The notes beneath the pieces are model-generated. The model had not been told where the DNA came from. It searched no databases and saw only the letters and a program-made list of their open reading frames with translations. A DNA stretch of 64,000 bases, taken from the NCBI RefSeq assembly GCF_000765475.1, contig NZ_JRHO01000009.1, positions 310,001-374,000 of the forward strand, read 5' to 3'. The stretch comes from Methanococcoides methylutens (lineage in GTDB: Archaea; Halobacteriota; Methanosarcinia; Methanosarcinales; Methanosarcinaceae). Of the stretch, positions 1-64,000 are shown one piece after another. The translations under genes and the position numbers were made by a program. Positions within the stretch are counted from its first letter, which is position 1. Each line of letters begins with the position of its first letter.

Positions 1-993
1 TTTTTTTACCAGCATTTCCCCTATGAAGTTGCCAAATTTCAATGAAGAATACATTACAATTGAAACAAGGAATAAAACAACAATAACTGCACTATCAATA
101 TTCCACTTGTCCACTTCAATTTCTATGGAACTTACGTCTTCATTTGGAACAAATGTGGTGCTGTTCTTATAGAATCCATCCTTCACAGTAACAACATAAC
201 TACATTCGTCGTAGGAACCTAAATTCAGCTCCAATGTCCCCTGCTCATCAGTTTTATACTTAATATTATTACCAATTACAGGTTTTTTTGTATCATTATA
301 CAGCAGTTCAACTTCAATGTCAGCATTACTTGATGGAATACCATCTCTTTTTGCATTAACAATTATTTTGCTGGTGTTTTTTACATATGAAGGTGTGCAG
401 TCAGTGAAGGTTCCATCATCGTTCTTAATAGCGACATGTCCTACCAGATATCCTCTATTCTCGGTAAATTCATACTTGCTGCTTTTTGGTGGATACAGAT
501 TAAAACCAACATCAGCAATCATCCAACTGTCATTTTCTAACTGAACTTCGGAGAAACGATGATTGTTTCTTCTCATTGATACTGGATTTAACATGTCTTC
601 GGTTACAATTTGCCTGTATGGTACACTTGTTATATTCGCCATATATTCAAAAACAAGGGCAAGTTCTCCACAATTGGCTCTATTAATATACAGATAATAG
701 CCAGGTAGGGGAATGTAATCTCGCAGGTAATAGCGGTAATTGTTTGAATTAAAATGATTAGCAGCAGGGAAATTAAATTGTTCTTGTTCCCACTGAATTA
801 TCATCTCAGCTTTTTCAGAATTGTTAGCTGACTGGTTGATAATAATCACAGATTCATCCATCATTTGAGATTCAATCTTATCATTTTCAGTAACAGAATA
901 CGCGAAAAGTGGATGGGACACAATCAATGCAAAAAGAACTATTGATGCTAGATATTTCCAATTTGGATATTCTGATATTTTTTGTGTTGACAT
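1..993 (-). CDS. membrane-anchored transglutaminase-like protein (3' part outside window)
   Basis: The frame is open from an ATG at 993 to base 1 (331 codons), so the C-terminal end is missing. A hydrophobic segment at residues 13-32 acts as signal or anchor. A transglutaminase-like core follows, with a plausible catalytic triad: Cys108 (in NCGELALVFEYM), His145 (in NNHRFSEV) and Asp161 (in MIADVGF). Residues about 205-290 look like an Ig-like or carboxypeptidase-regulatory domain, and a second membrane helix sits near 300-318. The protein is therefore probably anchored at both ends with the enzyme-like domain outside. It is the last gene of the minus-strand accessory block, 257 bp behind the KAP NTPase. 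The fold call rests on residue order only. The substrate is unknown, and a protease, amidase or cross-linking role is equally possible. Confidence 0.7.
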   Translation of the reverse strand, partial: MSTQKISEYPNWKYLASIVLFALIVSHPLFAYSVTENDKIESQMMDESVIIINQSANNSEKAEMIIQWEQEQFNFPAANHFNSNNYRYYLRDYIPLPGYYLYINRANCGELALVFEYMANITSVPYRQIVTEDMLNPVSMRRNNHRFSEVQLENDSWMIADVGFNLYPPKSSKYEFTENRGYLVGHVAIKNDDGTFTDCTPSYVKNTSKIIVNAKRDGIPSSNADIEVELLYNDTKKPVIGNNIKYKTDEQGTLELNLGSYDECSYVVTVKDGFYKNSTTFVPNEDVSSIEIEVDKWNIDSAVIVVLFLVSIVMYSSLKFGNFIGEMLVKK

Positions 994-1082
994 TAATTTC
1001 CATCTGAAGTATGGCTTTAACATATAAAATACATTTGATATTATTTGTATTTTGAATTCCAAGTATAATGTTCCTTGTGGGA

Positions 1083-1125
1083 TTTTGCACTTTTATGAAA
1101 ACGACCCCTTCACGAAAGTGCAAAA
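1083..1125. repeat. inverted repeat between KAP and transglutaminase-like genes
   Basis: An 11-bp arm TTTTGCACTTT at 1083-1093 is perfectly repeated in inverse at 1115-1125, with a 21-bp spacer. On the minus strand the spacer includes a TTCGTGAAGGGGTC element that resembles the motif repeated at 3571-3749. The structure lies in the 257-bp gap after the KAP stop codon (1251) and before the ATG at 993. It could be a terminator for the KAP transcript or an operator for the downstream gene. Confidence 0.6.
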
Positions 1126-1250
1126 GAAACATTCATAAGCTTAAAAAATGAAAATCAGTTCTCATTCATTTCCAGTACACAAATATGAAATATCTGATGG
1201 GATGGGGAATACTTCGAACAATGGTTTTGAAATAATGAAGAATGAAATTA

Positions 1251-3410
1251 TCACTCTTCATAATCGGGTGTTGGTTTGCTCATTTTTCCAATTTCTTCCA
1301 AGCAAACTTCAAGAGCATGTTTTTCTTTCTTATTTAAAAGGATATAATTTGAAGATTCTTTTATCAGTATTATCCTTTCTTTTATATTATCCAGCCCTGT
1401 AATTTCTTTCAATGCATCAACATTAATCTTATCGGTAACTTCCGATAAATAATTTGTAATAGTATGGCTATAGCTCTTTGTCATCATGCTTGCTATTAGC
1501 TTTGGCAATGCAACGTCATTTGAAACTATGTTTTGCATGAACTCTTCATGTGGATAATCACTATTCCATTGTTTCCACAGGATAAGAATAGTATATATGT
1601 GAGTGGATTCTATTAAAGTTCCATTTTCTGCCCATCTTCGAATTTTATCACAAGCTAACTTTTCCAACCTTTGAAGTTGTTCTAAATTTATCAGTTGTTG
1701 TTCTTCAGGAATATCAGGTTCTTTATAGTCATACTTGCCATGTTTTTCGTTTTGTAAATCAATTTCCCATACAAATGTGTATAGACTATTATGTGTATTA
1801 TTGATGCTCCTTTCTAAAATATTAAATCGTTCTTCTTGAGTTTCAATTTGCTCAAGTAGTGAAGAAATAATCCAATGAATCTTCAACGAAGTCCCATAAA
1901 ATATAGATTCATCTTCAGGGAATGAATCGCCAACTTCCATAATTGCATTAACTAAGCTTTCAATGTTATCAGCAGGTATTTTGTCAGTGTAATCGGGGAA
2001 TACCTTGAGGAAATCTAAAAGCTTATTATCTTCGATGATTTCTTCAATGAATTTGGAAATTTCGGCAACATCATCTGTATTGCAAAGCGTATTTATTTCA
2101 GACTGTGATAACTTTCCTTCTGATAGAGCAAACTTGAAATATCTATCAAAAACATCATCACTGCATACACGGCGATTCTTTCTCCATCTATCCAAAAAAC
2201 TGCCATCATGACTATGAATTTCATAGAGAGAAGTAATTTTTGGGAATAATACTGTCATATATTCTTTCAGGAACTTTTTAGACTCATCATCAGTTTCCTC
2301 AATTATTTCATCACAGATTCGCTTATGCACATCTCTTTGTGATTCGGCTTGACGCAGCATTATACCCGCAAAAACATGTTTGTTAGATTTAATTCCGTGA
2401 TAAACTTCCGGTAAAAATACCTGAATTGCAGTTATTGCAATGAAATCAATGACATTTACTTCTTCTTTTATTATTTCATAATTAAAGGTTAAAACGTTAA
2501 TATATCGGTTTATATCTCTTATATTTTTAAAGAAGTATTTGAAACCACTATGATAGACATTGCCCCAATATACTCTGTCAAAATCAACGTGTGGATTACT
2601 TTTAATAATCTTATCAAGTTGCTCAAATAACAGTGTTTCATATTCCTGCATTGAATAGTCTGGTAATTCAAAAGGAACCTGTATTATTTTTTCCAGATAT
2701 TGATTTCCATTCCCACATTGTTCAGCTACCAGAGCTTTTGCAACAACTTCTCTATCAAAAGTTAGAATATATGTAGTGTTTGGAAAATCAGCTATAGACT
2801 TAACAAGTTGGAATATTTGTCTAATTTCAACCTTATTCAACCGGTCAATATCATCAATCACAACAATTATGCGAGCATCAAGTTCACGTAAATTTTTGGA
2901 GATTTCCTCTTTTGTTTCTTCTAAACCCTTTTCAAGATAATTACTCGCAGCATCAGTACCATCAGCAACAGCTTCTGATGCTGTTGAAGTAATTGATGCA
3001 AATGCACTAATTCCTGGAACATATGATAATGGTGAAATGATTTTTGAATATGTTCTCAGCAATTTCCCAGCAGTTTTCAACAAAACACTATAATCTACTT
3101 TCTCAAAAGTATTCGATAATTGCTTAAAAAACTGCTCTATCAATTGATTTTGATTCGAAAAATTCCAAGGATTAAAATTTATGATAATTGGTTTTTCGTT
3201 ATTATCTAAATTTGATGCTTTTTCTTCAACGTGTTCCAAAGCCATGTTGATAAATGATGTTTTTCCAGACCCCCATTTTCCATAAATACCTATTACATGA
3301 CATTCTTTGCTTGAGTCTACTAATAATGCATCACCTAATGCCTTAGCAACACCTTTCCTTCCAAGAGCATCATCATCACTTGATTTAATTGGTTTGTCTG
3401 GATTAATCAT
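1251..3410 (-). CDS. KAP family P-loop NTPase
   Basis: This is a 719-residue protein of the KAP NTPase class. Walker A is GKWGSGKTS near residues 44-52 and Walker B is VVIDDIDRL near residue 180, the double-Asp form typical of KAP. A region of moderate hydrophobicity between the two motifs (around LSYVPGISAFASI) corresponds to the membrane-associated insertion of many KAP proteins, though it is weak here. The C-terminal half is alpha-helical and unrecognised. I place the start at the ATG at 3410 because AGGTG lies 9 bases before it; a GTG at 3422 overlaps that Shine-Dalgarno. KAP NTPases are common in phage-defence loci and plasmids. The AT-rich composition and neighbours fit an accessory origin. 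Confidence 0.85.
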   Translation of the reverse strand: MINPDKPIKSSDDDALGRKGVAKALGDALLVDSSKECHVIGIYGKWGSGKTSFINMALEHVEEKASNLDNNEKPIIINFNPWNFSNQNQLIEQFFKQLSNTFEKVDYSVLLKTAGKLLRTYSKIISPLSYVPGISAFASITSTASEAVADGTDAASNYLEKGLEETKEEISKNLRELDARIIVVIDDIDRLNKVEIRQIFQLVKSIADFPNTTYILTFDREVVAKALVAEQCGNGNQYLEKIIQVPFELPDYSMQEYETLLFEQLDKIIKSNPHVDFDRVYWGNVYHSGFKYFFKNIRDINRYINVLTFNYEIIKEEVNVIDFIAITAIQVFLPEVYHGIKSNKHVFAGIMLRQAESQRDVHKRICDEIIEETDDESKKFLKEYMTVLFPKITSLYEIHSHDGSFLDRWRKNRRVCSDDVFDRYFKFALSEGKLSQSEINTLCNTDDVAEISKFIEEIIEDNKLLDFLKVFPDYTDKIPADNIESLVNAIMEVGDSFPEDESIFYGTSLKIHWIISSLLEQIETQEERFNILERSINNTHNSLYTFVWEIDLQNEKHGKYDYKEPDIPEEQQLINLEQLQRLEKLACDKIRRWAENGTLIESTHIYTILILWKQWNSDYPHEEFMQNIVSNDVALPKLIASMMTKSYSHTITNYLSEVTDKINVDALKEITGLDNIKERIILIKESSNYILLNKKEKHALEVCLEEIGKMSKPTPDYEE

Positions 3411-3570
3411 TTTATAGCACACCTTCTATTTTGTTGATGAAGTATCTACATGCTATAAGATTTTATCGAAAATATGTTGATGCATGCACAAAAATTTCAA
3501 TGAAATAAACCAGAACTATTTAATTGGAACTTCACACTTTCTCCAAAACATTGACTTCATAAAAAATAAT

Positions 3571-3749
3571 ACTTCGACAAAGGGGTGTCATTGATAAACT
3601 TCGATGAAGGGGTCTGTTCATTTATATACAAAATGAATACTTCGATGGAGGTCTATTTAAAGTATATATATGAATAATACTTCGATGAAGGGGTTAAACT
3701 TCGACAAGGGTTATCAGCTCTGTATAAAATAATACTTCGATAAAGGGGT
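3571..3749 (+). repeat. six-copy degenerate 16-bp motif array
   Basis: Copies of a motif close to ACTTCGATGAAGGGGT begin at 3571, 3598, 3639, 3679, 3698 and 3734, all in the same orientation and mostly preceded by AATA or TAA. Variation is confined to the middle (ATGA, ACAA, ATGG, ATAA) and the length of the G run. The consensus holds a small dyad (CTTC-GAT-GAAG) followed by a G-string. Spacing is irregular (19-41 bp). The array fills the AT-rich 359-bp gap (3411-3769) upstream of the KAP gene. Candidates are binding sites of a regulator or initiator protein, or an iteron/ORB-like origin element. Confidence 0.75.
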
Positions 3750-3769
3750 ACATAAACAAAAATATTAAA

Positions 3770-3979
3770 TTATAACCTATCTTTTATTACAGCCAGATTA
3801 TCATCAATTTTTCTCATAGCATCTAATGCTGCTGACAGTTCTTCCACAAAACTATTTTCTTTTAGATAGTCAATATTATCTTCCAGATGCATCTTCTTTG
3901 TGTTCAGAAAATTATATTCCGATACAAGTTCAAAATAAGTGTAACCTTCAATCTTATTTATGAAAATATCTCTATCCAA
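3770..3979 (-). CDS. small coiled-coil protein of unknown function
   Basis: This is a 69-residue acidic, highly helical protein with heptad-like spacing (for example DNIDYLKENSFVEELSAALD). No known family is recognised. Translation probably starts at a TTG at 3979, with GGTGA five bases upstream. It lies 11 bp behind the gene ending at 3991, so the two are almost certainly co-transcribed. It could be an antitoxin-like or adaptor partner of a neighbour, but no motif decides this. Confidence 0.6.
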   Translation of the reverse strand: MDRDIFINKIEGYTYFELVSEYNFLNTKKMHLEDNIDYLKENSFVEELSAALDAMRKIDDNLAVIKDRL

Positions 3980-3990
3980 TTATGTCACCT

Positions 3991-5244
3991 TCAATAATCT
4001 AATATTTCCACTACATCATTTGTTGGCGAATAGGCTGCACCTTTTCTTTTAAGTTCATCTATAGCGTATTCAATAAGCCAGTGGTCGATGGTCACATGTT
4101 TTGGAACTTCAGCAATAGAAAACGATACCCTTGTGCCAAAAGTATCTTTAAGTTCATCATATGCTCTTTGGGCTTCTGCTGATAATTTATCTTTTCCAGA
4201 ACGTGATAGGTTTGGAATATCAATTCTTGATGAATAGTGAAACATATCCATCCATAAATCTACACATTCATCAACATATTCTGGTGCTACTTTATCTTTA
4301 AATTTTAATCTCGCAAAAGCAGAGCTTATTTTAGAAGGAGTAGTGCCAATGTCTTGACTGTAATTAACAGCATTTGCAGCAACAAAAGCATCCCTTACTT
4401 CATAGATTTTATCTCTTACGTGCTTATTTGTCTTTTCAGATATTTCAGGTTCGAAAAGCAAAGCATCTAACATTTTTGCACGCATTAATGGAGCTTCATA
4501 ATAAAGAGTTTCTTTATATTGTAATGGTTTTTTAAACTCAATTTCTTCTACTAATGCCATTGGAACATGGACAGAAAGTTCTTTAGGATTACTTACTGAA
4601 AGGTTCACTTCTTTGCTTCTGGACGGATTTAGTTTTTTTTCTGTATCTAATTGGTTAAAATAGTACTCTGATTTAGTCTTTTTAAAATCAGGTGGTATCA
4701 CTTGCATCAACCGTTTGAACTCATTCCAATGTTTTTTCTTAGCTGTGAGAACAGCAGAATCAATTCCGCCCTTTCCATTAGAACCGATTACTGGTGACGA
4801 CATTGTACAGAGAGCAAGACAAAATGAAAGTGGTTCAATGTAATCTTCAGTATGCATGAATGGAATCTTGAAATATTCAATATACTCTTCAGGGTCAAGC
4901 GATTCCCTATGGATAAATTTGTTTGGACTTATTTTGTCCCAACGACTGACATATTTGACATTCAGTTTTCTAAAAGATGTTCTTGTTCCGAGTACTTTAT
5001 GTTCAGATTCATATGAAGCAACCTTTACACATTCCCCTTCTTTTGGAAAATCTCCATTTTCTATCACATATACTTCGTTTTTAGGAGTTTTGAGAAAAGG
5101 CGATGGGTCGAGATAAAATCGTCTACGGCTTCTTTTATCATATCTGACAAAACCAATATCTTCATTTTCGAAAATTAAATCATATTCAGTAGCAGAAAAC
5201 TCATATCCTCGTTCCCTGTTGTTCAACGATTTTGTTAGTGACAA
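3991..5244 (-). CDS. unknown protein with MCM C-terminus-like region
   Basis: This 417-residue protein probably starts at a TTG at 5244, with GGGAG seven bases upstream. The N-terminal 250 residues are unrecognised and contain no Walker motifs. From about residue 250 to the end, the order of elements recalls the C-terminal part of MCM helicases: a helical lid-like stretch (SSAFARLKFKDKVAPEYVD) and a terminal winged-helix-like segment (AIDELKRKGAAYSPTNDVVE). The central AAA+ ATPase is absent, so a helicase function is not supported. A DNA-binding or initiator-like role is possible. It sits between the HEPN gene (69-bp gap) and the small coiled-coil gene (11-bp gap). The MCM comparison is by eye and tentative. 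Confidence 0.5.
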   Translation of the reverse strand: MSLTKSLNNRERGYEFSATEYDLIFENEDIGFVRYDKRSRRRFYLDPSPFLKTPKNEVYVIENGDFPKEGECVKVASYESEHKVLGTRTSFRKLNVKYVSRWDKISPNKFIHRESLDPEEYIEYFKIPFMHTEDYIEPLSFCLALCTMSSPVIGSNGKGGIDSAVLTAKKKHWNEFKRLMQVIPPDFKKTKSEYYFNQLDTEKKLNPSRSKEVNLSVSNPKELSVHVPMALVEEIEFKKPLQYKETLYYEAPLMRAKMLDALLFEPEISEKTNKHVRDKIYEVRDAFVAANAVNYSQDIGTTPSKISSAFARLKFKDKVAPEYVDECVDLWMDMFHYSSRIDIPNLSRSGKDKLSAEAQRAYDELKDTFGTRVSFSIAEVPKHVTIDHWLIEYAIDELKRKGAAYSPTNDVVEILDY

Positions 5245-5313
5245 TTTGAAGCTCCCTTATAGGCAGAGATAGTACATCAATAGAATATCATTATTTCGAG
5301 TCAATTGTGGGAC

Positions 5314-6102
5314 TCATATATCTCCCTTCTGAAAGACAACTGTAGATTCAATTTGACGATATAGATAACTCATTAAACTAAGAACATCCAATGCATCTTC
5401 ACGCGTCATTTTCCAGTGAAGCTCTGGTTCATGACCTTGCGGATTTCGTATTGCACTCATGAGTCCAGCACAAAGATGCATTAATCCCTGTTGTTCATTA
5501 CGTTCTGTTTCTGTTTGTTGTGCATTGAGCTTCAGGCATCCCTTAAGTGAAAGAGCCTCAGTCATTAATTTGGAACCATGTTTATCAGTATCAGCTTTTT
5601 CACTGACATATTTATCAAATGCTTTACAACATTCAAAGACGGCGTGAAAATATCGCCCTTCATTAAAGAGCTTAAATGCATGCTTTTTTATTTCAGGATG
5701 ATAATGTCGAGAATTGAATAATTTAGCATCTTCTGTGACCTTTGATTGCAGTTTAGGTTCAATGCTTGAATCTTTAATAATTTTCCCATTATCGTTAACT
5801 CTTAGTTTGTAATAACTTAGTATTTCATTGACCTGCTCCAATAATCTGGAAAAACCATCTTTATCCTGGATAAATTCTTCAGGACTGCAAAGCTGTTCAA
5901 TCACTTTTGCAATTGCAAAATAGCCATTTGTGTTCTGTATATCTTTTAATCTATCATACACAAATCGCCATTTCGTTGTTCCATCATGTTGAATATCATT
6001 ATATCCAATCTTGTGAAAGAATTCAGTAATTTCAGAACCAGTGTACTTGTCACCAATTATTTTTGAAAGATTCTCAAGTGCTGAATGTGAAAAATTATCC
6101 AT
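5314..6102 (-). CDS. AbiJ-NTD3/Ymh (TIGR02391-type) HEPN RNase-like protein
   Basis: This 262-residue protein has two parts. The N-terminal domain (first 75 residues, with TGSEITEFFHKIGYND) fits the AbiJ N-terminal domain type 3. The C-terminal Ymh/TIGR02391 domain ends in a HEPN helix bearing RNPQGH at residues 219-224, the Rx4H catalytic motif of HEPN ribonucleases, followed by the typical HWKMTREDALDVLSLMS helix. Such proteins are known or proposed abortive-infection or toxin RNases. I choose the ATG at 6102 because AGGTGA lies eight to nine bases upstream; a GTG at 6114 overlaps that site. It follows the CoiA-like gene after 50 bp and probably shares its operon. Its trigger and target RNA are unknown. 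Confidence 0.85.
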   Translation of the reverse strand: MDNFSHSALENLSKIIGDKYTGSEITEFFHKIGYNDIQHDGTTKWRFVYDRLKDIQNTNGYFAIAKVIEQLCSPEEFIQDKDGFSRLLEQVNEILSYYKLRVNDNGKIIKDSSIEPKLQSKVTEDAKLFNSRHYHPEIKKHAFKLFNEGRYFHAVFECCKAFDKYVSEKADTDKHGSKLMTEALSLKGCLKLNAQQTETERNEQQGLMHLCAGLMSAIRNPQGHEPELHWKMTREDALDVLSLMSYLYRQIESTVVFQKGDI

Positions 6103-6152
6103 GCTATATGTCACCTATTAATTTATTGTACAGAAAGTGGAACTCATATGAA

Positions 6153-7364
6153 TTAATTCGATACAATCTCACTGATGGCTCTTTTCAATTTATCATCAGA
6201 TTTTCCGAAAACATATTTGCTGTAACATTTAGCACAACGATAGATGCTAATTTCAAATCGTGAATCAATTTCTGTAACAGGTATTACTGAAATGTTGTGA
6301 CCTTCGTTTCCACAATCAAAGCAAATGCCTTTTGTTCCCAAAGCCAGTAGTTTCTGTTTTTTAGCTTCTATTTCAGTTGTTCTCTGTTCATCTCTCAATT
6401 GATATTCTGTTCGAAGCCGCTTTTGTTCTTCTTCTCTCAACAAGCGTTCTTCTTTAAGTCGCTTTTGTTCTTCTGCAAGTCTTATCTGCCTTTTCTGCTC
6501 TTGTTGTCTTTTGATTTCATCTTCTTTTTGCCGAGCAAGGCGACGTTTCAGCTCTATTTTTTCGAATACGGTTCTTTCATTGCATCTGTCAAGTTCTGAA
6601 AACAAAGAATATAAAGCGGCATTTAAATCAGCTTGAAAAATCTTTTCACGTAAATGCAAATTTTCCATTAGCATCCTTGAAGTTGTAAGGACGTGCACGT
6701 TGCAACCATTGCGGTACAGGCTGAATGTTATTTTTGAATATTTGCCTTTATGATAATCGAGCAAATCGTCTTCATTATCTACGTTTATATAGATTACATC
6801 AATTCCATTTTGCAAATAGTATTCACTCTTTTCCTCGGAGTCTTCATGTTTGTGAACAATTTCGATTGCTGTTACTACATTACCTGCTTCATCATACAAT
6901 GATAGGTCTGGAATGAAGCCATCCACCGCTTTTTCTACTTCAATTCGTGAAGCTCCATTAACCACATTATGAGTGAATTCTCTTTGTTCAGTGAATGGAT
7001 TCTTACGAAGGTGGGGAGAATATTTGGTCTTTTGTGAGGTAGATTCCGGTATACCATATGCAATTCGAGTGTATTCCTTCCCATAATCGGGACACTCAAA
7101 AACCAATGGGAATGAGGTATTTTTGTCAAGGCAATCTTTTATTTTTTGATAGAATAACCATTTTGTGTCCTGATGTAGTGGGGTTTCGCTGACATGGTCA
7201 ACTTTGACAAGATGCCTGAAGTGATGTTCATTTTTATTTCCCTTTGCTGAAATCATGGTTGAATCGCATTCAGGACATGTGAACTTTGGTCTGTTTGTTA
7301 ATGGAACACTGGCTATGTGCCAAAATATCCCATCTTCATCTTTAGCAACACTATATTGTACGAT
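6153..7364 (-). CDS. CoiA-like nuclease-domain protein with coiled coil and C-terminal zinc ribbon; apparent ATC start
   Basis: The frame is open from a TGA at 7379-7377 to 6153. The first ATG (7256) would remove a conserved CoiA-type zinc site, Cys30-x2-Cys33 with HHFRH at residues 47-51. No ATG, GTG or TTG lies in frame upstream. An ATC at 7364 lies six bases after GGGGA (7375-7371) and gives 403 residues. The middle resembles a restriction-endonuclease-like core (PDLSLYDEAG, then AIEIVHKH; Asp153, Glu168). A charged coiled coil rich in Q, K, R and E covers about 270-335, and a CxxC...CxxC ribbon about 350-385. CoiA homologues act in competence or DNA processing; here the context suggests DNA sensing or cleavage in defence. 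It heads the minus-strand operon. Confidence 0.75.
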   Translation of the reverse strand: MVQYSVAKDEDGIFWHIASVPLTNRPKFTCPECDSTMISAKGNKNEHHFRHLVKVDHVSETPLHQDTKWLFYQKIKDCLDKNTSFPLVFECPDYGKEYTRIAYGIPESTSQKTKYSPHLRKNPFTEQREFTHNVVNGASRIEVEKAVDGFIPDLSLYDEAGNVVTAIEIVHKHEDSEEKSEYYLQNGIDVIYINVDNEDDLLDYHKGKYSKITFSLYRNGCNVHVLTTSRMLMENLHLREKIFQADLNAALYSLFSELDRCNERTVFEKIELKRRLARQKEDEIKRQQEQKRQIRLAEEQKRLKEERLLREEEQKRLRTEYQLRDEQRTTEIEAKKQKLLALGTKGICFDCGNEGHNISVIPVTEIDSRFEISIYRCAKCYSKYVFGKSDDKLKRAISEIVSN

Positions 7365-7396
7365 GTTAATTCCCCGTCAAAGAAAATGACAATGTT

Positions 7397-7407
7397 GTAT
7401 ATAAAAG
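7397..7407 (-). promoter_or_regulatory. TATA box of the CoiA-like/HEPN operon
   Basis: The minus strand reads CTTTTATATAC here. An archaeal start site about 25 bases downstream would fall near 7377, just before the GGGGA Shine-Dalgarno and the ATC codon at 7364. This gives a short leader and supports initiation upstream of the first ATG. Confidence 0.55.
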
Positions 7408-7650
7408 TAAAGTATGCAATGTGAAAGTAATGCATATTTCACAAGAGATTTTTACAAACATTTTCCAAAAAGAATTGGTATGGTTATGTGTGAGAATTGG
7501 AATATGAATCAAGCTGATGGCAATTGTAACAGCATTTCATAAAACATTTTATTAATAAGTAAATACAATTTTTATATAACACGGTTCAACCAAGCTTGTC
7601 GTGTTGTAAATTGGGGTGATTGAAAAATAAAATGAAGCTAACGTCTACAA

Positions 7651-7672
7651 CATGAAGTCAATCGACTTCATG
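7651..7672 (-). terminator. hairpin after aminotransferase gene
   Basis: A perfect 9-bp stem (CATGAAGTC / GACTTCATG) with the loop AATC lies 20 bp beyond the stop codon of the minus-strand aminotransferase gene. It is a plausible transcript end, although no long T run follows at once. Confidence 0.5.
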
Positions 7673-7692
7673 GTACACGCAAAATAAGGCTA

Positions 7693-8883
7693 TCATAATC
7701 CGTCTACAAATGTGCCTATCCTGTCAATAGCTTCCTTGATATCTTCCCTTGATGCTGCATAGGCACAGCGAAGGAATCCTGCTCCGGTATCTCCGAAGAT
7801 ATCTCCTGGGATTGTAACAACGTTCTGCTCTTGAAGCAGCCTTTCTGCAAATTCGTCAGATGTCAGCCCTGTGCTCTTGATGGATGGGAATGCATAGAAT
7901 GCTCCTTTTGGGTTGAAGCAATCCAGTCCTATATCGTTCAATCCTCCAACGATGAGCTTCCTGCGCCTGTCGTACTCCCGGACCATTTTGCTAACTTCTT
8001 CCTCTCCGTTGCGAAGTGCTTCGATAGCACCAACCTGTGCTGTTATTGGGGCGCAGAGCATGGAATACTGGTGGATCAGCATCATCGAATTGATGATCTC
8101 CGGGGCTGCCATTGCATATGCCATCCTGAATCCTGTCATTGCATATGCCTTTGAGAATCCGTTCAGCATGATGGTCCGGTCACGCATTCCTTCAAGGGCT
8201 GAAAAACATGTATGCTTTCCCTCGTAGGTAAGTCTCTCGTAGACGTCATCTGATATCATCATAATATCATGTTCTACAATGACATCTGCAATGGCTTCCA
8301 GTTCATCTCTGTCCATTGTGGCGCCGGTAGGATTATTGGGATAGTTTATGATGACTGCTTTTGTTTTGTTCGTAATAGCAGCTTCTATCTCTTCGGCTGT
8401 GATACTGAAATCATTCACTCCTTTTGCACCAATGGTAACAGGAACTCCGCCTGCGAATATTATGGAGGGCACGTAAGCCACATATGATGGCTGTACTACG
8501 ATGATCTCATCACCAGGATTTGTGATTGCCCGTATCGCAAGGTCAAGTGCTTCACTTACACCTGTGGTGACAAGTATCTCGTCGTTTGGGTCATAGTATA
8601 CATTGTGCCTTTTTGTGTATGACCTTGAGATCTCTTCACGAAGCTCCATAAGGCCATAGTTAGAGGTGTATGATGTTTCCCCATGTTCGATTGAGTGTAT
8701 GCACGCTTCCCTTATGTGCCATGGTGTCACATAATCAGGTTCTCCAACTCCAAGGGATATGACGTCTTCGCTGTCTGACGCCATGTCGAAGAACTTTCGA
8801 ATACCCGATGGGGGTACTTTTTGCATACTGTTCGATACAAACCGGGAGGGGTTACATTGTGTTCTCAAGATAGATGCCTCCAT
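7693..8883 (-). CDS. PLP-dependent class I/II aminotransferase
   Basis: This 396-residue fold-type I aminotransferase is of the archaeal aspartate/aromatic (AspC/Aro8-like) kind. Visible marks are SLGVGEPDY near the N-terminus, the NYPNNPTGA segment, the ISDDVYERLTYEG loop, and the Schiff-base region LNGFSKAYAMTGFRMAY whose Lys binds PLP. Length is normal for the family. The Lrp/AsnC regulator gene lies 35 bp upstream on the same strand, a pairing that suggests control by an amino acid. Substrate cannot be fixed from sequence; aromatic amino acids, aspartate or alanine are possible. Confidence 0.9.
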   Translation of the reverse strand: MEASILRTQCNPSRFVSNSMQKVPPSGIRKFFDMASDSEDVISLGVGEPDYVTPWHIREACIHSIEHGETSYTSNYGLMELREEISRSYTKRHNVYYDPNDEILVTTGVSEALDLAIRAITNPGDEIIVVQPSYVAYVPSIIFAGGVPVTIGAKGVNDFSITAEEIEAAITNKTKAVIINYPNNPTGATMDRDELEAIADVIVEHDIMMISDDVYERLTYEGKHTCFSALEGMRDRTIMLNGFSKAYAMTGFRMAYAMAAPEIINSMMLIHQYSMLCAPITAQVGAIEALRNGEEEVSKMVREYDRRRKLIVGGLNDIGLDCFNPKGAFYAFPSIKSTGLTSDEFAERLLQEQNVVTIPGDIFGDTGAGFLRCAYAASREDIKEAIDRIGTFVDGL

Positions 8884-8918
8884 TATGAATGGGGAAAGCA
8901 GGTCAGAATAAAAAAGTA

Positions 8919-9410
8919 TTATGGGGAGACTGCAAGTCTCTTGACCTGATCTGGCTCATCCAGAATCAGCCCATTTTCCTTGTAGGTTTTCAGAACAAAG
9001 TGGGTGGCAGTGCTCTGGACCTGGTCCAATGTCGCGATCTTCTCCGCTACGAAGAATGCGACCTGTTTCATGGAATTGCCGCGCACTGTAATTGAAATGT
9101 CATGTTCTCCGGAAAGTAGTCTTACTGAGCGTACTTCCGGGAACTTGTAAAGCCTCTCGGCAATTGCCTGATATCCCAGTTTGCGTTCCAGTTGAACCTT
9201 AAGCTCAATTATGGCATAAACATAGTTCTCGCCTGCCAGTTCCCAGTCGATGATGGTCTTGTATTTGCGAATGATCTTCGCTTTCTCAAGATACTCTATC
9301 TTCTGGCTCACTTCCTCAACGGTCATGCCGGTGAGTGATGCGATCTCTTCTGGTACGATCCTTGCGTCTTCTTCAAGGATCTCCAGTATGTTGCGTGTTT
9401 GCTCATCCAT
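8919..9410 (-). CDS. Lrp/AsnC family transcriptional regulator
   Basis: This 163-residue regulator has an N-terminal helix-turn-helix (residues 5-60, EEIASLTGMTVEEVSQKIEYLE) and a C-terminal RAM/AsnC ligand-binding domain (residues 70-145) with the usual beta-alpha-beta-beta-alpha-beta order. It stands directly before the aminotransferase gene and probably responds to an amino acid linked to that enzyme. The gene ends 35 bp before it, so a common transcript is likely. Confidence 0.9.
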   Translation of the reverse strand: MDEQTRNILEILEEDARIVPEEIASLTGMTVEEVSQKIEYLEKAKIIRKYKTIIDWELAGENYVYAIIELKVQLERKLGYQAIAERLYKFPEVRSVRLLSGEHDISITVRGNSMKQVAFFVAEKIATLDQVQSTATHFVLKTYKENGLILDEPDQVKRLAVSP

Positions 9411-9452
9411 ACCTGAAACATCCTGGGTTTAAAAAAAGTTGATCAAGTAATA

Positions 9453-9830
9453 TTACTCGATCAATACTGCGTTGACCACGCCATCCTGTCCAGGGCGGCT
9501 TGTGACAATAGCATTGCCAGCTGCGGTCTTGATTACTGAGCCCTTTGTGATGGTGTTACGTCTGATGTAGTGCTCGTTTGCAGTGTTGTCAACAACTGTT
9601 TCGATAGCTGAAACAACTGTCTTTCCATCTGCAGGGTTTGTGACGTTTGCAGTGTTGCTCTGCAGGAGCCTTACCTTTCTGTTTCCGCCACGTGTTGAGA
9701 TGTTCTTCCTCTTTGTGTCAGCAACATGTGTTTCTGCAGGTTCACGCCCGAGTTCGTATTTCCTCTTGCCGCGTGATGATTTGATCTTTGCTCCTGTGTA
9801 TTTCCTTTTTGATCTTCCCTGAAATTGCAT
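9453..9830 (-). CDS. rps8e: 30S ribosomal protein S8e
   Basis: This 125-residue basic protein matches archaeal S8e. The N-terminal signature [15 protein letters not shown] and the central [13 protein letters not shown] are typical, and the C-terminus ([20 protein letters not shown]) ends in the short archaeal form. It is part of the small ribosomal subunit. It is transcribed divergently from the RNase Z gene across a 198-bp promoter region. Confidence 0.95.
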
Positions 9831-10028
9831 AAATTTATCCTCTTATTAATTAATAGTGATATGAATTTCTATCATATATAATCGGTTAATGGACTTCCTT
9901 TACTAATAGGATTCTATATGAACTTTTCGAGCCGCTCTGATCTGTCGCAAGTTATCTATCAGCAAGTATCTATTAATGGGTTCAAATGTGATAAAAGATA
10001 AATAATTTTATCGCATAATCATTAATAC

Positions 10029-10943
10029 ATGCTTCTTGTAACATTTTTAGGTACCGGTGGTTCTTTACCCACTAAGAACCGCAATCCTTCCGCGATCATG
10101 GTCAACAGGGACGGGGAACTTATCATGTTCGACTGTGGGGAAGGTGCTCAGCAGCAGATGATGCGTGCAAAGACAGGGATGATGAACCTCTCCTCTATAT
10201 TTATCACGCATTTCCATGCAGATCATATTCTCGGCATACCCGGTCTTGTACAGACCATGTCCTTCCAGGGGAGGACCGAACCACTCACCATATATGGTCC
10301 TGAATGGGTGGAAGAGTTCGTAAAGTTGCTTTCGGCTCTTGGCTACTACAAGCTGAAGTTCGAGATAAAGGCTGTCAGAATGGAGCGCGGTGATGTTGTA
10401 AAGCGGGATGGTTATTCTGTCGTTGCTTTACAGACAGATCACAACGTACGTAGCATTGGGTATGCCCTGGTGGAAGATCCGAGGCCGGGAAAGTTCGACC
10501 GGAAAAAAGCTATGGAACTTGGTGTTCCGATAGGACCTCTCTTTTCAAAACTCCATAAAGGGGAGGATGTGGAGGTTGATGGCAAGGTCATAAGTTCCGA
10601 AGATGTGGTGGGTGAATCCCGGCCAGGAAGGACTATTATATACAGCGGTGATACGAGACCCTGCAGGGATATCCTGGAAGCGAGTGAGGATGCTGACCTT
10701 TTAATACATGATGGAACGCTTGCTGACGAAAAGCTCGAATGGGCAAAGGAAGCAAAACATTCCACCGCAGGTGAGGCTGCAGCACTGGCAAAGAGGGCGG
10801 GTGTAAAGAAACTGGTGCTGACACATGTCAGTTCAAGGTATTCAGATGATGTTTCTCCTTTGCTGAACGATGCAAAAGCAATATTTGAAGATGTTATAAT
10901 TGCAGAAGACCTGATGTCCATCGAAGTTCCCTATAAGGGATGA
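10029..10943 (+). CDS. rnz: ribonuclease Z (tRNA 3' endonuclease)
   Basis: This 304-residue metallo-beta-lactamase-fold enzyme removes 3' trailers from tRNA precursors. The metal-binding motif THFHADHILG (about residues 60-69) is the HxHxDH signature of RNase Z. IIYSGDTRP and TLADEKLEWAKEAKHST supply further metal ligands, and THVSSRYSD near the end provides the last histidine. It is the short (RNase Z-S) form. A TATA-like AAATAATTTTATC lies about 25 bases before the ATG, so the leader is short or absent. Confidence 0.95.
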   Translation: MLLVTFLGTGGSLPTKNRNPSAIMVNRDGELIMFDCGEGAQQQMMRAKTGMMNLSSIFITHFHADHILGIPGLVQTMSFQGRTEPLTIYGPEWVEEFVKLLSALGYYKLKFEIKAVRMERGDVVKRDGYSVVALQTDHNVRSIGYALVEDPRPGKFDRKKAMELGVPIGPLFSKLHKGEDVEVDGKVISSEDVVGESRPGRTIIYSGDTRPCRDILEASEDADLLIHDGTLADEKLEWAKEAKHSTAGEAAALAKRAGVKKLVLTHVSSRYSDDVSPLLNDAKAIFEDVIIAEDLMSIEVPYKG

Positions 10944-11031
10944 ATAAGCTTCGATTCCTTTTATTTTCTGCATTACACAACTCTTTTAAGTTCAGGCACC
11001 CAAACTATTACTTGTAATGGTTGGTGGTGCC

Positions 11032-11778
11032 ATGTCAGATGAACGACATACTTGCAAGTCTCATAATCTAGGTGGAAAAGAGGTAATTGATCCCTATCAC
11101 ATAAGTGAGTTCAATGATGTGATAATGAAGATAGCTTCCCTGAAGGGCGAGGATGTCCTGATGTCCCGGGGCATCGATAAAATTACTACTAAGGTCTGTA
11201 ATACTGCAGTACGGCTTGCGCAAGATGATCATGAAATACCTTTGAACCGTATTGACCAGGCCATAGCACTTAATTTTGCAAGGCCAAAACAAGTGGAGCA
11301 TGATATTAACAGTATCATTTCTGAAAAGATGAAACTTGGCCAGATGTTTCGATACCCTGAAACTTTTCGTTATGATCAGACTCGTAAAAAGGACCTTGTT
11401 CCTCGTAAAGTCTCTGTGGAAAAGAAACTGGGCATCAATATGAATTATGCAATAGAGGCATTATATGCACAGGAGAATTCCGCAGACCTGTGGAATATTA
11501 TTATTAATCATGAATGGTTCGAGCTTAGTACTGAACCTGTCTTCGATCTGATGCCAGAGATGTTGCCTTCGAATTCTGAGTATGGTAGTCTATTGGGGGT
11601 GGTTAATATACTCCGCTTTTTCGATATGGATTCAATACGCAGGGAGTGGCAAGGCCCTGTTGATCTGTTCTATCAGGGTTGTGTGGATACGTTGATTAAG
11701 CACAAGGTTGCTGAAATAGAGGTTCCTGGTGAAAAGGGTCTTAGTCACACTTACAAGATCAAGTGGATCGATGAATGA
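11032..11778 (+). CDS. conserved-looking hypothetical protein
   Basis: This 248-residue soluble, mainly helical protein is not recognised. There is no signal peptide, membrane segment or catalytic motif. A Ser/Thr-Lys-rich first quarter is followed by an acidic helical C-terminal half. I prefer the ATG at 11032 because GGTGGTG lies a few bases upstream; an ATG at 11017 has no such site. The stop codon lies inside a tetranucleotide repeat. It follows the RNase Z gene after 88 bp on the same strand, with no clear functional tie. Confidence 0.7.
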   Translation: MSDERHTCKSHNLGGKEVIDPYHISEFNDVIMKIASLKGEDVLMSRGIDKITTKVCNTAVRLAQDDHEIPLNRIDQAIALNFARPKQVEHDINSIISEKMKLGQMFRYPETFRYDQTRKKDLVPRKVSVEKKLGINMNYAIEALYAQENSADLWNIIINHEWFELSTEPVFDLMPEMLPSNSEYGSLLGVVNILRFFDMDSIRREWQGPVDLFYQGCVDTLIKHKVAEIEVPGEKGLSHTYKIKWIDE

Positions 11779-11804
11779 ATGAATGAATGAATGAATGAAT
11801 GAAT
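11771..11804 (+). repeat. (ATGA)8.5 tetranucleotide microsatellite
   Basis: Thirty-four bases repeat ATGA without error. The repeat supplies the last codons and TGA stop of the gene ending at 11778, then continues 26 bp beyond it. Because the stop comes at the second unit, gain or loss of units would not change the protein. Confidence 0.9.
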
Positions 11805-11910
11805 TGCTTATTATGCGTATCAATGAGTTAGTGGCAGGTTTAATGGGCCAAACAGCAAATTAAGTTATAATTTAATTAACAAATAAAAAAGGTAGGTTGC
11901 TGGATCATTA

Positions 11911-12180
11911 TCATAATATGGTCCAGTCAAGCTCGTTATCGTCTTCATCATAGAGGTGAACTTCCATGGACATTTCCTCTAATCCATAAGGCAGCTCCTT
12001 TACGCCTATGAAAAGTGAATCTCCAATGTTTACGTTGAAGCCTTCTGCCTTGACCTTCGCAAAGTATACTCTGCCTCCGGAATTCACATCTTCGACGGTA
12101 ACTCCTTTCCACTGTTTCAGGTTGTCAATAATGTTCACTACTTTGCATTCGAACCTGTCATTTTCTTTGATGGTGGTCAT
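11911..12180 (-). CDS. small conserved-type hypothetical protein
   Basis: This 89-residue acidic, beta-rich protein has alternating hydrophobic strands (FECKVVNIIDNL, GRVYFAKVKAEGFNVNIGD) that suggest a small barrel, perhaps OB-like or PRC-like. No family is recognised. The ATG at 12180 is the only good start. It is followed on the same strand, 39 bp upstream in coordinate, by the stop side of no other gene, and its own upstream neighbour is the AAA ATPase gene whose stop lies at 12220. Confidence 0.65.
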   Translation of the reverse strand: MTTIKENDRFECKVVNIIDNLKQWKGVTVEDVNSGGRVYFAKVKAEGFNVNIGDSLFIGVKELPYGLEEMSMEVHLYDEDDNELDWTIL

Positions 12181-12219
12181 AATATCACGTTTAATTTATT
12201 AGGATTAAGCTTTCATTTT

Positions 12220-13218
12220 TCATATATAAAGTCTATTCAAAGTACCAGTGTCTTCTTTTTTAACCAGTTTGGAAATTGCATTCTCAAAAAGTTCCTGTGT
12301 GACCTCTTCCCGGTCATCTATGATCGCCTGATGCAATGCATTCTTTAGAACTTTTTCTACAATATCCCTTCCTGAAAGTCCTGCTGTAAGCTTTGCGACC
12401 CTTTGCAGGTCAATCTCTTTGGCAGGAAGTGGGAATGTGCTTATGTTCTGTTCAATTATCATATGGCGGTCCTGCTCATCGGGTAACATGAACTCGATCT
12501 CTTCCTCAAATCGGCTCCTTACGGCAGAATCAAGGCTATCGATACGGTTCGTTGCTCCTATGGTGCAAACTCCCTTGCGCTCCACGATCCCATCCATTTC
12601 GGTAAGCAGTGCGTTCACGATCTCTGCCACATCTCCTCTTAGTTCCTGGAATTTCCTGTCCAGTGCAATGGCATCCAGTTCGTCAATGAAGATTATGCAT
12701 GGCTGCATCTCTTCAGCCCTATCATAAAGCTGGTGTATCTGGCGGGCACCTTCTCCTACAAATTCTCCGATAAGCTGTGTAGCCTTTATAGGCAACAGCG
12801 GTACCTCTGTTTTGTTGGCAAGAGCTTTTGCGAGCATTGTCTTGCCAGTTCCGGATGGGCCATAGAACAGTACGTTTCGGGGCGCCCATTTACCAAATCT
12901 GTCCGCATCTTCGAGAAAACGCTCGATAAGTTTACATTTCCTACGGGCAGTCGTCTGGCCGATAACATCTTCAAATGTGATCCTTGTCGCAAACTCGGGT
13001 GTAATAGGGACCTTATCATCCTCATTGACAACTATGGTGGTTTCCATTCCAATGACCGATTCGGGCGGTTCCACATCGAGGATCTTGTAAGCAAAGTCGG
13101 GGTACATTCTGTGGTCAAAAAGGTATTCTCCCTTGCGTGCCAGAAATCCCTTCCACTGTTTTCTTGCATATTGTTCGAAGATATCAGGGTCTTCTATCTC
13201 TGGATATTCATCAAGCAT
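12220..13218 (-). CDS. archaeal AAA family ATPase; N-terminus probably longer
   Basis: From the first ATG (13218) this is a 332-residue protein with a single AAA module. Walker A is GPSGTGKTM, Walker B is [12 protein letters not shown], sensor 1 is IGATNR and the arginine-finger region is SAVRSRFEEE. It is related to the PAN/Cdc48 group but has only a short N-terminal domain. The frame stays open for 56 codons upstream (to a TAA at 13389-13387). That stretch reads like protein, with KPKGYPLSS directly before the Met, but contains no ATG, GTG or TTG. An ATC at 13362 or 13386 might serve as start. Its substrate is unknown; protein remodelling is likely. Confidence 0.85.
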   Translation of the reverse strand: MLDEYPEIEDPDIFEQYARKQWKGFLARKGEYLFDHRMYPDFAYKILDVEPPESVIGMETTIVVNEDDKVPITPEFATRITFEDVIGQTTARRKCKLIERFLEDADRFGKWAPRNVLFYGPSGTGKTMLAKALANKTEVPLLPIKATQLIGEFVGEGARQIHQLYDRAEEMQPCIIFIDELDAIALDRKFQELRGDVAEIVNALLTEMDGIVERKGVCTIGATNRIDSLDSAVRSRFEEEIEFMLPDEQDRHMIIEQNISTFPLPAKEIDLQRVAKLTAGLSGRDIVEKVLKNALHQAIIDDREEVTQELFENAISKLVKKEDTGTLNRLYI

Positions 13219-13390
13219 ACTGCTAAGTGGGTACCCCTTGGGTTTTAGTATGACTATGTCTGCAGTGGAGTCGGATGTTTCGATGTTTTCTTCCCTATTT
13301 CTATTTAGTGTTGTCTTCTGGGCAGATCTGACTATTTTATCAACTCTTTTTCGTCTTACGATGAGGGTATTAGTAAACGATCTGATTTAA

Positions 13391-13702
13391 TCTATTTCCT
13401 GAAAGCTCCTCCTCTATATTTCATCTGGAGCTCGAATGGTGGATATATTACTAATCTTAGAATGAGGCAACTAATTACATTTCTGTATATGATCTTAACG
13501 GGATAATTATTATATATTGACCTGTGATATATTATATGCAAAAAGTGATAGTTCTATAAAGATGTTTTATAGTATGCCAGAATGGGTGCATGATGTCAGG
13601 TTTGTTGGTGTGTTTTCCTTAATATGGCGGTACGCAGGTGTTCCTGATAAAATTTAAAGAGAGCTACCAATTTTAAATAACGATCGTTCAAAAGTGATAA
13701 TT
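13391..13702. promoter_or_regulatory. AT-rich regulatory region upstream of receiver gene
   Basis: This 312-bp gap holds divergent promoters. A short inverted repeat CTATAAA / TTTATAG lies at 13554-13560 and 13566-13572. A TATA-like TTTTAAATAA (13671-13680) is followed at once by a perfect 10-bp palindrome AACGATCGTT (13679-13688), ending 14 bases before the receiver start codon. The palindrome overlaps the expected start site and may be an operator. Confidence 0.45.
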
Positions 13703-14074
13703 ATGGAACAAATTTTGGTTGTGGAGGATAATCCTATGAATATGGAACTGACTGTGGTTCTGCTGGAATCATGGGGTTATAAGGTTGGGCAGGCAGTAGA
13801 TGGTGCGCAAGCTCTTAGTGAAGTTAAAAAGGGCAATTATGATCTTATTTTATTGGATATGCAGCTTCCTCGCATGGATGGACTCGAGGTGCTTGAGCAT
13901 CTTAAGAATGATATGGAAACTGCAGATATACCTGTGGTGGCCCTTACGGCCCATTCAATGACTGGCGATGGGTGTAAGTTCCTGAATGCCGGGTGTACTG
14001 GGTATATTTCCAAACCCATCAATGTGCCTGAATTCAAGGATCAAATAGCTGATTATCTAAAGGGATCTGCTTAA
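13703..14074 (+). CDS. stand-alone response regulator receiver protein
   Basis: This 123-residue single-domain protein has the CheY-like receiver fold. The acidic pocket is VVEDNP near the N-terminus, the phospho-acceptor is Asp52 in LILLDMQLP, and the conserved Thr and Lys lie in VALTAHSM and YISKPIN. There is no output domain. A GTG at 13694 is an alternative start. The hybrid sensor kinase starts 22 bp downstream, so this protein is the likely phosphotransfer partner. Confidence 0.9.
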   Translation: MEQILVVEDNPMNMELTVVLLESWGYKVGQAVDGAQALSEVKKGNYDLILLDMQLPRMDGLEVLEHLKNDMETADIPVVALTAHSMTGDGCKFLNAGCTGYISKPINVPEFKDQIADYLKGSA

Positions 14075-14096
14075 CGGAGTTATTTTTGGTGTAACT

Positions 14097-15575
14097 ATGA
14101 ATGAAAGTTCAGTTCCAAAAATACTGGTCGTCGATGATGAACCTTTGAATGTGGAGCTAATGGAGATCTATCTTTCCGGGGATTATGAGGTAATCTCTGC
14201 TTATGGTGGTGCAGAGGGACTTGAAAAGGCGAGGACTGAAAATGTCGATCTGGTTCTTCTCGACGTCATGATGCCTGATGTAAGTGGGTTTGATGTATGT
14301 ACAACCCTGAAGGAGGATCCTCTTTATCAGTTCCTGCCTGTTGTTATGGTAACTGCGCTTTCAGGTAAAGATGATAAAATAAAAAGTATAGAAGCAGGTG
14401 CGGACGATTTTCTTTCAAAACCAGTTGACAGGCTTGAGCTTGAGACAAGGGTCAAGTCCCTTATAAAGATCAGGCAACTGCATAATAGTCTCATCTCCCA
14501 GCGCGACGAGGCACAGAAATATCTTGATGTTGCAGGTGTCATTCTTCTGGTACTTGACAAGAACCAGAATGTGACGCTTGTCAATAGGAAGGGTTGTGAG
14601 ATCCTTGAGAGGGATGAAGAGGATGTCATTGGAAAGAATTGGTTCGATTCATTCCTGCCTCCAGAAGAATCCGATCATACGAAGAAGATATTCTCCAGTT
14701 TGCTAAATGGTGAAATTGACGAATTTGAATACTCTGAGAATTCCATAATCACTGCTGAAGGTGAGGGGCGGATAATAAGCTGGCATAATTCCCTTCTCAT
14801 GGATGTGAATGGTAATATTTCAGGTATCTTAAGTTCCGGTGAAGATATCACAGAACGCAAAAAAACAGAAGTTGCATTGAAAGATTATGCAAATCAGCTG
14901 GAACATTCCAATGAACTGAAGGATCTTTTTATTGACATTATCCGGCATGATCTAATGAACCCTGCAGGTGCTGTAAAAGGTTTCACTGATATTCTTCTCA
15001 AAAGAAGTAAGTTTGAAGATGGTGATTTGCGTATGCTTAAGGCGATCGAGCGTACGAATAAAAAACTTATCACTATGATCGAGAGTGCTGCTACGTTCGC
15101 AAAGATCGAGTCAGTATCTAAGGTAAGGCTCAATGTTATGGACCTTGGTGAGATCCTGAACAATGTTACGCACACCCTTGAGTCGCAGTTGAATGAAAAC
15201 AGGATGAACCTACATATGTCTCTTAAAGGCTCTTATCCTGCACTTGTCGATCCGATGATCGAGCAGGTCTTTGTAAACTTACTGTCAAATGCAATAAAGT
15301 ACAGTCCTGAGGATACCTGTATCACTGTGGAAATTGAGGATCTTGGTGGGGACTGGAAGGTAACGGTCATGGACCAGGGCTTTGGTATCCTTGATGAGGA
15401 TAAGGAACTGGTCTTTGAACGCTTTAAGAGGCTGGATAAAGGCAACATAAAAGGTACGGGATTAGGACTTGCTATTGTTAAGAGGGTCGTTGACTTGCAT
15501 GGCGGTAAGGTCGGTGTTGCTGACAATCCGAATGGGGAAGGCAGCATGTTCTGGGTCACTTTAAAAAAGGCATGA
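14097..15575 (+). CDS. receiver-PAS-histidine kinase hybrid
   Basis: This 492-residue soluble protein joins an N-terminal receiver (residues 8-125, Asp56 in VLLDVMMPD), a PAS domain with its C-terminal cap (about 135-265, ending GEDITERKK), a HisKA dimerisation helix with the phospho-accepting His284 (DIIRHDLMNPAG) and a HATPase domain (N box NLLSNAIKYS, G1 DQGFG, G2 GTGLGLAI). There are no membrane segments, so it probably senses a cytoplasmic signal. The receiver at the N-terminus instead of the C-terminus is common in methanogen kinases. It is co-transcribed with the upstream receiver protein. Confidence 0.93.
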   Translation: MNESSVPKILVVDDEPLNVELMEIYLSGDYEVISAYGGAEGLEKARTENVDLVLLDVMMPDVSGFDVCTTLKEDPLYQFLPVVMVTALSGKDDKIKSIEAGADDFLSKPVDRLELETRVKSLIKIRQLHNSLISQRDEAQKYLDVAGVILLVLDKNQNVTLVNRKGCEILERDEEDVIGKNWFDSFLPPEESDHTKKIFSSLLNGEIDEFEYSENSIITAEGEGRIISWHNSLLMDVNGNISGILSSGEDITERKKTEVALKDYANQLEHSNELKDLFIDIIRHDLMNPAGAVKGFTDILLKRSKFEDGDLRMLKAIERTNKKLITMIESAATFAKIESVSKVRLNVMDLGEILNNVTHTLESQLNENRMNLHMSLKGSYPALVDPMIEQVFVNLLSNAIKYSPEDTCITVEIEDLGGDWKVTVMDQGFGILDEDKELVFERFKRLDKGNIKGTGLGLAIVKRVVDLHGGKVGVADNPNGEGSMFWVTLKKA

Positions 15576-15714
15576 TCTTTATTCTCTATTCTTTTTGATT
15601 TATCCTTTTCATTCAGTTTTATCCTTTTTGTATAGCGGTGTTTGCCGGTTCCAATAAGTTTAAGATATATGTATCCAATGACCCTTTGGATTTTAATTAT
15701 CACGAGGCAGTAAT

Positions 15715-16491
15715 ATGAAACTTGATGAGGTCACAATTTCAAGAGCGATTATAGACGAGTTCTCTAAGGTATTCCTTGATTACACAGAAGTGGATGTTGC
15801 ACTTGTAGGTGGAGGGCCTGCAAATCTTGTAGCTGCAAAGTATCTTGCAGAAGCAGGCTTAAAAACAGTGATCTACGAGAAGAAGCTGTCCGTGGGTGGT
15901 GGCATGTGGGCTGGCGGAATGATGTTCCCACGTATCGTTGTTCAGGAAGAAGCACGCCATATTCTGGATGATTTTGATATTACCTATCATGAATATGAGG
16001 AAGGTTATTACATAGCCAATTCCGTTGAGTCCGTTGGTAAGCTCATAAGTGGTGCAACAACTGCAGGTACTGAGATCTTCAACCTTGTGAATGTTGAAGA
16101 TGTCATGATCAGGGACAATGATGAGGTATGTGGACTTGTCATCAACTGGACTGCAGTGGAGATCGGAAGACTTCATGTTGACCCTCTGGCAATACGTGCC
16201 AAGGTCGTGGTCGATGGTACCGGTCATGAAGCCGCTGTCTGTAATACTGTGCAGCGCAAGGTCCCTGGTGCAAAGCTTGGAGATCTTGGTGTCATCGGTG
16301 AGAAGCCAATGTGGGCAGACGTTGGAGAGCGCATGCTTGTGGAAACGACAAAGGAAGTATATCCAAACCTGTATGTTGATGGGATGGCAGCCAATGCCGT
16401 AGCAGGTGCACCACGTATGGGTCCGGTATTCGGTGGAATGCTTATTTCCGGTAAACAAGTGGCTGAGCTTATTATTGAAAGGCTCAAATAA
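15715..16491 (+). CDS. thi4: thiazole synthase Thi4, archaeal sulfide-dependent type
   Basis: This 258-residue FAD/NAD-binding protein makes the thiazole moiety of thiamine from NAD and glycine. The dinucleotide fold is VALVGGGPANLVAAKYLAEAG, with GGGMWAGGMMFP following. At the position of the sulfur-donating Cys of yeast Thi4 this protein has His (RLHVDPLAIRA), as in the Methanocaldococcus enzyme, so it should be a true catalyst that uses free sulfide rather than a suicide enzyme. The TATA-like TTAAGATATATG lies about 45 bp upstream. No riboswitch is visible in the short leader. ThiL in the same window belongs to the same pathway. Confidence 0.93.
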   Translation: MKLDEVTISRAIIDEFSKVFLDYTEVDVALVGGGPANLVAAKYLAEAGLKTVIYEKKLSVGGGMWAGGMMFPRIVVQEEARHILDDFDITYHEYEEGYYIANSVESVGKLISGATTAGTEIFNLVNVEDVMIRDNDEVCGLVINWTAVEIGRLHVDPLAIRAKVVVDGTGHEAAVCNTVQRKVPGAKLGDLGVIGEKPMWADVGERMLVETTKEVYPNLYVDGMAANAVAGAPRMGPVFGGMLISGKQVAELIIERLK

Positions 16492-16545
16492 GCCCTCTTT
16501 CTTCATTTTGAGGAAAAAGTTTATCTAACAAAAGTACTAGTATAA

Positions 16546-16566
16546 GGTGCTTCGCTGTGAAGCACC
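16546..16566 (+). other. hairpin directly upstream of tRNA-His
   Basis: A perfect 8-bp stem (GGTGCTTC / GAAGCACC) closes a GCTGT loop, ending ten bases before the tRNA. A TATA-like ACTAGTATAAG lies just before it, so the hairpin would be in the tRNA precursor's 5' leader. Confidence 0.6.
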
Positions 16567-16576
16567 CTATTACCAT

Positions 16577-16651
<75 letters not shown>

Positions 16652-16979
16652 TTCTCTTTTACGATTCTATAAATTATTACTTGAAGTTCATCTACTAATT
16701 ATCTTTAAATTCGTTTAAGAAATCTTATAATTTAGTCTATGATCTGTCTTAAGGTCTGTCCTATGATCATCCCATAATTGACCTGGGCAATCTGTCATAA
16801 ATGCAGTATTAATACAATCTTCATACTATCATTTTATTCTTGACCTTTTATTGTTTATTTCTAAGTATAGTGCTTTAACTACTTCTGTATTTTACAATTT
16901 TAAAAATATACTTGAAATTACAAGGCAAGTTATGTGAAAATGAACTAAAAAAAGAAAAATACGGCTGTGATGGCCGCTA
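16652..16979. other. AT-rich intergenic region
   Basis: These 328 bp between tRNA-His and the DUF356 gene contain no credible reading frame, hairpin or second RNA gene. The sequence is low-complexity and rich in TTATT/ATCTT runs. Confidence 0.5.
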
Positions 16980-17327
16980 TTATATTTCGAATGCCCTGTC
17001 AAATTCAGGGTAGAGCTCGGAACTGTCTGCGAGTTCCTCAAAAGCATCATGTCTTGGACTGACGATAACAACATGTGCCGGAGGATGTATCTTCCTCAAC
17101 TTACTGATTGCAGCGCCTGCGTTGGTATCAAGTTCCACCAAAGCAGCAGAATTACATTTTGCTTTTAATGGTACTCCCGAAACGCTTACAAGAAGCTGAT
17201 CTGCATATGATGGTTCGATCCTTTTTGGATTTGATCCAAACTTCATACTTCCATAGTGTTCAAGATCGTGCAAAGCTATTTTTATTTTATTCGGGTCCTC
17301 TGCCCGAATCACCGCAAAAGATTTCAT
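16980..17327 (-). CDS. DUF356 family protein
   Basis: This 115-residue small protein matches the methanogen-restricted DUF356 family as I remember it: the N-terminal MKSFAVIRAE, a central LEHYGSMKFGSNPKRIEP and the end HVVIVSPRHDAFEELAD. I choose the ATG at 17327 since GGGGA lies six bases upstream; an ATG at 17342 overlaps it. The function is unknown. It lies between tRNA-His and proC as a separate transcript. Confidence 0.75.
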   Translation of the reverse strand: MKSFAVIRAEDPNKIKIALHDLEHYGSMKFGSNPKRIEPSYADQLLVSVSGVPLKAKCNSAALVELDTNAGAAISKLRKIHPPAHVVIVSPRHDAFEELADSSELYPEFDRAFEI

Positions 17328-17447
17328 TTTTTGTCCCCACATAAACTTTATTGAAGTTTAATAAAATAAATAGGGTCATAAAGATATATCAATCTTTGGA
17401 TATTGTTCTTTATTTTATTATTTTATAACTTCAAAGGAAAGTAATCT

Positions 17448-18257
17448 TTACTTACCTAGCTCCTTTGACCTTGTGGATGACTCAATTACTGCATTCATGA
17501 AAGCAGCCCTGATCCCACTCTCTTCGAGAGTGTGTATTCCTCGGATCGTGGTTCCTGCAGGGGATGTTACCATGTCCTTAAGCTCTCCAGGATGCATTCC
17601 TGTCTCAAGGACCATCTTTGCGGCACCAAGAACTGTCTGTGCTGCAAGTGTAATAGCGCTTGCACGGTCAAGTCCTTCATAGACTGCACCGTCTGCCATT
17701 GCTTCAATAACAGGGAATATGTATGCAGGGCCACTGCCTGAAAGTCCTGTGACTGCGTCCATGAGCTTTTCCGGGACTTCGATGGCACTTCCAAGGGATC
17801 TGAATATATCGAGTGCGACCTCTGCATCCTCTTTGGTTGCATTGCTTCCTGTACATATTGCAGATGCAGCTTCAGCGACTGTTGCAGCGATATTTGGCAT
17901 TACTCGTATGACCCTTGCATCGCTGTTCAACTCATCTTCTATAGCTGCAAGAGGAACGCCGGCAGCAATTGATATTACGAGCTTGTCGGATGTGATGTTA
18001 TCTTTTATCCGTGCAAGTATGTCTTTAAGTATCTGTGGTTTAATTGCAAGAACGACAATGTCGGAGTTCGCGATGGTATGGGCATTATCTGTGGAAACGC
18101 TGATGCCAAGTTCATTATTAAGTTTCTCCAGGGCAGGTTCGTAGACATCACTTGCATAGATGCTGATGTCGCTGTGTGCTCCAAGGATACCTCTTATGAG
18201 GGATTCTCCCATTTTTCCTGTGCCTATGAATCCGATCTTCTTGTCTGTAAGGTGCAT
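17448..18257 (-). CDS. proC: pyrroline-5-carboxylate reductase
   Basis: This 269-residue enzyme performs the last step of proline synthesis, reducing 1-pyrroline-5-carboxylate with NAD(P)H. The dinucleotide motif IGFIGTGKMGESLIRG is N-terminal, VIRVMPNIAATV lies in the middle, and the family signature VTGLSGSGPAYIFPVIEAMADG is present with MVTSPAGTTIRGIHTLEE at the C-terminal end. A TATA-like TTTATATAAA (about 18300-18309) stands on the shared border with the MBF1 terminator. Confidence 0.95.
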   Translation of the reverse strand: MHLTDKKIGFIGTGKMGESLIRGILGAHSDISIYASDVYEPALEKLNNELGISVSTDNAHTIANSDIVVLAIKPQILKDILARIKDNITSDKLVISIAAGVPLAAIEDELNSDARVIRVMPNIAATVAEAASAICTGSNATKEDAEVALDIFRSLGSAIEVPEKLMDAVTGLSGSGPAYIFPVIEAMADGAVYEGLDRASAITLAAQTVLGAAKMVLETGMHPGELKDMVTSPAGTTIRGIHTLEESGIRAAFMNAVIESSTRSKELGK

Positions 18258-18314
18258 ATTTTTTCCTTTTCCTGATTAGAAATATTTGATGCTTAGTCCG
18301 TTTATATAAAAAAA

Positions 18315-18332
18315 GGCCATTGGTAAATGGCC
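18315..18332 (-). terminator. terminator of MBF1 gene
   Basis: On the minus strand a 7-bp stem (GGCCATT / AATGGCC) with a 4-base loop is followed by seven Ts. It lies 14 bp after the MBF1 stop codon and directly before the proC TATA box, so terminator and next promoter are packed in about 40 bp. Confidence 0.75.
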
Positions 18333-18345
18333 ATAGTCTGCTTTT

Positions 18346-18840
18346 TTATTTTCTCTTGATGGTCACAATATCGCCAAGGGTAGTACCTTTGTTCAGGCGA
18401 TCAGCATTCCATTCCCCTTCACCAAGGCGTTCTGTAAGGTGGATATTAAGTGTTTTTTCGATCTTCTTCCTTACAGAATCTTCGGGGACGATCTCTGCTC
18501 GTTCGATCTTCTTGATAAGTGATGCCTTTTCCTTTACTTTTGCGGCAAGCACTTCCTGGCTCCATCCTCTTTTTTCACGGGCATCGCGTATGAGCTTGTC
18601 GTATTCATCAACAAGTTCATCGTTAAGTTCTGCAAAAGGATCGCGTCTTTGTCCAGTCCTTTTTGGGACATCTCTTCTTATTTGGGGAGATACTGGTGAT
18701 ATCTTCCTGGACACGGGTGATCGAGCTTTTACTGCAGTTCCATACTGTGAGCATTTGCTGCACACTTTAAGCTGGCTTCCATCAATTGTGACGTCTACTG
18801 CCTGTCCTTTGATCTCTGTGCCACATATTTCGCATTGCAT
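18346..18840 (-). CDS. mbf1: archaeal multiprotein bridging factor 1 (zinc ribbon-HTH)
   Basis: This 164-residue protein has an N-terminal zinc ribbon (CEICG at 4-8 and CSKCSQYG near 32) followed by a basic linker and a Cro/XRE-type helix-turn-helix (about 75-140, REKRGWSQEVLAAKVKEKASLIKKIE). This is the archaeal MBF1/TIGR00270 layout. Archaeal MBF1 associates with the ribosome and may link transcription and translation. It is divergent from the PAN gene, with 83 bp between them. Confidence 0.93.
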   Translation of the reverse strand: MQCEICGTEIKGQAVDVTIDGSQLKVCSKCSQYGTAVKARSPVSRKISPVSPQIRRDVPKRTGQRRDPFAELNDELVDEYDKLIRDAREKRGWSQEVLAAKVKEKASLIKKIERAEIVPEDSVRKKIEKTLNIHLTERLGEGEWNADRLNKGTTLGDIVTIKRK

Positions 18841-18923
18841 CTGGTATCATCTCTTAAAGGCTCTTTGCATTGCTCTTTACGAAAGGGCTATATATCGTCT
18901 CTACTTAAATATTATTCGGGACT

Positions 18924-20207
18924 ATGAGTGAAACAATAGATGATGAGCCAAGAAACGATAACTACGGCTTCCATAGTATTGGTAATAATGCCGGAGATCT
19001 CGTTTCCGGAAACGACGAGGACTTTTCTAAATATCTGCTGGATCGAATGAAGCAGCTGGAGTCTCGCAACACGCTCCTGAAAGAGCAATGTGGGCAAATG
19101 GAGTCTGAAAAGCGCTTTATGGAATCCCAGAAGCTCAAGTATGAGCGTGAGTCTCAGAGGCTTCAAACGGAACTGGATCAGTTGAAATCCGTGCCTCTGG
19201 TAGTTGCGAATGTGGTTGATGTTTTTGATGATGATAAGGTTCTTATCAGAAGCAGCACCGGTCCACAATTTCTTGTAAAGGCTTCTCTGGAACTTGATAG
19301 GGATGTTCTGGTTCCCGGTGTCAGGGTAGCTTTGAATCAGCAGACATTAGCCGTTGTTGAGGTTATTCCCGAATCAGATGAACCTGTTGTATCTGCTATG
19401 GAAGTTATCGACTCTCAGGAGGTAGATTATTCCCAGATAGGTGGTCTCGATGACCAGATACGGGAGATCAGTGAATCTGTGGAGCTTCCTTTAACAAGAC
19501 CGGAATCCTTTGTGCGCATAGGCATCTCCCCTCCTAAAGGGGTAATGCTTTATGGTCCTCCCGGAACCGGGAAAACGCTACTCGCCAAAGCTGTGGCACA
19601 CAGGACGCATGCTACTTTCATAAGAGTGGTAGGTTCTGAACTTGTGCAGAAATACATAGGTGATGGTGCAAAACTTGTGCGTGATATCTTCGAGATGGCA
19701 AGAAAGAAAGCACCTGCTATCATATTTATCGATGAGCTGGATGCCATTGCTGCTACGCGTTTGAATGACACAAACGGTGCAGATCGTGAGGTGCAGCGAA
19801 CTCTCATGCAGCTGCTTGCCGAGATGGATGGTTTTGACAACAGAGGTGACATTCGCATAATAGCCGCAACCAACCGTCCGGACGTACTTGATCCGGCAAT
19901 AGTCCGCCCGGGAAGGTTCGACCGTGTTATCGAGATCCCTCTTCCTGATCAGGTCGGTCGTGAGACCATATTCCGCATCCATACTGACTTGCTTTCAATT
20001 GATGGCAACGTTGACCATGAGAAACTTGCCAAACTAACTGAAGGTGCAAGTGGTGCTGACATCGGAGCTATTGTCATGGAGGCAGGTATGTTCGCGGTTC
20101 GCCAGAACAATGACAGTATCAGTATGTCTAACCTGATCGAAGCTGTGGAAAAGGTCATGTCATCACCGGATGTCATAACTGACCAGTCATTGCAGATGTT
20201 CTCATAA
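18924..20207 (+). CDS. pan: proteasome-activating nucleotidase PAN
   Basis: This 427-residue AAA ATPase unfolds proteins for the 20S proteasome. An N-terminal coiled coil (about 35-90) is followed by an OB domain and one AAA module, with Walker [11 protein letters not shown] near 211, Walker [12 protein letters not shown] near 268, sensor NRPDVLDPA and arginine fingers in RPGRFDR. The C-terminus ends SLQMFS, close to the HbYX-type tail but without a clear Tyr before the end. The ATG lies shortly after an AT-rich TATA-like stretch, so the leader is short. Confidence 0.95.
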
Positions 20208-20225
20208 CACTTTCAGATCGGTCGT

Positions 20226-20816
20226 GTGAGCTTGGCTTTTCATATCAAACCGGAGATAAGAATACTCGGCATCGATGATTCTGCACTGATTCGTGACAAT
20301 ATATTGATAGTCGGTGCTTTCTTCCGGGGAGGGCAGTGGATGGATGGGGTAATGCGTTCTGAGGTCACCCGGGATGGGATGGACGCTACCGACAGGATCG
20401 TAGAAATGGTTACTTCCAGCAAGCATTATGACCAGATAAGGGTCATTATGCTGGATGGTGTCACCTACGCTGGTTTCAATCCGGTGGACATCGTAAAGCT
20501 GAACGAGGAAACCGGCATCCCTGTTATTGTCCTTATGCGTGAGGTTCCGGATTTTGAAAAAATAAAAAGCGCACTGTGTCATCTGCCGGATGCCGATAAG
20601 CGGTTACAGATGATGATGCGCGCAGGTCGGGTCATCAGGGCAATATCAAAGGACCCCTCAAATCCTGTTTTCATTCAGTGTGCAGGCATTGAAGCTTGCC
20701 TGGCATGTGAGATAGTACGTTTGTCTTCCACAAGGGGTAACATTCCCGAACCCTTGCGTATTGCTCATATGATCGCCACAGGTATTGTTTGTGGCGAATC
20801 AAGGGGGAAGGCCTGA
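20226..20816 (+). CDS. DUF99 family protein (putative endonuclease V-like)
   Basis: This 196-residue protein belongs to DUF99 (UPF0215). The features are IRILGIDDSAL near the N-terminus, VIMLDGVTYAGFNPVDI in the middle and a C-terminal helix CEIVRLSSTRGNIPEPLRIAHMIATG. The family has a remote link to the endonuclease V/RNase H fold; no activity is shown here. It starts with GTG 18 bp after PAN and probably shares its transcript. Its stop codon lies in a hairpin shared with the converging gene. Confidence 0.85.
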   Translation: MSLAFHIKPEIRILGIDDSALIRDNILIVGAFFRGGQWMDGVMRSEVTRDGMDATDRIVEMVTSSKHYDQIRVIMLDGVTYAGFNPVDIVKLNEETGIPVIVLMREVPDFEKIKSALCHLPDADKRLQMMMRAGRVIRAISKDPSNPVFIQCAGIEACLACEIVRLSSTRGNIPEPLRIAHMIATGIVCGESRGKA

Positions 20817-20828
20817 TTATCAGGCCTT
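20808..20828. terminator. bidirectional hairpin containing two stop codons
   Basis: A perfect 9-bp inverted repeat (AAGGCCTGA / TCAGGCCTT) with loop TTA contains the TGA of the DUF99 gene in one arm and the TGA of the converging phosphohexomutase gene in the other. It would fold in both transcripts. Confidence 0.7.
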
Positions 20829-22163
20829 GCACTTTTCTACTAGTTTCACACCTTCGTTCATGAGCTCTTCAGCTCTTCCTTTTGTTTTTGCTTCTGCGAA
20901 TATGCGTATTATGGGTTCGGTTCCTGATGGTCTGATAAGCAACCAGCCGTCCTCGTGCCAGACCTTGACACCATCGGTGGTATCAACTTCGTATTTTCCA
21001 CCCATAACGTGTTCCTTTATGCTCTCCATGGCTGCCTGAAGTTCGGTGCAGCGGATCTTCGTCTTGGAATTGAAATATTCAGGGACACTTTTCACAAGGT
21101 CTGATAATGTTTTTCCGGATGCCATTATCTCAAGCAGTTTTGCAGCTGCCATGGCGCCGTCACGGCAATACTGGTGCTCCGGGAAGATAAGTCCGCCATT
21201 ACCCTCTCCTCCAAAGACTGCGCCTGTTTCCATCATTTTTCTTGCCACATTGATGGACCCGACGGCTGTCCAGTGAAGTTCGACCTCTGCTTCCTCAGCA
21301 ACGTCCAGCATTCTCTGGGAGGAACTTACCGGTGTAACGATAGGTCCCTTATTATTTACCAGGATGTATTTTGCCATCATGGAAAGGAGGATCTCTTCAT
21401 CAATGAAATCTCCGTTCTCATCGAAGAAAACTGCCCTGTCAGCATCTCCGTCCTGTGCGACACCCATGTCTGCACCTCTGCTCTTCACGATGTCTGCAAG
21501 CTCTGTCAGGACATCAGGTGTAGGCTCTGGGTTGCGCCATGGGAATGTTCCATCGATTTGTGCATTAAGTGTGATGACCTCGCACCCAAGTCTCCTGAGT
21601 AGGAATGGTAATGTGAGGGAGCCGGCGCCGCAGCCGGTATCCACAACGACCTTGAATTTCTTTTCTCTTATATTTTCAGCATTCACTGAATTTATGACGC
21701 CGTTGATGTAGTATTCGTTGGCATTGTTGTCTATGTGGAAGTTGCCTGTCTTGTCCCAGTTTGCGGTAGAGAACTCCTTTGACATGTAGATCTTTTCTAC
21801 AACTTTTTCTCCTTCGCGTGAGAATTCGCTTCCATCCCCTGCAACCAGCTTTATCCCGTTGTATTCTCTGGGATTGTGGGATGCGGTAACTCCGATACCT
21901 GCATCAGCATGGTCTCTTACATAGTATTGTATTGCAGGAATTGGCGCGGTGCCTATGTCTATGACCGTAACTCCTGTGGAAAGTGCTCCTGCGATAGCTG
22001 CAGATTTTAGCATATCTCCTGATATTCTTGTGTCACGTCCTACAGCGATTATTCCCTTTGAGCCCATATAGGTCCCAAGGCTTTTTGCAACATCTATTGC
22101 AAGCTGTGGTGTGATGTATTCATTGGCAATGCCCCTTACTCCGTTTGTACCGAAAAATGCCAT
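20820..22163 (-). CDS. glmM: phosphoglucosamine mutase / phosphohexomutase
   Basis: This 447-residue alpha-D-phosphohexomutase interconverts sugar 6- and 1-phosphates. It shows the phosphoserine loop TASHNPREYNGIK near residue 90, the metal loop DGDADRAVF near 235, the sugar-binding GGEGNGGLIFPEH and the phosphate-binding RPSGTEPIIRIFAEA near the end. The archaeal group includes phosphoglucosamine and phosphomannomutases; the substrate is not decided by these motifs. It supplies precursors for glycoproteins and lipids. Confidence 0.9.
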   Translation of the reverse strand: MAFFGTNGVRGIANEYITPQLAIDVAKSLGTYMGSKGIIAVGRDTRISGDMLKSAAIAGALSTGVTVIDIGTAPIPAIQYYVRDHADAGIGVTASHNPREYNGIKLVAGDGSEFSREGEKVVEKIYMSKEFSTANWDKTGNFHIDNNANEYYINGVINSVNAENIREKKFKVVVDTGCGAGSLTLPFLLRRLGCEVITLNAQIDGTFPWRNPEPTPDVLTELADIVKSRGADMGVAQDGDADRAVFFDENGDFIDEEILLSMMAKYILVNNKGPIVTPVSSSQRMLDVAEEAEVELHWTAVGSINVARKMMETGAVFGGEGNGGLIFPEHQYCRDGAMAAAKLLEIMASGKTLSDLVKSVPEYFNSKTKIRCTELQAAMESIKEHVMGGKYEVDTTDGVKVWHEDGWLLIRPSGTEPIIRIFAEAKTKGRAEELMNEGVKLVEKCKA

Positions 22164-22273
22164 TTGATATCTCCTTTTTACAATTGCTTTCCTATGGGTT
22201 CTGACACTATTTTATATTTTTGAGGTGTGACATTTGACCAAGTTTAAATTATATGAGTTCCAATCTATGCCAC

Positions 22274-22567
22274 ATGATGATGCGTGACAAAGGGAAACTG
22301 GTTATCTGGCCGGCAAACCTGGACAGGTCCAGGTCCAGAAAAGGTGGCAGGATCATCTCCAGGAAAAGTTCTGTGGAGAAACCCGATCTCAGAGAACTCT
22401 CAAAAGCAGCTGAGAAGCTGAACCTGAACCCTGAGGTAGAGACCGAAAAAAAATATCCTCGCTCCTGGTGGGAAGGAAGTGGTCGTATACTGGTTGATAA
22501 TGAAGAGCCAAAGACCATGGTTGCTAGAAAGATCGCAAAAGCAATTAAAGAAGCACGTGGTGGCTAA
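22274..22567 (+). CDS. srp19: signal recognition particle protein SRP19
   Basis: This basic protein of about 97 residues binds 7S RNA and prepares it for SRP54. The N-terminal KLVIWPANLDRSRSRKGGRII is the archaeal SRP19 signature, and the KKYPRSWWEGSGRILVD segment is typical. An ATG at 22253 is in frame, but a TATA-like GTTTAAATTAT ends directly before it. The transcript should begin near 22268, so the ATG at 22274 (or 22277/22280) is preferred. Confidence 0.9.
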   Translation: MMMRDKGKLVIWPANLDRSRSRKGGRIISRKSSVEKPDLRELSKAAEKLNLNPEVETEKKYPRSWWEGSGRILVDNEEPKTMVARKIAKAIKEARGG

Positions 22568-22642
22568 AGTCGGATCATCCTTTTATCCGACATTTTTTAT
22601 CAGTTTTTAAATTAGTAGTCTTACGTTAAGTTAGATTAGGTA

Positions 22643-22710
22643 TAGTTTATTTAAGTTAAGTTTAACTAGGTGGACTTTAACTAACTGAAGTTAAGCTAAA
22701 TGATAAACTA
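22643..22710 (+). repeat. TAAGTTA-rich low-complexity inverted repeat
   Basis: TAGTTTAT at 22643-22650 is repeated in inverse at 22703-22710. The interval and the flanks (22620-22720) are built of many copies of GTTAAGT, TTAACTA and similar words, some inverted. The stretch lies between the SRP19 stop and the Sec61-beta stop and could fold as a long imperfect hairpin. Confidence 0.5.
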
Positions 22711-22727
22711 AGTTTAATGTAAACACT

Positions 22728-22790
22728 ATGGCTAAGGGTAAAAAAGCTGCTTCTAAAGCTGTTCTGATCTTATATAAAAAATCAAACTAA
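22728..22790 (+). CDS. possible 20-residue basic micro-ORF
   Basis: An ATG at 22728 opens 20 codons (MAKGKKAASKAVLILYKKSN) before a TAA at 22788. The peptide is basic, with a short hydrophobic core. No Shine-Dalgarno sequence precedes it and no family is known, so this may be chance. Confidence 0.2.
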   Translation: MAKGKKAASKAVLILYKKSN

Positions 22791-22805
22791 AAAGTGTGAA
22801 TTAGG

Positions 22806-22979
22806 TTATGGCCAGAGGCCAAAACCTGCACTTAATGCAAGAATAACAATTCCACAGAGTGCCCCAAAGACCATAACTGTCTTTGGCTGCAGGTGAATTG
22901 CTCTTTTATCTGCATCATAATATCTCATAAGACCCGCGGATGACATAAGTCCGCTTCCGCCAGATTTTTGTTTAGCCAT
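22806..22979 (-). CDS. secG: preprotein translocase subunit Sec61-beta (SecG)
   Basis: This 57-residue protein is the archaeal Sec61-beta subunit of the SecYEG translocon. The N-terminal cytoplasmic stretch MAKQKSGGSGLMSSAGLMRY is Gly/Ser-rich, as in all homologues, and is followed by DADKRAIHLQPKTV and a single transmembrane helix (VFGALCGIVILALSAGFGL). GGAGAG lies just before the ATG. It precedes the isomerase gene in coordinate order only; that gene is upstream on the same strand with a 51-bp gap. Confidence 0.93.
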   Translation of the reverse strand: MAKQKSGGSGLMSSAGLMRYYDADKRAIHLQPKTVMVFGALCGIVILALSAGFGLWP

Positions 22980-23030
22980 AATCTCTCCGATTGTTTTTTA
23001 AATTTTTAAACTTTGTGGCTGTTAGTTTGC

Positions 23031-24050
23031 TTACATTATTACTTCATCCAGCAGGAATGGTGGCTGGAATATTCCATTTTCAGTAACAATAGCAGTAATA
23101 TTCTCCATAGGGGTGGCATCAAATGCCGGATTGTAAACCCTTACATTCGCCGGAGCTATCTGTTCGCCGCCCATGTAGCGAAGTTCATCTCCATCCCTCT
23201 CTTCGATCTTTACCGTCTCTTCCCATCCGTTAGGGTCGAATGTGGAAACAGGTGCTGCAACAAAGAATGGGATCTCATGTTCCCTTGCAAGCACTGAGTG
23301 TGTGTAAGTTCCGATCTTGTTGAAGACAACGTCCTGTGTGATCCTGTCTGCACCCACTATTACTTTGTCAACCATGCCGTTCTTCATCACATGGCCGGAC
23401 ATGGAGTCTGTGATAAGCGTGACCGGGATGTTGTCCTGCATAAGTTCCCATGTGGTGATACGCCCACCCTGGTTCAACGGCCGTGTCTCACAGGCAATGA
23501 CCTCTATCTCTTTTCCCTTTTCCACTGCAGATCTGATAACTCCCAGTGCTGTGCCCCAGTCCACACATGCCATCCTGCCGGCATTGCAGTGTGTCATGAC
23601 CCTGTCACCGTCTTCAAGCAGCCTGTGGCCGTGCTTTCCGATGGCTTTATTGATCTTCACATCATCATCTGCAATTCTAAGTGCTTCGGATATCACAATG
23701 TCCTGTATGCTGTCAAGGTCATAGGCATCTTCTGTTGCTTTTAGAATCCTGTTAACAGCCCATGCAAGATTTATCGCTGTAGGCCGTGTTGCTTTGAGTG
23801 TGTCACCAGCGACCTTCAGGTCCTTGAGCAACATTTCCATGGATGTTGCACTGCTGAGGGTTACTGCAAGTGCCATTCCAAACCCGCCAGCTGCTGCGAG
23901 TGCAGGAGCACCCCTTACCCTCAGTGACCTTATTGCCTCACAAATTGAAGCAAGGTTATCGCATTCAATGATCTTGAGCTCTTTTGGCAGGTATGTCTGG
24001 TCTACCAATGTGATACTTTTGGCTTCATCATTCCAGTCTATTGTTCTCAT
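23031..24050 (-). CDS. mtnA: methylthioribose-1-phosphate isomerase-like (MtnA/eIF2B-alpha family)
   Basis: This 339-residue enzyme-like protein carries the MtnA marks: RVRGAPALAAAGGFGMALA, THCNAGRMACVDWGTALGV with the catalytic Cys, ACETRPLNQGGRITTWEL, VGADRI with the catalytic Asp, NKIGTYTHSVLA and YNPAFDATP. True MtnA converts 5-methylthioribose 1-phosphate to the ribulose form in methionine salvage. The archaeal family also includes ribose-1,5-bisphosphate isomerases, but the sequence is nearer MtnA. Start choice: the ATG at 24050 begins MRTIDW as in homologues; a GTG at 24059 with GAGGT upstream is an alternative, and the frame opens at 24125. Confidence 0.88.
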   Translation of the reverse strand: MRTIDWNDEAKSITLVDQTYLPKELKIIECDNLASICEAIRSLRVRGAPALAAAGGFGMALAVTLSSATSMEMLLKDLKVAGDTLKATRPTAINLAWAVNRILKATEDAYDLDSIQDIVISEALRIADDDVKINKAIGKHGHRLLEDGDRVMTHCNAGRMACVDWGTALGVIRSAVEKGKEIEVIACETRPLNQGGRITTWELMQDNIPVTLITDSMSGHVMKNGMVDKVIVGADRITQDVVFNKIGTYTHSVLAREHEIPFFVAAPVSTFDPNGWEETVKIEERDGDELRYMGGEQIAPANVRVYNPAFDATPMENITAIVTENGIFQPPFLLDEVIM

Positions 24051-24191
24051 GTGGACCACTTCATGACCTCTAATGGCACTTCCGGATAAAAAAGTATTCA
24101 ATTTGTTCTTCCGGTAATCTTCCAATTAATGAATTTTTTTTGGATAGTCCCGACATTCTTTTTATATATGGTCTTTTCATATTATTGTCTA

Positions 24192-26042
24192 ATGACAAAA
24201 CCCAGGGTGTTCCATGACCCTGTTCACGGAACTATCATTTTATCCGAATTAGAACAGCTTCTGATCGATACTCCACAGTTCCAGAGACTTCGGGGCATAC
24301 AGCAACTAGGGCTTGCAGATGTCGTATTTCCAGGTGCTAATCATACACGCTTTGAGCACAGCGTTGGTACCATGCACACAGCATCTCTTTTAGGTAATTA
24401 TCTTGAACTTGAGGACGAGTCTGTACTGAAACTCAGGCTTGCAGGCCTTCTTCATGATATTGGTCATTCTGCTTTTTCCCACGCTGTGGAAAGTATCCTC
24501 AAAAGAGATCCTGAGATTAGGCCGAAAGTTAATGGCAAAGGCTTCCTTACTCATGAGGCTTTTACAAAACATATCGTTTCAAAGGTCCTGCCGGGAACGT
24601 CTGTTATTTCAAGATTTGTATCTCATGAGCTTGGTCGGGACCCTTATGATTTCTTTTCCGAGGTATCAAAGATTGCCACAGGTGACGTTTCCATTGAAAA
24701 ACCGTATCTTTCACAATTAATGTCCGGTGATATCGATGCAGACAGGATCGACTTTTTGCTAAGGGATTCATATCATACAGGTGTATCGCTGGGGCTCATC
24801 GATCTTGATCAGATCATACAATGTCTCTGTATCAGGGGAGATAATGTGGTCCTTGGTGATCCTGAGGCTGGAAGTTTCGGTGAGGAACTGACACTTGCAG
24901 CAGTAGAATCCATGCTTATTGCCCGCTCCCATCACTACACTGCTATCATACATCACCCTCTCACACAGTCTGTGAGGGTGATGCTTCTGAATGCCCTGGA
25001 AAACACTTTGTTAAAACTGAGGGGAGAACTTGGGGATGGGGCAGTTGCTGAAATGGTGGCAGAGTTCTTTACAAGTTATAATGATGCTGACCTGCTCAAT
25101 CTGATAAGCAGGAATGGCGATGAGGCTGCAAGGAAGCTGTTGAGCGATATCCGTGATGGCAGGATATATACTCCTGTGGCGAGGTTCAATCAAAAGACGC
25201 TCTCTCCCGGAACAAGGATGGCACTTTCCACGATCGCACAACACGGTGTGGCAACAAAGATGCTGGAGAAGGGGCTTGAGAAGGAATTAGGTGATGTGCT
25301 TGTGGACCTTAGCATTGCAACAGGTGTTCCAAAGAGTGCAATGGTGATCGCAGGTGGTCATGAGAATTTCTTCTATGATGAATCGGCTCTTGCCAATGGA
25401 CTGGTGCGTGCTATATCCAGGCAGATGTCCCTTACGGCTTTCACTCATCCGGATGCAGCTATAGGTTCAGAATTGGCCTCCGCACAAGAAAAGATGCGTG
25501 ATCTTGTTGATGACCTCTCCCCGAGGTTGCTGAATTTTATAAGGGGTGACCAGTACCTGCCGATCGAAGGTCTGATTCTTCTTCTTTATGCTATCCACAA
25601 GCTTTTCGAGGTGGAAAAGGACGGCTTCATCTCAATTCCACGTATCAGGAACATTACATGGCTGTATCGGAATGTAGCATTCTTCAAGGAGGACAGCAGG
25701 TTAAAATACCTGTTCGACTATGATTTCCACACAAGATACGGTTTCCCTTACAGCAACAAGGTCTATGAGGACATTCAGCTGCTGGTCGCCATGGGTATTG
25801 TGGACGAGGACCTGCGCTACTTTGAGAAGGACGGACGCTTCAGGCAGCGTTATGAGTATGCATTCACCGATGCAGGTGTGCAGTATGCTGCTTCGATCGT
25901 TGATTCCTATGGGCGTGAGTTCGGGATGATGACCGAGTATCTTACAATGAACAAACATTCAATACCTCGCGATATTGTGACAATTCCTCTGGCAAGGTAC
26001 CAAAGGGACAGGAAAAAAAGGACATCAGGTGCAAATAGATGA
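24192..26042 (+). CDS. HD domain phosphohydrolase (dGTPase-like)
   Basis: This 616-residue protein has an N-terminal HD domain: FHDPVHGTI, RFEHSVGTMHTA (first His), GLLHDIGHSAFSHAVE (HD pair) and the downstream Asp in MSGDIDADRIDFLLRDSYHTG. This is the SAMHD1/dNTPase-like group, which hydrolyses nucleotides. The C-terminal 300 residues are helical and unassigned. TTTTTATATATGG around 24164-24176 is the TATA box, so transcription should begin close to the ATG at 24192, giving a leaderless mRNA; an earlier in-frame ATG at 24129 lies upstream of that box. The next gene overlaps by four bases. Confidence 0.88.
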   Translation: MTKPRVFHDPVHGTIILSELEQLLIDTPQFQRLRGIQQLGLADVVFPGANHTRFEHSVGTMHTASLLGNYLELEDESVLKLRLAGLLHDIGHSAFSHAVESILKRDPEIRPKVNGKGFLTHEAFTKHIVSKVLPGTSVISRFVSHELGRDPYDFFSEVSKIATGDVSIEKPYLSQLMSGDIDADRIDFLLRDSYHTGVSLGLIDLDQIIQCLCIRGDNVVLGDPEAGSFGEELTLAAVESMLIARSHHYTAIIHHPLTQSVRVMLLNALENTLLKLRGELGDGAVAEMVAEFFTSYNDADLLNLISRNGDEAARKLLSDIRDGRIYTPVARFNQKTLSPGTRMALSTIAQHGVATKMLEKGLEKELGDVLVDLSIATGVPKSAMVIAGGHENFFYDESALANGLVRAISRQMSLTAFTHPDAAIGSELASAQEKMRDLVDDLSPRLLNFIRGDQYLPIEGLILLLYAIHKLFEVEKDGFISIPRIRNITWLYRNVAFFKEDSRLKYLFDYDFHTRYGFPYSNKVYEDIQLLVAMGIVDEDLRYFEKDGRFRQRYEYAFTDAGVQYAASIVDSYGREFGMMTEYLTMNKHSIPRDIVTIPLARYQRDRKKRTSGANR

Positions 26043-26791
26043 AATTAGGTGAAGTAGTGCTGTTAAAGACCAGCCACAGAGGAAAGATAAGGGAATTCAT
26101 TACATCAGTATCTGATGAAAAGTTCCACACGGACTTTGGTATGATCGAGATGTCAGAGCTTCTGGAAAAAGATGCTGGCGATACTGTGGTTTCCCACATG
26201 GGTCAGGAGTTCGTGATTCAGCTTCCAAGGATGCCGGATTTCTTCAGACATGCAAAGCGCACTGGCGCACCTATCATGCCCAAGGATATTGGTATGATAC
26301 TGGGATACACCGGCATTAACAAGAACGACGTTGTGCTCGATGCGGGAACCGGGTCTGGTATTCTTGCAATGTATCTGGGTTCCATTGCAAAGAGGGTACT
26401 GAGCTTTGAGATAAGGGAGGACTTCGTTGATGTGGCTCGTGAGAATATCCGCCGTGCAGGTTTGGAAAATGTGGAGGTTCGCTGTGGTAATATCGTTGAT
26501 GAGGCCGGAGAGCTTGACGAGAAGTTCAATGCAGTGATCCTTGATACAATTGATTCAGCAAGTGTTGTACCTCATGTTCCTTCTATACTGGCTCCGGGTG
26601 GTTTCCTTGTTACTTATTCTCCGTTCCTTGAGCAGACCTCACAGATAAGAAAAGCAATAGATGAAGCTGATTTCTTCGAAGTAAGGACGATTGAATGTAT
26701 TGAGCGTGCTATGTCCTTCTCAGACCGCGGCACACGTCCTTCAACTTCAAGGGTCGGACACACTGGTTACATTACCATTGCCAGAATGTAA
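26039..26791 (+). CDS. trmI: tRNA (adenine-N1)-methyltransferase TrmI
   Basis: This 250-residue enzyme methylates A57/A58 of tRNA in archaea. An N-terminal beta domain (1-75) leads to the Rossmann methyltransferase with SAM motif I VVLDAGTGSGILAMYLG and motif II in VLSFEIREDFVDVARENI; motif IV is AVILDTIDSASVVPHV. IMPKDIGMILGYTGI before motif I is typical of TrmI. It overlaps the HD gene by four bases (ATGA), so the two are translationally coupled. Confidence 0.93.
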   Translation: MKLGEVVLLKTSHRGKIREFITSVSDEKFHTDFGMIEMSELLEKDAGDTVVSHMGQEFVIQLPRMPDFFRHAKRTGAPIMPKDIGMILGYTGINKNDVVLDAGTGSGILAMYLGSIAKRVLSFEIREDFVDVARENIRRAGLENVEVRCGNIVDEAGELDEKFNAVILDTIDSASVVPHVPSILAPGGFLVTYSPFLEQTSQIRKAIDEADFFEVRTIECIERAMSFSDRGTRPSTSRVGHTGYITIARM

Positions 26792-26817
26792 CTACGGCAT
26801 TGATCTAAAAAAAGAAG

Positions 26818-27486
26818 TTACCTGACACCATCTGCGGTTATTGTGAATTCGCAGGTGGTACCTTCGGGACGGGATCTATGTTTCCAGAGCTTTGCACGGC
26901 GTGTGCCGGTGCCTGTTCTTTCAAGCTGGACGATCGTCTTGGATATGTGTTCAAGACCGCTGCCTCCTATTGGTTTGAGCGTATTGGTATTGATATCTGA
27001 GTATACCTGGTTGGTTATTACCACCACGATGCCACGCTTACGTGCAAGGCTATGAAGGAATCCTATCTGGTTCGATAGCTCTCTTCTTGTCCTGATACTT
27101 GAATCATCATCGTCCAGTTCTAACCGGTAGTATGCAGTCGCAGAGTCCACTATAATAAGACCGACATTCTCTGTGCTTATTTTCTCAGTTTCCCTTACTG
27201 CAGAATACTGTTCTTCAAAATTATGGGGTTCGAAGATGATGATGTCCTGTGCGATCTCTTTGGCATTTTCTCCGGCTATTTGCCTGAACCTGTCGGCAGA
27301 GATTCCTTCTGTGTCAATGAAGATCGCTTTCTTCCCCTTCTTAACACATTCAACAGCAAGCTGGAGGCATATGTTCGTTTTACCACTGCCGGCTTCTCCG
27401 AATATCTGAGTAACTACTCCTGCTTCGAATCCGCCTCCCAGAAGTTCATCTATGGGATGGCAGCCTGATGCTAGCTGTTTGTTTAT
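26818..27486 (-). CDS. radB: DNA repair and recombination protein RadB; apparent ATA start
   Basis: This 222-residue RecA-fold protein is the archaeal Rad51 paralogue RadB. Walker A is FGEAGSGKTNI near residue 29 and Walker B is VGLIIVDSATAYY. The conserved N-terminus (ASGCHPIDELLGGGFEAG) must be translated, yet the frame holds no ATG, GTG or TTG before it. A TAG lies six bases upstream of an ATA codon at 27486-27484. GAGGTG stands exactly six bases before that ATA, so initiation at ATA is the simplest reading. Length is normal for RadB. It converges on trmI. Confidence 0.9.
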   Translation of the reverse strand: MNKQLASGCHPIDELLGGGFEAGVVTQIFGEAGSGKTNICLQLAVECVKKGKKAIFIDTEGISADRFRQIAGENAKEIAQDIIIFEPHNFEEQYSAVRETEKISTENVGLIIVDSATAYYRLELDDDDSSIRTRRELSNQIGFLHSLARKRGIVVVITNQVYSDINTNTLKPIGGSGLEHISKTIVQLERTGTGTRRAKLWKHRSRPEGTTCEFTITADGVR

Positions 27487-27877
27487 TTTCTACACCTCTG
27501 CTTGTGGGATGTATCTGGTATTATGGAATTTATGATATACATCTTTTGGCAAAGGTCATTTATCTGGTTGTTCCAGTTAGTCTTACCCATTTAGTACCAG
27601 TACTGATAACAAACATGGTTTGGTACATGTCATTATAATAATAATGGATTATAGGATTTGTTACCACATTTGTTATCTACTATGTTACGTTGTTATTCAG
27701 TTGTAGGTGTAAAAAGCATTATTAACTGAGAACTCCATACTAGTGGTTTACTCATATAGAGGTCTTTCCCGCATTATACCGGGGCTACTGGATGCGATTA
27801 TAAATTTTCAGTTGCTATGGGGGGTTTGTGTGTTGGGTCTCTTGCTTATGTTTAAAGATCAAATGGATGGAAGAAAT
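27487..27877. other. divergent promoter region between radB and glutaredoxin gene
   Basis: These 391 bp are AT-rich. They contain short symmetric words (AGTACCAGTACT near 27594-27605) and repeated TTTGTTA/GTTATC elements, but no gene. An in-frame extension upstream of the glutaredoxin start from 27743 lacks ribosome-binding signals. Confidence 0.4.
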
Positions 27878-28129
27878 ATGCCTGGTGTTATTATCTATAC
27901 AACGGAAACATGCCCGAAATGTGTGCAGCTGAAGAAGGTATTAAAAGCAAACGATGTGGCTTTCACTGAGGCTGACATGTCAACTCCCGAATCATTGACA
28001 GAGTTACGTGTTAACGGTGTGTTCACAGTTACAGCTCCGGTGCTACAGATAGATGATGATTTCCTGACATATGATGAGCTCTTTAACAGCGAAGGCGTGA
28101 ACCTCGATTCACTAAAAGATATATTATAA
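27878..28129 (+). CDS. glutaredoxin-like protein (NrdH/Grx type)
   Basis: This 83-residue thioredoxin-fold protein has the redox motif CPKC (TTETCPKCVQLKKVL) and the conserved TAPVLQIDDDFLTYDEL loop with the cis-Pro. I place the start at ATG 27878, with GGAAG six bases upstream. It ends 13 bp before the anaerobic ribonucleotide reductase gene, so it probably reduces NrdD, or formate is replaced by this thiol system as the electron source. An N-terminal extension to 27743 is possible in frame but looks non-coding. Confidence 0.85.
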   Translation: MPGVIIYTTETCPKCVQLKKVLKANDVAFTEADMSTPESLTELRVNGVFTVTAPVLQIDDDFLTYDELFNSEGVNLDSLKDIL

Positions 28130-28142
28130 GGGAAGTGATCAT

Positions 28143-30530
28143 TTGTCATCTAATACAAAGCTTATCGATGATCCCGAAGGGGAAATAGAAGTGGGTACAA
28201 AGGAACAGAATCAGGATGCAGATAAGCTGGGAGCTGACATGATGCCTCTCACCGAACCGCAGTCCATGCAGCAGACACTTGACGGTCAGTTTATCTCAAC
28301 AATGCCAAAGGTTAGAACAACCGATGGTCATATGGTGAACTGGGACCGCAATATCGTGGTGAACCAGTTACTGAAGGAAACTGCGCTGAGCGAGTGGTAT
28401 CATGGTATCGATTCCATCACAAAAGATGAAGCTCATGATATTGCCAGGGAAACAGAGAAGCGTATCCGCAGTATGAACATAAAGTTCCTCTCAGGTCCGC
28501 TTATCAGGGAACTTGTAAATATGATCCTGCTGGAGCGCGGACATCTTGAATGGCGTAATGTCTCCACAAGGGTGGGCTCTCCTGTTTTCGATGCATGTGA
28601 GATCGACCAGGGATCAGGCTTTGAGGCAAATGAGAATGCCAACCTGCAGGAAAACGCTGAAACTTCCCACAAGAAAAAAGCTGACAAGATCTCAAAGGAA
28701 CAGTACCTTCTGTTGCTCCCGCCAAAGGTTGCAGATCTTCACCTGAACGGTGACCTGCACATTCATGACCTTGAATATTTTGGTACTCGTGCTTTCTGCC
28801 AGGACTGGGATCTGAGATATTTCTTCTATTATGGATTGATGCCTGATGGTTCCGGTGCAAAGGCAAGCGTAGCAGGACCTTCCATGAAAGCAGAAGTTGC
28901 AATGCTGCATGCTGTCAAGGCTCTTGGAAGTGCCCAGACCAACTTTGCAGGCGGACAGGGATTCTACAATTTCCTTACCTTCTGTGCTCCATATTTCGAA
29001 GGTAAATCATACAAAGAGATCGAGCAGCTCATGCAGATGTTCGTCTATGAGATGACACAGATGATGGTGGCTCGTGGTGGTCAGCTTGTGTTCTCTTCAG
29101 TACAGTTATCTCCAGGTGTCCCGAAGATGTGGAAGGACAAGCCTGTGGTCTACAAGGGTCGTGTCTGGGATGGTAGCAATGATACTGACAGGCGTGTCTA
29201 TGGTGACTATGAGCGTGAAGTAAGACTTGGATTCAAGGCACTTATGAACGTTATGCTGGAAGGCGACTACTGGGGAAAACCATTCAACTTCCCTAAGCCG
29301 GAGATCTCCATTGAGCCTGATTTCATGACAGAGGATGAGATGTTCAACCGTGCAAATCCGGACCTTCCTACCTATGATGAACTGTACACCATGACCTTTG
29401 AACTGACCGCAAAATACGGAACTCCGTACTTTGACAACCAGCTTCCTGAATACAGGGGAGCAGGTGAGGGCATATCCTGTTACCAGTGTTGTGCATACCA
29501 GTTCTCAGCAACTCCGGAAGATGATGCTGAGTTCGAGGATAAGATGTACTTCAGGGACGGAAAACATTTCTCAATGGGTTCCTGGCAGGTAGTTTCATTG
29601 AACTGTCCAAGGGCTGCATATGAGGCAGATGGTGATGACCAGAAACTGTTCGCTCACCTGAAGCACCTCATGGATGAGGCAATGGAAGTGTTCCAGACAA
29701 AGGTCAAGTGGATGACACCTATCATTGACAATGGCAGGATGCCATTTGCAACACAGCAGCCAAAGGACCCAATAAGCGGTAAGAAAGGTGCAATTGCGGT
29801 GGATATTGATTCGCTGGTCTTCACCATCGGTGTTGTAGGCCTTAATGAGATGGTCCAGTACCACACAGGTTCCCAGATGCATCAATCAAAGGCAGCTTTC
29901 AAGGTTGCTATTCGTGCCATGACAGAGATGGAGATGTATGGAAGAGAACTTTCGGAGAAATATGGTATGGAGATCGCTCTTGCAAGGACTCCTGCAGAGA
30001 CTACCGGCCAGAGGTTCGCAGTCTCAGATATGCTGCATGAGGAATACAGTGAAAAGGTACTCACCGTTGCAAAAGGCGATGTCAAGGCAGCAGTAGATGG
30101 TATAAAGAAAACTCACGACCTGCCGGTCTATTATACTAACGGTACTCACGTACCACCTGGGGCCGATATTTCTCTAGTTGACAGGATCAACATCGAACAT
30201 GTGTTCTTCCCTATCGTTGATGGTGGAGATATCATGCACATCTGGATGGGTGAGGGTTCACCTGATGCAAAGGGCCTGAAGGATTTTGCAATGAACATTG
30301 CAAGGAACACCCAGGTGGGATACTTTGCATTCACCAAGGATATGACCGTTTGTATGGATGACTATCATATGATGGCAGGCCTCAAGGATACCTGTGAGAA
30401 CTGTGGTTCAGATCACGTTGAACAGCTTTCAAGGGTCACCGGATACATTCAGGCTGTTGGTGGCTGGAATGCTGCAAAGAGACAGGAGCTGGAAGACCGT
30501 AAGCGTTACGCTTCAGCTGATATGATCTGA
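28143..30530 (+). CDS. nrdD: anaerobic ribonucleoside-triphosphate reductase, large subunit
   Basis: This 795-residue class III ribonucleotide reductase makes dNTPs by glycyl-radical chemistry. An ATP-cone regulatory domain (about 57-150, VRTTDGHMVNWDRNIVVNQLL) precedes the ten-stranded barrel. The glycyl radical motif RVTGY has its Gly near residue 767, and the preceding zinc region has DTCENC plus a VCMDDYH segment, so a Cys3-His-like site is possible. Initiation is at TTG 28143, after GGAAGTG. It is the middle gene of grx-nrdD-nrdG. Confidence 0.95.
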   Translation: MSSNTKLIDDPEGEIEVGTKEQNQDADKLGADMMPLTEPQSMQQTLDGQFISTMPKVRTTDGHMVNWDRNIVVNQLLKETALSEWYHGIDSITKDEAHDIARETEKRIRSMNIKFLSGPLIRELVNMILLERGHLEWRNVSTRVGSPVFDACEIDQGSGFEANENANLQENAETSHKKKADKISKEQYLLLLPPKVADLHLNGDLHIHDLEYFGTRAFCQDWDLRYFFYYGLMPDGSGAKASVAGPSMKAEVAMLHAVKALGSAQTNFAGGQGFYNFLTFCAPYFEGKSYKEIEQLMQMFVYEMTQMMVARGGQLVFSSVQLSPGVPKMWKDKPVVYKGRVWDGSNDTDRRVYGDYEREVRLGFKALMNVMLEGDYWGKPFNFPKPEISIEPDFMTEDEMFNRANPDLPTYDELYTMTFELTAKYGTPYFDNQLPEYRGAGEGISCYQCCAYQFSATPEDDAEFEDKMYFRDGKHFSMGSWQVVSLNCPRAAYEADGDDQKLFAHLKHLMDEAMEVFQTKVKWMTPIIDNGRMPFATQQPKDPISGKKGAIAVDIDSLVFTIGVVGLNEMVQYHTGSQMHQSKAAFKVAIRAMTEMEMYGRELSEKYGMEIALARTPAETTGQRFAVSDMLHEEYSEKVLTVAKGDVKAAVDGIKKTHDLPVYYTNGTHVPPGADISLVDRINIEHVFFPIVDGGDIMHIWMGEGSPDAKGLKDFAMNIARNTQVGYFAFTKDMTVCMDDYHMMAGLKDTCENCGSDHVEQLSRVTGYIQAVGGWNAAKRQELEDRKRYASADMI

Positions 30531-30552
30531 TGTGCCGGATGTCTGGTATCTG

Positions 30553-31338
30553 ATGAAAGTGAATTTTGGGGAGATCATCCCCATATCAACCGTTGACTGG
30601 CACGGAAAGGCGTCAGTCGTTCTTTTTTTACGTAGCTGTCCTTACAGGTGTCCCTATTGCCAGAACTACGAGATCCTTACAGGTTCTGATATGGTGGATA
30701 CAAAGGAACTTGAGAATAAGATCGATTCTTCCTCACTCTTTGTGAGTAGCGTCGTGTTTTCAGGCGGTGAACCGCTTGTGCAAAAGAAAGCGGTAATGCA
30801 TCTGGCTGCCTATGCAAAGAAAAAAGGGTTGCTTGTGGGTATCCATACGAACGGTTACTATCCGGAAGTGGTTGATGAACTGATCGATGGCCGTCTTGTT
30901 GACAAGTTCTTTATTGATGTCAAGGCTCCACTGGACGATCCTGTGATGTATGGCAAAGCCATCGGTTTTGGTGATGATGCTATTGTTCCTGATCCTGCTG
31001 AAGTTGTGGAAAAGGTAAAGCAGACAATATCCATTGTAACTGACAGGGAAGTGGAATATGAACTGCGCACCACTGCAATACGTGGTTTTGTGGGTGATCC
31101 TGATGACATCGCAGCGATCGCAAGTTCTATTGTTCCGTATATTTCAATTTCGAATGTTCCTTATGTGATCCAGCAGGGTCAGCCAGCTCACTCAATGAGG
31201 GAGGACCTGCGTGACATTACACCCTTTTCCCGCGATGAGATGCTGGAACTTGCCAGACGTGCCCATGAGTTTGTCGACAATGTATGGGTCAGGACAAAAG
31301 AAGGTGGCAACGAACAGGTTAACTTCGAATCAATCTGA
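30553..31338 (+). CDS. nrdG: anaerobic ribonucleotide reductase activating protein (radical SAM)
   Basis: This 261-residue radical SAM protein generates the glycyl radical on NrdD. The cluster motif is RSCPYRCPYCQNYE (CxxxCxxC) and the SAM-binding GGE motif is VVFSGGEPLVQ. It is of the archaeal long form (NrdG2/PflA-like). The preferred start, ATG 30553 (MKVNFGEIIP), matches the usual N-terminus; a GTG at 30532 that follows directly on the nrdD stop is an alternative and would imply coupling. Confidence 0.9.
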   Translation: MKVNFGEIIPISTVDWHGKASVVLFLRSCPYRCPYCQNYEILTGSDMVDTKELENKIDSSSLFVSSVVFSGGEPLVQKKAVMHLAAYAKKKGLLVGIHTNGYYPEVVDELIDGRLVDKFFIDVKAPLDDPVMYGKAIGFGDDAIVPDPAEVVEKVKQTISIVTDREVEYELRTTAIRGFVGDPDDIAAIASSIVPYISISNVPYVIQQGQPAHSMREDLRDITPFSRDEMLELARRAHEFVDNVWVRTKEGGNEQVNFESI

Positions 31339-31405
31339 AGTTTAAGTAAAAACTTTATATGTTCGCGTTATAGCTTTATTTATAATGTTATAGGAGCATA
31401 GCAAC

Positions 31406-32281
31406 ATGAAGCGAACATATCCATTACTATTTATTTTCCTGCTCACCTGCGTTATTGCAGCAGGATGCATGTCAACTGACAGCAATACTCAGTATGCACC
31501 ACAGGAAGAAAGCTTTTCCTTTGGGAACAAGATGGCCGAACTGAGTGCAGATGAGGCCTGGTATGATTCTGATGACAGCTCTTTAAATGTAGCGGACAGC
31601 GGGGAATCCACAGGAAGCAGCATAACACGCAAGGTGATAACTACTTCTGATGTTTCCCTTGAAGTAAAGGATGCTCCGGAAGCAGTTGATTCAATTGGCA
31701 ATATAGCATTTGAATATGATGGCTATGTTTCCTCTTCATCTGTCTATGATACTTACTACGGGGACAGTGAAAGCATGTCCGGATACATCACCATACGTGT
31801 TCCGGCAGCTGATCATGATACTGTACTTGACAGGATCGAAGCTCTCGGGAAGGTGACCTCCAGGAGCACCAGCGGTGTCGATGTAACTGAGGAATATATC
31901 GATGTGGAGGCACGCCTGTCGAACATGGAGAAGCAGGAACAACGTCTTCAGGAGATCCTTGATATGGCTACCACCGTGGAAGAGGTTCTTGAAGTGGAAA
32001 AAGAACTTGGTCGTGTTCGCGGTGAGATCGAAAGCCTCACAGGAAGGCTCAATTATCTTAACGACAGGATCGATTTCTCTACCATATCTGTAAGTGTCTC
32101 CGAGCCTCGCAACATTACTCATTCATGGGGACTTCGTGATGCTCTGTCCGATTCAGTGCGTGGTTTCATAGCCAGCGTCAATGGTATCATCATCTTTATT
32201 GGAATCGCTCTTCCAATATTGATATTCGTGACCATTGTCGGCAGTGCAGCTATTTTTGTTAAGAGAAGGGTATGGCGATAA
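31406..32281 (+). CDS. DUF4349 membrane lipoprotein
   Basis: This 291-residue protein begins with a lipoprotein signal peptide (lipobox IAAGC, Cys21). A Ser/Asp-rich linker follows and then a DUF4349 domain (about 70-235), including a coiled coil with EVEKELGRVRGEIESLTGRLNYL. It ends with a transmembrane helix (IIFIGIALPILIFVTIVGSAAIF) and a basic tail. It should be an envelope protein with the main domain outside. The function is not known. Confidence 0.85.
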   Translation: MKRTYPLLFIFLLTCVIAAGCMSTDSNTQYAPQEESFSFGNKMAELSADEAWYDSDDSSLNVADSGESTGSSITRKVITTSDVSLEVKDAPEAVDSIGNIAFEYDGYVSSSSVYDTYYGDSESMSGYITIRVPAADHDTVLDRIEALGKVTSRSTSGVDVTEEYIDVEARLSNMEKQEQRLQEILDMATTVEEVLEVEKELGRVRGEIESLTGRLNYLNDRIDFSTISVSVSEPRNITHSWGLRDALSDSVRGFIASVNGIIIFIGIALPILIFVTIVGSAAIFVKRRVWR

Positions 32282-32343
32282 TTCTTTCTTTTCCCTTCTT
32301 TTTAACCACATTGCTAATAAATATTAAAACTATAAGGTATCCC

Positions 32344-33339
32344 ATGGATAGGTCTGATCTTATTTCCGACATAGCTGAACGCAAACTTGTTTCCAGACTA
32401 TGCGGTATCTTCAGCCAGGATGAATGTGGCTCCATCATGGCAGGCGCAGGAAAGGATGATTGTGCTGTCCTGGATATCTCGGATGAGGATTGCATGGTCA
32501 TCACAACGGACATGCTTCATCTGAAGACTGATTTTCCTGCTGCTATGACCCCTTGGCAGATCGGCTGGATGTCTGCTGCTGTCAACCTGAGCGATGTGGC
32601 CTCCATGGGTGCAAAACCTATGGGTTTCCTTTCTGCTCTGGGAGTTACGAAAGATATGCAGCTTGGAGATGCTGAAGATATTTCCCGTGGCATGGATGCC
32701 TGTGCAAAGTTCTGTGATACATCGGTCATCGGTGGTGACATCGATCTCCACGACGAGCTGACCATCACAGGAACTGCTCTGGGGATGGTAAAAAAAGAAC
32801 ACCTTTTAAGAAGAACCGGGGCGAAGCCAGGCGACCTTGTCTGTGTTACAGGAAACGCAGGTTCGGCAGGTGCTGCACTACTGGCGATACAGCATGACCT
32901 TGATGTCAGCGATGAACTTCTGAACACATTACTTGAGCCGGTTCCCCGGACAGATGAGGGTCAAAAGCTTGCAAAGACCGGTGCGGTTACTTCTATGATG
33001 GATACAAGCGATGGCCTTGCAATGTCTCTTTACGATCTCATGGATTCAAACGGCATTGGATTCAGGATATATGAGGGCCAGCTCCCGATAGATGATGAGG
33101 TCTGTTCTCTTGTCGGTGAAGATGATGCCCTTGAACTTGCCCTTTACACAGGCGGAGATTTCGAGTTGCTTTTCACGGTATCACCTTCGATGGTGGAAGC
33201 CGCTAAATCCGTTTGTTATTTAAATGTTGTAGGCGAAGTTACTGATGACACTTTAATAACTATGATAAACAGAGAGGATGCAGAAGTTTCGATATATCGA
33301 AAAGGTTATGTGCATTTAGGAAGATTTGATAACATATAA
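32344..33339 (+). CDS. thiL: thiamine-monophosphate kinase
   Basis: This 331-residue enzyme phosphorylates thiamine phosphate to thiamine diphosphate. ThiL marks are GKDDCAVLDI near residue 38, TTDMLHLKTDFP, the Asp-rich VNLSDVASMGAKP loop, GGDI and MMDTSDGLAMSLYDL. I start at ATG 32344 (MDRSDLISDIAE); the frame extends to 32272 through a hydrophobic stretch that overlaps the previous gene and looks non-coding. Confidence 0.93.
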   Translation: MDRSDLISDIAERKLVSRLCGIFSQDECGSIMAGAGKDDCAVLDISDEDCMVITTDMLHLKTDFPAAMTPWQIGWMSAAVNLSDVASMGAKPMGFLSALGVTKDMQLGDAEDISRGMDACAKFCDTSVIGGDIDLHDELTITGTALGMVKKEHLLRRTGAKPGDLVCVTGNAGSAGAALLAIQHDLDVSDELLNTLLEPVPRTDEGQKLAKTGAVTSMMDTSDGLAMSLYDLMDSNGIGFRIYEGQLPIDDEVCSLVGEDDALELALYTGGDFELLFTVSPSMVEAAKSVCYLNVVGEVTDDTLITMINREDAEVSIYRKGYVHLGRFDNI

Positions 33340-33365
33340 TCATATAATATTTGGAGAACTAAACT

Positions 33366-36300
33366 ATGAATAAAGGTTTAAAATTATTATTAATGAGTTT
33401 GCTCATCGTTGGGATGAGTTGTGGGGTGGCGATGGCTGCCACATCACTGGACAATCCAGTGAGTCCCACTACAGGATCGACTTCTGATACTTTAGAATAT
33501 AGAATTACTTTCACAGATACTGAGAATGATTCCGCAGATTATGTGAAATTAATTTTGGACGGTACTGAGCATTTTATGAGTGCTGTTGATTCAGACGATC
33601 ATACTACGAGTGGCGATGGGAAAGAGTATGCTGTTACCATTGGGCCACTTGCTGCAGGTTCATATCCATTTAGCTATGACGCAGCTAACGGAACTGATGT
33701 AGTTACTGGTGCTTATCCTGATACATTGATAATTTCAGAACCTTTGGATATTACTGATCATAATCCTCTTTCTTCTTCAGTATCAACTCAGCAGGGGGAT
33801 TCTCAGATATTCAACATAACTACCAATAGAATTGCTACTGTAGAATGGCTTATTGATGGAGTTGTTCTTGGATCAGAAACAGATTCTGACGTGACTTTTG
33901 CTTCTTACACTAACAATACTGCTCCTGCAGGTACTTACAACGTAACTGCAATAGCAACCAATGGAAGTGAATCTGTTCCATTTTCATGGGACTGGACCGT
34001 TGATCCTACTTCCAATGCTAATCCTGTATTGAGTGATGAAGATCTTTTGCCATCAGACTCAGGAACTCCTTCAACAGAGTTTTCTTTCAGGATCACTTAT
34101 TCAGATGCTGAGGATGAAGCTCCTACTTATGTGAGAGTTGTAATTGAGGGAACACCTCATGACATGGATCCTCTTGATTCTTCAACAGATTATGTAGGAG
34201 GAGTTGTATATTACTACAACGATACTTTCCCGGAAGATAACTATGATTACAGCTTCGCTACCAGAAATCCAAATTCTTCTGAGATAACCTATGGTTCTTT
34301 CTCATTTTCAACATTATCAACAGATCACGAACCCACACTTGAGGATGAAAGTGTTAGCGGAGTTCCAGATGAATCCGAAGGTTCTACGTTCTTTTTCAAT
34401 GTGACATATGTTGATTCTGATAACGATCCAGCAGATTATGTAAAGGTCTATATTGAGGGCACCGACCATGATATGACCAAAATGGATGATAATGACCCTG
34501 AAGATGGTATACTGTATTCTTACAACACCTCATCGTTGGATCTCGGTGACCATGAGTATTATTTCGAGGCATCTGATGGTAGTAATCAAATTGACACCGA
34601 TTCTTCAACAGTAACTGTACAAGTGGCAAATTTCTATTCAGGTGATCGTATCTGGGAAGAAGGTATCCAATCTAAAGACAAATACACTTGGAATTATCTG
34701 AGCTATTCCGGCTTCTATTATGATCTTGATACGGGTAAAGGCTCCGAATCAATGACTATGGAGAACATTGGCAGGAAAATTGACGATGGTGATCTCACAT
34801 ATGAAACAAGTGCTTTCGATACGGACTTTGAGAATAATGGCATATGGGGTCAGTATAATGTCATTGGTTTCATGGCAGAGAAGTACTTTGCCGGTTATCC
34901 TGACAATGCCTTTGGACCTGGGTTTGATGAAGTTAACCTGATGGAAGAAGGTATGCTTTCAAAGGTCCTGATAGATACTGATGACAAGGATACTGTTTAT
35001 TCGGGTGCAGGCCTTGTCCTTGAAGAAGGGTATGTTCTGAATATTGTTGAGGTCGACATAAACGGTGATCGTGTCTATGTCAAGTTATCAAAGGATGGCG
35101 ATGAGATCGATGAAGATATTCTTTCTTCAGGTTCCACATACGTATATGATAAAGATCTTGATGATGTTGATAATGTACCTATAATTGCTGTTTACTTCGA
35201 TGAGATCTTCAGTGGGAGGGAATCTACAGCTATAATTATTAAAGGTATTTTCCAAATCTCCGATGATTATCTGGAGATCGATGAAGGCGATGACTTTGGA
35301 GACATGACAATAGATGACATTGGACCTAATTCTATCACAATGGAGAATGATAGGGACATTTCTCTTGACAAAGGTGACATTGTTGATATCATGGGCAAAT
35401 TGAAGTTCATTGTCGCTGATAGTGGCACTTTGAGATTTGCACCATTTGTGGACATGTCTGAACCCGGAACCTATGAACTCAGAGGTACTGTTGTAGTGGA
35501 TGATGTTTTCAAATGGACCCCTCTGAACTTTGAAGGCTTCTACTACAATATCGATGAAGGTATAGGTACCGAATCACTTGAAGTGCTTGGTCTTAACGGA
35601 AACGATATTGAGGAAGGCAACCTGACCTATACAACAAGACCGGACAATGTTTCATTTGAATATGGTTCATGGGGTGAATATGAGGTCATTGGTTTCATGG
35701 CAGAGAAATATTTTGCCGGTTATCCTGATGATGCCTTTGAATCTGGTTTCGATGAAGTTAGCCTGATGGAAGAAGGTATGCTTTCCAAGGTCCTGATCGA
35801 TGACGATGACAAGAAGTCTGTTTATGGTGGTTCCTCTTTAATTCTGGAAGAGGGATATGCACTGGAAATTATTGAAGTCGATATAAATGGTGACAGAGTC
35901 TATGTCAAGCTGTCACAGGATGGCGATGAGGTAGATGAGGACATTCTGTCTTCCGGAACTCCTTACATTTATGACAAAGATATGGGTGATGCCGAAGATG
36001 TGCCTATAATTGTCATCAATTTCGATGAGATCTTCAGTGGCCGTGAGTCAACAGCTGTCTTTGTCGAAGGTATCTTCCAGATCTCCGAAGATTATCTTGA
36101 GATCGAAGAGGGTGATGACTTTGGTGAAATGGAAGTTTCTAACATTGAGGATGATATCATTGAAATGGAAAACGAAGATGAAATCACGCTTTCTGATGGT
36201 GATGAGGTCGAGATCATGGGTGATATCCAGTTCAAGGTTGCAGACTCCAATACTCTTCGCTACTACCCATTCGTCGAGGTAACCGTTGAACCGGATGAGG

Positions 36301-37250
36301 CTCTTGATGTTGAGGTTGATCCTGAAGTTGCTGTAGAAGGCGATGAGTTAGTCATAACTGTAACATCACGTGGTTCTCTTGTCAGTGATGCAACCGTCAA
36401 AGCAGGAAGCCTTATCCTTGGTACCACCGATGATGAAGGTATAGTGGAATATGAGTTCGTTTCTGATGGCACCTACGATATAACTGCTGAGAAAGATGGC
36501 TATGCTACCGGAACTGCTGAAGTCGAGGTAATATCACCTGACGACCTGAGCAGGAAGATGAGCATTGAAGTCACTCCTGAGGTCATCTATGGAGGTAACC
36601 TTGTAACATTCACCATCGTGAAAGCTATTGGTGGAGATCCAATGGAGGATGTCAGAATTTCCCTTGATGGTAAGACCATCGGGCAGACTGGTAGTGATGG
36701 TATTGTAACAGATGTTATTACTGAGCCTGGTATGCACAAAATCGTTGCTGAAAAGTCCGGTTTCCTGGATGCCGAACTGAACATCGAGGTTAAGGAAATG
36801 CAGGCAAAGTTCGAATTCAGTGATCTTGTACTTGATCCAATTGAGGTCAAGTCCGGCAAGGACGTGGAGATCACATTGAATGCTGTGAACAATGGTAATG
36901 CTGAAGGCAGTTACTCACTTGAATTGAATGTCAACGATAATGTGACAGATTTCCAGGAGATCACTCTTGGTATCAATGAATCCACAGAAGTGACTTTCGA
37001 TTACACTGCCGGAGAACCTGGCAGCTATCTTGTGAAGGTTGGAGGAATGACTGCAACCCTCGAAGTAGTTGAAGGTGTGGGTACAATAGTTTACCTGCTT
37101 GGTGGTTTGGCGGTAGCAGTCCTTGGTGGTGCAGCATATCTCTTCACAGCAGGTGGCTGGACAGTTGAGACTGCAGGTCCAAAGGCAAGTGAGGCAATGG
37201 CTGCACTTTCTGAGAAGATATCCAACCTGCTTTCAAGAGGTAAGGAATAA
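33366..37250 (+). CDS. large S-layer-type surface protein with duplicated S-layer domain
   Basis: This 1294-residue acidic secreted protein has a signal peptide (cleavage near residue 24-25, GVAMA). Three Ig/cadherin-like repeats follow, each marked by YVK/YVR-x3-(D/E)GTxHxM (near residues 57, 252 and 355). Two copies of the Methanosarcinaceae S-layer duplication domain come next (about 425-695 and 708-975, each with EVIGFMAEKYFAGYPD or the like), then two PEGA/Ig-like repeats, a CARDB-like domain (about 1148-1236), a transmembrane helix (about 1240-1262) and a short cytoplasmic tail. The duplication type fits the main S-layer family, but the added Ig-like parts suggest a specialised surface or adhesion protein. 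GGAG precedes the ATG. Confidence 0.92.
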   Translation: MNKGLKLLLMSLLIVGMSCGVAMAATSLDNPVSPTTGSTSDTLEYRITFTDTENDSADYVKLILDGTEHFMSAVDSDDHTTSGDGKEYAVTIGPLAAGSYPFSYDAANGTDVVTGAYPDTLIISEPLDITDHNPLSSSVSTQQGDSQIFNITTNRIATVEWLIDGVVLGSETDSDVTFASYTNNTAPAGTYNVTAIATNGSESVPFSWDWTVDPTSNANPVLSDEDLLPSDSGTPSTEFSFRITYSDAEDEAPTYVRVVIEGTPHDMDPLDSSTDYVGGVVYYYNDTFPEDNYDYSFATRNPNSSEITYGSFSFSTLSTDHEPTLEDESVSGVPDESEGSTFFFNVTYVDSDNDPADYVKVYIEGTDHDMTKMDDNDPEDGILYSYNTSSLDLGDHEYYFEASDGSNQIDTDSSTVTVQVANFYSGDRIWEEGIQSKDKYTWNYLSYSGFYYDLDTGKGSESMTMENIGRKIDDGDLTYETSAFDTDFENNGIWGQYNVIGFMAEKYFAGYPDNAFGPGFDEVNLMEEGMLSKVLIDTDDKDTVYSGAGLVLEEGYVLNIVEVDINGDRVYVKLSKDGDEIDEDILSSGSTYVYDKDLDDVDNVPIIAVYFDEIFSGRESTAIIIKGIFQISDDYLEIDEGDDFGDMTIDDIGPNSITMENDRDISLDKGDIVDIMGKLKFIVADSGTLRFAPFVDMSEPGTYELRGTVVVDDVFKWTPLNFEGFYYNIDEGIGTESLEVLGLNGNDIEEGNLTYTTRPDNVSFEYGSWGEYEVIGFMAEKYFAGYPDDAFESGFDEVSLMEEGMLSKVLIDDDDKKSVYGGSSLILEEGYALEIIEVDINGDRVYVKLSQDGDEVDEDILSSGTPYIYDKDMGDAEDVPIIVINFDEIFSGRESTAVFVEGIFQISEDYLEIEEGDDFGEMEVSNIEDDIIEMENEDEITLSDGDEVEIMGDIQFKVADSNTLRYYPFVEVTVEPDEALDVEVDPEVAVEGDELVITVTSRGSLVSDATVKAGSLILGTTDDEGIVEYEFVSDGTYDITAEKDGYATGTAEVEVISPDDLSRKMSIEVTPEVIYGGNLVTFTIVKAIGGDPMEDVRISLDGKTIGQTGSDGIVTDVITEPGMHKIVAEKSGFLDAELNIEVKEMQAKFEFSDLVLDPIEVKSGKDVEITLNAVNNGNAEGSYSLELNVNDNVTDFQEITLGINESTEVTFDYTAGEPGSYLVKVGGMTATLEVVEGVGTIVYLLGGLAVAVLGGAAYLFTAGGWTVETAGPKASEAMAALSEKISNLLSRGKE

Positions 37251-37258
37251 TTTAATTT

Positions 37259-37304
37259 GGACCAACTGGTCCGATAAGCTGCTGGCAGGATATGGCTGTC
37301 AGCA
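37259..37304 (+). terminator. hairpin pair after the S-layer-type gene
   Basis: A short palindrome GGACCA-AC-TGGTCC (37259-37272) is followed by a 9-bp stem with one mismatch (TGCTGGCAG at 37280-37288, CTGTCAGCA at 37296-37304) and then by a T-rich run. It ends the strong surface-protein transcript. Confidence 0.65.
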
Positions 37305-37431
37305 TCTCTTTTCTTTTTTACTTTATTTTTATTATGTCTATGCTGATTTATTCTATATTTGGAGACCTATGGCTGGTCGAATGGTCAAAACCAATGATCT
37401 TTAAATAAAATAAGAAATAGTGTAAGATCAC

Positions 37432-37953
37432 TCATTCGATCTTACGTGCTACTGTTTCGATAGCCTCTATAAGACTGTTCTTTGGCATGATGGTTGCAAC
37501 AGGTATGCGAATTATCTTTTCAACAGTTGTGCTGACGATAGGTGCACACACAAGTGCTTTAGCACCTTCCCTTTCGGCACGCACGGCAGCAATGATGGCT
37601 TCTTCCATTGATGTGGCGGAGTATTCTCTGATCGTACAAAGGTTGCCGGAGATCTTTCTCTTTGTTTCATTTATGGTGTCCAGAACAGGACGTGCAGCTA
37701 TGACTGCAATGAAATCTCCTTTTTCGGAACCTTCTATCGTTCGGATAGTCTTCACTATCTGGCGAAGTGTCCTCATGTTCGGTTCCCTGTTTCCTGACAT
37801 CAGCTTATAAAGCGTGCTTGGGGGAATATTTGCATATTCTGAGAACTCTATTGCTGTGAGTTCAAGGTCTTCTTTTATGACTTTCAAAAGCGTGTTCTGA
37901 AAAGCCTCATCCGATTCAAAAGCAGCATCAATCACTTTATTCGCAACGCTAAT
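37432..37953 (-). CDS. XRE-type regulator with C-terminal sensor-like domain; possible ATT start
   Basis: This protein of about 173 residues has a helix-turn-helix (LTAIEFSEYANIPPSTLYKLMSGNREP, about residues 27-53) and a C-terminal domain of about 100 residues resembling the PrpR-N/phosphate-binding kind (GAKALVCAPIVSTTVEKI). GGAGG lies seven bases before an ATT at 37953. A GTG at 37959 is only one base from that Shine-Dalgarno and a TTG at 37977 has none. A TATA-like AAATATATCC near 37990-37999 would start transcription near 37970, leaving out the TTG. It is divergent from the ABC importer operon and is its likely regulator. Confidence 0.8.
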   Translation of the reverse strand: MSVANKVIDAAFESDEAFQNTLLKVIKEDLELTAIEFSEYANIPPSTLYKLMSGNREPNMRTLRQIVKTIRTIEGSEKGDFIAVIAARPVLDTINETKRKISGNLCTIREYSATSMEEAIIAAVRAEREGAKALVCAPIVSTTVEKIIRIPVATIMPKNSLIEAIETVARKIE

Positions 37954-38117
37954 ATTCACTCCTCCGCTACAATCCAATTTCCATAAAGGATATATTTCAC
38001 TTCGTATTAATACTTTTAGGACATAATGAGGGCATATGTGGTAAGATATAAATAGAACATTTAGACGAAATACAATGTTACTAAGATTAATATCATAATT
38101 CGTCAGGAGGTTTTTAT

Positions 38118-39113
38118 TTGAAAATCACAACAATTGCATTCATTTCTATTATGCTGGTTGCAGCTGTATTCCTCTCCGGGTGTACTTCTGCACCTGAAGA
38201 AGATGCCGCGATCACAGAGATCAATATTGGCTATCAGCCAAGTACACACCAGATCTCCCACATGACCGCTATGGAGAAAGGCTGGTGGGCTGAAGACCTT
38301 GCACCATTTGGTGTTGAGGAAGTGAACGAGTTCGAGTTCCCAACCGGTGCTCCTGAGATGCAGGCAATGCTCGCAGGTGAGCTTGATGTTGCTTACGTGG
38401 GCGCAGCTCCTGTTATCTCTGCACTTGCTACCGGTCTGGATGCCAAGATCGTTGCAGCAGTCAACACACAGGGTTCCGATCTTGTACTTAGACCTGAGTT
38501 TCCTTATGAAAGTCCTGAAGATCTCAAAGGATTGACCATTGCGACATTTCCGCCAGGAACCATTCAGGATACACTCTTGAGGAACTGGCTTATTGAGAAT
38601 GGCCTTGATCCTGTTAATGATCTTGAAATAAAGGCTATGGGACCGGGACCTGCTAAAGCAGCTATTGCAGCAGGCCAGGTAGATGGTGTATTCCTTCCAC
38701 ATCCTTCTCCAACTTTCATTGAAGCAGAAGGAAATGGTCGCTCTGTCGTTGCATCAGGTGAGATCATGCCGGATCACCCATGCTGTGTACTGGTTGTAAG
38801 TGGTGACCTTATCAGGAACAACCCTGAAATGGTCGAACAGATAGTCATGACACACATTAAGGCTGTAGAATATGATTCTGCAAATCTTGAAGAAGCTGCA
38901 GAAACATATGGTACCAAGCTTACCGCTGATCAGGAGATAGTCCTTGAATCCCTTGAGGAGTGGGATGGCGTATGGTCTGCAGATCCACGTCCGCTTGTTG
39001 ATTCAACAGTTGAATATGCAAACATACAGTATGAACTTGGATTCATTAATGCAGAGCTTACAGCAGAAGACATGTTTGATGTGAGCTTCTATGAAGCTGT
39101 GTCTGAAGACTAA
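38118..39113 (+). CDS. ABC importer substrate-binding lipoprotein (NMT1/SsuA-TauA-like)
   Basis: This 331-residue lipoprotein has a signal peptide with lipobox LSGC (Cys about 22) and a periplasmic-binding type 2 fold. INIGYQPSTHQ, GELDVAYVGAAPVISAL and GLTIATFPPGTIQDTLLRNWL fit the nitrate/sulfonate/taurine/thiamine-precursor family. The TTG start at 38118 follows AGGAGG with a spacing of seven. It heads an operon with the permease and ATPase. The ligand (sulfonate, nitrate or a pyrimidine precursor) cannot be told from sequence. Confidence 0.9.
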   Translation: MKITTIAFISIMLVAAVFLSGCTSAPEEDAAITEINIGYQPSTHQISHMTAMEKGWWAEDLAPFGVEEVNEFEFPTGAPEMQAMLAGELDVAYVGAAPVISALATGLDAKIVAAVNTQGSDLVLRPEFPYESPEDLKGLTIATFPPGTIQDTLLRNWLIENGLDPVNDLEIKAMGPGPAKAAIAAGQVDGVFLPHPSPTFIEAEGNGRSVVASGEIMPDHPCCVLVVSGDLIRNNPEMVEQIVMTHIKAVEYDSANLEEAAETYGTKLTADQEIVLESLEEWDGVWSADPRPLVDSTVEYANIQYELGFINAELTAEDMFDVSFYEAVSED

Positions 39114-39189
39114 ATAGAAACATACATTAATGAACAAAATATATATTGCCGGATCTGAGGGTTAATTCCCTCAGTCATCCGGAGGCAAC

Positions 39190-39978
39190 ATGAGTAAAGA
39201 CAGCACAAAAAGAATTTCAGGCAGGGGTATAGAACTACTTTCTCTTGCTATTACTATCATTGTGTGGCAACTGGTGGCTGACTATATTGTTGCTAATCCA
39301 TTCAAGCTTCCGAGCTTTACTGATGTTCTATTTGCTTTTTTTAAGACTATAGAAAGCGGAGCATTGTTCACTGACCTTGCTATAAGTCTGTTGCATTTCG
39401 GAATTGGTATTGTTTCAGCTTTGGTCATAGGGATACCCATAGGTATCTCAATGGGCTGGTTCAAGACTGTAAATCGTGCTTTAGACCCCATCATTGAAAT
39501 TATAAGGCCTATTCCACCTCTTGCATGGATACCTTTTGCTATCATATGGTTCGGGCTTACACACATTTCCGCAGGATTTGTAGTATTTGTAGGCGCTGTT
39601 TTCCCGATTATCATCAATACTTTTGATGGTTTCAAAAGCGTTCCAAAGGTCTATGTGGAAGCTGCAAAAGTCCTTGGTTGCATGAAAAGCGGATCTCTTA
39701 TCCGCCATGTCGCTTTCCCATCAGCGTTGCCTTCAATTGCGGCTGGTATTCGCATAGCGATGGGAGTTGGATGGATGTGTCTTGTAGCTGCGGAAATGTT
39801 CGGAGTGAGCAGCAGTGGTCTTGGTTACAAGATATGGTGGCACTATTACCTGCACCAGATGGACTTTGTACTTGTTTACATGTTGATCCTCGGTTTCCTG
39901 GGTCTTCTGATCGACAGGATGTTCAGGTGGTATGTGGATGGGCGTCTGCTTAAATGGCGTGAAGGGGTCGTGGTATAA
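39190..39978 (+). CDS. ABC importer permease (SsuC/TauC-like)
   Basis: This 262-residue integral membrane protein has about six helices. The EAA loop is YVEAAKVLGCMKSGSLIRHVAFPSALPSI, the contact site for the ATPase, and IEIIRPIPPLAWIPFAIIWFG is typical of the sulfonate/nitrate permeases. It follows the binding protein by 76 bp and overlaps the ATPase start by one base. Confidence 0.93.
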   Translation: MSKDSTKRISGRGIELLSLAITIIVWQLVADYIVANPFKLPSFTDVLFAFFKTIESGALFTDLAISLLHFGIGIVSALVIGIPIGISMGWFKTVNRALDPIIEIIRPIPPLAWIPFAIIWFGLTHISAGFVVFVGAVFPIIINTFDGFKSVPKVYVEAAKVLGCMKSGSLIRHVAFPSALPSIAAGIRIAMGVGWMCLVAAEMFGVSSSGLGYKIWWHYYLHQMDFVLVYMLILGFLGLLIDRMFRWYVDGRLLKWREGVVV

Positions 39979-40736
39979 TGGGTGAAGTAAAAGTATCCGA
40001 TGTTTCACTGGCATTTGAAAAGGAAAATAGTGAAGATACACTTGCACTTGATAATGTGAACCTTGAGATCAAGGACAAAGAATTCGTTTGTTTCATCGGA
40101 CCTTCCGGTTGTGGAAAGACAACACTTCTGAGGACCATTGCCGGGCTTGAGTTCCCGGATTCCGGTGAGATAACCCTTGACGGTGAAAAGATCACAGTTC
40201 CTGATTCCAAGAGAGGTATGGTATTTCAGGAGTATTCATTGTTCCCCTGGAGTACGGTTATCCAGAACATAACATTCGGTCCGCAGATGCAGGGGATGAG
40301 CAAAGGTGAGTCTCTTGAGAGGGCGGAAAAATACCTGAAACTCGTTGGTCTTGAGCAGTTCAGGAACAGCTATCCATATGAACTCTCAGGTGGAATGCGT
40401 CAAAGAGTTGCAATTGCACGTGCTCTTGCAAATGAGCCCAAGGTACTTCTTATGGACGAGCCGTTTGGTGCACTGGATGCACAGACCAGGAATACCTTGC
40501 AGAACGAACTTCTCGATGTATGGGCCAAAAATCAGATCACTATTGTGTTTGTTACTCACAGTGTGGATGAGGCTGTATTCCTTGCAGACAAGATCGTTGT
40601 TATGACTGCAAGGCCGGGCAAGATCAAAAAGGTCATAAATGTGGATCTACCACGACCTCGTGACAGGACAAGTTCTGAAGCAAATGAATTGCGTCACCAG
40701 CTTCTCAGGATGCTGGCAGAAGAAAGACGTGACTGA
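39978..40736 (+). CDS. ABC importer ATPase (SsuB/TauB-like)
   Basis: This 252-residue ATP-binding subunit has Walker A GPSGCGKTTLLR, the Q-loop MVFQEYSLFPW, the signature LSGGMRQRVAIARAL, Walker B VLLMDEPFGALD and the switch histidine in TIVFVTHSVDEA. The MVFQEYSLFPWSTV stretch is the usual form of the nitrate/sulfonate/taurine group. It completes the three-gene importer operon and shares one base with the permease gene. Confidence 0.95.
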   Translation: MGEVKVSDVSLAFEKENSEDTLALDNVNLEIKDKEFVCFIGPSGCGKTTLLRTIAGLEFPDSGEITLDGEKITVPDSKRGMVFQEYSLFPWSTVIQNITFGPQMQGMSKGESLERAEKYLKLVGLEQFRNSYPYELSGGMRQRVAIARALANEPKVLLMDEPFGALDAQTRNTLQNELLDVWAKNQITIVFVTHSVDEAVFLADKIVVMTARPGKIKKVINVDLPRPRDRTSSEANELRHQLLRMLAEERRD

Positions 40737-40760
40737 TGCAAAGAATGTGAGCTTTCCATT

Positions 40761-41192
40761 TTACATGTCGGAACGAACAATAAGCTTTGTTCCGGATTCT
40801 ATTTCTTTAATGTCTACTTTTCCGATGAGTTCAAGGGCGGTATCTGCTTTTGCAAAAGTGATCTCACATCCCGGTCGTATGGACATCTCATTGCCACATA
40901 TTGCATGACCAGTGACCTTTACATTGTCAAGCATTGTAAGGTTGTGTGCAACATCAACATTTCCTCCTATCTCGCAGCGTGTGCTTATCAGGGCATCAGA
41001 TGCTTTGATATTTCCTTTGACAAGGGATGCCTTGCCAAGTTCAAGTGAACCACTTACCTCGAGGTCTTTCCAGAAGTTCGCGCCTGAACCGATGATCACA
41101 TTCCCATCGAGCCTGACACTATCTTCGAAAAATGCTTTCCTGCGAATAATGTAAGTATTTGTATCTGCGTGGTATTTGACAAATTTATCCAT
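40761..41192 (-). CDS. bactofilin-like / polymer-forming beta-helix protein
   Basis: This 143-residue protein consists of short beta-turn repeats with hydrophobic and Gly residues (RLDGNVIIGSG, EVSGSLELGKASLVKGNIKASD, CEIGGNVDVAHNL), characteristic of left- or right-handed beta-helices such as bactofilins. There is no signal peptide. I choose ATG 41192, with GTGGA seven bases before it; ATG 41210 is in frame. It converges on the ABC operon. A cytoskeletal or scaffold role is inference. Confidence 0.75.
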   Translation of the reverse strand: MDKFVKYHADTNTYIIRRKAFFEDSVRLDGNVIIGSGANFWKDLEVSGSLELGKASLVKGNIKASDALISTRCEIGGNVDVAHNLTMLDNVKVTGHAICGNEMSIRPGCEITFAKADTALELIGKVDIKEIESGTKLIVRSDM

Positions 41193-41281
41193 TTTATGTT
41201 CCACATCCATGATCTTAAAGGCGGATCGGTCCTGTCCTGCAATATATGTCCTATCAGCTGCTTTATTAATCTGTCTTTTTG

Positions 41282-42052
41282 TTAATATATTCTATCATTC
41301 TTTAAAGATCCTAATGTGATAAGTGAAAGTGCAGTTGCTGTAACGTCTCCTTCACTTTTCCCCCATGATCCGTTAGCATTCTGTCTGGATAGGAGCCACT
41401 TTTTAGACGCTTCAAGCTCTTCTTTATACCCCGCGGTCGATAATGCCTGGATCACGAGATTGCTTGTGGAGATGAACTTCCAGCCACCGTCTTCGTTCCT
41501 CTCTGATAGTATCCATTCTGCATGCTCGTTGATGAAATCGGCAAAAAGGTCTTCTTCAATCAGATGATCCTGTTCGATCAGGGCAGTAATGATAAGTGAT
41601 GTCGTTCCCACGTGTTCCCATTTCTCGTTATAGTTCTCCACAAGCCACCTGCAGCCATCTGGGTCGTGGATGCCCATGTCTGCCAGGGCCATTAATGCGT
41701 AAGTGGTATCGTAAACATCATTTTCCCACGAGCTGTTGCTTTCCTTTCTGGAGGTAAGCCATTGTGAGCTATCTTCAAGATCAATGTCTGGTGATCCGGG
41801 GTCTGATGATGCAAGCGCGGAACAGGCTCTTGCTGTTTCCCTTACTGAATCGTTCCAGTTGGTTCCGCTCCTGAGTTGCATCAGCCGGGAAGAATAGTCA
41901 TTTTCAACATTCCAGAGTTCACATGCAGTTACAAGGCGTGATAGTTCCTTTGCACTGGATGGATTCTGCTTGTATATCCATGTAAATGCTCTGTCTATTG
42001 CATCTTCCATGCGATAGATGACGTTGACATCATTATTTAGTGTTTTTACCAT
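41282..42052 (-). CDS. prenyltransferase/squalene-cyclase-like toroid protein
   Basis: This 256-residue helical protein carries QW-type repeats (SRQNANGSWG, a QxxxGxW motif, and SERNEDGGWKF) and ordered LxxAL helices, as in the alpha/alpha toroid of terpene cyclases and protein prenyltransferases. No DxDD motif is present, so cyclase activity is unlikely. The frame overlaps the second NrdD gene by 20 bp, so they may be coupled; an internal ATG (about 42010) avoids the overlap. The function is unknown. Confidence 0.7.
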   Translation of the reverse strand: MVKTLNNDVNVIYRMEDAIDRAFTWIYKQNPSSAKELSRLVTACELWNVENDYSSRLMQLRSGTNWNDSVRETARACSALASSDPGSPDIDLEDSSQWLTSRKESNSSWENDVYDTTYALMALADMGIHDPDGCRWLVENYNEKWEHVGTTSLIITALIEQDHLIEEDLFADFINEHAEWILSERNEDGGWKFISTSNLVIQALSTAGYKEELEASKKWLLSRQNANGSWGKSEGDVTATALSLITLGSLKNDRIY

Positions 42053-43883
42053 GAAGGTTGTATCGATGCCGTTCTTCGTACTCTTTCTGTTTTCCCGGGT
42101 TCCATTGTTTCACGTGTCCGAAATAACCTGTAACCCTTGATACATGATCTATTGCAGGTTTATTGCAAATGGGACATACAAGGTTCATTCCGCGGGAAAC
42201 ATGCCTGTTCTCACAGACAGAGAAGTCAGGCGAGAAGCAGAAGTATGCAAGTTTCGTTTCGGAGAGCTTCTTTATCAGTTCGCTCATTCCTTCTGGGTCG
42301 GGAAAACTTTCTCCCATCCAGATATGGCTGATAGTTCCTCCGGTAAAATATGGGTGGAACTCTGATTCTATCTTTATCTTCTCTGCCAGGGATATCTTTG
42401 AGCTGTAAGGTACATGTGTGGAATTTGTGTAATATGCATCATGACTGCTTCCCTGCATGTGTGCTTTTTCATCGAAGGAGGACCTGTCAAGCATAGCAAG
42501 CCTGTGTGCGGTGCTCTCTGCAGGGGTCTGTTCGAACGTGTATTCAATTCCGTCTTCCCTTGAGTATGTCTCTATCTTTGCAAGCATGTGGCGAATTATC
42601 TTCATTCCCATCTCATGTTGCTCTATCAGACCTTCTCCTGTGATGTTCAGCAGGCATTCATTAAGTCCGACCACTCCAAAGGTCAGATGCCGCGAATCAG
42701 GATCGAAATAAGGGAGGTCATTTTCAGTTCTTTGCAAAAGCCAGGGTAGTATCTTCCATTCATATAATGACCTTCTGACTATCTCCTGTCCTTCGAGCAG
42801 AGCTTTCCTTGTTATTTCCAGAACTTCATCCAGCCGTTCAAAGAACCTATCTACATTTACGATCCTCTCCATCCCATCTGCTCTTTTTGTCCTGTCTGAA
42901 TCAAGTGCAACTCCTGGCAGGTTCACAGTTACTATCTTGTTGGAACCACTTCCCATTCCGCCAGCTGTCCACACTCCTCCGGAATGTCTTGCAAGAAGGC
43001 GGCAGCACATGGCCTGTACAGTGTTCTCTTCAAGATAATCTGTGGTCAGGTTCAGGAAATATGGAGCGCCTGTGGAAGACGTGGCATACATCGTTTTTTT
43101 CCATAAGGGGTCTTCAAGGTCAAGGTCTTTTGTTATGGCTGTAGTGATCAGCGGGAATGTGAATGGAAGTCCGTCAGCATCACCATTTGCTGCGATCTCC
43201 ATAAATGCGCTGTAGATAGCGCGTGCCTCTTCTTCAAATTCCGAGTATGTCCTGTCAATGAACTTACCATCATAGACCGCAGGTTCATTTGCAAGTGACG
43301 AAGGGCAATTGATACGAAGTCCGATGTTTGTGAATGCACTCTGTGCACCGATACGGTTGGACTGGTTCATCTGGAACATGAATCCCTGTACTATCTGGAG
43401 AAGTTCCTCTTCATCGATATCCGAATAGTGAAGATGCGGTGCAAGTAGCCAGTTGAACATATCAATAGCCTGGGCTCCTGCGAAGAACTGCTGGGAATGC
43501 AGCATGAATGACATCGCATGGAACATGGCTGCATTGAATTGTTTTGCAGGAGCACTTCTGGAGTCCGGGAATTTCAGTCCGTCCATGAGGAATATCCTGC
43601 CATCAATACCATTGCAGTAAGGCTTGAATGGATCGCTCAGGTCGTGTATGTGTATGGTACCCTTAATGTGTGCATTGGCAACATCCTTAGAGTATAGCTT
43701 TTCAAGTGCGTATATTTTCTTGAGCTGAGATGAAATGTGCATGTCAATGACAGAAGGACTAAGTCGTGTGTTGGCATTTTCTCTTATCAGCCAGTTCTTG
43801 TCATACAGGACATCATCGATTAGTTCATTGGTACTTTTAAAATCAAGACGATCGATCTCATCTTTATCTCCACTCCCACTCAT
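42033..43883 (-). CDS. nrdD: second anaerobic ribonucleoside-triphosphate reductase, without ATP cone
   Basis: This 616-residue class III RNR homologue is shorter than its paralogue at 28143 because it has no N-terminal ATP cone. It keeps the barrel and its cysteines (for example QAMCCRLLARHSGG), the zinc-like VCENRH...LVCPIC region and the glycyl motif RVTGY (Gly near 585). I use ATG 43883: a TATA-like GATATTTAAATC sits about 25 bp before it, suggesting a leaderless mRNA; a TTG at 43904 lies inside that element. No NrdG is adjacent, so the activase at 30553 may serve both. Confidence 0.9.
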   Translation of the reverse strand: MSGSGDKDEIDRLDFKSTNELIDDVLYDKNWLIRENANTRLSPSVIDMHISSQLKKIYALEKLYSKDVANAHIKGTIHIHDLSDPFKPYCNGIDGRIFLMDGLKFPDSRSAPAKQFNAAMFHAMSFMLHSQQFFAGAQAIDMFNWLLAPHLHYSDIDEEELLQIVQGFMFQMNQSNRIGAQSAFTNIGLRINCPSSLANEPAVYDGKFIDRTYSEFEEEARAIYSAFMEIAANGDADGLPFTFPLITTAITKDLDLEDPLWKKTMYATSSTGAPYFLNLTTDYLEENTVQAMCCRLLARHSGGVWTAGGMGSGSNKIVTVNLPGVALDSDRTKRADGMERIVNVDRFFERLDEVLEITRKALLEGQEIVRRSLYEWKILPWLLQRTENDLPYFDPDSRHLTFGVVGLNECLLNITGEGLIEQHEMGMKIIRHMLAKIETYSREDGIEYTFEQTPAESTAHRLAMLDRSSFDEKAHMQGSSHDAYYTNSTHVPYSSKISLAEKIKIESEFHPYFTGGTISHIWMGESFPDPEGMSELIKKLSETKLAYFCFSPDFSVCENRHVSRGMNLVCPICNKPAIDHVSRVTGYFGHVKQWNPGKQKEYEERHRYNLHGKNTK

Positions 43884-44053
43884 AGCTAAATATTTGGAAG
43901 TCAAGATTTAAATATCTATTTAGAAGGACTGAACAAAAGTTAGGCCAGCTATCAAACATAGTGCCCGGGCAGTGGGTTCAATGTATAAAAAAGGGTGAGG
44001 GGACATCGGGGACGGTTGTTTCACCATCTCTTGCCAATGTCCTCTTGAGGTGA

Positions 44054-44890
44054 TTATTTTACGAACTCTTCGACAGCGTCAACGATCTTATTGAAGGTCT
44101 TATACCATTCGGAATCGCCTTTGATATCTTCATGGACCTTTCCACTGTCACTTGTGGCTGCAACTTCTGTTTCGATAGGTAATGTTCCAAGCACATTCAC
44201 CCCGAAGTCCTCTGCTGCCTTTGATACTCCGCCTGATCCGAATACGTGTATTATCTCATCGCAGTGTGGGCAGATTATACCGCTCATGTTCTCGACCATT
44301 CCAATAACAGGAACTTCGATCATGTTTGCGAAGTTGAGTGACTTCCTGACACTTGTAAGTGCAACGTCCTGTGGCGTTGTGACAACGACAGCACCATCGA
44401 GGTTTCCAATGAGCTGTGCAATGCTCAGCGGTTCGTCTCCTGTTCCGGGAGGCAGGTCGATGATAAGATAGTCCAGCACGCCCCAGTCAACCTCTTCGAG
44501 GAATTGTTTGATGGCACTCATCTTAGCAGGTCCTCTCCAGATCACCGGGGAATCATCGCTATCGAGGAGAAGTCCTACGGACATGACCTTCAGGTTATCG
44601 CTGACCTTTACAGGAACAATGCCTTTTTCTCCTACAGTTGGTTTCTGACCTTCAACTCCGAACATGGTCGGGATTGTGGGTCCGTGTATGTCGCTGTCAA
44701 GAAGACCTACCTTGTATCCGCGGTCAGCAAGTGTGGCAGCAAGGTTGGCGGAGACTGTGCTTTTTCCCACGCCGCCTTTTCCGCTCATGACCATTATCTT
44801 CTTCTTTATACCTCTAAGATTGGTTACGAGCTTTGGTTCTTCTGGCTTTGCGTTAAGCAGACTTTCCGGTGATTGAATATTGGATGCCAT
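44054..44890 (-). CDS. Mrp/NBP35 family iron-sulfur carrier ATPase
   Basis: This 278-residue P-loop protein has the deviant Walker A MSGKGGVGKSTVSANLA (about 34-50), LLDSDIHGPT, and the CxxC in ENMSGIICPHCDE that binds the Fe-S cluster at the dimer interface. In archaea, homologues donate or store Fe-S clusters. It lies 37 bp after the UPF0251 gene on the same strand, so the two probably form an operon. Confidence 0.93.
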   Translation of the reverse strand: MASNIQSPESLLNAKPEEPKLVTNLRGIKKKIMVMSGKGGVGKSTVSANLAATLADRGYKVGLLDSDIHGPTIPTMFGVEGQKPTVGEKGIVPVKVSDNLKVMSVGLLLDSDDSPVIWRGPAKMSAIKQFLEEVDWGVLDYLIIDLPPGTGDEPLSIAQLIGNLDGAVVVTTPQDVALTSVRKSLNFANMIEVPVIGMVENMSGIICPHCDEIIHVFGSGGVSKAAEDFGVNVLGTLPIETEVAATSDSGKVHEDIKGDSEWYKTFNKIVDAVEEFVK

Positions 44891-44927
44891 TTTAAATCTC
44901 CTGTGATTATTTTTGAGTTACCAGAGT

Positions 44928-45269
44928 TCAGTTCTCTTCGTTCTGGTCTGTGATGCTGACATAGTTTCCGCCCTTGATCTCTATTGCCTTTCCTGTGGTC
45001 AATGCAAAGGCTATCTTCTTTCTTGCACTCTTAAGATCTTCCCAGAATGCACGCCTTGAGATCCCCATCTGTGTTGCTGCTTCCTGCTGCTGGAGTCCTT
45101 CGTAATCCACAAGCCTTAATGCTTCCAGCTCTTCCACTGCAACGGAGACTACCTCAAGCTCCGAAAGTGCAACTCCACGTGGCTTAAAATAGAATCCTTC
45201 CGGGTTGCATTTGACCCTTCTGGGGCTTTTTGGTCTTCCTCTGCATGTCATAACATCGTATCTCCTCAT
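44928..45269 (-). CDS. UPF0251 (DUF134) HTH protein
   Basis: This 113-residue protein has the UPF0251 signature: an N-terminal [22 protein letters not shown] and a sigma70-like helix-turn-helix ([42 protein letters not shown]). It probably binds DNA. Its gene pairs with the Mrp gene, and regulation of Fe-S or metal handling is possible. The start may be MTCRGRPK (seven codons in). Confidence 0.88.
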
Positions 45270-45457
45270 ATGTTAGCTTATATATAAGCAATTCCCACAA
45301 TGCTTTTATATTTATTCCCATGTGTTTAAAAACGTTTTTTTAATTGCATATCCCGCTCCACTTTTTTTTAAAAAATAACAATGGAGGTTCCATAAGCAAA
45401 AGGCTATTATGTATTTTCACAATTATTGTATTAGAATTTATTGAGGAGATGCTGTAT

Positions 45458-46570
45458 ATGGATAAGGATATGCTGATGTGGGACGAGACCATTTTCAGGG
45501 ATGGTAGTGTTCTTGAACTGGACCATCTTCCTGATCATTTCTCGCACCGTGAAACACAGATGCAATCCCTTATGTACAGTTTGCGCCCTGCTCTTCGGGG
45601 AATGCGTCCTATCAACAGCCTTCTTAGTGGACCACCGGGTACCGGAAAGACAACGACGGTCATGAAGGTTTTCGGGGAGATGAAAAAACACTCGGAAAAT
45701 GTGGTTTTCGTAAAAGTGAACTGCCAGATGGACTCCACGAAGTTTGCTGTTATTGCGAGGGTCTACAAGGCGCTTTTCAAAGTATCTCCTCCTGCATCAG
45801 GAGTTGCATTCAGGAAACTTTTTGAAAAGGTAATGAACTTCCTTGTAGAAAATGAGAAGACGCTGGTTGTCTGCCTTGATGATATCAATTATCTTTATCA
45901 TGAAGGAAATGCTGACGATGTCATGTATTCCATGCTCAGGGCCCACGAACAGTTCCCGGGAGCAAAGGTTGGTGTGATCGCTATCGTGAGTGATACCGGA
46001 AAGCTTTACCAGTTCGACCCGAAGGTGAACTCGGTGTTCCTGCCGGAAGAGGTCGCTTTCCCAAGGTATGCGTATGATGAGCTTCAGGATATCCTTGGCA
46101 GAAGGATCGATCTTGCATTCTTCCCTAATGTCGTATCGGATGAAGTAAAGGATGCTATTGTGGGATACGTTGATATGACCGGTGACCTCCGGGTGGGCAT
46201 AGATCTTCTGAAACGTTCGGGCCTGAATGCCGAAAGGCGAGCCAGCAGGACAATATCTATTGAAGATGTGGAAAGTGCGTATGAAAATTCCCGTTTATTG
46301 CATCTTGGAAGGAGTATTATGTCCCTTACACCCGATGAGCGAACACTTCTCGAGCTTATCGCAAAGCAAAGGGAATGCCAGACCGGTGAGCTCTACAAGC
46401 TTTTCCATGAACAGACCGGTCTTGGATACACTCGTTTCTATGATATGGTCAACAAGCTCAATGATGCACGCTATGTTAGCACTGATTTTTCCGGCAAAGG
46501 TACTCGTGGTCGTACGCGTATCGTGAAACCAAGATACCAGCCGGAAGATATTCTCAAGTGCCTTGAATGA
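45458..46570 (+). CDS. cdc6: Orc1/Cdc6-type AAA protein
   Basis: This 370-residue initiator-type protein has Walker [11 protein letters not shown] near 57, Walker B LVVCLDDINYL, the arginine-rich sensor II part and a C-terminal winged helix (DERTLLELIAKQRECQTGELYKLFHEQTG). Archaeal Orc1/Cdc6 proteins bind origins and load MCM. GGAG stands nine bases before ATG 45458; an ATG at 45449 touches it. No clear origin recognition boxes lie in the 188 bp upstream, so this may be the regulatory rather than the origin-linked paralogue. ModE starts at its stop codon. Confidence 0.92.
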   Translation: MDKDMLMWDETIFRDGSVLELDHLPDHFSHRETQMQSLMYSLRPALRGMRPINSLLSGPPGTGKTTTVMKVFGEMKKHSENVVFVKVNCQMDSTKFAVIARVYKALFKVSPPASGVAFRKLFEKVMNFLVENEKTLVVCLDDINYLYHEGNADDVMYSMLRAHEQFPGAKVGVIAIVSDTGKLYQFDPKVNSVFLPEEVAFPRYAYDELQDILGRRIDLAFFPNVVSDEVKDAIVGYVDMTGDLRVGIDLLKRSGLNAERRASRTISIEDVESAYENSRLLHLGRSIMSLTPDERTLLELIAKQRECQTGELYKLFHEQTGLGYTRFYDMVNKLNDARYVSTDFSGKGTRGRTRIVKPRYQPEDILKCLE

Positions 46571-46583
46571 AGGGGGTAGGACG

Positions 46584-47147
46584 TTGGAGACAAGAACTAA
46601 AGTATGGCTTACAGAAGATGGGAAGCATATAATCGGTGCTGGCAAGGTTAATTTGCTCAAAGCCATTGATGAGGAACGTTCTTTAAGTAAAGCATGTAAA
46701 AAACTCGGGATGTCTTACAAACATGCCTGGCTTATCCTGAAGAAAATGAATGAACGGGGGGACCAGGAGGTCGTTTACACTGTCAGGGGTGGAAAGGGCC
46801 AGGGTACTTTCCTGACTGAGTATGGTAAACAACTGATCGATGAATACGAGGCAAGTCGTACATACATTGATGAAACGGTTGGTGATGACACCTCATGGGA
46901 GAACATTGCCTTCAAACTGTCTGCCCGCAATAAATTGATCGGAAGGGTGGTCGAAGTTGAGAAAGGTGACATTGTCTCTAAGGTGAAGATCGAAGTGGAT
47001 CCTGCAATTCTTACATCCATTGTAACGGCAGAGGCTGTTGACAGACTCGATGTAAAGGAAGGGGATGAGCTGTTTGCAATCATCAAATCCACCGAGGTCA
47101 TGCTGGCAAGACCTTCTCGGGCATCGCCTGAAAATGAGGATGATTAA
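46584..47147 (+). CDS. modE: ModE-like regulator with TOBE/Mop domain
   Basis: This 187-residue protein has a ModE winged HTH (about 10-100, [35 protein letters not shown]) and one molbindin-like TOBE domain ([26 protein letters not shown]). ModE senses molybdate or tungstate and controls its transport and Mo/W enzymes such as formylmethanofuran dehydrogenase. The TTG at 46584 lies seven bases after GGGGG; an ATG at 46563 overlaps the end of cdc6. No molybdate transporter is in the window. Confidence 0.88.
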
Positions 47148-47148
47148 A

Positions 47149-47928
47149 ATGGGTTCTATCAATATTATGTCATGGAATGTGAATGGTTTAAGGTCCATGG
47201 TGAAGAAAGGTTTTCTGGAATGGGTGGCTGAATCTCAACCTGATATACTCTGTCTTCAGGAGATCAAAGCACAAGAAAGGCAGCTTCCTACGAATCTGCG
47301 ACATATTGATGGCTACATTCCTCATTTCTTTTCGGCAGAACGCAAAGGTTACAGTGGTGTTGCGGTCTATACGAAACTTCCTCCGGTAAATGTTGAATAT
47401 GGTCTCGGTGAGAAGCGCTTTGATGTGGAAGGCAGGACTTTGATCGCAGAATTTGAGGATTTCGTTCTTTTTAACATATATTTCCCTAATGGGAAGGCCT
47501 CTGATGAAAGGCTCCAGTACAAGATGGACTTCTATGATGCATTTATGGAACGTGCAGACGGATTCAAGGATGAAGGCAGGAATGTTATTGTATGTGGTGA
47601 TGTGAACACCGCTCACAAAGAGATCGATCTTGCACGACCCAAACAGAATGAGAAGTCATCAGGTTTCCTTCCTCAGGAGAGGGCATGGATCGATATTTTC
47701 CTGGACCGGGGCTATGTTGACACTTTCCGGATGTTCAATCAGGAGGCAGGACAATACAGCTGGTGGGACCAGAAGACGCGTGCAAGGGACCGTAATGTTG
47801 GCTGGCGAATAGATTACTTCTTTGCAAGCGAGAGCCTGAAAAATCGGATAACTTCAGCTTACATACTGCCGGATGTTATGGGTTCTGACCACTGTCCGAT
47901 CGGCATCGAATTAGAGGTCGGTCAATAA
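47149..47928 (+). CDS. xth: exodeoxyribonuclease III / AP endonuclease
   Basis: This 259-residue EEP-fold nuclease cuts DNA at abasic sites. The motifs are [19 protein letters not shown] (metal Glu), [23 protein letters not shown] (catalytic Asp and Asn), WRIDYFFAS and GSDHCPI (catalytic His). Length is normal. The ATG overlaps the end of modE (GAGG just before), so cdc6, modE and xth form one operon. Confidence 0.95.
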
Positions 47929-48044
47929 CTTATCTGATATTTTGTTGATGGCCAGGGCTGTGTAGCTTTTGCTCTCCAAAAAATATGGGTAATTATTTTA
48001 TGAGAAATAGTAAGTGAGAATTTGTATTTATAAAAAGAATTGTT

Positions 48045-48061
48045 GGGCGCAAAATGCGCCC
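48045..48061. terminator. bidirectional terminator between xth and thermosome
   Basis: GGGCGC-AAAAT-GCGCCC is a perfect 6-bp stem in the gap of converging genes, with an AT-rich run on each side (T-rich on the right, A-rich on the left), so it could end both transcripts. Confidence 0.7.
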
Positions 48062-48083
48062 TTATGTTTAGTATTTTTTGAAT

Positions 48084-49724
48084 TTACATCATTGGAGGCA
48101 TTCCGCCACCCATACCGCCCATACCGCCTTCTGGCATTGGTGGTGCTCTGGTTGATGCAATGATGTCGTCGATCCTGAGGATCATGACTGATGCTTCAGC
48201 TGCTGAGTTGATCGCCTGGGTCTTTACCCTGAGAGGCTCAACAACGCCGTTCTCCCACATGTCGATGACAGTGCCGGTGTAGACGTTAAGACCAGCGGTC
48301 TTTATGCCTTTCTCGTGGTGTGAGCGCAGTTCAACAAGCATGTCTATTGGGTCAAGTCCTGCGTTCTCTGCAAGTGTCCTTGGGACGATCTCGAGTGCTT
48401 CTGCGAATGCCTTGACTGCGAGCTGTTCCCTACCGCTGAGTGTTGCTGCGTACTCGTTGAGTCTGAGTGCAACCTCTACTTCAGGTGCTCCGCCACCAGC
48501 GACGAGCTCTTCATCTTCGATTGCAACAGCGACTACGCGGAGTGCATCTTCGAGTGCTCTCTCGATGTTGTCGATCACGTGCTCTGTACCGCCACGGAGG
48601 AGGATTGACACGGACTTTGGATTGACACAGCCGGTAATGAATACCATGTTGTCGCCACCGATCTTTCTCTCTTCGACAAGTTCTGCCTGTCCAAGATCGT
48701 CTGCGTTCATCTCTTCGATGTTGGTGACAAGTTTTGCACCTGTGGAGCGGACAAGTTTTTCCATGTCGCTCTTCTTGACACGCCTGACTGCAAAGAGACC
48801 TGCCTTTGCAAGGAAGTGCTGTGCCATGTCATCGATACCCTTCTGACAGAATACGACATTTGCACCACTTTCGGTAATGCTGTTCACAAGGTTTCTGAGC
48901 ATTGCTTCTTCCTGGTCGAGGAATGACTGGAGCTGGTCAGGGGATGTGATGGAGATCTCTGCATCGACTTCTGTTTCCTTAAGTTCGATAGCAGTGTTGA
49001 GGAGTGCGATCTTTGCGCCTTCTACCTTCTTTGGCATGTTAGCGTGTACTCTTTCCTTATCAAGGATCATACCTTCGATGAGCTCGGAGTCGTCGATACG
49101 TCCGCCGACCTTCTTCTCGATCTTTACGTTCTCGATCTCGACCTTGTTTCCGCCGTCCTGGTCGACGATGCTTGTGATCGCGTCTACAGCGATCTTGGAA
49201 AGTACTTCCTTTGATGCTTCTGCGCCTTTACCGGTCATTGCGGTGTCAGAGATCTTGGTAAGCATTTCCTTGTTGTCGCATGTGACATGCTTTGAAAGTG
49301 TCTTGAGGATCTCTCCTGCTTTTTTGGAGGCCATCCTGTAACCTGCTGCGATTATGGTTGGGTGGACGTCCTGCTCGATCATCTCTTCTGCTTTCTTGAG
49401 GAGTTCGCCTGCAACGACAGCTGCAGATGTTGTACCATCTCCAACTTCATCGTCCTGTGTCTTTGCGACTTCGACGATCATCTTTGCAGCTGGGTGCTCA
49501 ATGTCCATCTCTTTGAGGATGGTTGCACCATCGTTTGTGATAACTACATCTCCAAGGGAGTCTACAAGCATCTTGTCCATACCTTTTGGACCAAGGGTTG
49601 TTCTTACTGCTTCAGCAACTGCCTTTGCTGCCATGATGTTGTTGCTCTGGGCATCCCTGCCTCTAGTTCTCTGGCTACCTTCTCTTAAAATGAAGATAGG
49701 CTGTCCTGACATCTGTCCTGCCAT
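48084..49724 (-). CDS. thermosome subunit (group II chaperonin)
   Basis: This 546-residue chaperonin has the equatorial ATP site [13 protein letters not shown] and [31 protein letters not shown], the apical domain, and [13 protein letters not shown]. The C-terminus is rich in Gly and Met ([15 protein letters not shown]), as in other thermosomes. It folds proteins as a 16-mer. A TATA-like ACTATATATAG lies about 75 bp upstream of the ATG, so the leader is about 50 bases. Confidence 0.97.
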
Positions 49725-49956
49725 ATATTTTAACCTCCTATATTAAACATAGATCAATGTAACTACCTGTGTCTCAGGTCGTTTTTACATGTTTGTAGTT
49801 CTATATATAGTTTACTGATAACTGGTTTTTCCTGACCTAATTTCCAGTTATCACTGAGTATGCTTGTTAACTGCTTACGACTAAACTATTTGCTGTAAAA
49901 GCATCAGCTATCCGGTTAACATGCCGATGGTTCATTCAATTCAAAAAAAGATAGTC

Positions 49957-50006
49957 GGTCTCTTTCAAAGAGACCAATCTTAATAAAGGACTGATCTTTC
50001 AGTCCT
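49957..50006 (-). terminator. two tandem hairpins after DUF5350 gene
   Basis: GGTCTCTTT-C-AAAGAGACC (49957-49975) and AGGACTGA-TCTT-TCAGTCCT (49987-50006) are perfect. They lie directly after the DUF5350 stop codon on its strand and 230 bp before the thermosome start. A double terminator or a processing site is likely. Confidence 0.65.
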
Positions 50007-50019
50007 GAAAAAGAGATAC

Positions 50020-50193
50020 TTAGCTTACAATAGCTTTTGGTGATCTCTTAAGGAAACGCCTCTTTGCGCCGCCTGAGGTGAATCTCTGTGCAGGTCCTGG
50101 GTGTGCCTTAGCTCCAAAAGCTTTCTGCACTTTGATGACCCTTCCCTTTCTTCCTTTGACCTTTACCCATTCAATGCTGCCTGTTTTACCCAT
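50020..50193 (-). CDS. DUF5350-type small basic protein
   Basis: This 57-residue, strongly basic protein ([32 protein letters not shown]) fits DUF5350, a methanogen family of this length. The composition suggests RNA or ribosome binding, but the function is not known. A GAGGATTG-like signal lies just before the ATG. It is a separate transcript upstream of the thermosome gene. Confidence 0.75.
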
Positions 50194-50457
50194 TATCAAT
50201 CCTCGTTATGATTTTATGTTAATATTAATTTTAAGGCCCCGATGGCCTCTGATATCTATTATATTTGTAATTGGCACAAATGTGGATATTTGTGACCTGA
50301 TAAATACAATGTTATAGGTTTCCTTTAGATGTAATGTTTATAGTTAAAGTTTACGGAACTTATGATGTGTGAAGACTGGTTGTTTCAAGCCAACAAATTG
50401 AGCAATTGAATATAAAAAATAAACAGATATATCTATGTTCCTGTACATTTGTTTCAC

Positions 50458-51717
50458 ATGACCCTTGAGCCGGTTCACATTAAAGCCATTTCCAGTATGG
50501 TATCCCGTATCGATAGTTTATCGGAGGACGATGATCCGGAAAAGGCACCTGAGCTTTTTGAACTTCTCAGTGAGCTGGAATTTGAAGGTAAGGTCGTCCT
50601 CAAGGCACTCGGTAAACTTTTCCGTGCAAAAGTTGACATCGATCAGATGTCTCTTGCAAAAGACCCCTTTGAGAAGACCTATTCCTGTGATAGTGGTAGT
50701 ACCAATCCGATATCGTTCAACAGTGGGTTGTATGTGGACCTTTGTCATTGTAGTATTGCTTCAACACCTACAGATATCGATCTTCATTCAAAATGGACCA
50801 TGGTCATGTCAACATATTCTCCCGGTACAGGCATGGTTCTTGACACAGGGGATTGGGAGTACTTTGATGAAAATGAAGGTCGCGCATCTATTGTAAAGAT
50901 AAGGCCCGGACTGCTCAAGAAAAGGGTTGACCGGATGGTTCACAACATTGCACTGTACCTGTCAGAATCAGAACACATACTATGGCTCATGGAAAAATTC
51001 GATGAAGATGGCTTTTTCATAATGGATGGTCCTATTTATCCAAAACAGTTGATGTACTGGATGGTTGTGGAATCCGATGAAGTGCAGATAAGGGATGACG
51101 ACAATGCGAAACGTATCCTGCAGAACTATGTGGATATCATGGACCATCACATTGCTAACAGAAGGCCTCTTATCGGCTTTGTGAAGAACCCGGAGGACAT
51201 GCAGACAATGATAACTCTCCGGAAAAAATATTCTATGGGCGATCTTCCCTGGCTGAGGGACTCGCAGTTCTTCAAGAATGTGCTCTCTCCGGGAAAGGAC
51301 GAAGGAAAAGGTAGCAGATGGATAACCTATACCAACTGGTTCCTGCAACCCAATCAGTTCTATGAGAATATGATGGACAGCACTTCCCTTGTGCTGGATA
51401 TGGACCTTAAGCATGAGTTTCCCAAAGAGGACTATGCCATCACATTTTTCATGATCTTTGTTCCTTCCATTGATGTTCTTTTCAAGATAGAATCTCCTTA
51501 TGGGATAACAAAGGATGAGCAGATGCGGGACCAGATCACCAGGAAAGTTCTGCACGATATTGCTGTGAACGGCATCCCTATGACGCTTTCAAAGGCAGAT
51601 TCCCTTGCGAAGATAAGGATCTCGGAAAAAAAGCTGATCAAAGGCATGTTCAAAGGACAGAAGATCGATACTATTTACAATGATGTGAGATGGGGTGAAT
51701 CAATAGATGATCAATGA
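50458..51717 (+). CDS. nurA: NurA 5'-3' nuclease
   Basis: This 419-residue protein has the NurA domain. The metal-binding Asp (about 78) is in SCDSGSTNP, a second acidic site is in IMDGPIYP, and the C-terminal NDEDxx-like Asp is in DIAVNGIPMTLSKAD, where the final conserved helix lies. With HerA it resects DNA ends for recombination. HerA starts 11 bases before its stop, so they are coupled. A TTG at 50449 is possible as start, but ATG 50458 is better. Confidence 0.88.
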   Translation: MTLEPVHIKAISSMVSRIDSLSEDDDPEKAPELFELLSELEFEGKVVLKALGKLFRAKVDIDQMSLAKDPFEKTYSCDSGSTNPISFNSGLYVDLCHCSIASTPTDIDLHSKWTMVMSTYSPGTGMVLDTGDWEYFDENEGRASIVKIRPGLLKKRVDRMVHNIALYLSESEHILWLMEKFDEDGFFIMDGPIYPKQLMYWMVVESDEVQIRDDDNAKRILQNYVDIMDHHIANRRPLIGFVKNPEDMQTMITLRKKYSMGDLPWLRDSQFFKNVLSPGKDEGKGSRWITYTNWFLQPNQFYENMMDSTSLVLDMDLKHEFPKEDYAITFFMIFVPSIDVLFKIESPYGITKDEQMRDQITRKVLHDIAVNGIPMTLSKADSLAKIRISEKKLIKGMFKGQKIDTIYNDVRWGESIDDQ

Positions 51718-53545
51718 TACAGACTTATTGGCCTATGCTTCAGAAAGTGATCTTAGTGATGAAGATGCTACGAAGCTAATTTCGGAAAACAGGGCTACTG
51801 CAAAAGCCCCTGAATTCGAGGAGTATGATGTTGGGGCTTCGTTCGATCTGAATACCGGTGATGCGGACAACGCCTTTGGTATCATAACGACAGGGTTTGA
51901 TCCTCTTGAGGTCACCGAATCCGGATCGAGGATCGCAGGCTACATAACTACGGATCACAGGTCACAGGTACGCCTGGGCACATATGTGATAGTACCTTAT
52001 GAGAACGAACACCTCTTTGCACGTATATGGAAGCTCCAGTACCAGCAGCAGTTCGAAGTGGATGATGCTACCGAGATACATTCACGCAGGATGCTCAGGA
52101 GCAACACCACAGCAGAGCTGGATTACAAGTTCCTTGCCTACCTTGATCCGATCTGTATCCTGTATGAGCATGTACCCGGGGACGAATCCTCCCTTGTGCG
52201 TCGTATGGCAGACCGTATCCCAAGACCCAACACACCTATATTACCGGTAACTGAAAAACTGAAGATCCAGACCGGGCTTAACATCCCTCGCGAAGGTATC
52301 TTCCTTGGTCATCTGAGTGTAGGTGGTGAACTAGTGCGGACACATGCATCACCACCGACCGTGCCTTACTATTTGAGGAATGATTATTCCATGGGCGACC
52401 CGTTAATATTCAGGCATATGCTGGTCTGTGGTAGTACCGGTACCGGTAAGACCTTCCTCACAAAGAACATCCTGCGCCAGTTCATGAGCGAGGGTAACAG
52501 ATATCAGGTGCGTGACAACGGGGATGGTGTAAAAAAGAACAAGAACCCGTGTCTGGTGATAATGGATCCTCAGGATGAGTATTCCCAGCTTCTGGAGGAT
52601 AATCCTGATCTTGTTTCTTCTGATGAACATGATATGAACTCAGAGAGCGTGAAGTTTGGTGGTGTCCCTTCCACAAAGACCTTTGTGGCAAATGTGGATG
52701 GGCAAAACTACAATGGCAGGTCACGTGCCGAACAGGCTGAATTTACAATACCTTTCGAGATGGTCAGGAGCAACTCCTGGCTGATCGCTGCAGCAGGACT
52801 TACTGAGCTTCAGGGTATAGCCCTTGAACTTCTGCTTGAGGACTACTTCAAAAGACCTGGAAAACATACGTACAACGGCTTTATGGAGCACATCGATGAC
52901 GCAGGCGTGAGGGGCACTTATGTTGATAACGGCAAGATCCACGAAGCATCCTATGATGGAATTGTAAGGAAGGTCAGGAATCAGGCTTTCAGAAGGGTCT
53001 TCGACCAGCCTGCAACACCTATAACCGAAATGCTTGCTGATATCTTCAAAGCAGGGCAGATCTGCGTGTTCCCTACTGAGTACATCTCGAACACCAGGAT
53101 ACGGGATCTTATCACACTTACTCTCATGACCATCGTTGTGGACAACAAGTTGAACACGTCCGGTGATGCACTGGTCAAGGAAACGCCGATCATCCTTGTG
53201 CTGGATGAAGCACACAGGTATCTTGCAAAGGGTGCAGGAGAACACTCTAAGCGCATCATCTCCAAGTTCGCGGATGCAGCCCGCCAGGGCCGTAAGGAAG
53301 GCCTGGGTCTGTTCCTTATCACGCAGGACCCTCAGGATATAGATGAAACAGTGTTCAAGCAGGTCAACAGTCGTGTGATCCTGAACCTTTCCAACGATGC
53401 CGCAATTAGTGCAATGAAGGTCAAAAAAGAGTATGAAAAGCGTATTCCATATCTCAAGAAAGGACAAATGATAATTCAAAGTCCTGACAACAGCGATGTT
53501 GTAGAGGTCATAGGGCTTTCAAAGTGTGTTGTAAAGCATGTCTGA
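51707..53545 (+). CDS. herA: HerA bipolar DNA helicase
   Basis: This 612-residue FtsK-like hexameric helicase has an N-terminal HAS barrel, Walker A GSTGTGKTFL near 242-251, IMDPQDEYSQL and Walker B ILVLDEAHRYLAKGAGEHSKR, ending with sensor ITQDPQDIDETVFKQVNSR. It works with NurA, Mre11 and Rad50 in end resection; mre11 and rad50 are not in this window. GGGGTGA lies nine bases before its ATG, inside nurA. Confidence 0.93.
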   Translation: MINDTDLLAYASESDLSDEDATKLISENRATAKAPEFEEYDVGASFDLNTGDADNAFGIITTGFDPLEVTESGSRIAGYITTDHRSQVRLGTYVIVPYENEHLFARIWKLQYQQQFEVDDATEIHSRRMLRSNTTAELDYKFLAYLDPICILYEHVPGDESSLVRRMADRIPRPNTPILPVTEKLKIQTGLNIPREGIFLGHLSVGGELVRTHASPPTVPYYLRNDYSMGDPLIFRHMLVCGSTGTGKTFLTKNILRQFMSEGNRYQVRDNGDGVKKNKNPCLVIMDPQDEYSQLLEDNPDLVSSDEHDMNSESVKFGGVPSTKTFVANVDGQNYNGRSRAEQAEFTIPFEMVRSNSWLIAAAGLTELQGIALELLLEDYFKRPGKHTYNGFMEHIDDAGVRGTYVDNGKIHEASYDGIVRKVRNQAFRRVFDQPATPITEMLADIFKAGQICVFPTEYISNTRIRDLITLTLMTIVVDNKLNTSGDALVKETPIILVLDEAHRYLAKGAGEHSKRIISKFADAARQGRKEGLGLFLITQDPQDIDETVFKQVNSRVILNLSNDAAISAMKVKKEYEKRIPYLKKGQMIIQSPDNSDVVEVIGLSKCVVKHV

Positions 53546-53633
53546 AAAAAGCATTTGAGGGAGTAGATTCCCTCTCTTGCGATACGTATATATAGGGCTA
53601 ATACGTATGGGAGCAACTACTCACATATGCGTT

Positions 53634-53707
53634 GGGCCGGTAGCTTAGTCAGGCAGAGCGATGGACTCTTAATCCATCGGCCGAGGGTTCAAATCCCTTC
53701 CGGCCCG
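53634..53707 (+). tRNA. tRNA-Lys (CTT), copy 1
   Basis: A 74-base cloverleaf has acceptor GGGCCGG/CCGGCCC, D arm GCTT...GAGC, anticodon stem ATGGA/TCCAT with loop CTCTTAA (anticodon CTT), T loop TTCAAAT and discriminator G. CCA is not encoded. A TATA-like GTATATATAG lies about 42 bp upstream. Confidence 0.95.
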
Positions 53708-53989
53708 CTTTTATGAGATCTAATTCTATATTTCATTCTACTTTTCAATCTATCTTTAAATCTATACTTCTACTGTCAATGTGATCATTTACTGTTCCAT
53801 ATCGCTGTTGATATCTGGTTTACAAAAGTTTCTCATGGGATCTCAGCTTCTTGTATTCCTGATACTTGTTTATCTGTGTAAAAGGTATAAGTGACCAAAT
53901 ATGTTGCAGGTCCGGGGGTTTTGATATCCTCTTTCTTCCGAAACCTATATATCATGAAAATACCTATGAGAGCCAGCTTCAATAGAATT
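53708..53989. other. spacer between duplicated tRNA-Lys genes
   Basis: This 282-bp spacer has no open gene. The first part is low-complexity (TTCTA, TCTATATTT words). The last 45 bp contains a promoter (CCTATATATC at 53944-53953) resembling that of the first tRNA copy, with AATACCTATGAGAGC against AATACGTATGGGAGC. Confidence 0.5.
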
Positions 53990-54063
53990 GGGCCGGTAGC
54001 TTAGTCAGGCAGAGCGATGGACTCTTAATCCATCGGCCGAGGGTTCAAATCCCTTCCGGCCCG
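53990..54063 (+). tRNA. tRNA-Lys (CTT), copy 2
   Basis: This is identical in all 74 bases to the gene at 53634-53707. It has its own TATA-like sequence. CCA is not encoded. Confidence 0.95.
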
Positions 54064-54200
54064 CTTTCAATTCATATCTTTTTTCGGAATAATTATTGAA
54101 TAATTAACTACTGTAATGCTTATGATGTCTTACATATCATATTGATAACCTATGCCACTGTATAGTGTTGCATACTAATTTCCATCTTTAGGTGAGAACA

Positions 54201-54380
54201 ATGCCAAAAGTAAGTGTTGATATTCCACAGGAACTTCTTGACGACCTGAACGCACATGTGGGTAATGATAAGAAGTTTGTCAGTCAGTCCGATGCTATAA
54301 GAACCGCCATCCGCAAGATGCTTGACATGATGGACAATATTGATCGGAGGCACGGAAGGTTGGATCAGGAAAGTCTCTGA
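54201..54380 (+). CDS. CopG-type ribbon-helix-helix regulator
   Basis: This 59-residue protein has the ribbon-helix-helix pattern: a beta strand (KVSVDIPQEL), helix 1 (LDDLNAHVG) and helix 2 (SQSDAIRTAIRKMLDMM), as in CopG/NikR N-terminal domains. It lacks the NikR metal domain. It starts at ATG 54201 with GGTGA upstream. There is no toxin gene next to it, so it may be an autonomous regulator. Confidence 0.85.
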   Translation: MPKVSVDIPQELLDDLNAHVGNDKKFVSQSDAIRTAIRKMLDMMDNIDRRHGRLDQESL

Positions 54381-54463
54381 TGGCTTTTTAAAGCGAACTC
54401 ATCTAGGCCGAACTAAGCGGGGATCGAAAATAGAGATTTAAAAAACAAGAAAAAGGCCCAGTC

Positions 54464-55237
54464 TCAAAGCCCTTTTAGGAAATTCAGACTTTCTCTTCCT
54501 TCTTCCAGGCTGCTCATCTCGGTGACGAGCCTGCCCTTGTAATCGGATAATCCTTTTTTCACAGCTTCCCAGTTGACAGAACCCCTGCCTGCGGGGAGAT
54601 GCTCATCCCTCTTGCCCATGTTGTCATGAAGGTGTACATGCAATATTCTGTCCCTGCATTTTTCAAGGAATCCCTCGAGGTGTCCTGTTGTGTTCGCATG
54701 TCCCACGTCCAGGGTCATTGCGACGTTGTCACGGTCAACATCGTCCAGTATCCTTAATATTTCATCAGGTTCTCTTCCAAATATCATCGGGAAATCGGGC
54801 ATATTTTCCACAGCAATGGAGATGCCATATTCTTCAGCAGTATCACATAGTTCCTGGATTGAACGGACGTTCGTATCCCATGCACGTTCAGGTACCTTCT
54901 TTCCGTATGGTGAAAGGTATCCCGGGTGCACGACTGCAACTTCCACAAGTCCGGATGCCAGGGAGATGTAGTTCTTCATTTGCCTGAGCACTTCTCTGTG
55001 TATGCCTCGATTGAGGCCTGCCAGGTTCATGTCTGAGAATGGCATGTGCATGGTAAGCACAAGATTTGTGGTCTCAAGTACTTCCCTGATCTTTGGCAGA
55101 TTTTCTTCGCTAAGACACTGGGTACCTTCCTGTACCATCTCCCAGCCTGTAAAACCTATGTCCTCAAGTTCATAGACCCATGGGAAGGGTTCCTCGAGGA
55201 CTGCATTTGATGAGAAACTTAATCTGCTGACGTCCAT
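54464..55237 (-). CDS. sugar phosphate isomerase/epimerase-like TIM barrel
   Basis: This 257-residue protein belongs to the xylose isomerase-like/AP endonuclease 2 superfamily. The metal ligands are in AVVHPGY, AVENMPDFPMI (Glu), MTLDVGHANTTG (Asp, His) and HVHLHDNMGKRDEH. The substrate is unknown; sugar isomerase, epimerase or endonuclease IV-like activity are options. It lies 21 bp after the UPF0201 gene on the same strand and probably shares a transcript with it and UPF0200. Confidence 0.85.
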   Translation of the reverse strand: MDVSRLSFSSNAVLEEPFPWVYELEDIGFTGWEMVQEGTQCLSEENLPKIREVLETTNLVLTMHMPFSDMNLAGLNRGIHREVLRQMKNYISLASGLVEVAVVHPGYLSPYGKKVPERAWDTNVRSIQELCDTAEEYGISIAVENMPDFPMIFGREPDEILRILDDVDRDNVAMTLDVGHANTTGHLEGFLEKCRDRILHVHLHDNMGKRDEHLPAGRGSVNWEAVKKGLSDYKGRLVTEMSSLEEGRESLNFLKGL

Positions 55238-55258
55238 GCTGTCTCACTTCCGGGGGTT

Positions 55259-55699
55259 TTATAGCTTTGGCATTTCAGGTTCAAAGAGTGGGATTCCTTC
55301 CTCTGTTGGTGGTGCTAACCACTCGATGAGGATTTCCATCTCTTCCGCGGTATCTGTCGTTATATCAACGTGTATGGATCCGAGGGTTTCATCCTGGGTA
55401 GCTAAATTCAATTTACCTATTGTTGCTACCTGCTTGTTAATGAGGAATCTGCTTCTTGTCGGATTCCTGTAACTGCCTGCTTCCAGTCTGGTGCGGGCAG
55501 TATCAATGATAAGTTCTCTCCTGAACAGGTCATGGATGTTCCTGAGGCTCTCGATATCACCGGTACCTTCGATGAAATCACCTTCGTCGGTAGTTACTGT
55601 TTCTATCTCTATAAGCGGGAACATGTTCATGACTGCCTTCTCCACAAGTTCCTTATCTTCTGTGGGATTGACGGCAGTTCTTATCTTTACTTCGATCAT
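55259..55699 (-). CDS. UPF0201 (DUF54) family protein
   Basis: This 146-residue archaeal protein is of the UPF0201/COG1931 family, with an RRM-like alpha/beta order. Its marks are KIRTAVNPTEDKELVEKAV at the N-terminus, DLFRRELIIDTARTRL and FLINKQVATIGKLNL. RNA binding is suggested for the family. It overlaps the UPF0200 kinase gene by four bases, the conserved arrangement in archaea. Confidence 0.85.
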   Translation of the reverse strand: MIEVKIRTAVNPTEDKELVEKAVMNMFPLIEIETVTTDEGDFIEGTGDIESLRNIHDLFRRELIIDTARTRLEAGSYRNPTRSRFLINKQVATIGKLNLATQDETLGSIHVDITTDTAEEMEILIEWLAPPTEEGIPLFEPEMPKL

Positions 55700-56235
55700 G
55701 CGTTCTCCAGTATTTCATTGATAGTATTCCTGAATGCATCGATGGTGTCGGTGTTATCGACAGTTATGTCTGCCACTTTGATGGCTTCTGCAAGTCCCCA
55801 TCCAAGTTCCCGTTCATCTCTTATCTTCAATGCTTCGATATCGGTCATATCATCGCTTCTGCCACGGTTCGTGACCCTCTCAAAGCGTGTTTCCAGAGGT
55901 GCATCGATGAAGACCAGTGTAAAATCGTCTCCGAAATGCTCCTTGAAAAATGTGACCTCTGCTATTCCGCGTACACCATCCACAACGACAAGGTCTTTTC
56001 CTAAAGCCTCTATCTTTGGAACACAACGCTTTGCAACAGCATCCATGCCTTCCTTGTCTCGCAGGTCATTTGCCACGCCGCCGGTGTTGGCATCTGTGGG
56101 GTCGAGCCCTCTTGCTTTGACCTCGTCGCGTATAACATCTCCCATGTTTACAACATCGATATTTTCTTCCTTTACAACATCTGATGCTACGGATTTGCCT
56201 GCTGCCGGCATTCCTACAAAAGCTATGATCTTCAT
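55696..56235 (-). CDS. UPF0200 P-loop nucleotide kinase-like protein
   Basis: This 179-residue protein has Walker A FVGMPAAGKSVASDV and the lid-like RFERVTNRGRSDDMTDIEAL, related to dephospho-CoA kinases and adenylate kinases. The archaeal family UPF0200 has no proven substrate; the archaeal dephospho-CoA kinase proper is a different (DUF359) family, so the coaE name is not used. It is the first gene of the UPF0200-UPF0201-isomerase transcript. Confidence 0.88.
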   Translation of the reverse strand: MKIIAFVGMPAAGKSVASDVVKEENIDVVNMGDVIRDEVKARGLDPTDANTGGVANDLRDKEGMDAVAKRCVPKIEALGKDLVVVDGVRGIAEVTFFKEHFGDDFTLVFIDAPLETRFERVTNRGRSDDMTDIEALKIRDERELGWGLAEAIKVADITVDNTDTIDAFRNTINEILENA

Positions 56236-56385
56236 ATTTTGTGACCCTGTTGTGGTTTAAAGTAATAATATATTGGAATTATAATGTTCATTACATTAAT
56301 TAGTGTATATTATAGGTATGGTGAACGGGATTATCAAGGTTTTGATTTTATATATCAGTATGTCTTTGTGTGAGTTGAGCTTAAT

Positions 56386-57342
56386 ATGAGACTGGGCGGC
56401 GTGGATCTTACTGGTAACCTTTTGCTTGCACCTATGGCGGATGTGACGAATCTGGCCTTCAGGCTGATGTGCAAAAGATATGGCGCGTCCCTGACATTTA
56501 CTGAAATGATAAGTTCAGATGCAGTTGTACATGGTAATGAGAAGTCTTTCCTTCGGGGGATGACCTGTGAGGAAGAGCGTCCTTTTGGAGTGCAGTTATT
56601 TGGTCACTGTCCGGAAACGATAACCTCTGCAGCACTTGCTATTGAGGAAATGTTCGAGCCGGTGGTAATTGACATTAACCTGGGATGTCCATCACCTACC
56701 ATCACAAGTGCCGGGTGTGGTTCCGCACTACTTCGCTCACCTGAAATTGTGAGTGAGATCTTCAGTGATCTTTGTGAGAACGTGAACACGCCGGTAACTG
56801 CAAAGATACGTATTCTTGAAAGCGTGGATGAAACTCTTGATATTGCTACCCGGCTGGAAAAGGCTGGTGTCTGTGCGATCACTGTCCATGGACGTACAAG
56901 GGAACAGGGCTATCAGGGGTTTGCAGACCATAGTTATGCAAAGCGTATCAAAGAGGAACTCTCAATTCCGGTTATTGCCAATGGTGATGTAAAAGATGGC
57001 GAGTCTGCAAAACGTATTCTGGAATATACCGGATGTGACGGGTTGATGGTCGGGAGGGCAGCTATGGGGGATCCTCATGTTTTCTATCGAATATCCCGTT
57101 ACCTTGAGGACGGTGAGGTCATTGGAACTTGCTGTGGACAACGCAGGGATGATCTGCTTGAATACATTGAATTGCTGGAAAAGTTTGACCTGATATCACA
57201 TGTGAACATGAAGGCACATTCACAGTGGTTCACAAGGGGCTTAAAAGATAGCAGGCGTATGCGTATGGAGATGGGTAATGCCGTTTCCCATGTTTCTCTT
57301 GTGGAATGCATTCGCAATATGTGCGGGAATGATTCTGAATAA
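56386..57342 (+). CDS. dus: tRNA-dihydrouridine synthase
   Basis: This 318-residue flavoenzyme reduces uridines in tRNA D-loops. The FMN/TIM barrel motif LLAPMADVTNLAFRLMC, the active-site DINLGCPSP with catalytic Cys, VTAKIRI, VHGRTREQGY and VIANGDVKDGESAK, and GLMVGRAAMGDPH are characteristic of the DusB-like group. It is a single gene with its own promoter. Confidence 0.93.
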   Translation: MRLGGVDLTGNLLLAPMADVTNLAFRLMCKRYGASLTFTEMISSDAVVHGNEKSFLRGMTCEEERPFGVQLFGHCPETITSAALAIEEMFEPVVIDINLGCPSPTITSAGCGSALLRSPEIVSEIFSDLCENVNTPVTAKIRILESVDETLDIATRLEKAGVCAITVHGRTREQGYQGFADHSYAKRIKEELSIPVIANGDVKDGESAKRILEYTGCDGLMVGRAAMGDPHVFYRISRYLEDGEVIGTCCGQRRDDLLEYIELLEKFDLISHVNMKAHSQWFTRGLKDSRRMRMEMGNAVSHVSLVECIRNMCGNDSE

Positions 57343-57491
57343 CATTTTGTACATATGAGCATTAAATATCATGACTGCCTCATGATGTCGTTTTTTAAAC
57401 ATATTCTTCTATTTTCGGGTTGATTTTTTTCATCGATTTACCGAAAGACTAAATAGTAATTAGGATTGTACACAATTAAACATTGCATTTA

Positions 57492-57517
57492 GACTGCGAT
57501 ATATATTTTTGGCAGTC
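57492..57517 (+). promoter_or_regulatory. por promoter with flanking inverted repeat
   Basis: GACTGC (57492-57497) and GCAGTC (57512-57517) flank the TATA-like GATATATATTTTT. A transcript starting about 25 bases further on would have a leader of about 135 bases to the porG ATG at 57660. The repeat could be an operator that blocks or recruits TBP. Confidence 0.5.
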
Positions 57518-57540
57518 AATGTGTGTGAAAAACAACTACG

Positions 57541-57564
57541 GCCTAAAGGTTCATGCCTTTTGGC
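57541..57564 (+). promoter_or_regulatory. hairpin in por 5' leader
   Basis: GCCTAAAGG / CCTTTTGGC (one mismatch) form a 9-bp stem with loop TTCATG inside the predicted long leader of the por operon, about 95 bases before the first start codon. Confidence 0.5.
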
Positions 57565-57659
57565 GATACATTCCGAATACTATTGGACCTTATCCAAAAC
57601 GAATGTGGTAGCTGTTCATTATCGAATAATTATAACTTATTGTCTTACGGAGAATACAC

Positions 57660-58202
57660 ATGAAAGAAATAAGAATACACGGTAGAGGCGGACAGGGTTC
57701 TGTCACTGCTGCCGAGCTGCTGGCTGTTGCAGCTTTTGCTGATGGTAAGTTCAGCCAGGCATTCCCGGCTTTTGGTGTGGAACGCCGTGGTGCACCGGTT
57801 CAGGCATTTACAAGGATTAGTGATGATCCTATCAGACTCAGGGCTCAGGTATACGAGCCGGACTATGTTATTGTCCAGGACCCAACACTCCTCGAAGTAG
57901 TCAGTATCGCAAGTGGTGCAAAGGACGACGGAATCATTCTTATTAACAGTGATTTTGATCCGGAACACTTCGACCTTGACACCAATGCTAAGATCATGAC
58001 GGTCAACGCTACAAAGATCGCCCTTGATATTATTGGAAGGCCTATTGTGAACACTGTTCTCTTAGGTGCTTTCGCAGGTGCATCCGGTCTTATCGACCCT
58101 GCATCCATCAAGGAAGCTGTTATGGAGCGCTTCCCCGGCAAGGTCGGTGAGAAGAACGCAGAGGCTATCCAGAAAGCCTACGATATGATGATGGAGGCTT
58201 AA
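57660..58202 (+). CDS. porG: pyruvate:ferredoxin oxidoreductase, gamma subunit
   Basis: This 180-residue gamma subunit has the signature [18 protein letters not shown] near the N-terminus, [13 protein letters not shown] and a C-terminal Ala-rich helix. The enzyme interconverts pyruvate and acetyl-CoA with CO2 and reduced ferredoxin, and in methanogens mainly makes pyruvate. It is the first gene of porGDAB. Confidence 0.95.
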
Positions 58203-58205
58203 ATT

Positions 58206-58466
58206 ATGACAATCCCACCAGGAGGAGTCTGTGCTCCAGGTTCCACTCTTGTTAACAAGACCGGAGGATGGAGAACATTCAAACCTGTCTATGATTATGA
58301 CAAATGCATTAAATGCAAGCTCTGTGAACTCTTATGTCCGGACGCTTCGATCGATCCAAGGGACGATGGTTTCTTTGAGTTCAACTATGACTTCTGTAAA
58401 GGATGCGGTATTTGTGCTAACGAATGTCCAAAGGACGCTATTGAAATGGTTCTGGAGGAGAAATAA
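58206..58466 (+). CDS. porD: pyruvate:ferredoxin oxidoreductase, delta (ferredoxin) subunit
   Basis: This 86-residue subunit has two [4Fe-4S] motifs, CIKCKLCELLCP and CKGCGICANECP. It carries electrons from the alpha/beta subunits to ferredoxin. It starts three bases after porG and its stop overlaps the porA start by one base. Confidence 0.95.
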   Translation: MTIPPGGVCAPGSTLVNKTGGWRTFKPVYDYDKCIKCKLCELLCPDASIDPRDDGFFEFNYDFCKGCGICANECPKDAIEMVLEEK

Positions 58467-59680
58467 TGAAGCGTGATTTTGAGAAAGACAAGAAGGACAT
58501 GGTCGTCGTCGAGGGTTCATATGCAGTTGCAAGCGCTGTAAAATCCTGCAGACCAAATGTTATCTCAGCATATCCTATCACCCCTCAGACACATATTGTG
58601 GAAGATCTTTCACAGTTCATGGCTGACGGTGAAATCCCAAACTGTGAATACATCATGGTAGAATCAGAGTTCTCTGCTCTTTCCGCATTGGTCGGTTCAT
58701 CCGCAGCAGGCGCAAGAAGCTACTCTGCAACAACTTCCCAGGGTCTTGAACTCATGCATGAGGTCCTTTTCAACGTTTCAGGTATGAGATTACCTGTTGT
58801 AATGACCGTTGCTAACAGGGCAGTCAGTGCACCAATTAACATCTGGAATGACCAGCAGGATTCCATCTCCCAGAGAGACACCGGCTGGATCCAGCTCTAT
58901 GCAGAAGATACACAGGAAGTTTCCGATATGACTGCACAGGCATTCAAGATCGCTGAGGACCCTGATGTCCTGCTTCCGGTAATGACCTGTATGGACGGTT
59001 TCATCCTGTCCCACGTCTACGAACCTGTTGTACTTCTTGACGATGACCTTGTAGCAGAATACCTGCCACCATTCGAGCCTGAGTTCAAGCTCGACCCGAA
59101 GAACCCAAAGACCTTCGGTGCATTCGCAGATCCAAACTCTTACACTGAGTTCAGATTCCTGCAGCAGCAGGCAATGAACAAGGCATTGAAAACGATCGAA
59201 GATGCTGCAGACGAGTTCTATGACCTCTTTGGAAGGTACTACGGTGGTCTTATTGACACGTATGAGACAGATGATGCAGATATCATCCTCATGGCAATGG
59301 GTTCAATTGTAGGTACCATCAAGGATGTCGTTGACAAGCTCCGGGCAAATGGCGTCAAGGTCGGTCTTTTGAAGGTAAGGTCCTTCCGTCCGTTCCCTGT
59401 AGAGGCTATCAAGAACGTCATCAAGGATGCAAAGGTCGTTGTTGCACTTGACAAGAACATTTCTATCGGTCTTAACGAAGGAGCACTCTTCACAGAGACC
59501 AAGGCGAGCCTGTACAACACAAAGATCGATGTTCCTGTGATCGGCTTCATGATCGGTCATGGAGGTCGTGACATTCCTGTAGAGACCATCGAGAACATCA
59601 TCGATGAGGCAAAGAAAGTAATCGATTCAGGTATCAGTGTCGAAAGTCAGTTTACTGACCTGAAGGAGGAGTTGTTATGA
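58466..59680 (+). CDS. porA: pyruvate:ferredoxin oxidoreductase, alpha subunit
   Basis: This 404-residue subunit has the pyrimidine-binding TPP fold ([18 protein letters not shown]), the active-site loop [16 protein letters not shown], and a C-terminal transketolase-like domain ([17 protein letters not shown]). It overlaps porD by one and porB by four bases. Confidence 0.95.
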
Positions 59681-60552
59681 AATCACTTTTAGCACCAGGA
59701 CACAGGGGATGCGCAGGTTGCTGTGATGCAATGGCTGCAAAGTTCACACTCATGGCTGCCGGCGAGGACTGTATTGTTGTAAGTCCTACCGGATGTCTTG
59801 AAGTTATGACCACTCCATATCCTGAATCTTCATGGGATGTTCCATTTATCCACTCCCTTTTTGAGAACAACGCAGCAGTCGCATCAGGAATTGAAGCTGC
59901 TCTCAAGGCAAAGGGCGAGATGGGAAATACAAAGATCATTGCAATGGGCGGTGACGGTGCAACCCTTGATATCGGTATGCGCTCCGTATCCGGTGCATTC
60001 GAGCGTGGACACGATTTCACATTCGTCTGTATCGACAACGAAGCATACATGAACACCGGTGTGCAGAGAAGTGGTGCAACACCATTTGCTGCATCTACCA
60101 CAACCAGTCCATCCGGTACAGTATCTTTCGGTAACATCCGTCCAAAGAAGAACATGCCTGCTATCATGGCTGCACATGGTTCACCATACGTTGCTACAAC
60201 TTCCATCGGATATCCAAAGGATATGATCAGGAAGGTCAAGACAGCAGTCGATGTAGAAGGTCCTACCTACGTGCATGCACATTCGCCATGTACAACAGGA
60301 TGGGGATTCGATACTTCCAAGACCGTAGAGGTCGCAAAGATGGCAGTAGAGACATGTCTCTGGCCACTATATGAAATGGAAGATGGTGAGATCACCAAGG
60401 TCAAGAAGGTCAAGAATCCAAAACCAGTCGAAGATTATCTCAAGATGCAGCGCCGTTTCAAGCACCTTTTCACAAAGGAAGGCGGAGACGATTTCATTAA
60501 ACAGATCCAGGCGCTCGCTGACAAGAACATTGAGAAATTCGGGTTACAGTAA
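59677..60552 (+). CDS. porB: pyruvate:ferredoxin oxidoreductase, beta subunit
   Basis: This 291-residue subunit binds thiamine diphosphate (motif GDGATLDIG, ending in [15 protein letters not shown]) and a proximal Fe-S cluster ([10 protein letters not shown] and a Cys in SPTGCLEV). It completes the four-gene operon. It is linked to the thiamine pathway genes thi4 and thiL in this window through the cofactor only. Confidence 0.95.
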
Positions 60553-60560
60553 ACCCGAAT
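60537..60560 (+). terminator. terminator of por operon
   Basis: A perfect 9-bp stem (ATTCGGGTT / AACCCGAAT) with loop ACAGTA overlaps the last codons and stop of porB, followed by a T-rich run from 60567. Confidence 0.75.
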
Positions 60561-60669
60561 CTCATTTCTTTTTATTTTATTCTATTTTATTTTTTATCGT
60601 TCCTGGTCTTGTATACCTGTTACTTTCCTGTTTTTCCTGCCCGAATTGTCTCCAATTCAGACATTTAGC

Positions 60670-62070
60670 TCAATAGCTGTCTTTTTCCTCTTTAAGCCCA
60701 TCAAAGTATTTTCTGGTCTCATGAGATATTATCTTGCGTAATGCCAGGATAGCTATCAGGTTCGGGATCACCATAAGTCCGTTGACGATGTCTGCAAGGA
60801 TCCAGATGGTATCAAGTGTAAGGTAGACTCCGCCTCCTACAAGTGCGATGTAGATGATCCTGTAGGGCATGATACCCCGGACACCCACAAGGAATTCCAC
60901 ACATCTTTCTCCGTAGTAGTTCCAGCCAAGTATGGTCGTAAATGCAAAGAACATCAGTCCTATTCCGACAATGTAGATCCCGATGCTTTCAAGACCTGTG
61001 GAAAATGCATAGCTGGTCATGTAAGCACCTTCGTATTCACTTGTCCAGGATCCTGTCATTACAAGGACGATCCCCGTCATTGTACAGAGGATTATTGTGT
61101 CGAAGAATGTCCCTGTCATGGAAATGAGGCCCTGTTTGGCAGGCTCCTTTATCCGGGCTGCTGCTGCTGCTATTGGTGCACTTCCAAGTCCCGACTCATT
61201 GGAGAACACTCCTCTTGCGATTCCCATCTGGACCGCGAGGATCATGGTGGAACCGAGGAAGCCACCTGCTGCAGCTGTCGGTGTGAAAGCGGAATTAATG
61301 ATCAGTGAAATCGTTGAAGGTAGTGCGCTGGCATTTGTGGCTATTATGAGCAGACATCCCAGGACATAGGCTATTGCCATGAATGGAACTACTACCTGTG
61401 CGACCTTCGATATGCTTCGGATACCACCGATCGTTACCATGGCCACAAGTACAGTAATTACAACTGCAGTGTAGAATGGGGGGACATTGAGTGTTATAGC
61501 TGCTGAATCAGCGATCGCATTGACCTGTGGGAAGATACCTATCCCGAAGAATGCGACACCAATGCCACAAAAGGCGAAGAAGACTGCAAGTGGTCTGCTA
61601 TAGAACTTGTCCGAAAGGCCGTTAGTTATGTAGTGCATGGGTCCGCCTGCCATCTGTCCATTCTCATCGACGGTCCTGTACTTCACTGCAAGCATGCATT
61701 CGGCATATTTTGTTGCCATTCCGAAGAACGCCGCCAGCCACATCCAGAAAAGAGCGCCAGGTCCTCCTGCCTTGATGGCAGTGGCAACACCCACGATGTT
61801 CCCTGTTCCAATTGTAGCTGCAAGGGCCGTTGTCAGGGCTGCGAAGCTGGAAATATCTCCAGCATTATCGTTGTCTGAAGGCTCTGGGCTTATCACATAA
61901 CGCAATGCCAGAGGTAACCTGAAGACCTGTATGAAACCGAGGCTAAGCGTGAGGTATACTCCTGTTCCCACAAGGAAGAGCAGCAATGGTGGTCCCCAGA
62001 CAAAGCTATCGATGTTCCTGAGAATACTGAGAATATCAGTTTCGGCACTGAACAGGTTCAGAAAATCCAT
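60670..62070 (-). CDS. agcS: sodium:alanine/glycine symporter (AgcS family)
   Basis: This 466-residue transporter has about 11 membrane segments. AgcS marks are [52 protein letters not shown] and [15 protein letters not shown]. It uses Na+ to take up alanine or glycine. It converges on the por operon. Methanogens in this group use Na+ gradients, which fits. Confidence 0.93.
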   Translation of the reverse strand: [466 protein letters not shown]

Positions 62071-62254
62071 ATTATTCTCTATAGGCTCTTAAAGTATATT
62101 TATTTCAATGGTTCTTTCTGTATGTCTGTTGCAGGATACTTTCCTTAATTCAATTGTTGAGTCACTTATTAGCTCAACTCTTGATCCAATTCAATTCATT
62201 TCATTTCAGGAAAACGTTTTGTATTGTGCTAACAAAATAGCTGTGAGGATCACA

Positions 62255-62887
62255 ATGGACAATACAGAGAACTTCGACCAGATATGGTCTATACTTAAAA
62301 ATGAATATCCTGATCCGCAACCTGAGCTGGATTACACCAACGAATTCGAGCTCCTGATCGCGACTATCCTTTCAGCACAGTGCACAGATGCGCAGGTGAA
62401 CAGGGTTACAGCTGAGCTTTTCAGCAAGTATCCTGACGCAGGGTCTCTTGCTGCAGCTGATATCAATGATCTTGAAAAGGAGATATATTCCACCGGGTTC
62501 TATCGGGCAAAATCTAAGAACATCAAAAGGTCATCACAGTTGATAATCTCTGATTTTGAAGGCAAGGTTCCGGATAGCATGGAAGACCTGACCTCTCTCC
62601 CCGGAGTTGCAAGGAAGACTGCCAACATCGTTCTTGCGAGGGGGTTTGGCAAAGTTGAAGGCATTGCCGTGGACACCCATGTGAAAAGGGTCTCCGGCAA
62701 GCTTGGACTTACTGAGAATACTGACCCGAAGAAGATCGAACAGGATCTTATGAAACTTGGAGATCAGGCTGAATGGGATGATCTTTCAATGACACTTATC
62801 CTTCACGGACGTCGGGTATGCGATGCAAAAAAGCCGAAGTGTGGAATTTGTGTTGTTGCAGATCTGTGTCCTTCAAGGATCGAATAA
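62255..62887 (+). CDS. nth: endonuclease III (DNA glycosylase/AP lyase)
   Basis: This 210-residue enzyme excises oxidised pyrimidines. The HhH motif LPGVARKTANIVLA has the catalytic Lys, AVDTHVKRVSGKLGL contains the catalytic Asp, and the C-terminal [4Fe-4S] loop is CDAKKPKCGICVVADLC (Cx6Cx2Cx5C). AGGATCACA precedes the ATG at 62255. Confidence 0.95.
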   Translation: MDNTENFDQIWSILKNEYPDPQPELDYTNEFELLIATILSAQCTDAQVNRVTAELFSKYPDAGSLAAADINDLEKEIYSTGFYRAKSKNIKRSSQLIISDFEGKVPDSMEDLTSLPGVARKTANIVLARGFGKVEGIAVDTHVKRVSGKLGLTENTDPKKIEQDLMKLGDQAEWDDLSMTLILHGRRVCDAKKPKCGICVVADLCPSRIE

Positions 62888-62910
62888 AAATATTGTTGGG
62901 AGTAATTAAG

Positions 62911-63651
62911 ATGAATATCCGTTCAAAATATTTAATGTTTGGATTTGGCCTTGTTCTGGTATCGGCTATCCTCCACCTGATACATTACCTAATATTTCAT
63001 GATATGCACCATATCTCGATCTATCTTGTAGGTAGGATAGCCTTTGTACCAATGGAAGTTCTGATTGCCTCTTTGATCATCCACCACTTCCTTGAGCGTA
63101 TCGAGAAAAAACACCAGGTGGAAAAACTGAACATGATAATTGGAAGCTTTTTCAGTGAGGTTGGTACCAACCTTCTTACAGTTATTTCTGATGCTGATCC
63201 GGATCTTGACAAGGTTAGGGAGAATTTTGTCATAAAGGATCTATGGTCTGAAAGCGACTTCTCAAATCTTGACGTCTTCCTTAAGAATTATGATTACAAT
63301 GTCGATGCGAGAAAGATCGATCTGTTCTCATTCTCTTCGTTGCTGGTCAGCAAAAGAGCGTACATGGCATCTCTATTACAGAACCCGATAATGTTCGAGC
63401 ATGACCCCTTCACCGAGCTCCTCAGGGCTGTATTCCACATGACAGAGGAATTGGATTACAGGGAAGACCTTTCATCTCTTCCGGATTCTGACAAGATGCA
63501 TCTTTCAGGTGACATCAAAAGGGTTTACAGTTTATTAGCACGTGAGTGGCTGGAGTACATGCAGTATCAGAAAGTCAATTATCCGTTCCTGTTCTCACTT
63601 GCAATGAGGACGAATCCATTCGATAAGAATGCAAGTGTGATAGTTCAGTAA
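62911..63651 (+). CDS. membrane protein with two N-terminal helices, unknown
   Basis: This 246-residue protein has two transmembrane helices (about 7-27 and 36-60), then a soluble helical domain with no recognised family (FFSEVGTNLLTVISDADPDLDKV). It may be related to small sensory or two-helix anchor proteins found in Methanosarcina. It starts at ATG 62911 with GGGAG upstream, 23 bp after nth, so the two may be transcribed together. Confidence 0.75.
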   Translation: MNIRSKYLMFGFGLVLVSAILHLIHYLIFHDMHHISIYLVGRIAFVPMEVLIASLIIHHFLERIEKKHQVEKLNMIIGSFFSEVGTNLLTVISDADPDLDKVRENFVIKDLWSESDFSNLDVFLKNYDYNVDARKIDLFSFSSLLVSKRAYMASLLQNPIMFEHDPFTELLRAVFHMTEELDYREDLSSLPDSDKMHLSGDIKRVYSLLAREWLEYMQYQKVNYPFLFSLAMRTNPFDKNASVIVQ

Positions 63652-63832
63652 CGACTTAATGCTGTTTGGCAACAATTCGCTGATGACCTAAATATGAAAA
63701 TTCAGGAGAGTTTCCATGAGCACTTCAAGTTCATGGAAGTTCTCATCTATGGGGTAGAGGTTCCTTTTCTCTTTACTTTCACCTCACTTGCCAAATCCTT
63801 AAAACCAACTTCATACATACTAGCTCTTTACA

Positions 63833-64000
63833 ATGTCACGAGTTATCCTTCATGTCGATATGGACTACTTCTACGCTGCCATCGAAGAGCGCGAGGATCC
63901 TTCCATCAGGGACAAGGCAGTTGTTGTCTGCATGTATTCCAACAGGGGTGAAGAGGGAGGGGCTGTCAGCACCTGTAACTATATTGCAAGGGAAGCTGGC
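63833..64000 (+). CDS. dinB: DNA polymerase IV (DinB), N-terminal part only
   Basis: Translation from ATG 63833 gives 56 residues to the window end. [18 protein letters not shown] holds the catalytic first metal site of Y-family polymerases, and [11 protein letters not shown] continues the finger region. The rest lies beyond the window. An inverted repeat (TTCCATGA at 63712-63719, TCATGGAA at 63731-63738) lies about 100 bp upstream. Confidence 0.9.

Follow-up and report, generated by a model that had tools for sequence, protein, structure and literature searches.

The window, a stretch of 64,000 nucleotides of the genome of the Methanosarcinaceae archaeon Methanococcoides methylutens, holds an AT-rich gap between a gene for a KAP-family P-loop NTPase and a gene for an MCM-related protein, and six direct copies of a AATACTTCGAYRAAGGGGT-like word are crowded into this gap. 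Table 1 lists the array and the features around it, all of which belong to an element of about 20.5 kb whose right end lies some 4 kb from the array.

Table 1. Positions in the window of the array copies, the neighbouring genes and the right boundary of the element.
Feature	Position	Strand	Sequence or remark
Single GAATACTTCGAA core, no G-run, between the KAP and transglutaminase-like genes	1207..1218	+	
KAP-family P-loop NTPase gene	1251..3410	-	PADLOC PifA model
KAP gene leader/promoter region	3410..3560	-	~90 bp by the ATG 82–83% identical to G092
Array copy 1	3568..3586	+	AATACTTCGACAAAGGGGT
Array copy 2	3595..3613	+	TAAACTTCGATGAAGGGGT
Array copy 3, degenerate	3636..3654	+	AATACTTCGATGGAGGTCT
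Array copy 4	3676..3694	+	AATACTTCGATGAAGGGGT
Array copy 5, degenerate	3695..3712	+	TAAACTTCGACAAGGGTT; 1 base short
Array copy 6	3731..3749	+	AATACTTCGATAAAGGGGT
69-aa ORF between the MCM-like gene and the array	3770..3979	-	no family match
417-aa MCM-related protein	3991..5244	-	N-terminal strand-rich domain, AAA-lid, winged helix
Hypoth_ymh protein, element cargo	5314..6114	-	TIGR02391
367-aa protein, element cargo	6153..7256	-	no family match
Right 354-bp direct repeat (attR side), 3' end of aminotransferase gene	7693..8046	.	

An integrated element bounded by 354-bp direct repeats

Direct repeats of 354 bp, 98% identical to each other and corresponding to the 3' end of an aminotransferase gene, bound the element. 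The left repeat lies 20.9 kb upstream, beyond the window (C9:296835-297188), and a tyrosine integrase gene starts about 90 bp inward of it. In three genomes of the genus, G096 (97% identical), G101 and G100, the flanks continue unbroken through a single copy of the 354-bp stretch; the more distant G095, G094 and G093 show the same join, and the element is absent from all six. The left repeat runs on into DNA that lies downstream in the genomes of the relatives, and the pattern of mismatches between the repeats agrees with a crossover located somewhere from position ~125 to position 351 of the repeat. Since att repeats, an integrase and an uninterrupted site in relatives occur together, the island is an integrated element; the original prediction, which had an integrated replicon in one of its two best ideas, could not see it.

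Its cargo comprises P-loop helicase-like, RNase III-like, Abi_alpha, zinc-ribbon/C2H2 and transglutaminase-like proteins, together with the KAP NTPase, the MCM-related protein, a Hypoth_ymh protein and proteins of no recognised kind. The core of a related element in G119 (L199 11411-17620) encodes an integrase (63%), a helicase-like protein (43%) and a relative of the 445-aa protein; the array was not found in this core.

Other repeats occur in the same element. Palindromes of the type TTTTGCACTTTCGTGAAGGGGTCGTTTTCATAAAAGTGCA lie at window positions 1073-1125 and at L004 6120-6172 and 6196-6238; two of them sit inside a 53-bp duplication that is 100% identical, the third is a variant, and their alignment scores reveal no significant relation to the array. 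A pair of 90-bp repeats, 87% identical and with the inverted ends TTCATTTTACAGAGGAAATG/CATTTCCTCTGTAAAATGAA, shares the non-coding stretch of the L004 palindromes (5478-5567 and 6284-6373).

Composition and confinement of the array

The six words start at positions 3571, 3598, 3639, 3679, 3698 and 3734, where the original prediction had placed them, and all six are read on the plus strand. Two are exact, two near and two degenerate: copies 2 and 4 share the exact sequence ACTTCGATGAAGGGGT, from which copies 1 (ACTTCGACAAAGGGGT) and 6 (ACTTCGATAAAGGGGT) differ by two bases and one base, respectively, while copy 3 (ACTTCGATGGAGGTCT) is 81% alike and copy 5 (ACTTCGACAAGGGTTA) has lost one base and most of the G-run. 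A longer unit beginning with AATACTTCGA is common to four copies. The dyad noted at the outset, CTTC-GAT-GAAG, is perfect only in copies 2 and 4, so that what the copies conserve is not a palindrome.

The gap as a whole has 27–34% GC and the spacers only 21%, and the intervals between copies are irregular (27, 41, 40, 19 and 36 nt). In 300 first-order Markov simulations of the gap, at most five copies (mean 3.1) occurred with up to four mismatches, compared with six in the array, and at most three with up to three mismatches, compared with five. A motif scan of the whole 2.5-Mb genome confirmed that the core 14-mer with up to one mismatch is confined to the array; at two mismatches, its frequency outside the array equals the background level of the reversed control. 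The start of the longer unit, AATACTTCGA, was found at five places in the element and nowhere in the 89 kb that flank it.

Beyond this genome, no further array of the word was found in viral_contigs, where the two matches to a relaxed pattern of two copies seem due to chance, and neither did this collection yield relatives of the MCM-like, integrase, helicase-like, KAP or pMETHO01 Orc proteins. The 15 matches to the word in genome_contigs are mostly coding or unrelated repeats; there was no phage match, and plasmid matches were negligible.

Several further interpretations were rejected. As an RNA element, the leader strand folds no better than its shuffles (z -0.5) and has no Rfam family above the cut-off; a DNA hairpin is weak and limited to copies 2 and 4; a host regulon is not indicated, with GAATACTTCGAA at one mismatch found at the control frequency or only slightly above it. 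Alignment scores between the array and three GCACTTTCG(T/C)GAAGGGGT sites of the element stay within the range of simulated sequences. Type III toxin-antitoxin repeats, CRISPR and integrase arm sites were set aside because of the anatomy: the units are short and irregular, matching genes are lacking, and att is 4 kb away.

Comparison with origin recognition boxes and plasmid sites

The host encodes three Orc1/Cdc6 proteins (genes at C14:956883, C5:117226 and 45.46 kb in the window). Upstream of the first gene lie classical origin recognition boxes (ORBs), TTTCCAAACGAAATAGAGGGGT, CTCCAGTCGAAACCATAGGGTCACCCC and GGAATGGAAACAGAGGGGT. Typical origins carry inverted ORBs around an unwinding region; in the array, all six copies are direct. 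No orc1/cdc6 gene adjoins the array and none was found among the ORFs of the element, nor were array-like sites present in the examined flank of the nearest orc1/cdc6 gene, at 45.46 kb, or near the C5 paralogue. The latter (G000:C5:117226-118380, with L244-L252) represents a third Orc1/Cdc6 paralogue, not of the oriC1 type, which is kept across most of the genus, and its flanks in these loci contain no ORB-like sites.

We compared the array with a profile built from 12 ORBs of the family, those of the host genome among them. The 3' half of the box, GAYRAAGGGGT (the 11 nt with which four copies end), is outscored by only 4–7 of 219,980 positions. Over the full box, in contrast, the copies score -14 to -28 and rank 3,800–42,000 of 220,000, and the oriC1-type dyad TCCA..GAAA is not found in them. 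The published motifs of Methanomicrobia and of archaeal ORBs in common end in GAAA[CT][AG]A[AT]GGGGT and GAAA[TC][GA]AAGGGGT, respectively (PMC4164010), and ORBs vary among initiators while the G-string recurs, at least in haloarchaea (PMC3528665; PMC4010727). Measured against oriC1 boxes (the Methanomicrobia motif of Ori-Finder 2), the array is alike in its 3' half, A-Y-R-A-A-GGGGT, with GGGGT at the end of four of the six copies, and in having at least two sites in AT-rich intergenic DNA, and it differs in the dyad, in the orc neighbour and in its single orientation.

Two Methanosarcinaceae plasmids offer closer parallels. Upstream of one orc1/cdc6 gene of pMETHO01 from Methanomethylovorans hollandica (WP_015313986) lie AATACTTCTATCGTGGGGT, TTTACTTTTACTGAGGGGT and the inverted ATTACTTCCATCAAGGGGT, that is, words of the form AATACTTC-N-AY-NNN-GGGGT in AT-rich intergenic DNA, and the array has the same AATACTT core, AY and GGGGT at the same spacing. 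Unlike the array, the plasmid region adjoins orc1/cdc6, has an inverted pair, and has its G-run lengthened to GGGGTGGGTG. We know of no experimental test of this region as an origin. Among scattered single matches of the array word in other genomes, the one in G104 falls on pMETEV01 of Methanohalobium evestigatum, 1 kb past orc1/cdc6, a lead that surfaced through a search with the array word itself. Between that gene and the match, immediately downstream of orc1/cdc6, are five direct copies of AATACGTTT(T)ACGTGCAGAGAGGGGT (L010:514-750, pMETEV01 1367-1603). Like the array, they are tandem, start with AATAC and end with AGGGGT; they differ in a longer middle, GTTTTACGTGCAGAG, in a regular spacing of 49–50 nt and in the adjoining orc gene.

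When a profile derived from the array was run over 1.34 Mb, leaving out loci fetched with the array word, the region upstream of this pMETHO01 orc1/cdc6 gene accounted for two of the eight best sites. Only 1 of 200 column-shuffled profiles placed two of eight in any one of 66 orc flanks; the statistical support, about 1 in 200, is modest. In two plasmids of Methanosarcina, the orc genes have no array-like sites nearby. The Orc proteins of pMETHO01, pMETEV01 and the C5 type form no resolved clade in the tree.

Of the ORB-like layout originally perceived, then, the 3' G-string half stands, joined by the sites beside the two plasmid orc1/cdc6 genes, whereas the dyad half, the orc neighbour and the inverted arrangement are missing. 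Because these three defining traits are missing, we describe the array as one that may work like an ORB cluster and do not class it as an orc1/cdc6-associated origin.

Origin, operator or repeat expansion

From the sequence, we tentatively read the array as a cluster of Orc1/Cdc6-type sites, the origin or an initiator-titration cluster of the integrated replicon, while holding this to be somewhat short of an even chance. The reading is backed by the integration of the element, the repeats themselves, the ORB-like 3' half and the similar words beside orc1/cdc6 on two plasmids from this family. It is opposed by the lack of an orc gene in the element, the single orientation, a dyad that is not that of ORBs and the arrayless related element. 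Overall, the idea of an origin is better supported than could be known when it was first raised, owing to the proof of integration, the G-string half and the plasmid parallels.

The main rival reading is that the array is an upstream operator at which an activator or repressor controls the KAP-NTPase gene, and possibly also the transglutaminase-like gene behind it; we consider this unlikely though worth weighing. The array stops ~160 nt before the KAP ATG, where the leader conserved in the same-genus genome G092 begins; the identity of this leader to its G092 counterpart drops to 52% just before the array. A single GAATACTTCGAA stands 123 nt upstream of the KAP gene in G092, the only exact copy in that genome, and another exact copy lies in the KAP–transglutaminase gap of the window; it is these two sites that keep the operator reading alive. 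The occurrence of AATACTTCGA in the element but not in the flanking 89 kb also agrees with it, as do the zinc-finger proteins near the KAP gene in both loci. Leader identity as such is no proof of a special leader, since the first coding DNA of the gene is equally conserved (78–95%), the KAP proteins being about 52–54% identical. Moreover, the G-run characteristic of the array is missing from both the G092 site and the gap site, the array is absent at other KAP homologues, the neighbours in G092 differ so that its GAATACTTCGAA could be a remnant, and the shared cores were spotted post hoc. The operator would be bound by a regulator of the element, for example the zinc-ribbon/C2H2 or the small ribbon-helix-helix-like protein. 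If the operator reading were true, the array would be regulatory DNA of a KAP-type defence gene and of smaller interest. In the leader, at 3410-3500, TTATAGCA and TGCTATAA may pair into a stem around the ribosome-binding site, in a region well conserved in G092.

A functionless array, formed by neutral or selfish local expansion, appears improbable. Its occurrence in one genome only, the abundance of other repeats in the element (the 53-bp and 90-bp copies) and the degeneration of two copies would suit such an origin, but the copies have been kept while the 21%-GC spacers are unlike one another, and plasmid origins carry similar words.

We consider it quite improbable that the repeats are the sites of the MCM-like protein acting as a dedicated, iteron-like initiator of the element. 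Its gene is 240 nt from the array, and the structural model, which is confident (pLDDT 83.5, pTM 0.82), predicts a winged helix and an MCM-related fold. The best structural neighbours of the model are MCM subunits (E 3e-9, with TM only 0.3–0.4); a weak MCM_lid match stays below the Pfam cut-off, and other weak profile matches are to C-terminal parts of MCM. The MCM-like label given to the gene earlier therefore holds for the fold, and a recognisable AAA motor is missing. Members of this family of ~417-aa proteins are encoded by 32 of the 238 genomes in the class and by pMETHO01, and a paralogue is encoded in the same genome (G000:C14:998980-1000221). In the loci examined, the genes stand alone, with no shared neighbours and no comparable array, the paralogue included, which makes the protein a weak candidate for binding the array. 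The irregular spacing, without helical phasing, also speaks against it: several direct repeats in an AT-rich gap recall iteron plasmids, but the even spacing beside a rep gene that an iteron-type origin would entail is not seen here, no recognised Rep gene adjoins the array, and to our knowledge the MCM-like neighbour is not a known Rep.

That the array consists of ordinary chromosomal ORBs of the oriC1 type can be practically dismissed, as the two share the GGGGT end but the host's own oriC1 boxes are TTTCCAAACGAAATAGAGGGGT and similar words on another contig.

Under the reading as Orc1/Cdc6-type sites, each ORB-like box would consist of an AATACTT core and an AAGGGGT G-string, and the array would have served, or would still serve, as an origin or initiator-titration cluster of the now integrated replicon. 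It would be bound by an Orc1/Cdc6 protein, either a host paralogue such as that at C5:117226 or an initiator since lost by the element, and replication would start at the array once the element is excised. As copies 3 and 5 lack the G-run, the origin is as likely to be decayed as live. A more specific version, to which we give only a small chance, is that an integrated replicon with a plasmid-type ORB array and no initiator gene uses an orphan host Orc1/Cdc6 in trans, and that the motor-less MCM-related protein beside the array helps or blocks helicase loading.

If the array does act in this way, the plasmid-type Orc1/Cdc6 proteins of methanogens would have a non-canonical ORB family that differs in its dyad half, and the element would be a testable example of dependence on a host initiator. 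The array would then also provide an entry point to the orphan Orc1/Cdc6, with no sites apparent nearby, that is carried by most of the genus.
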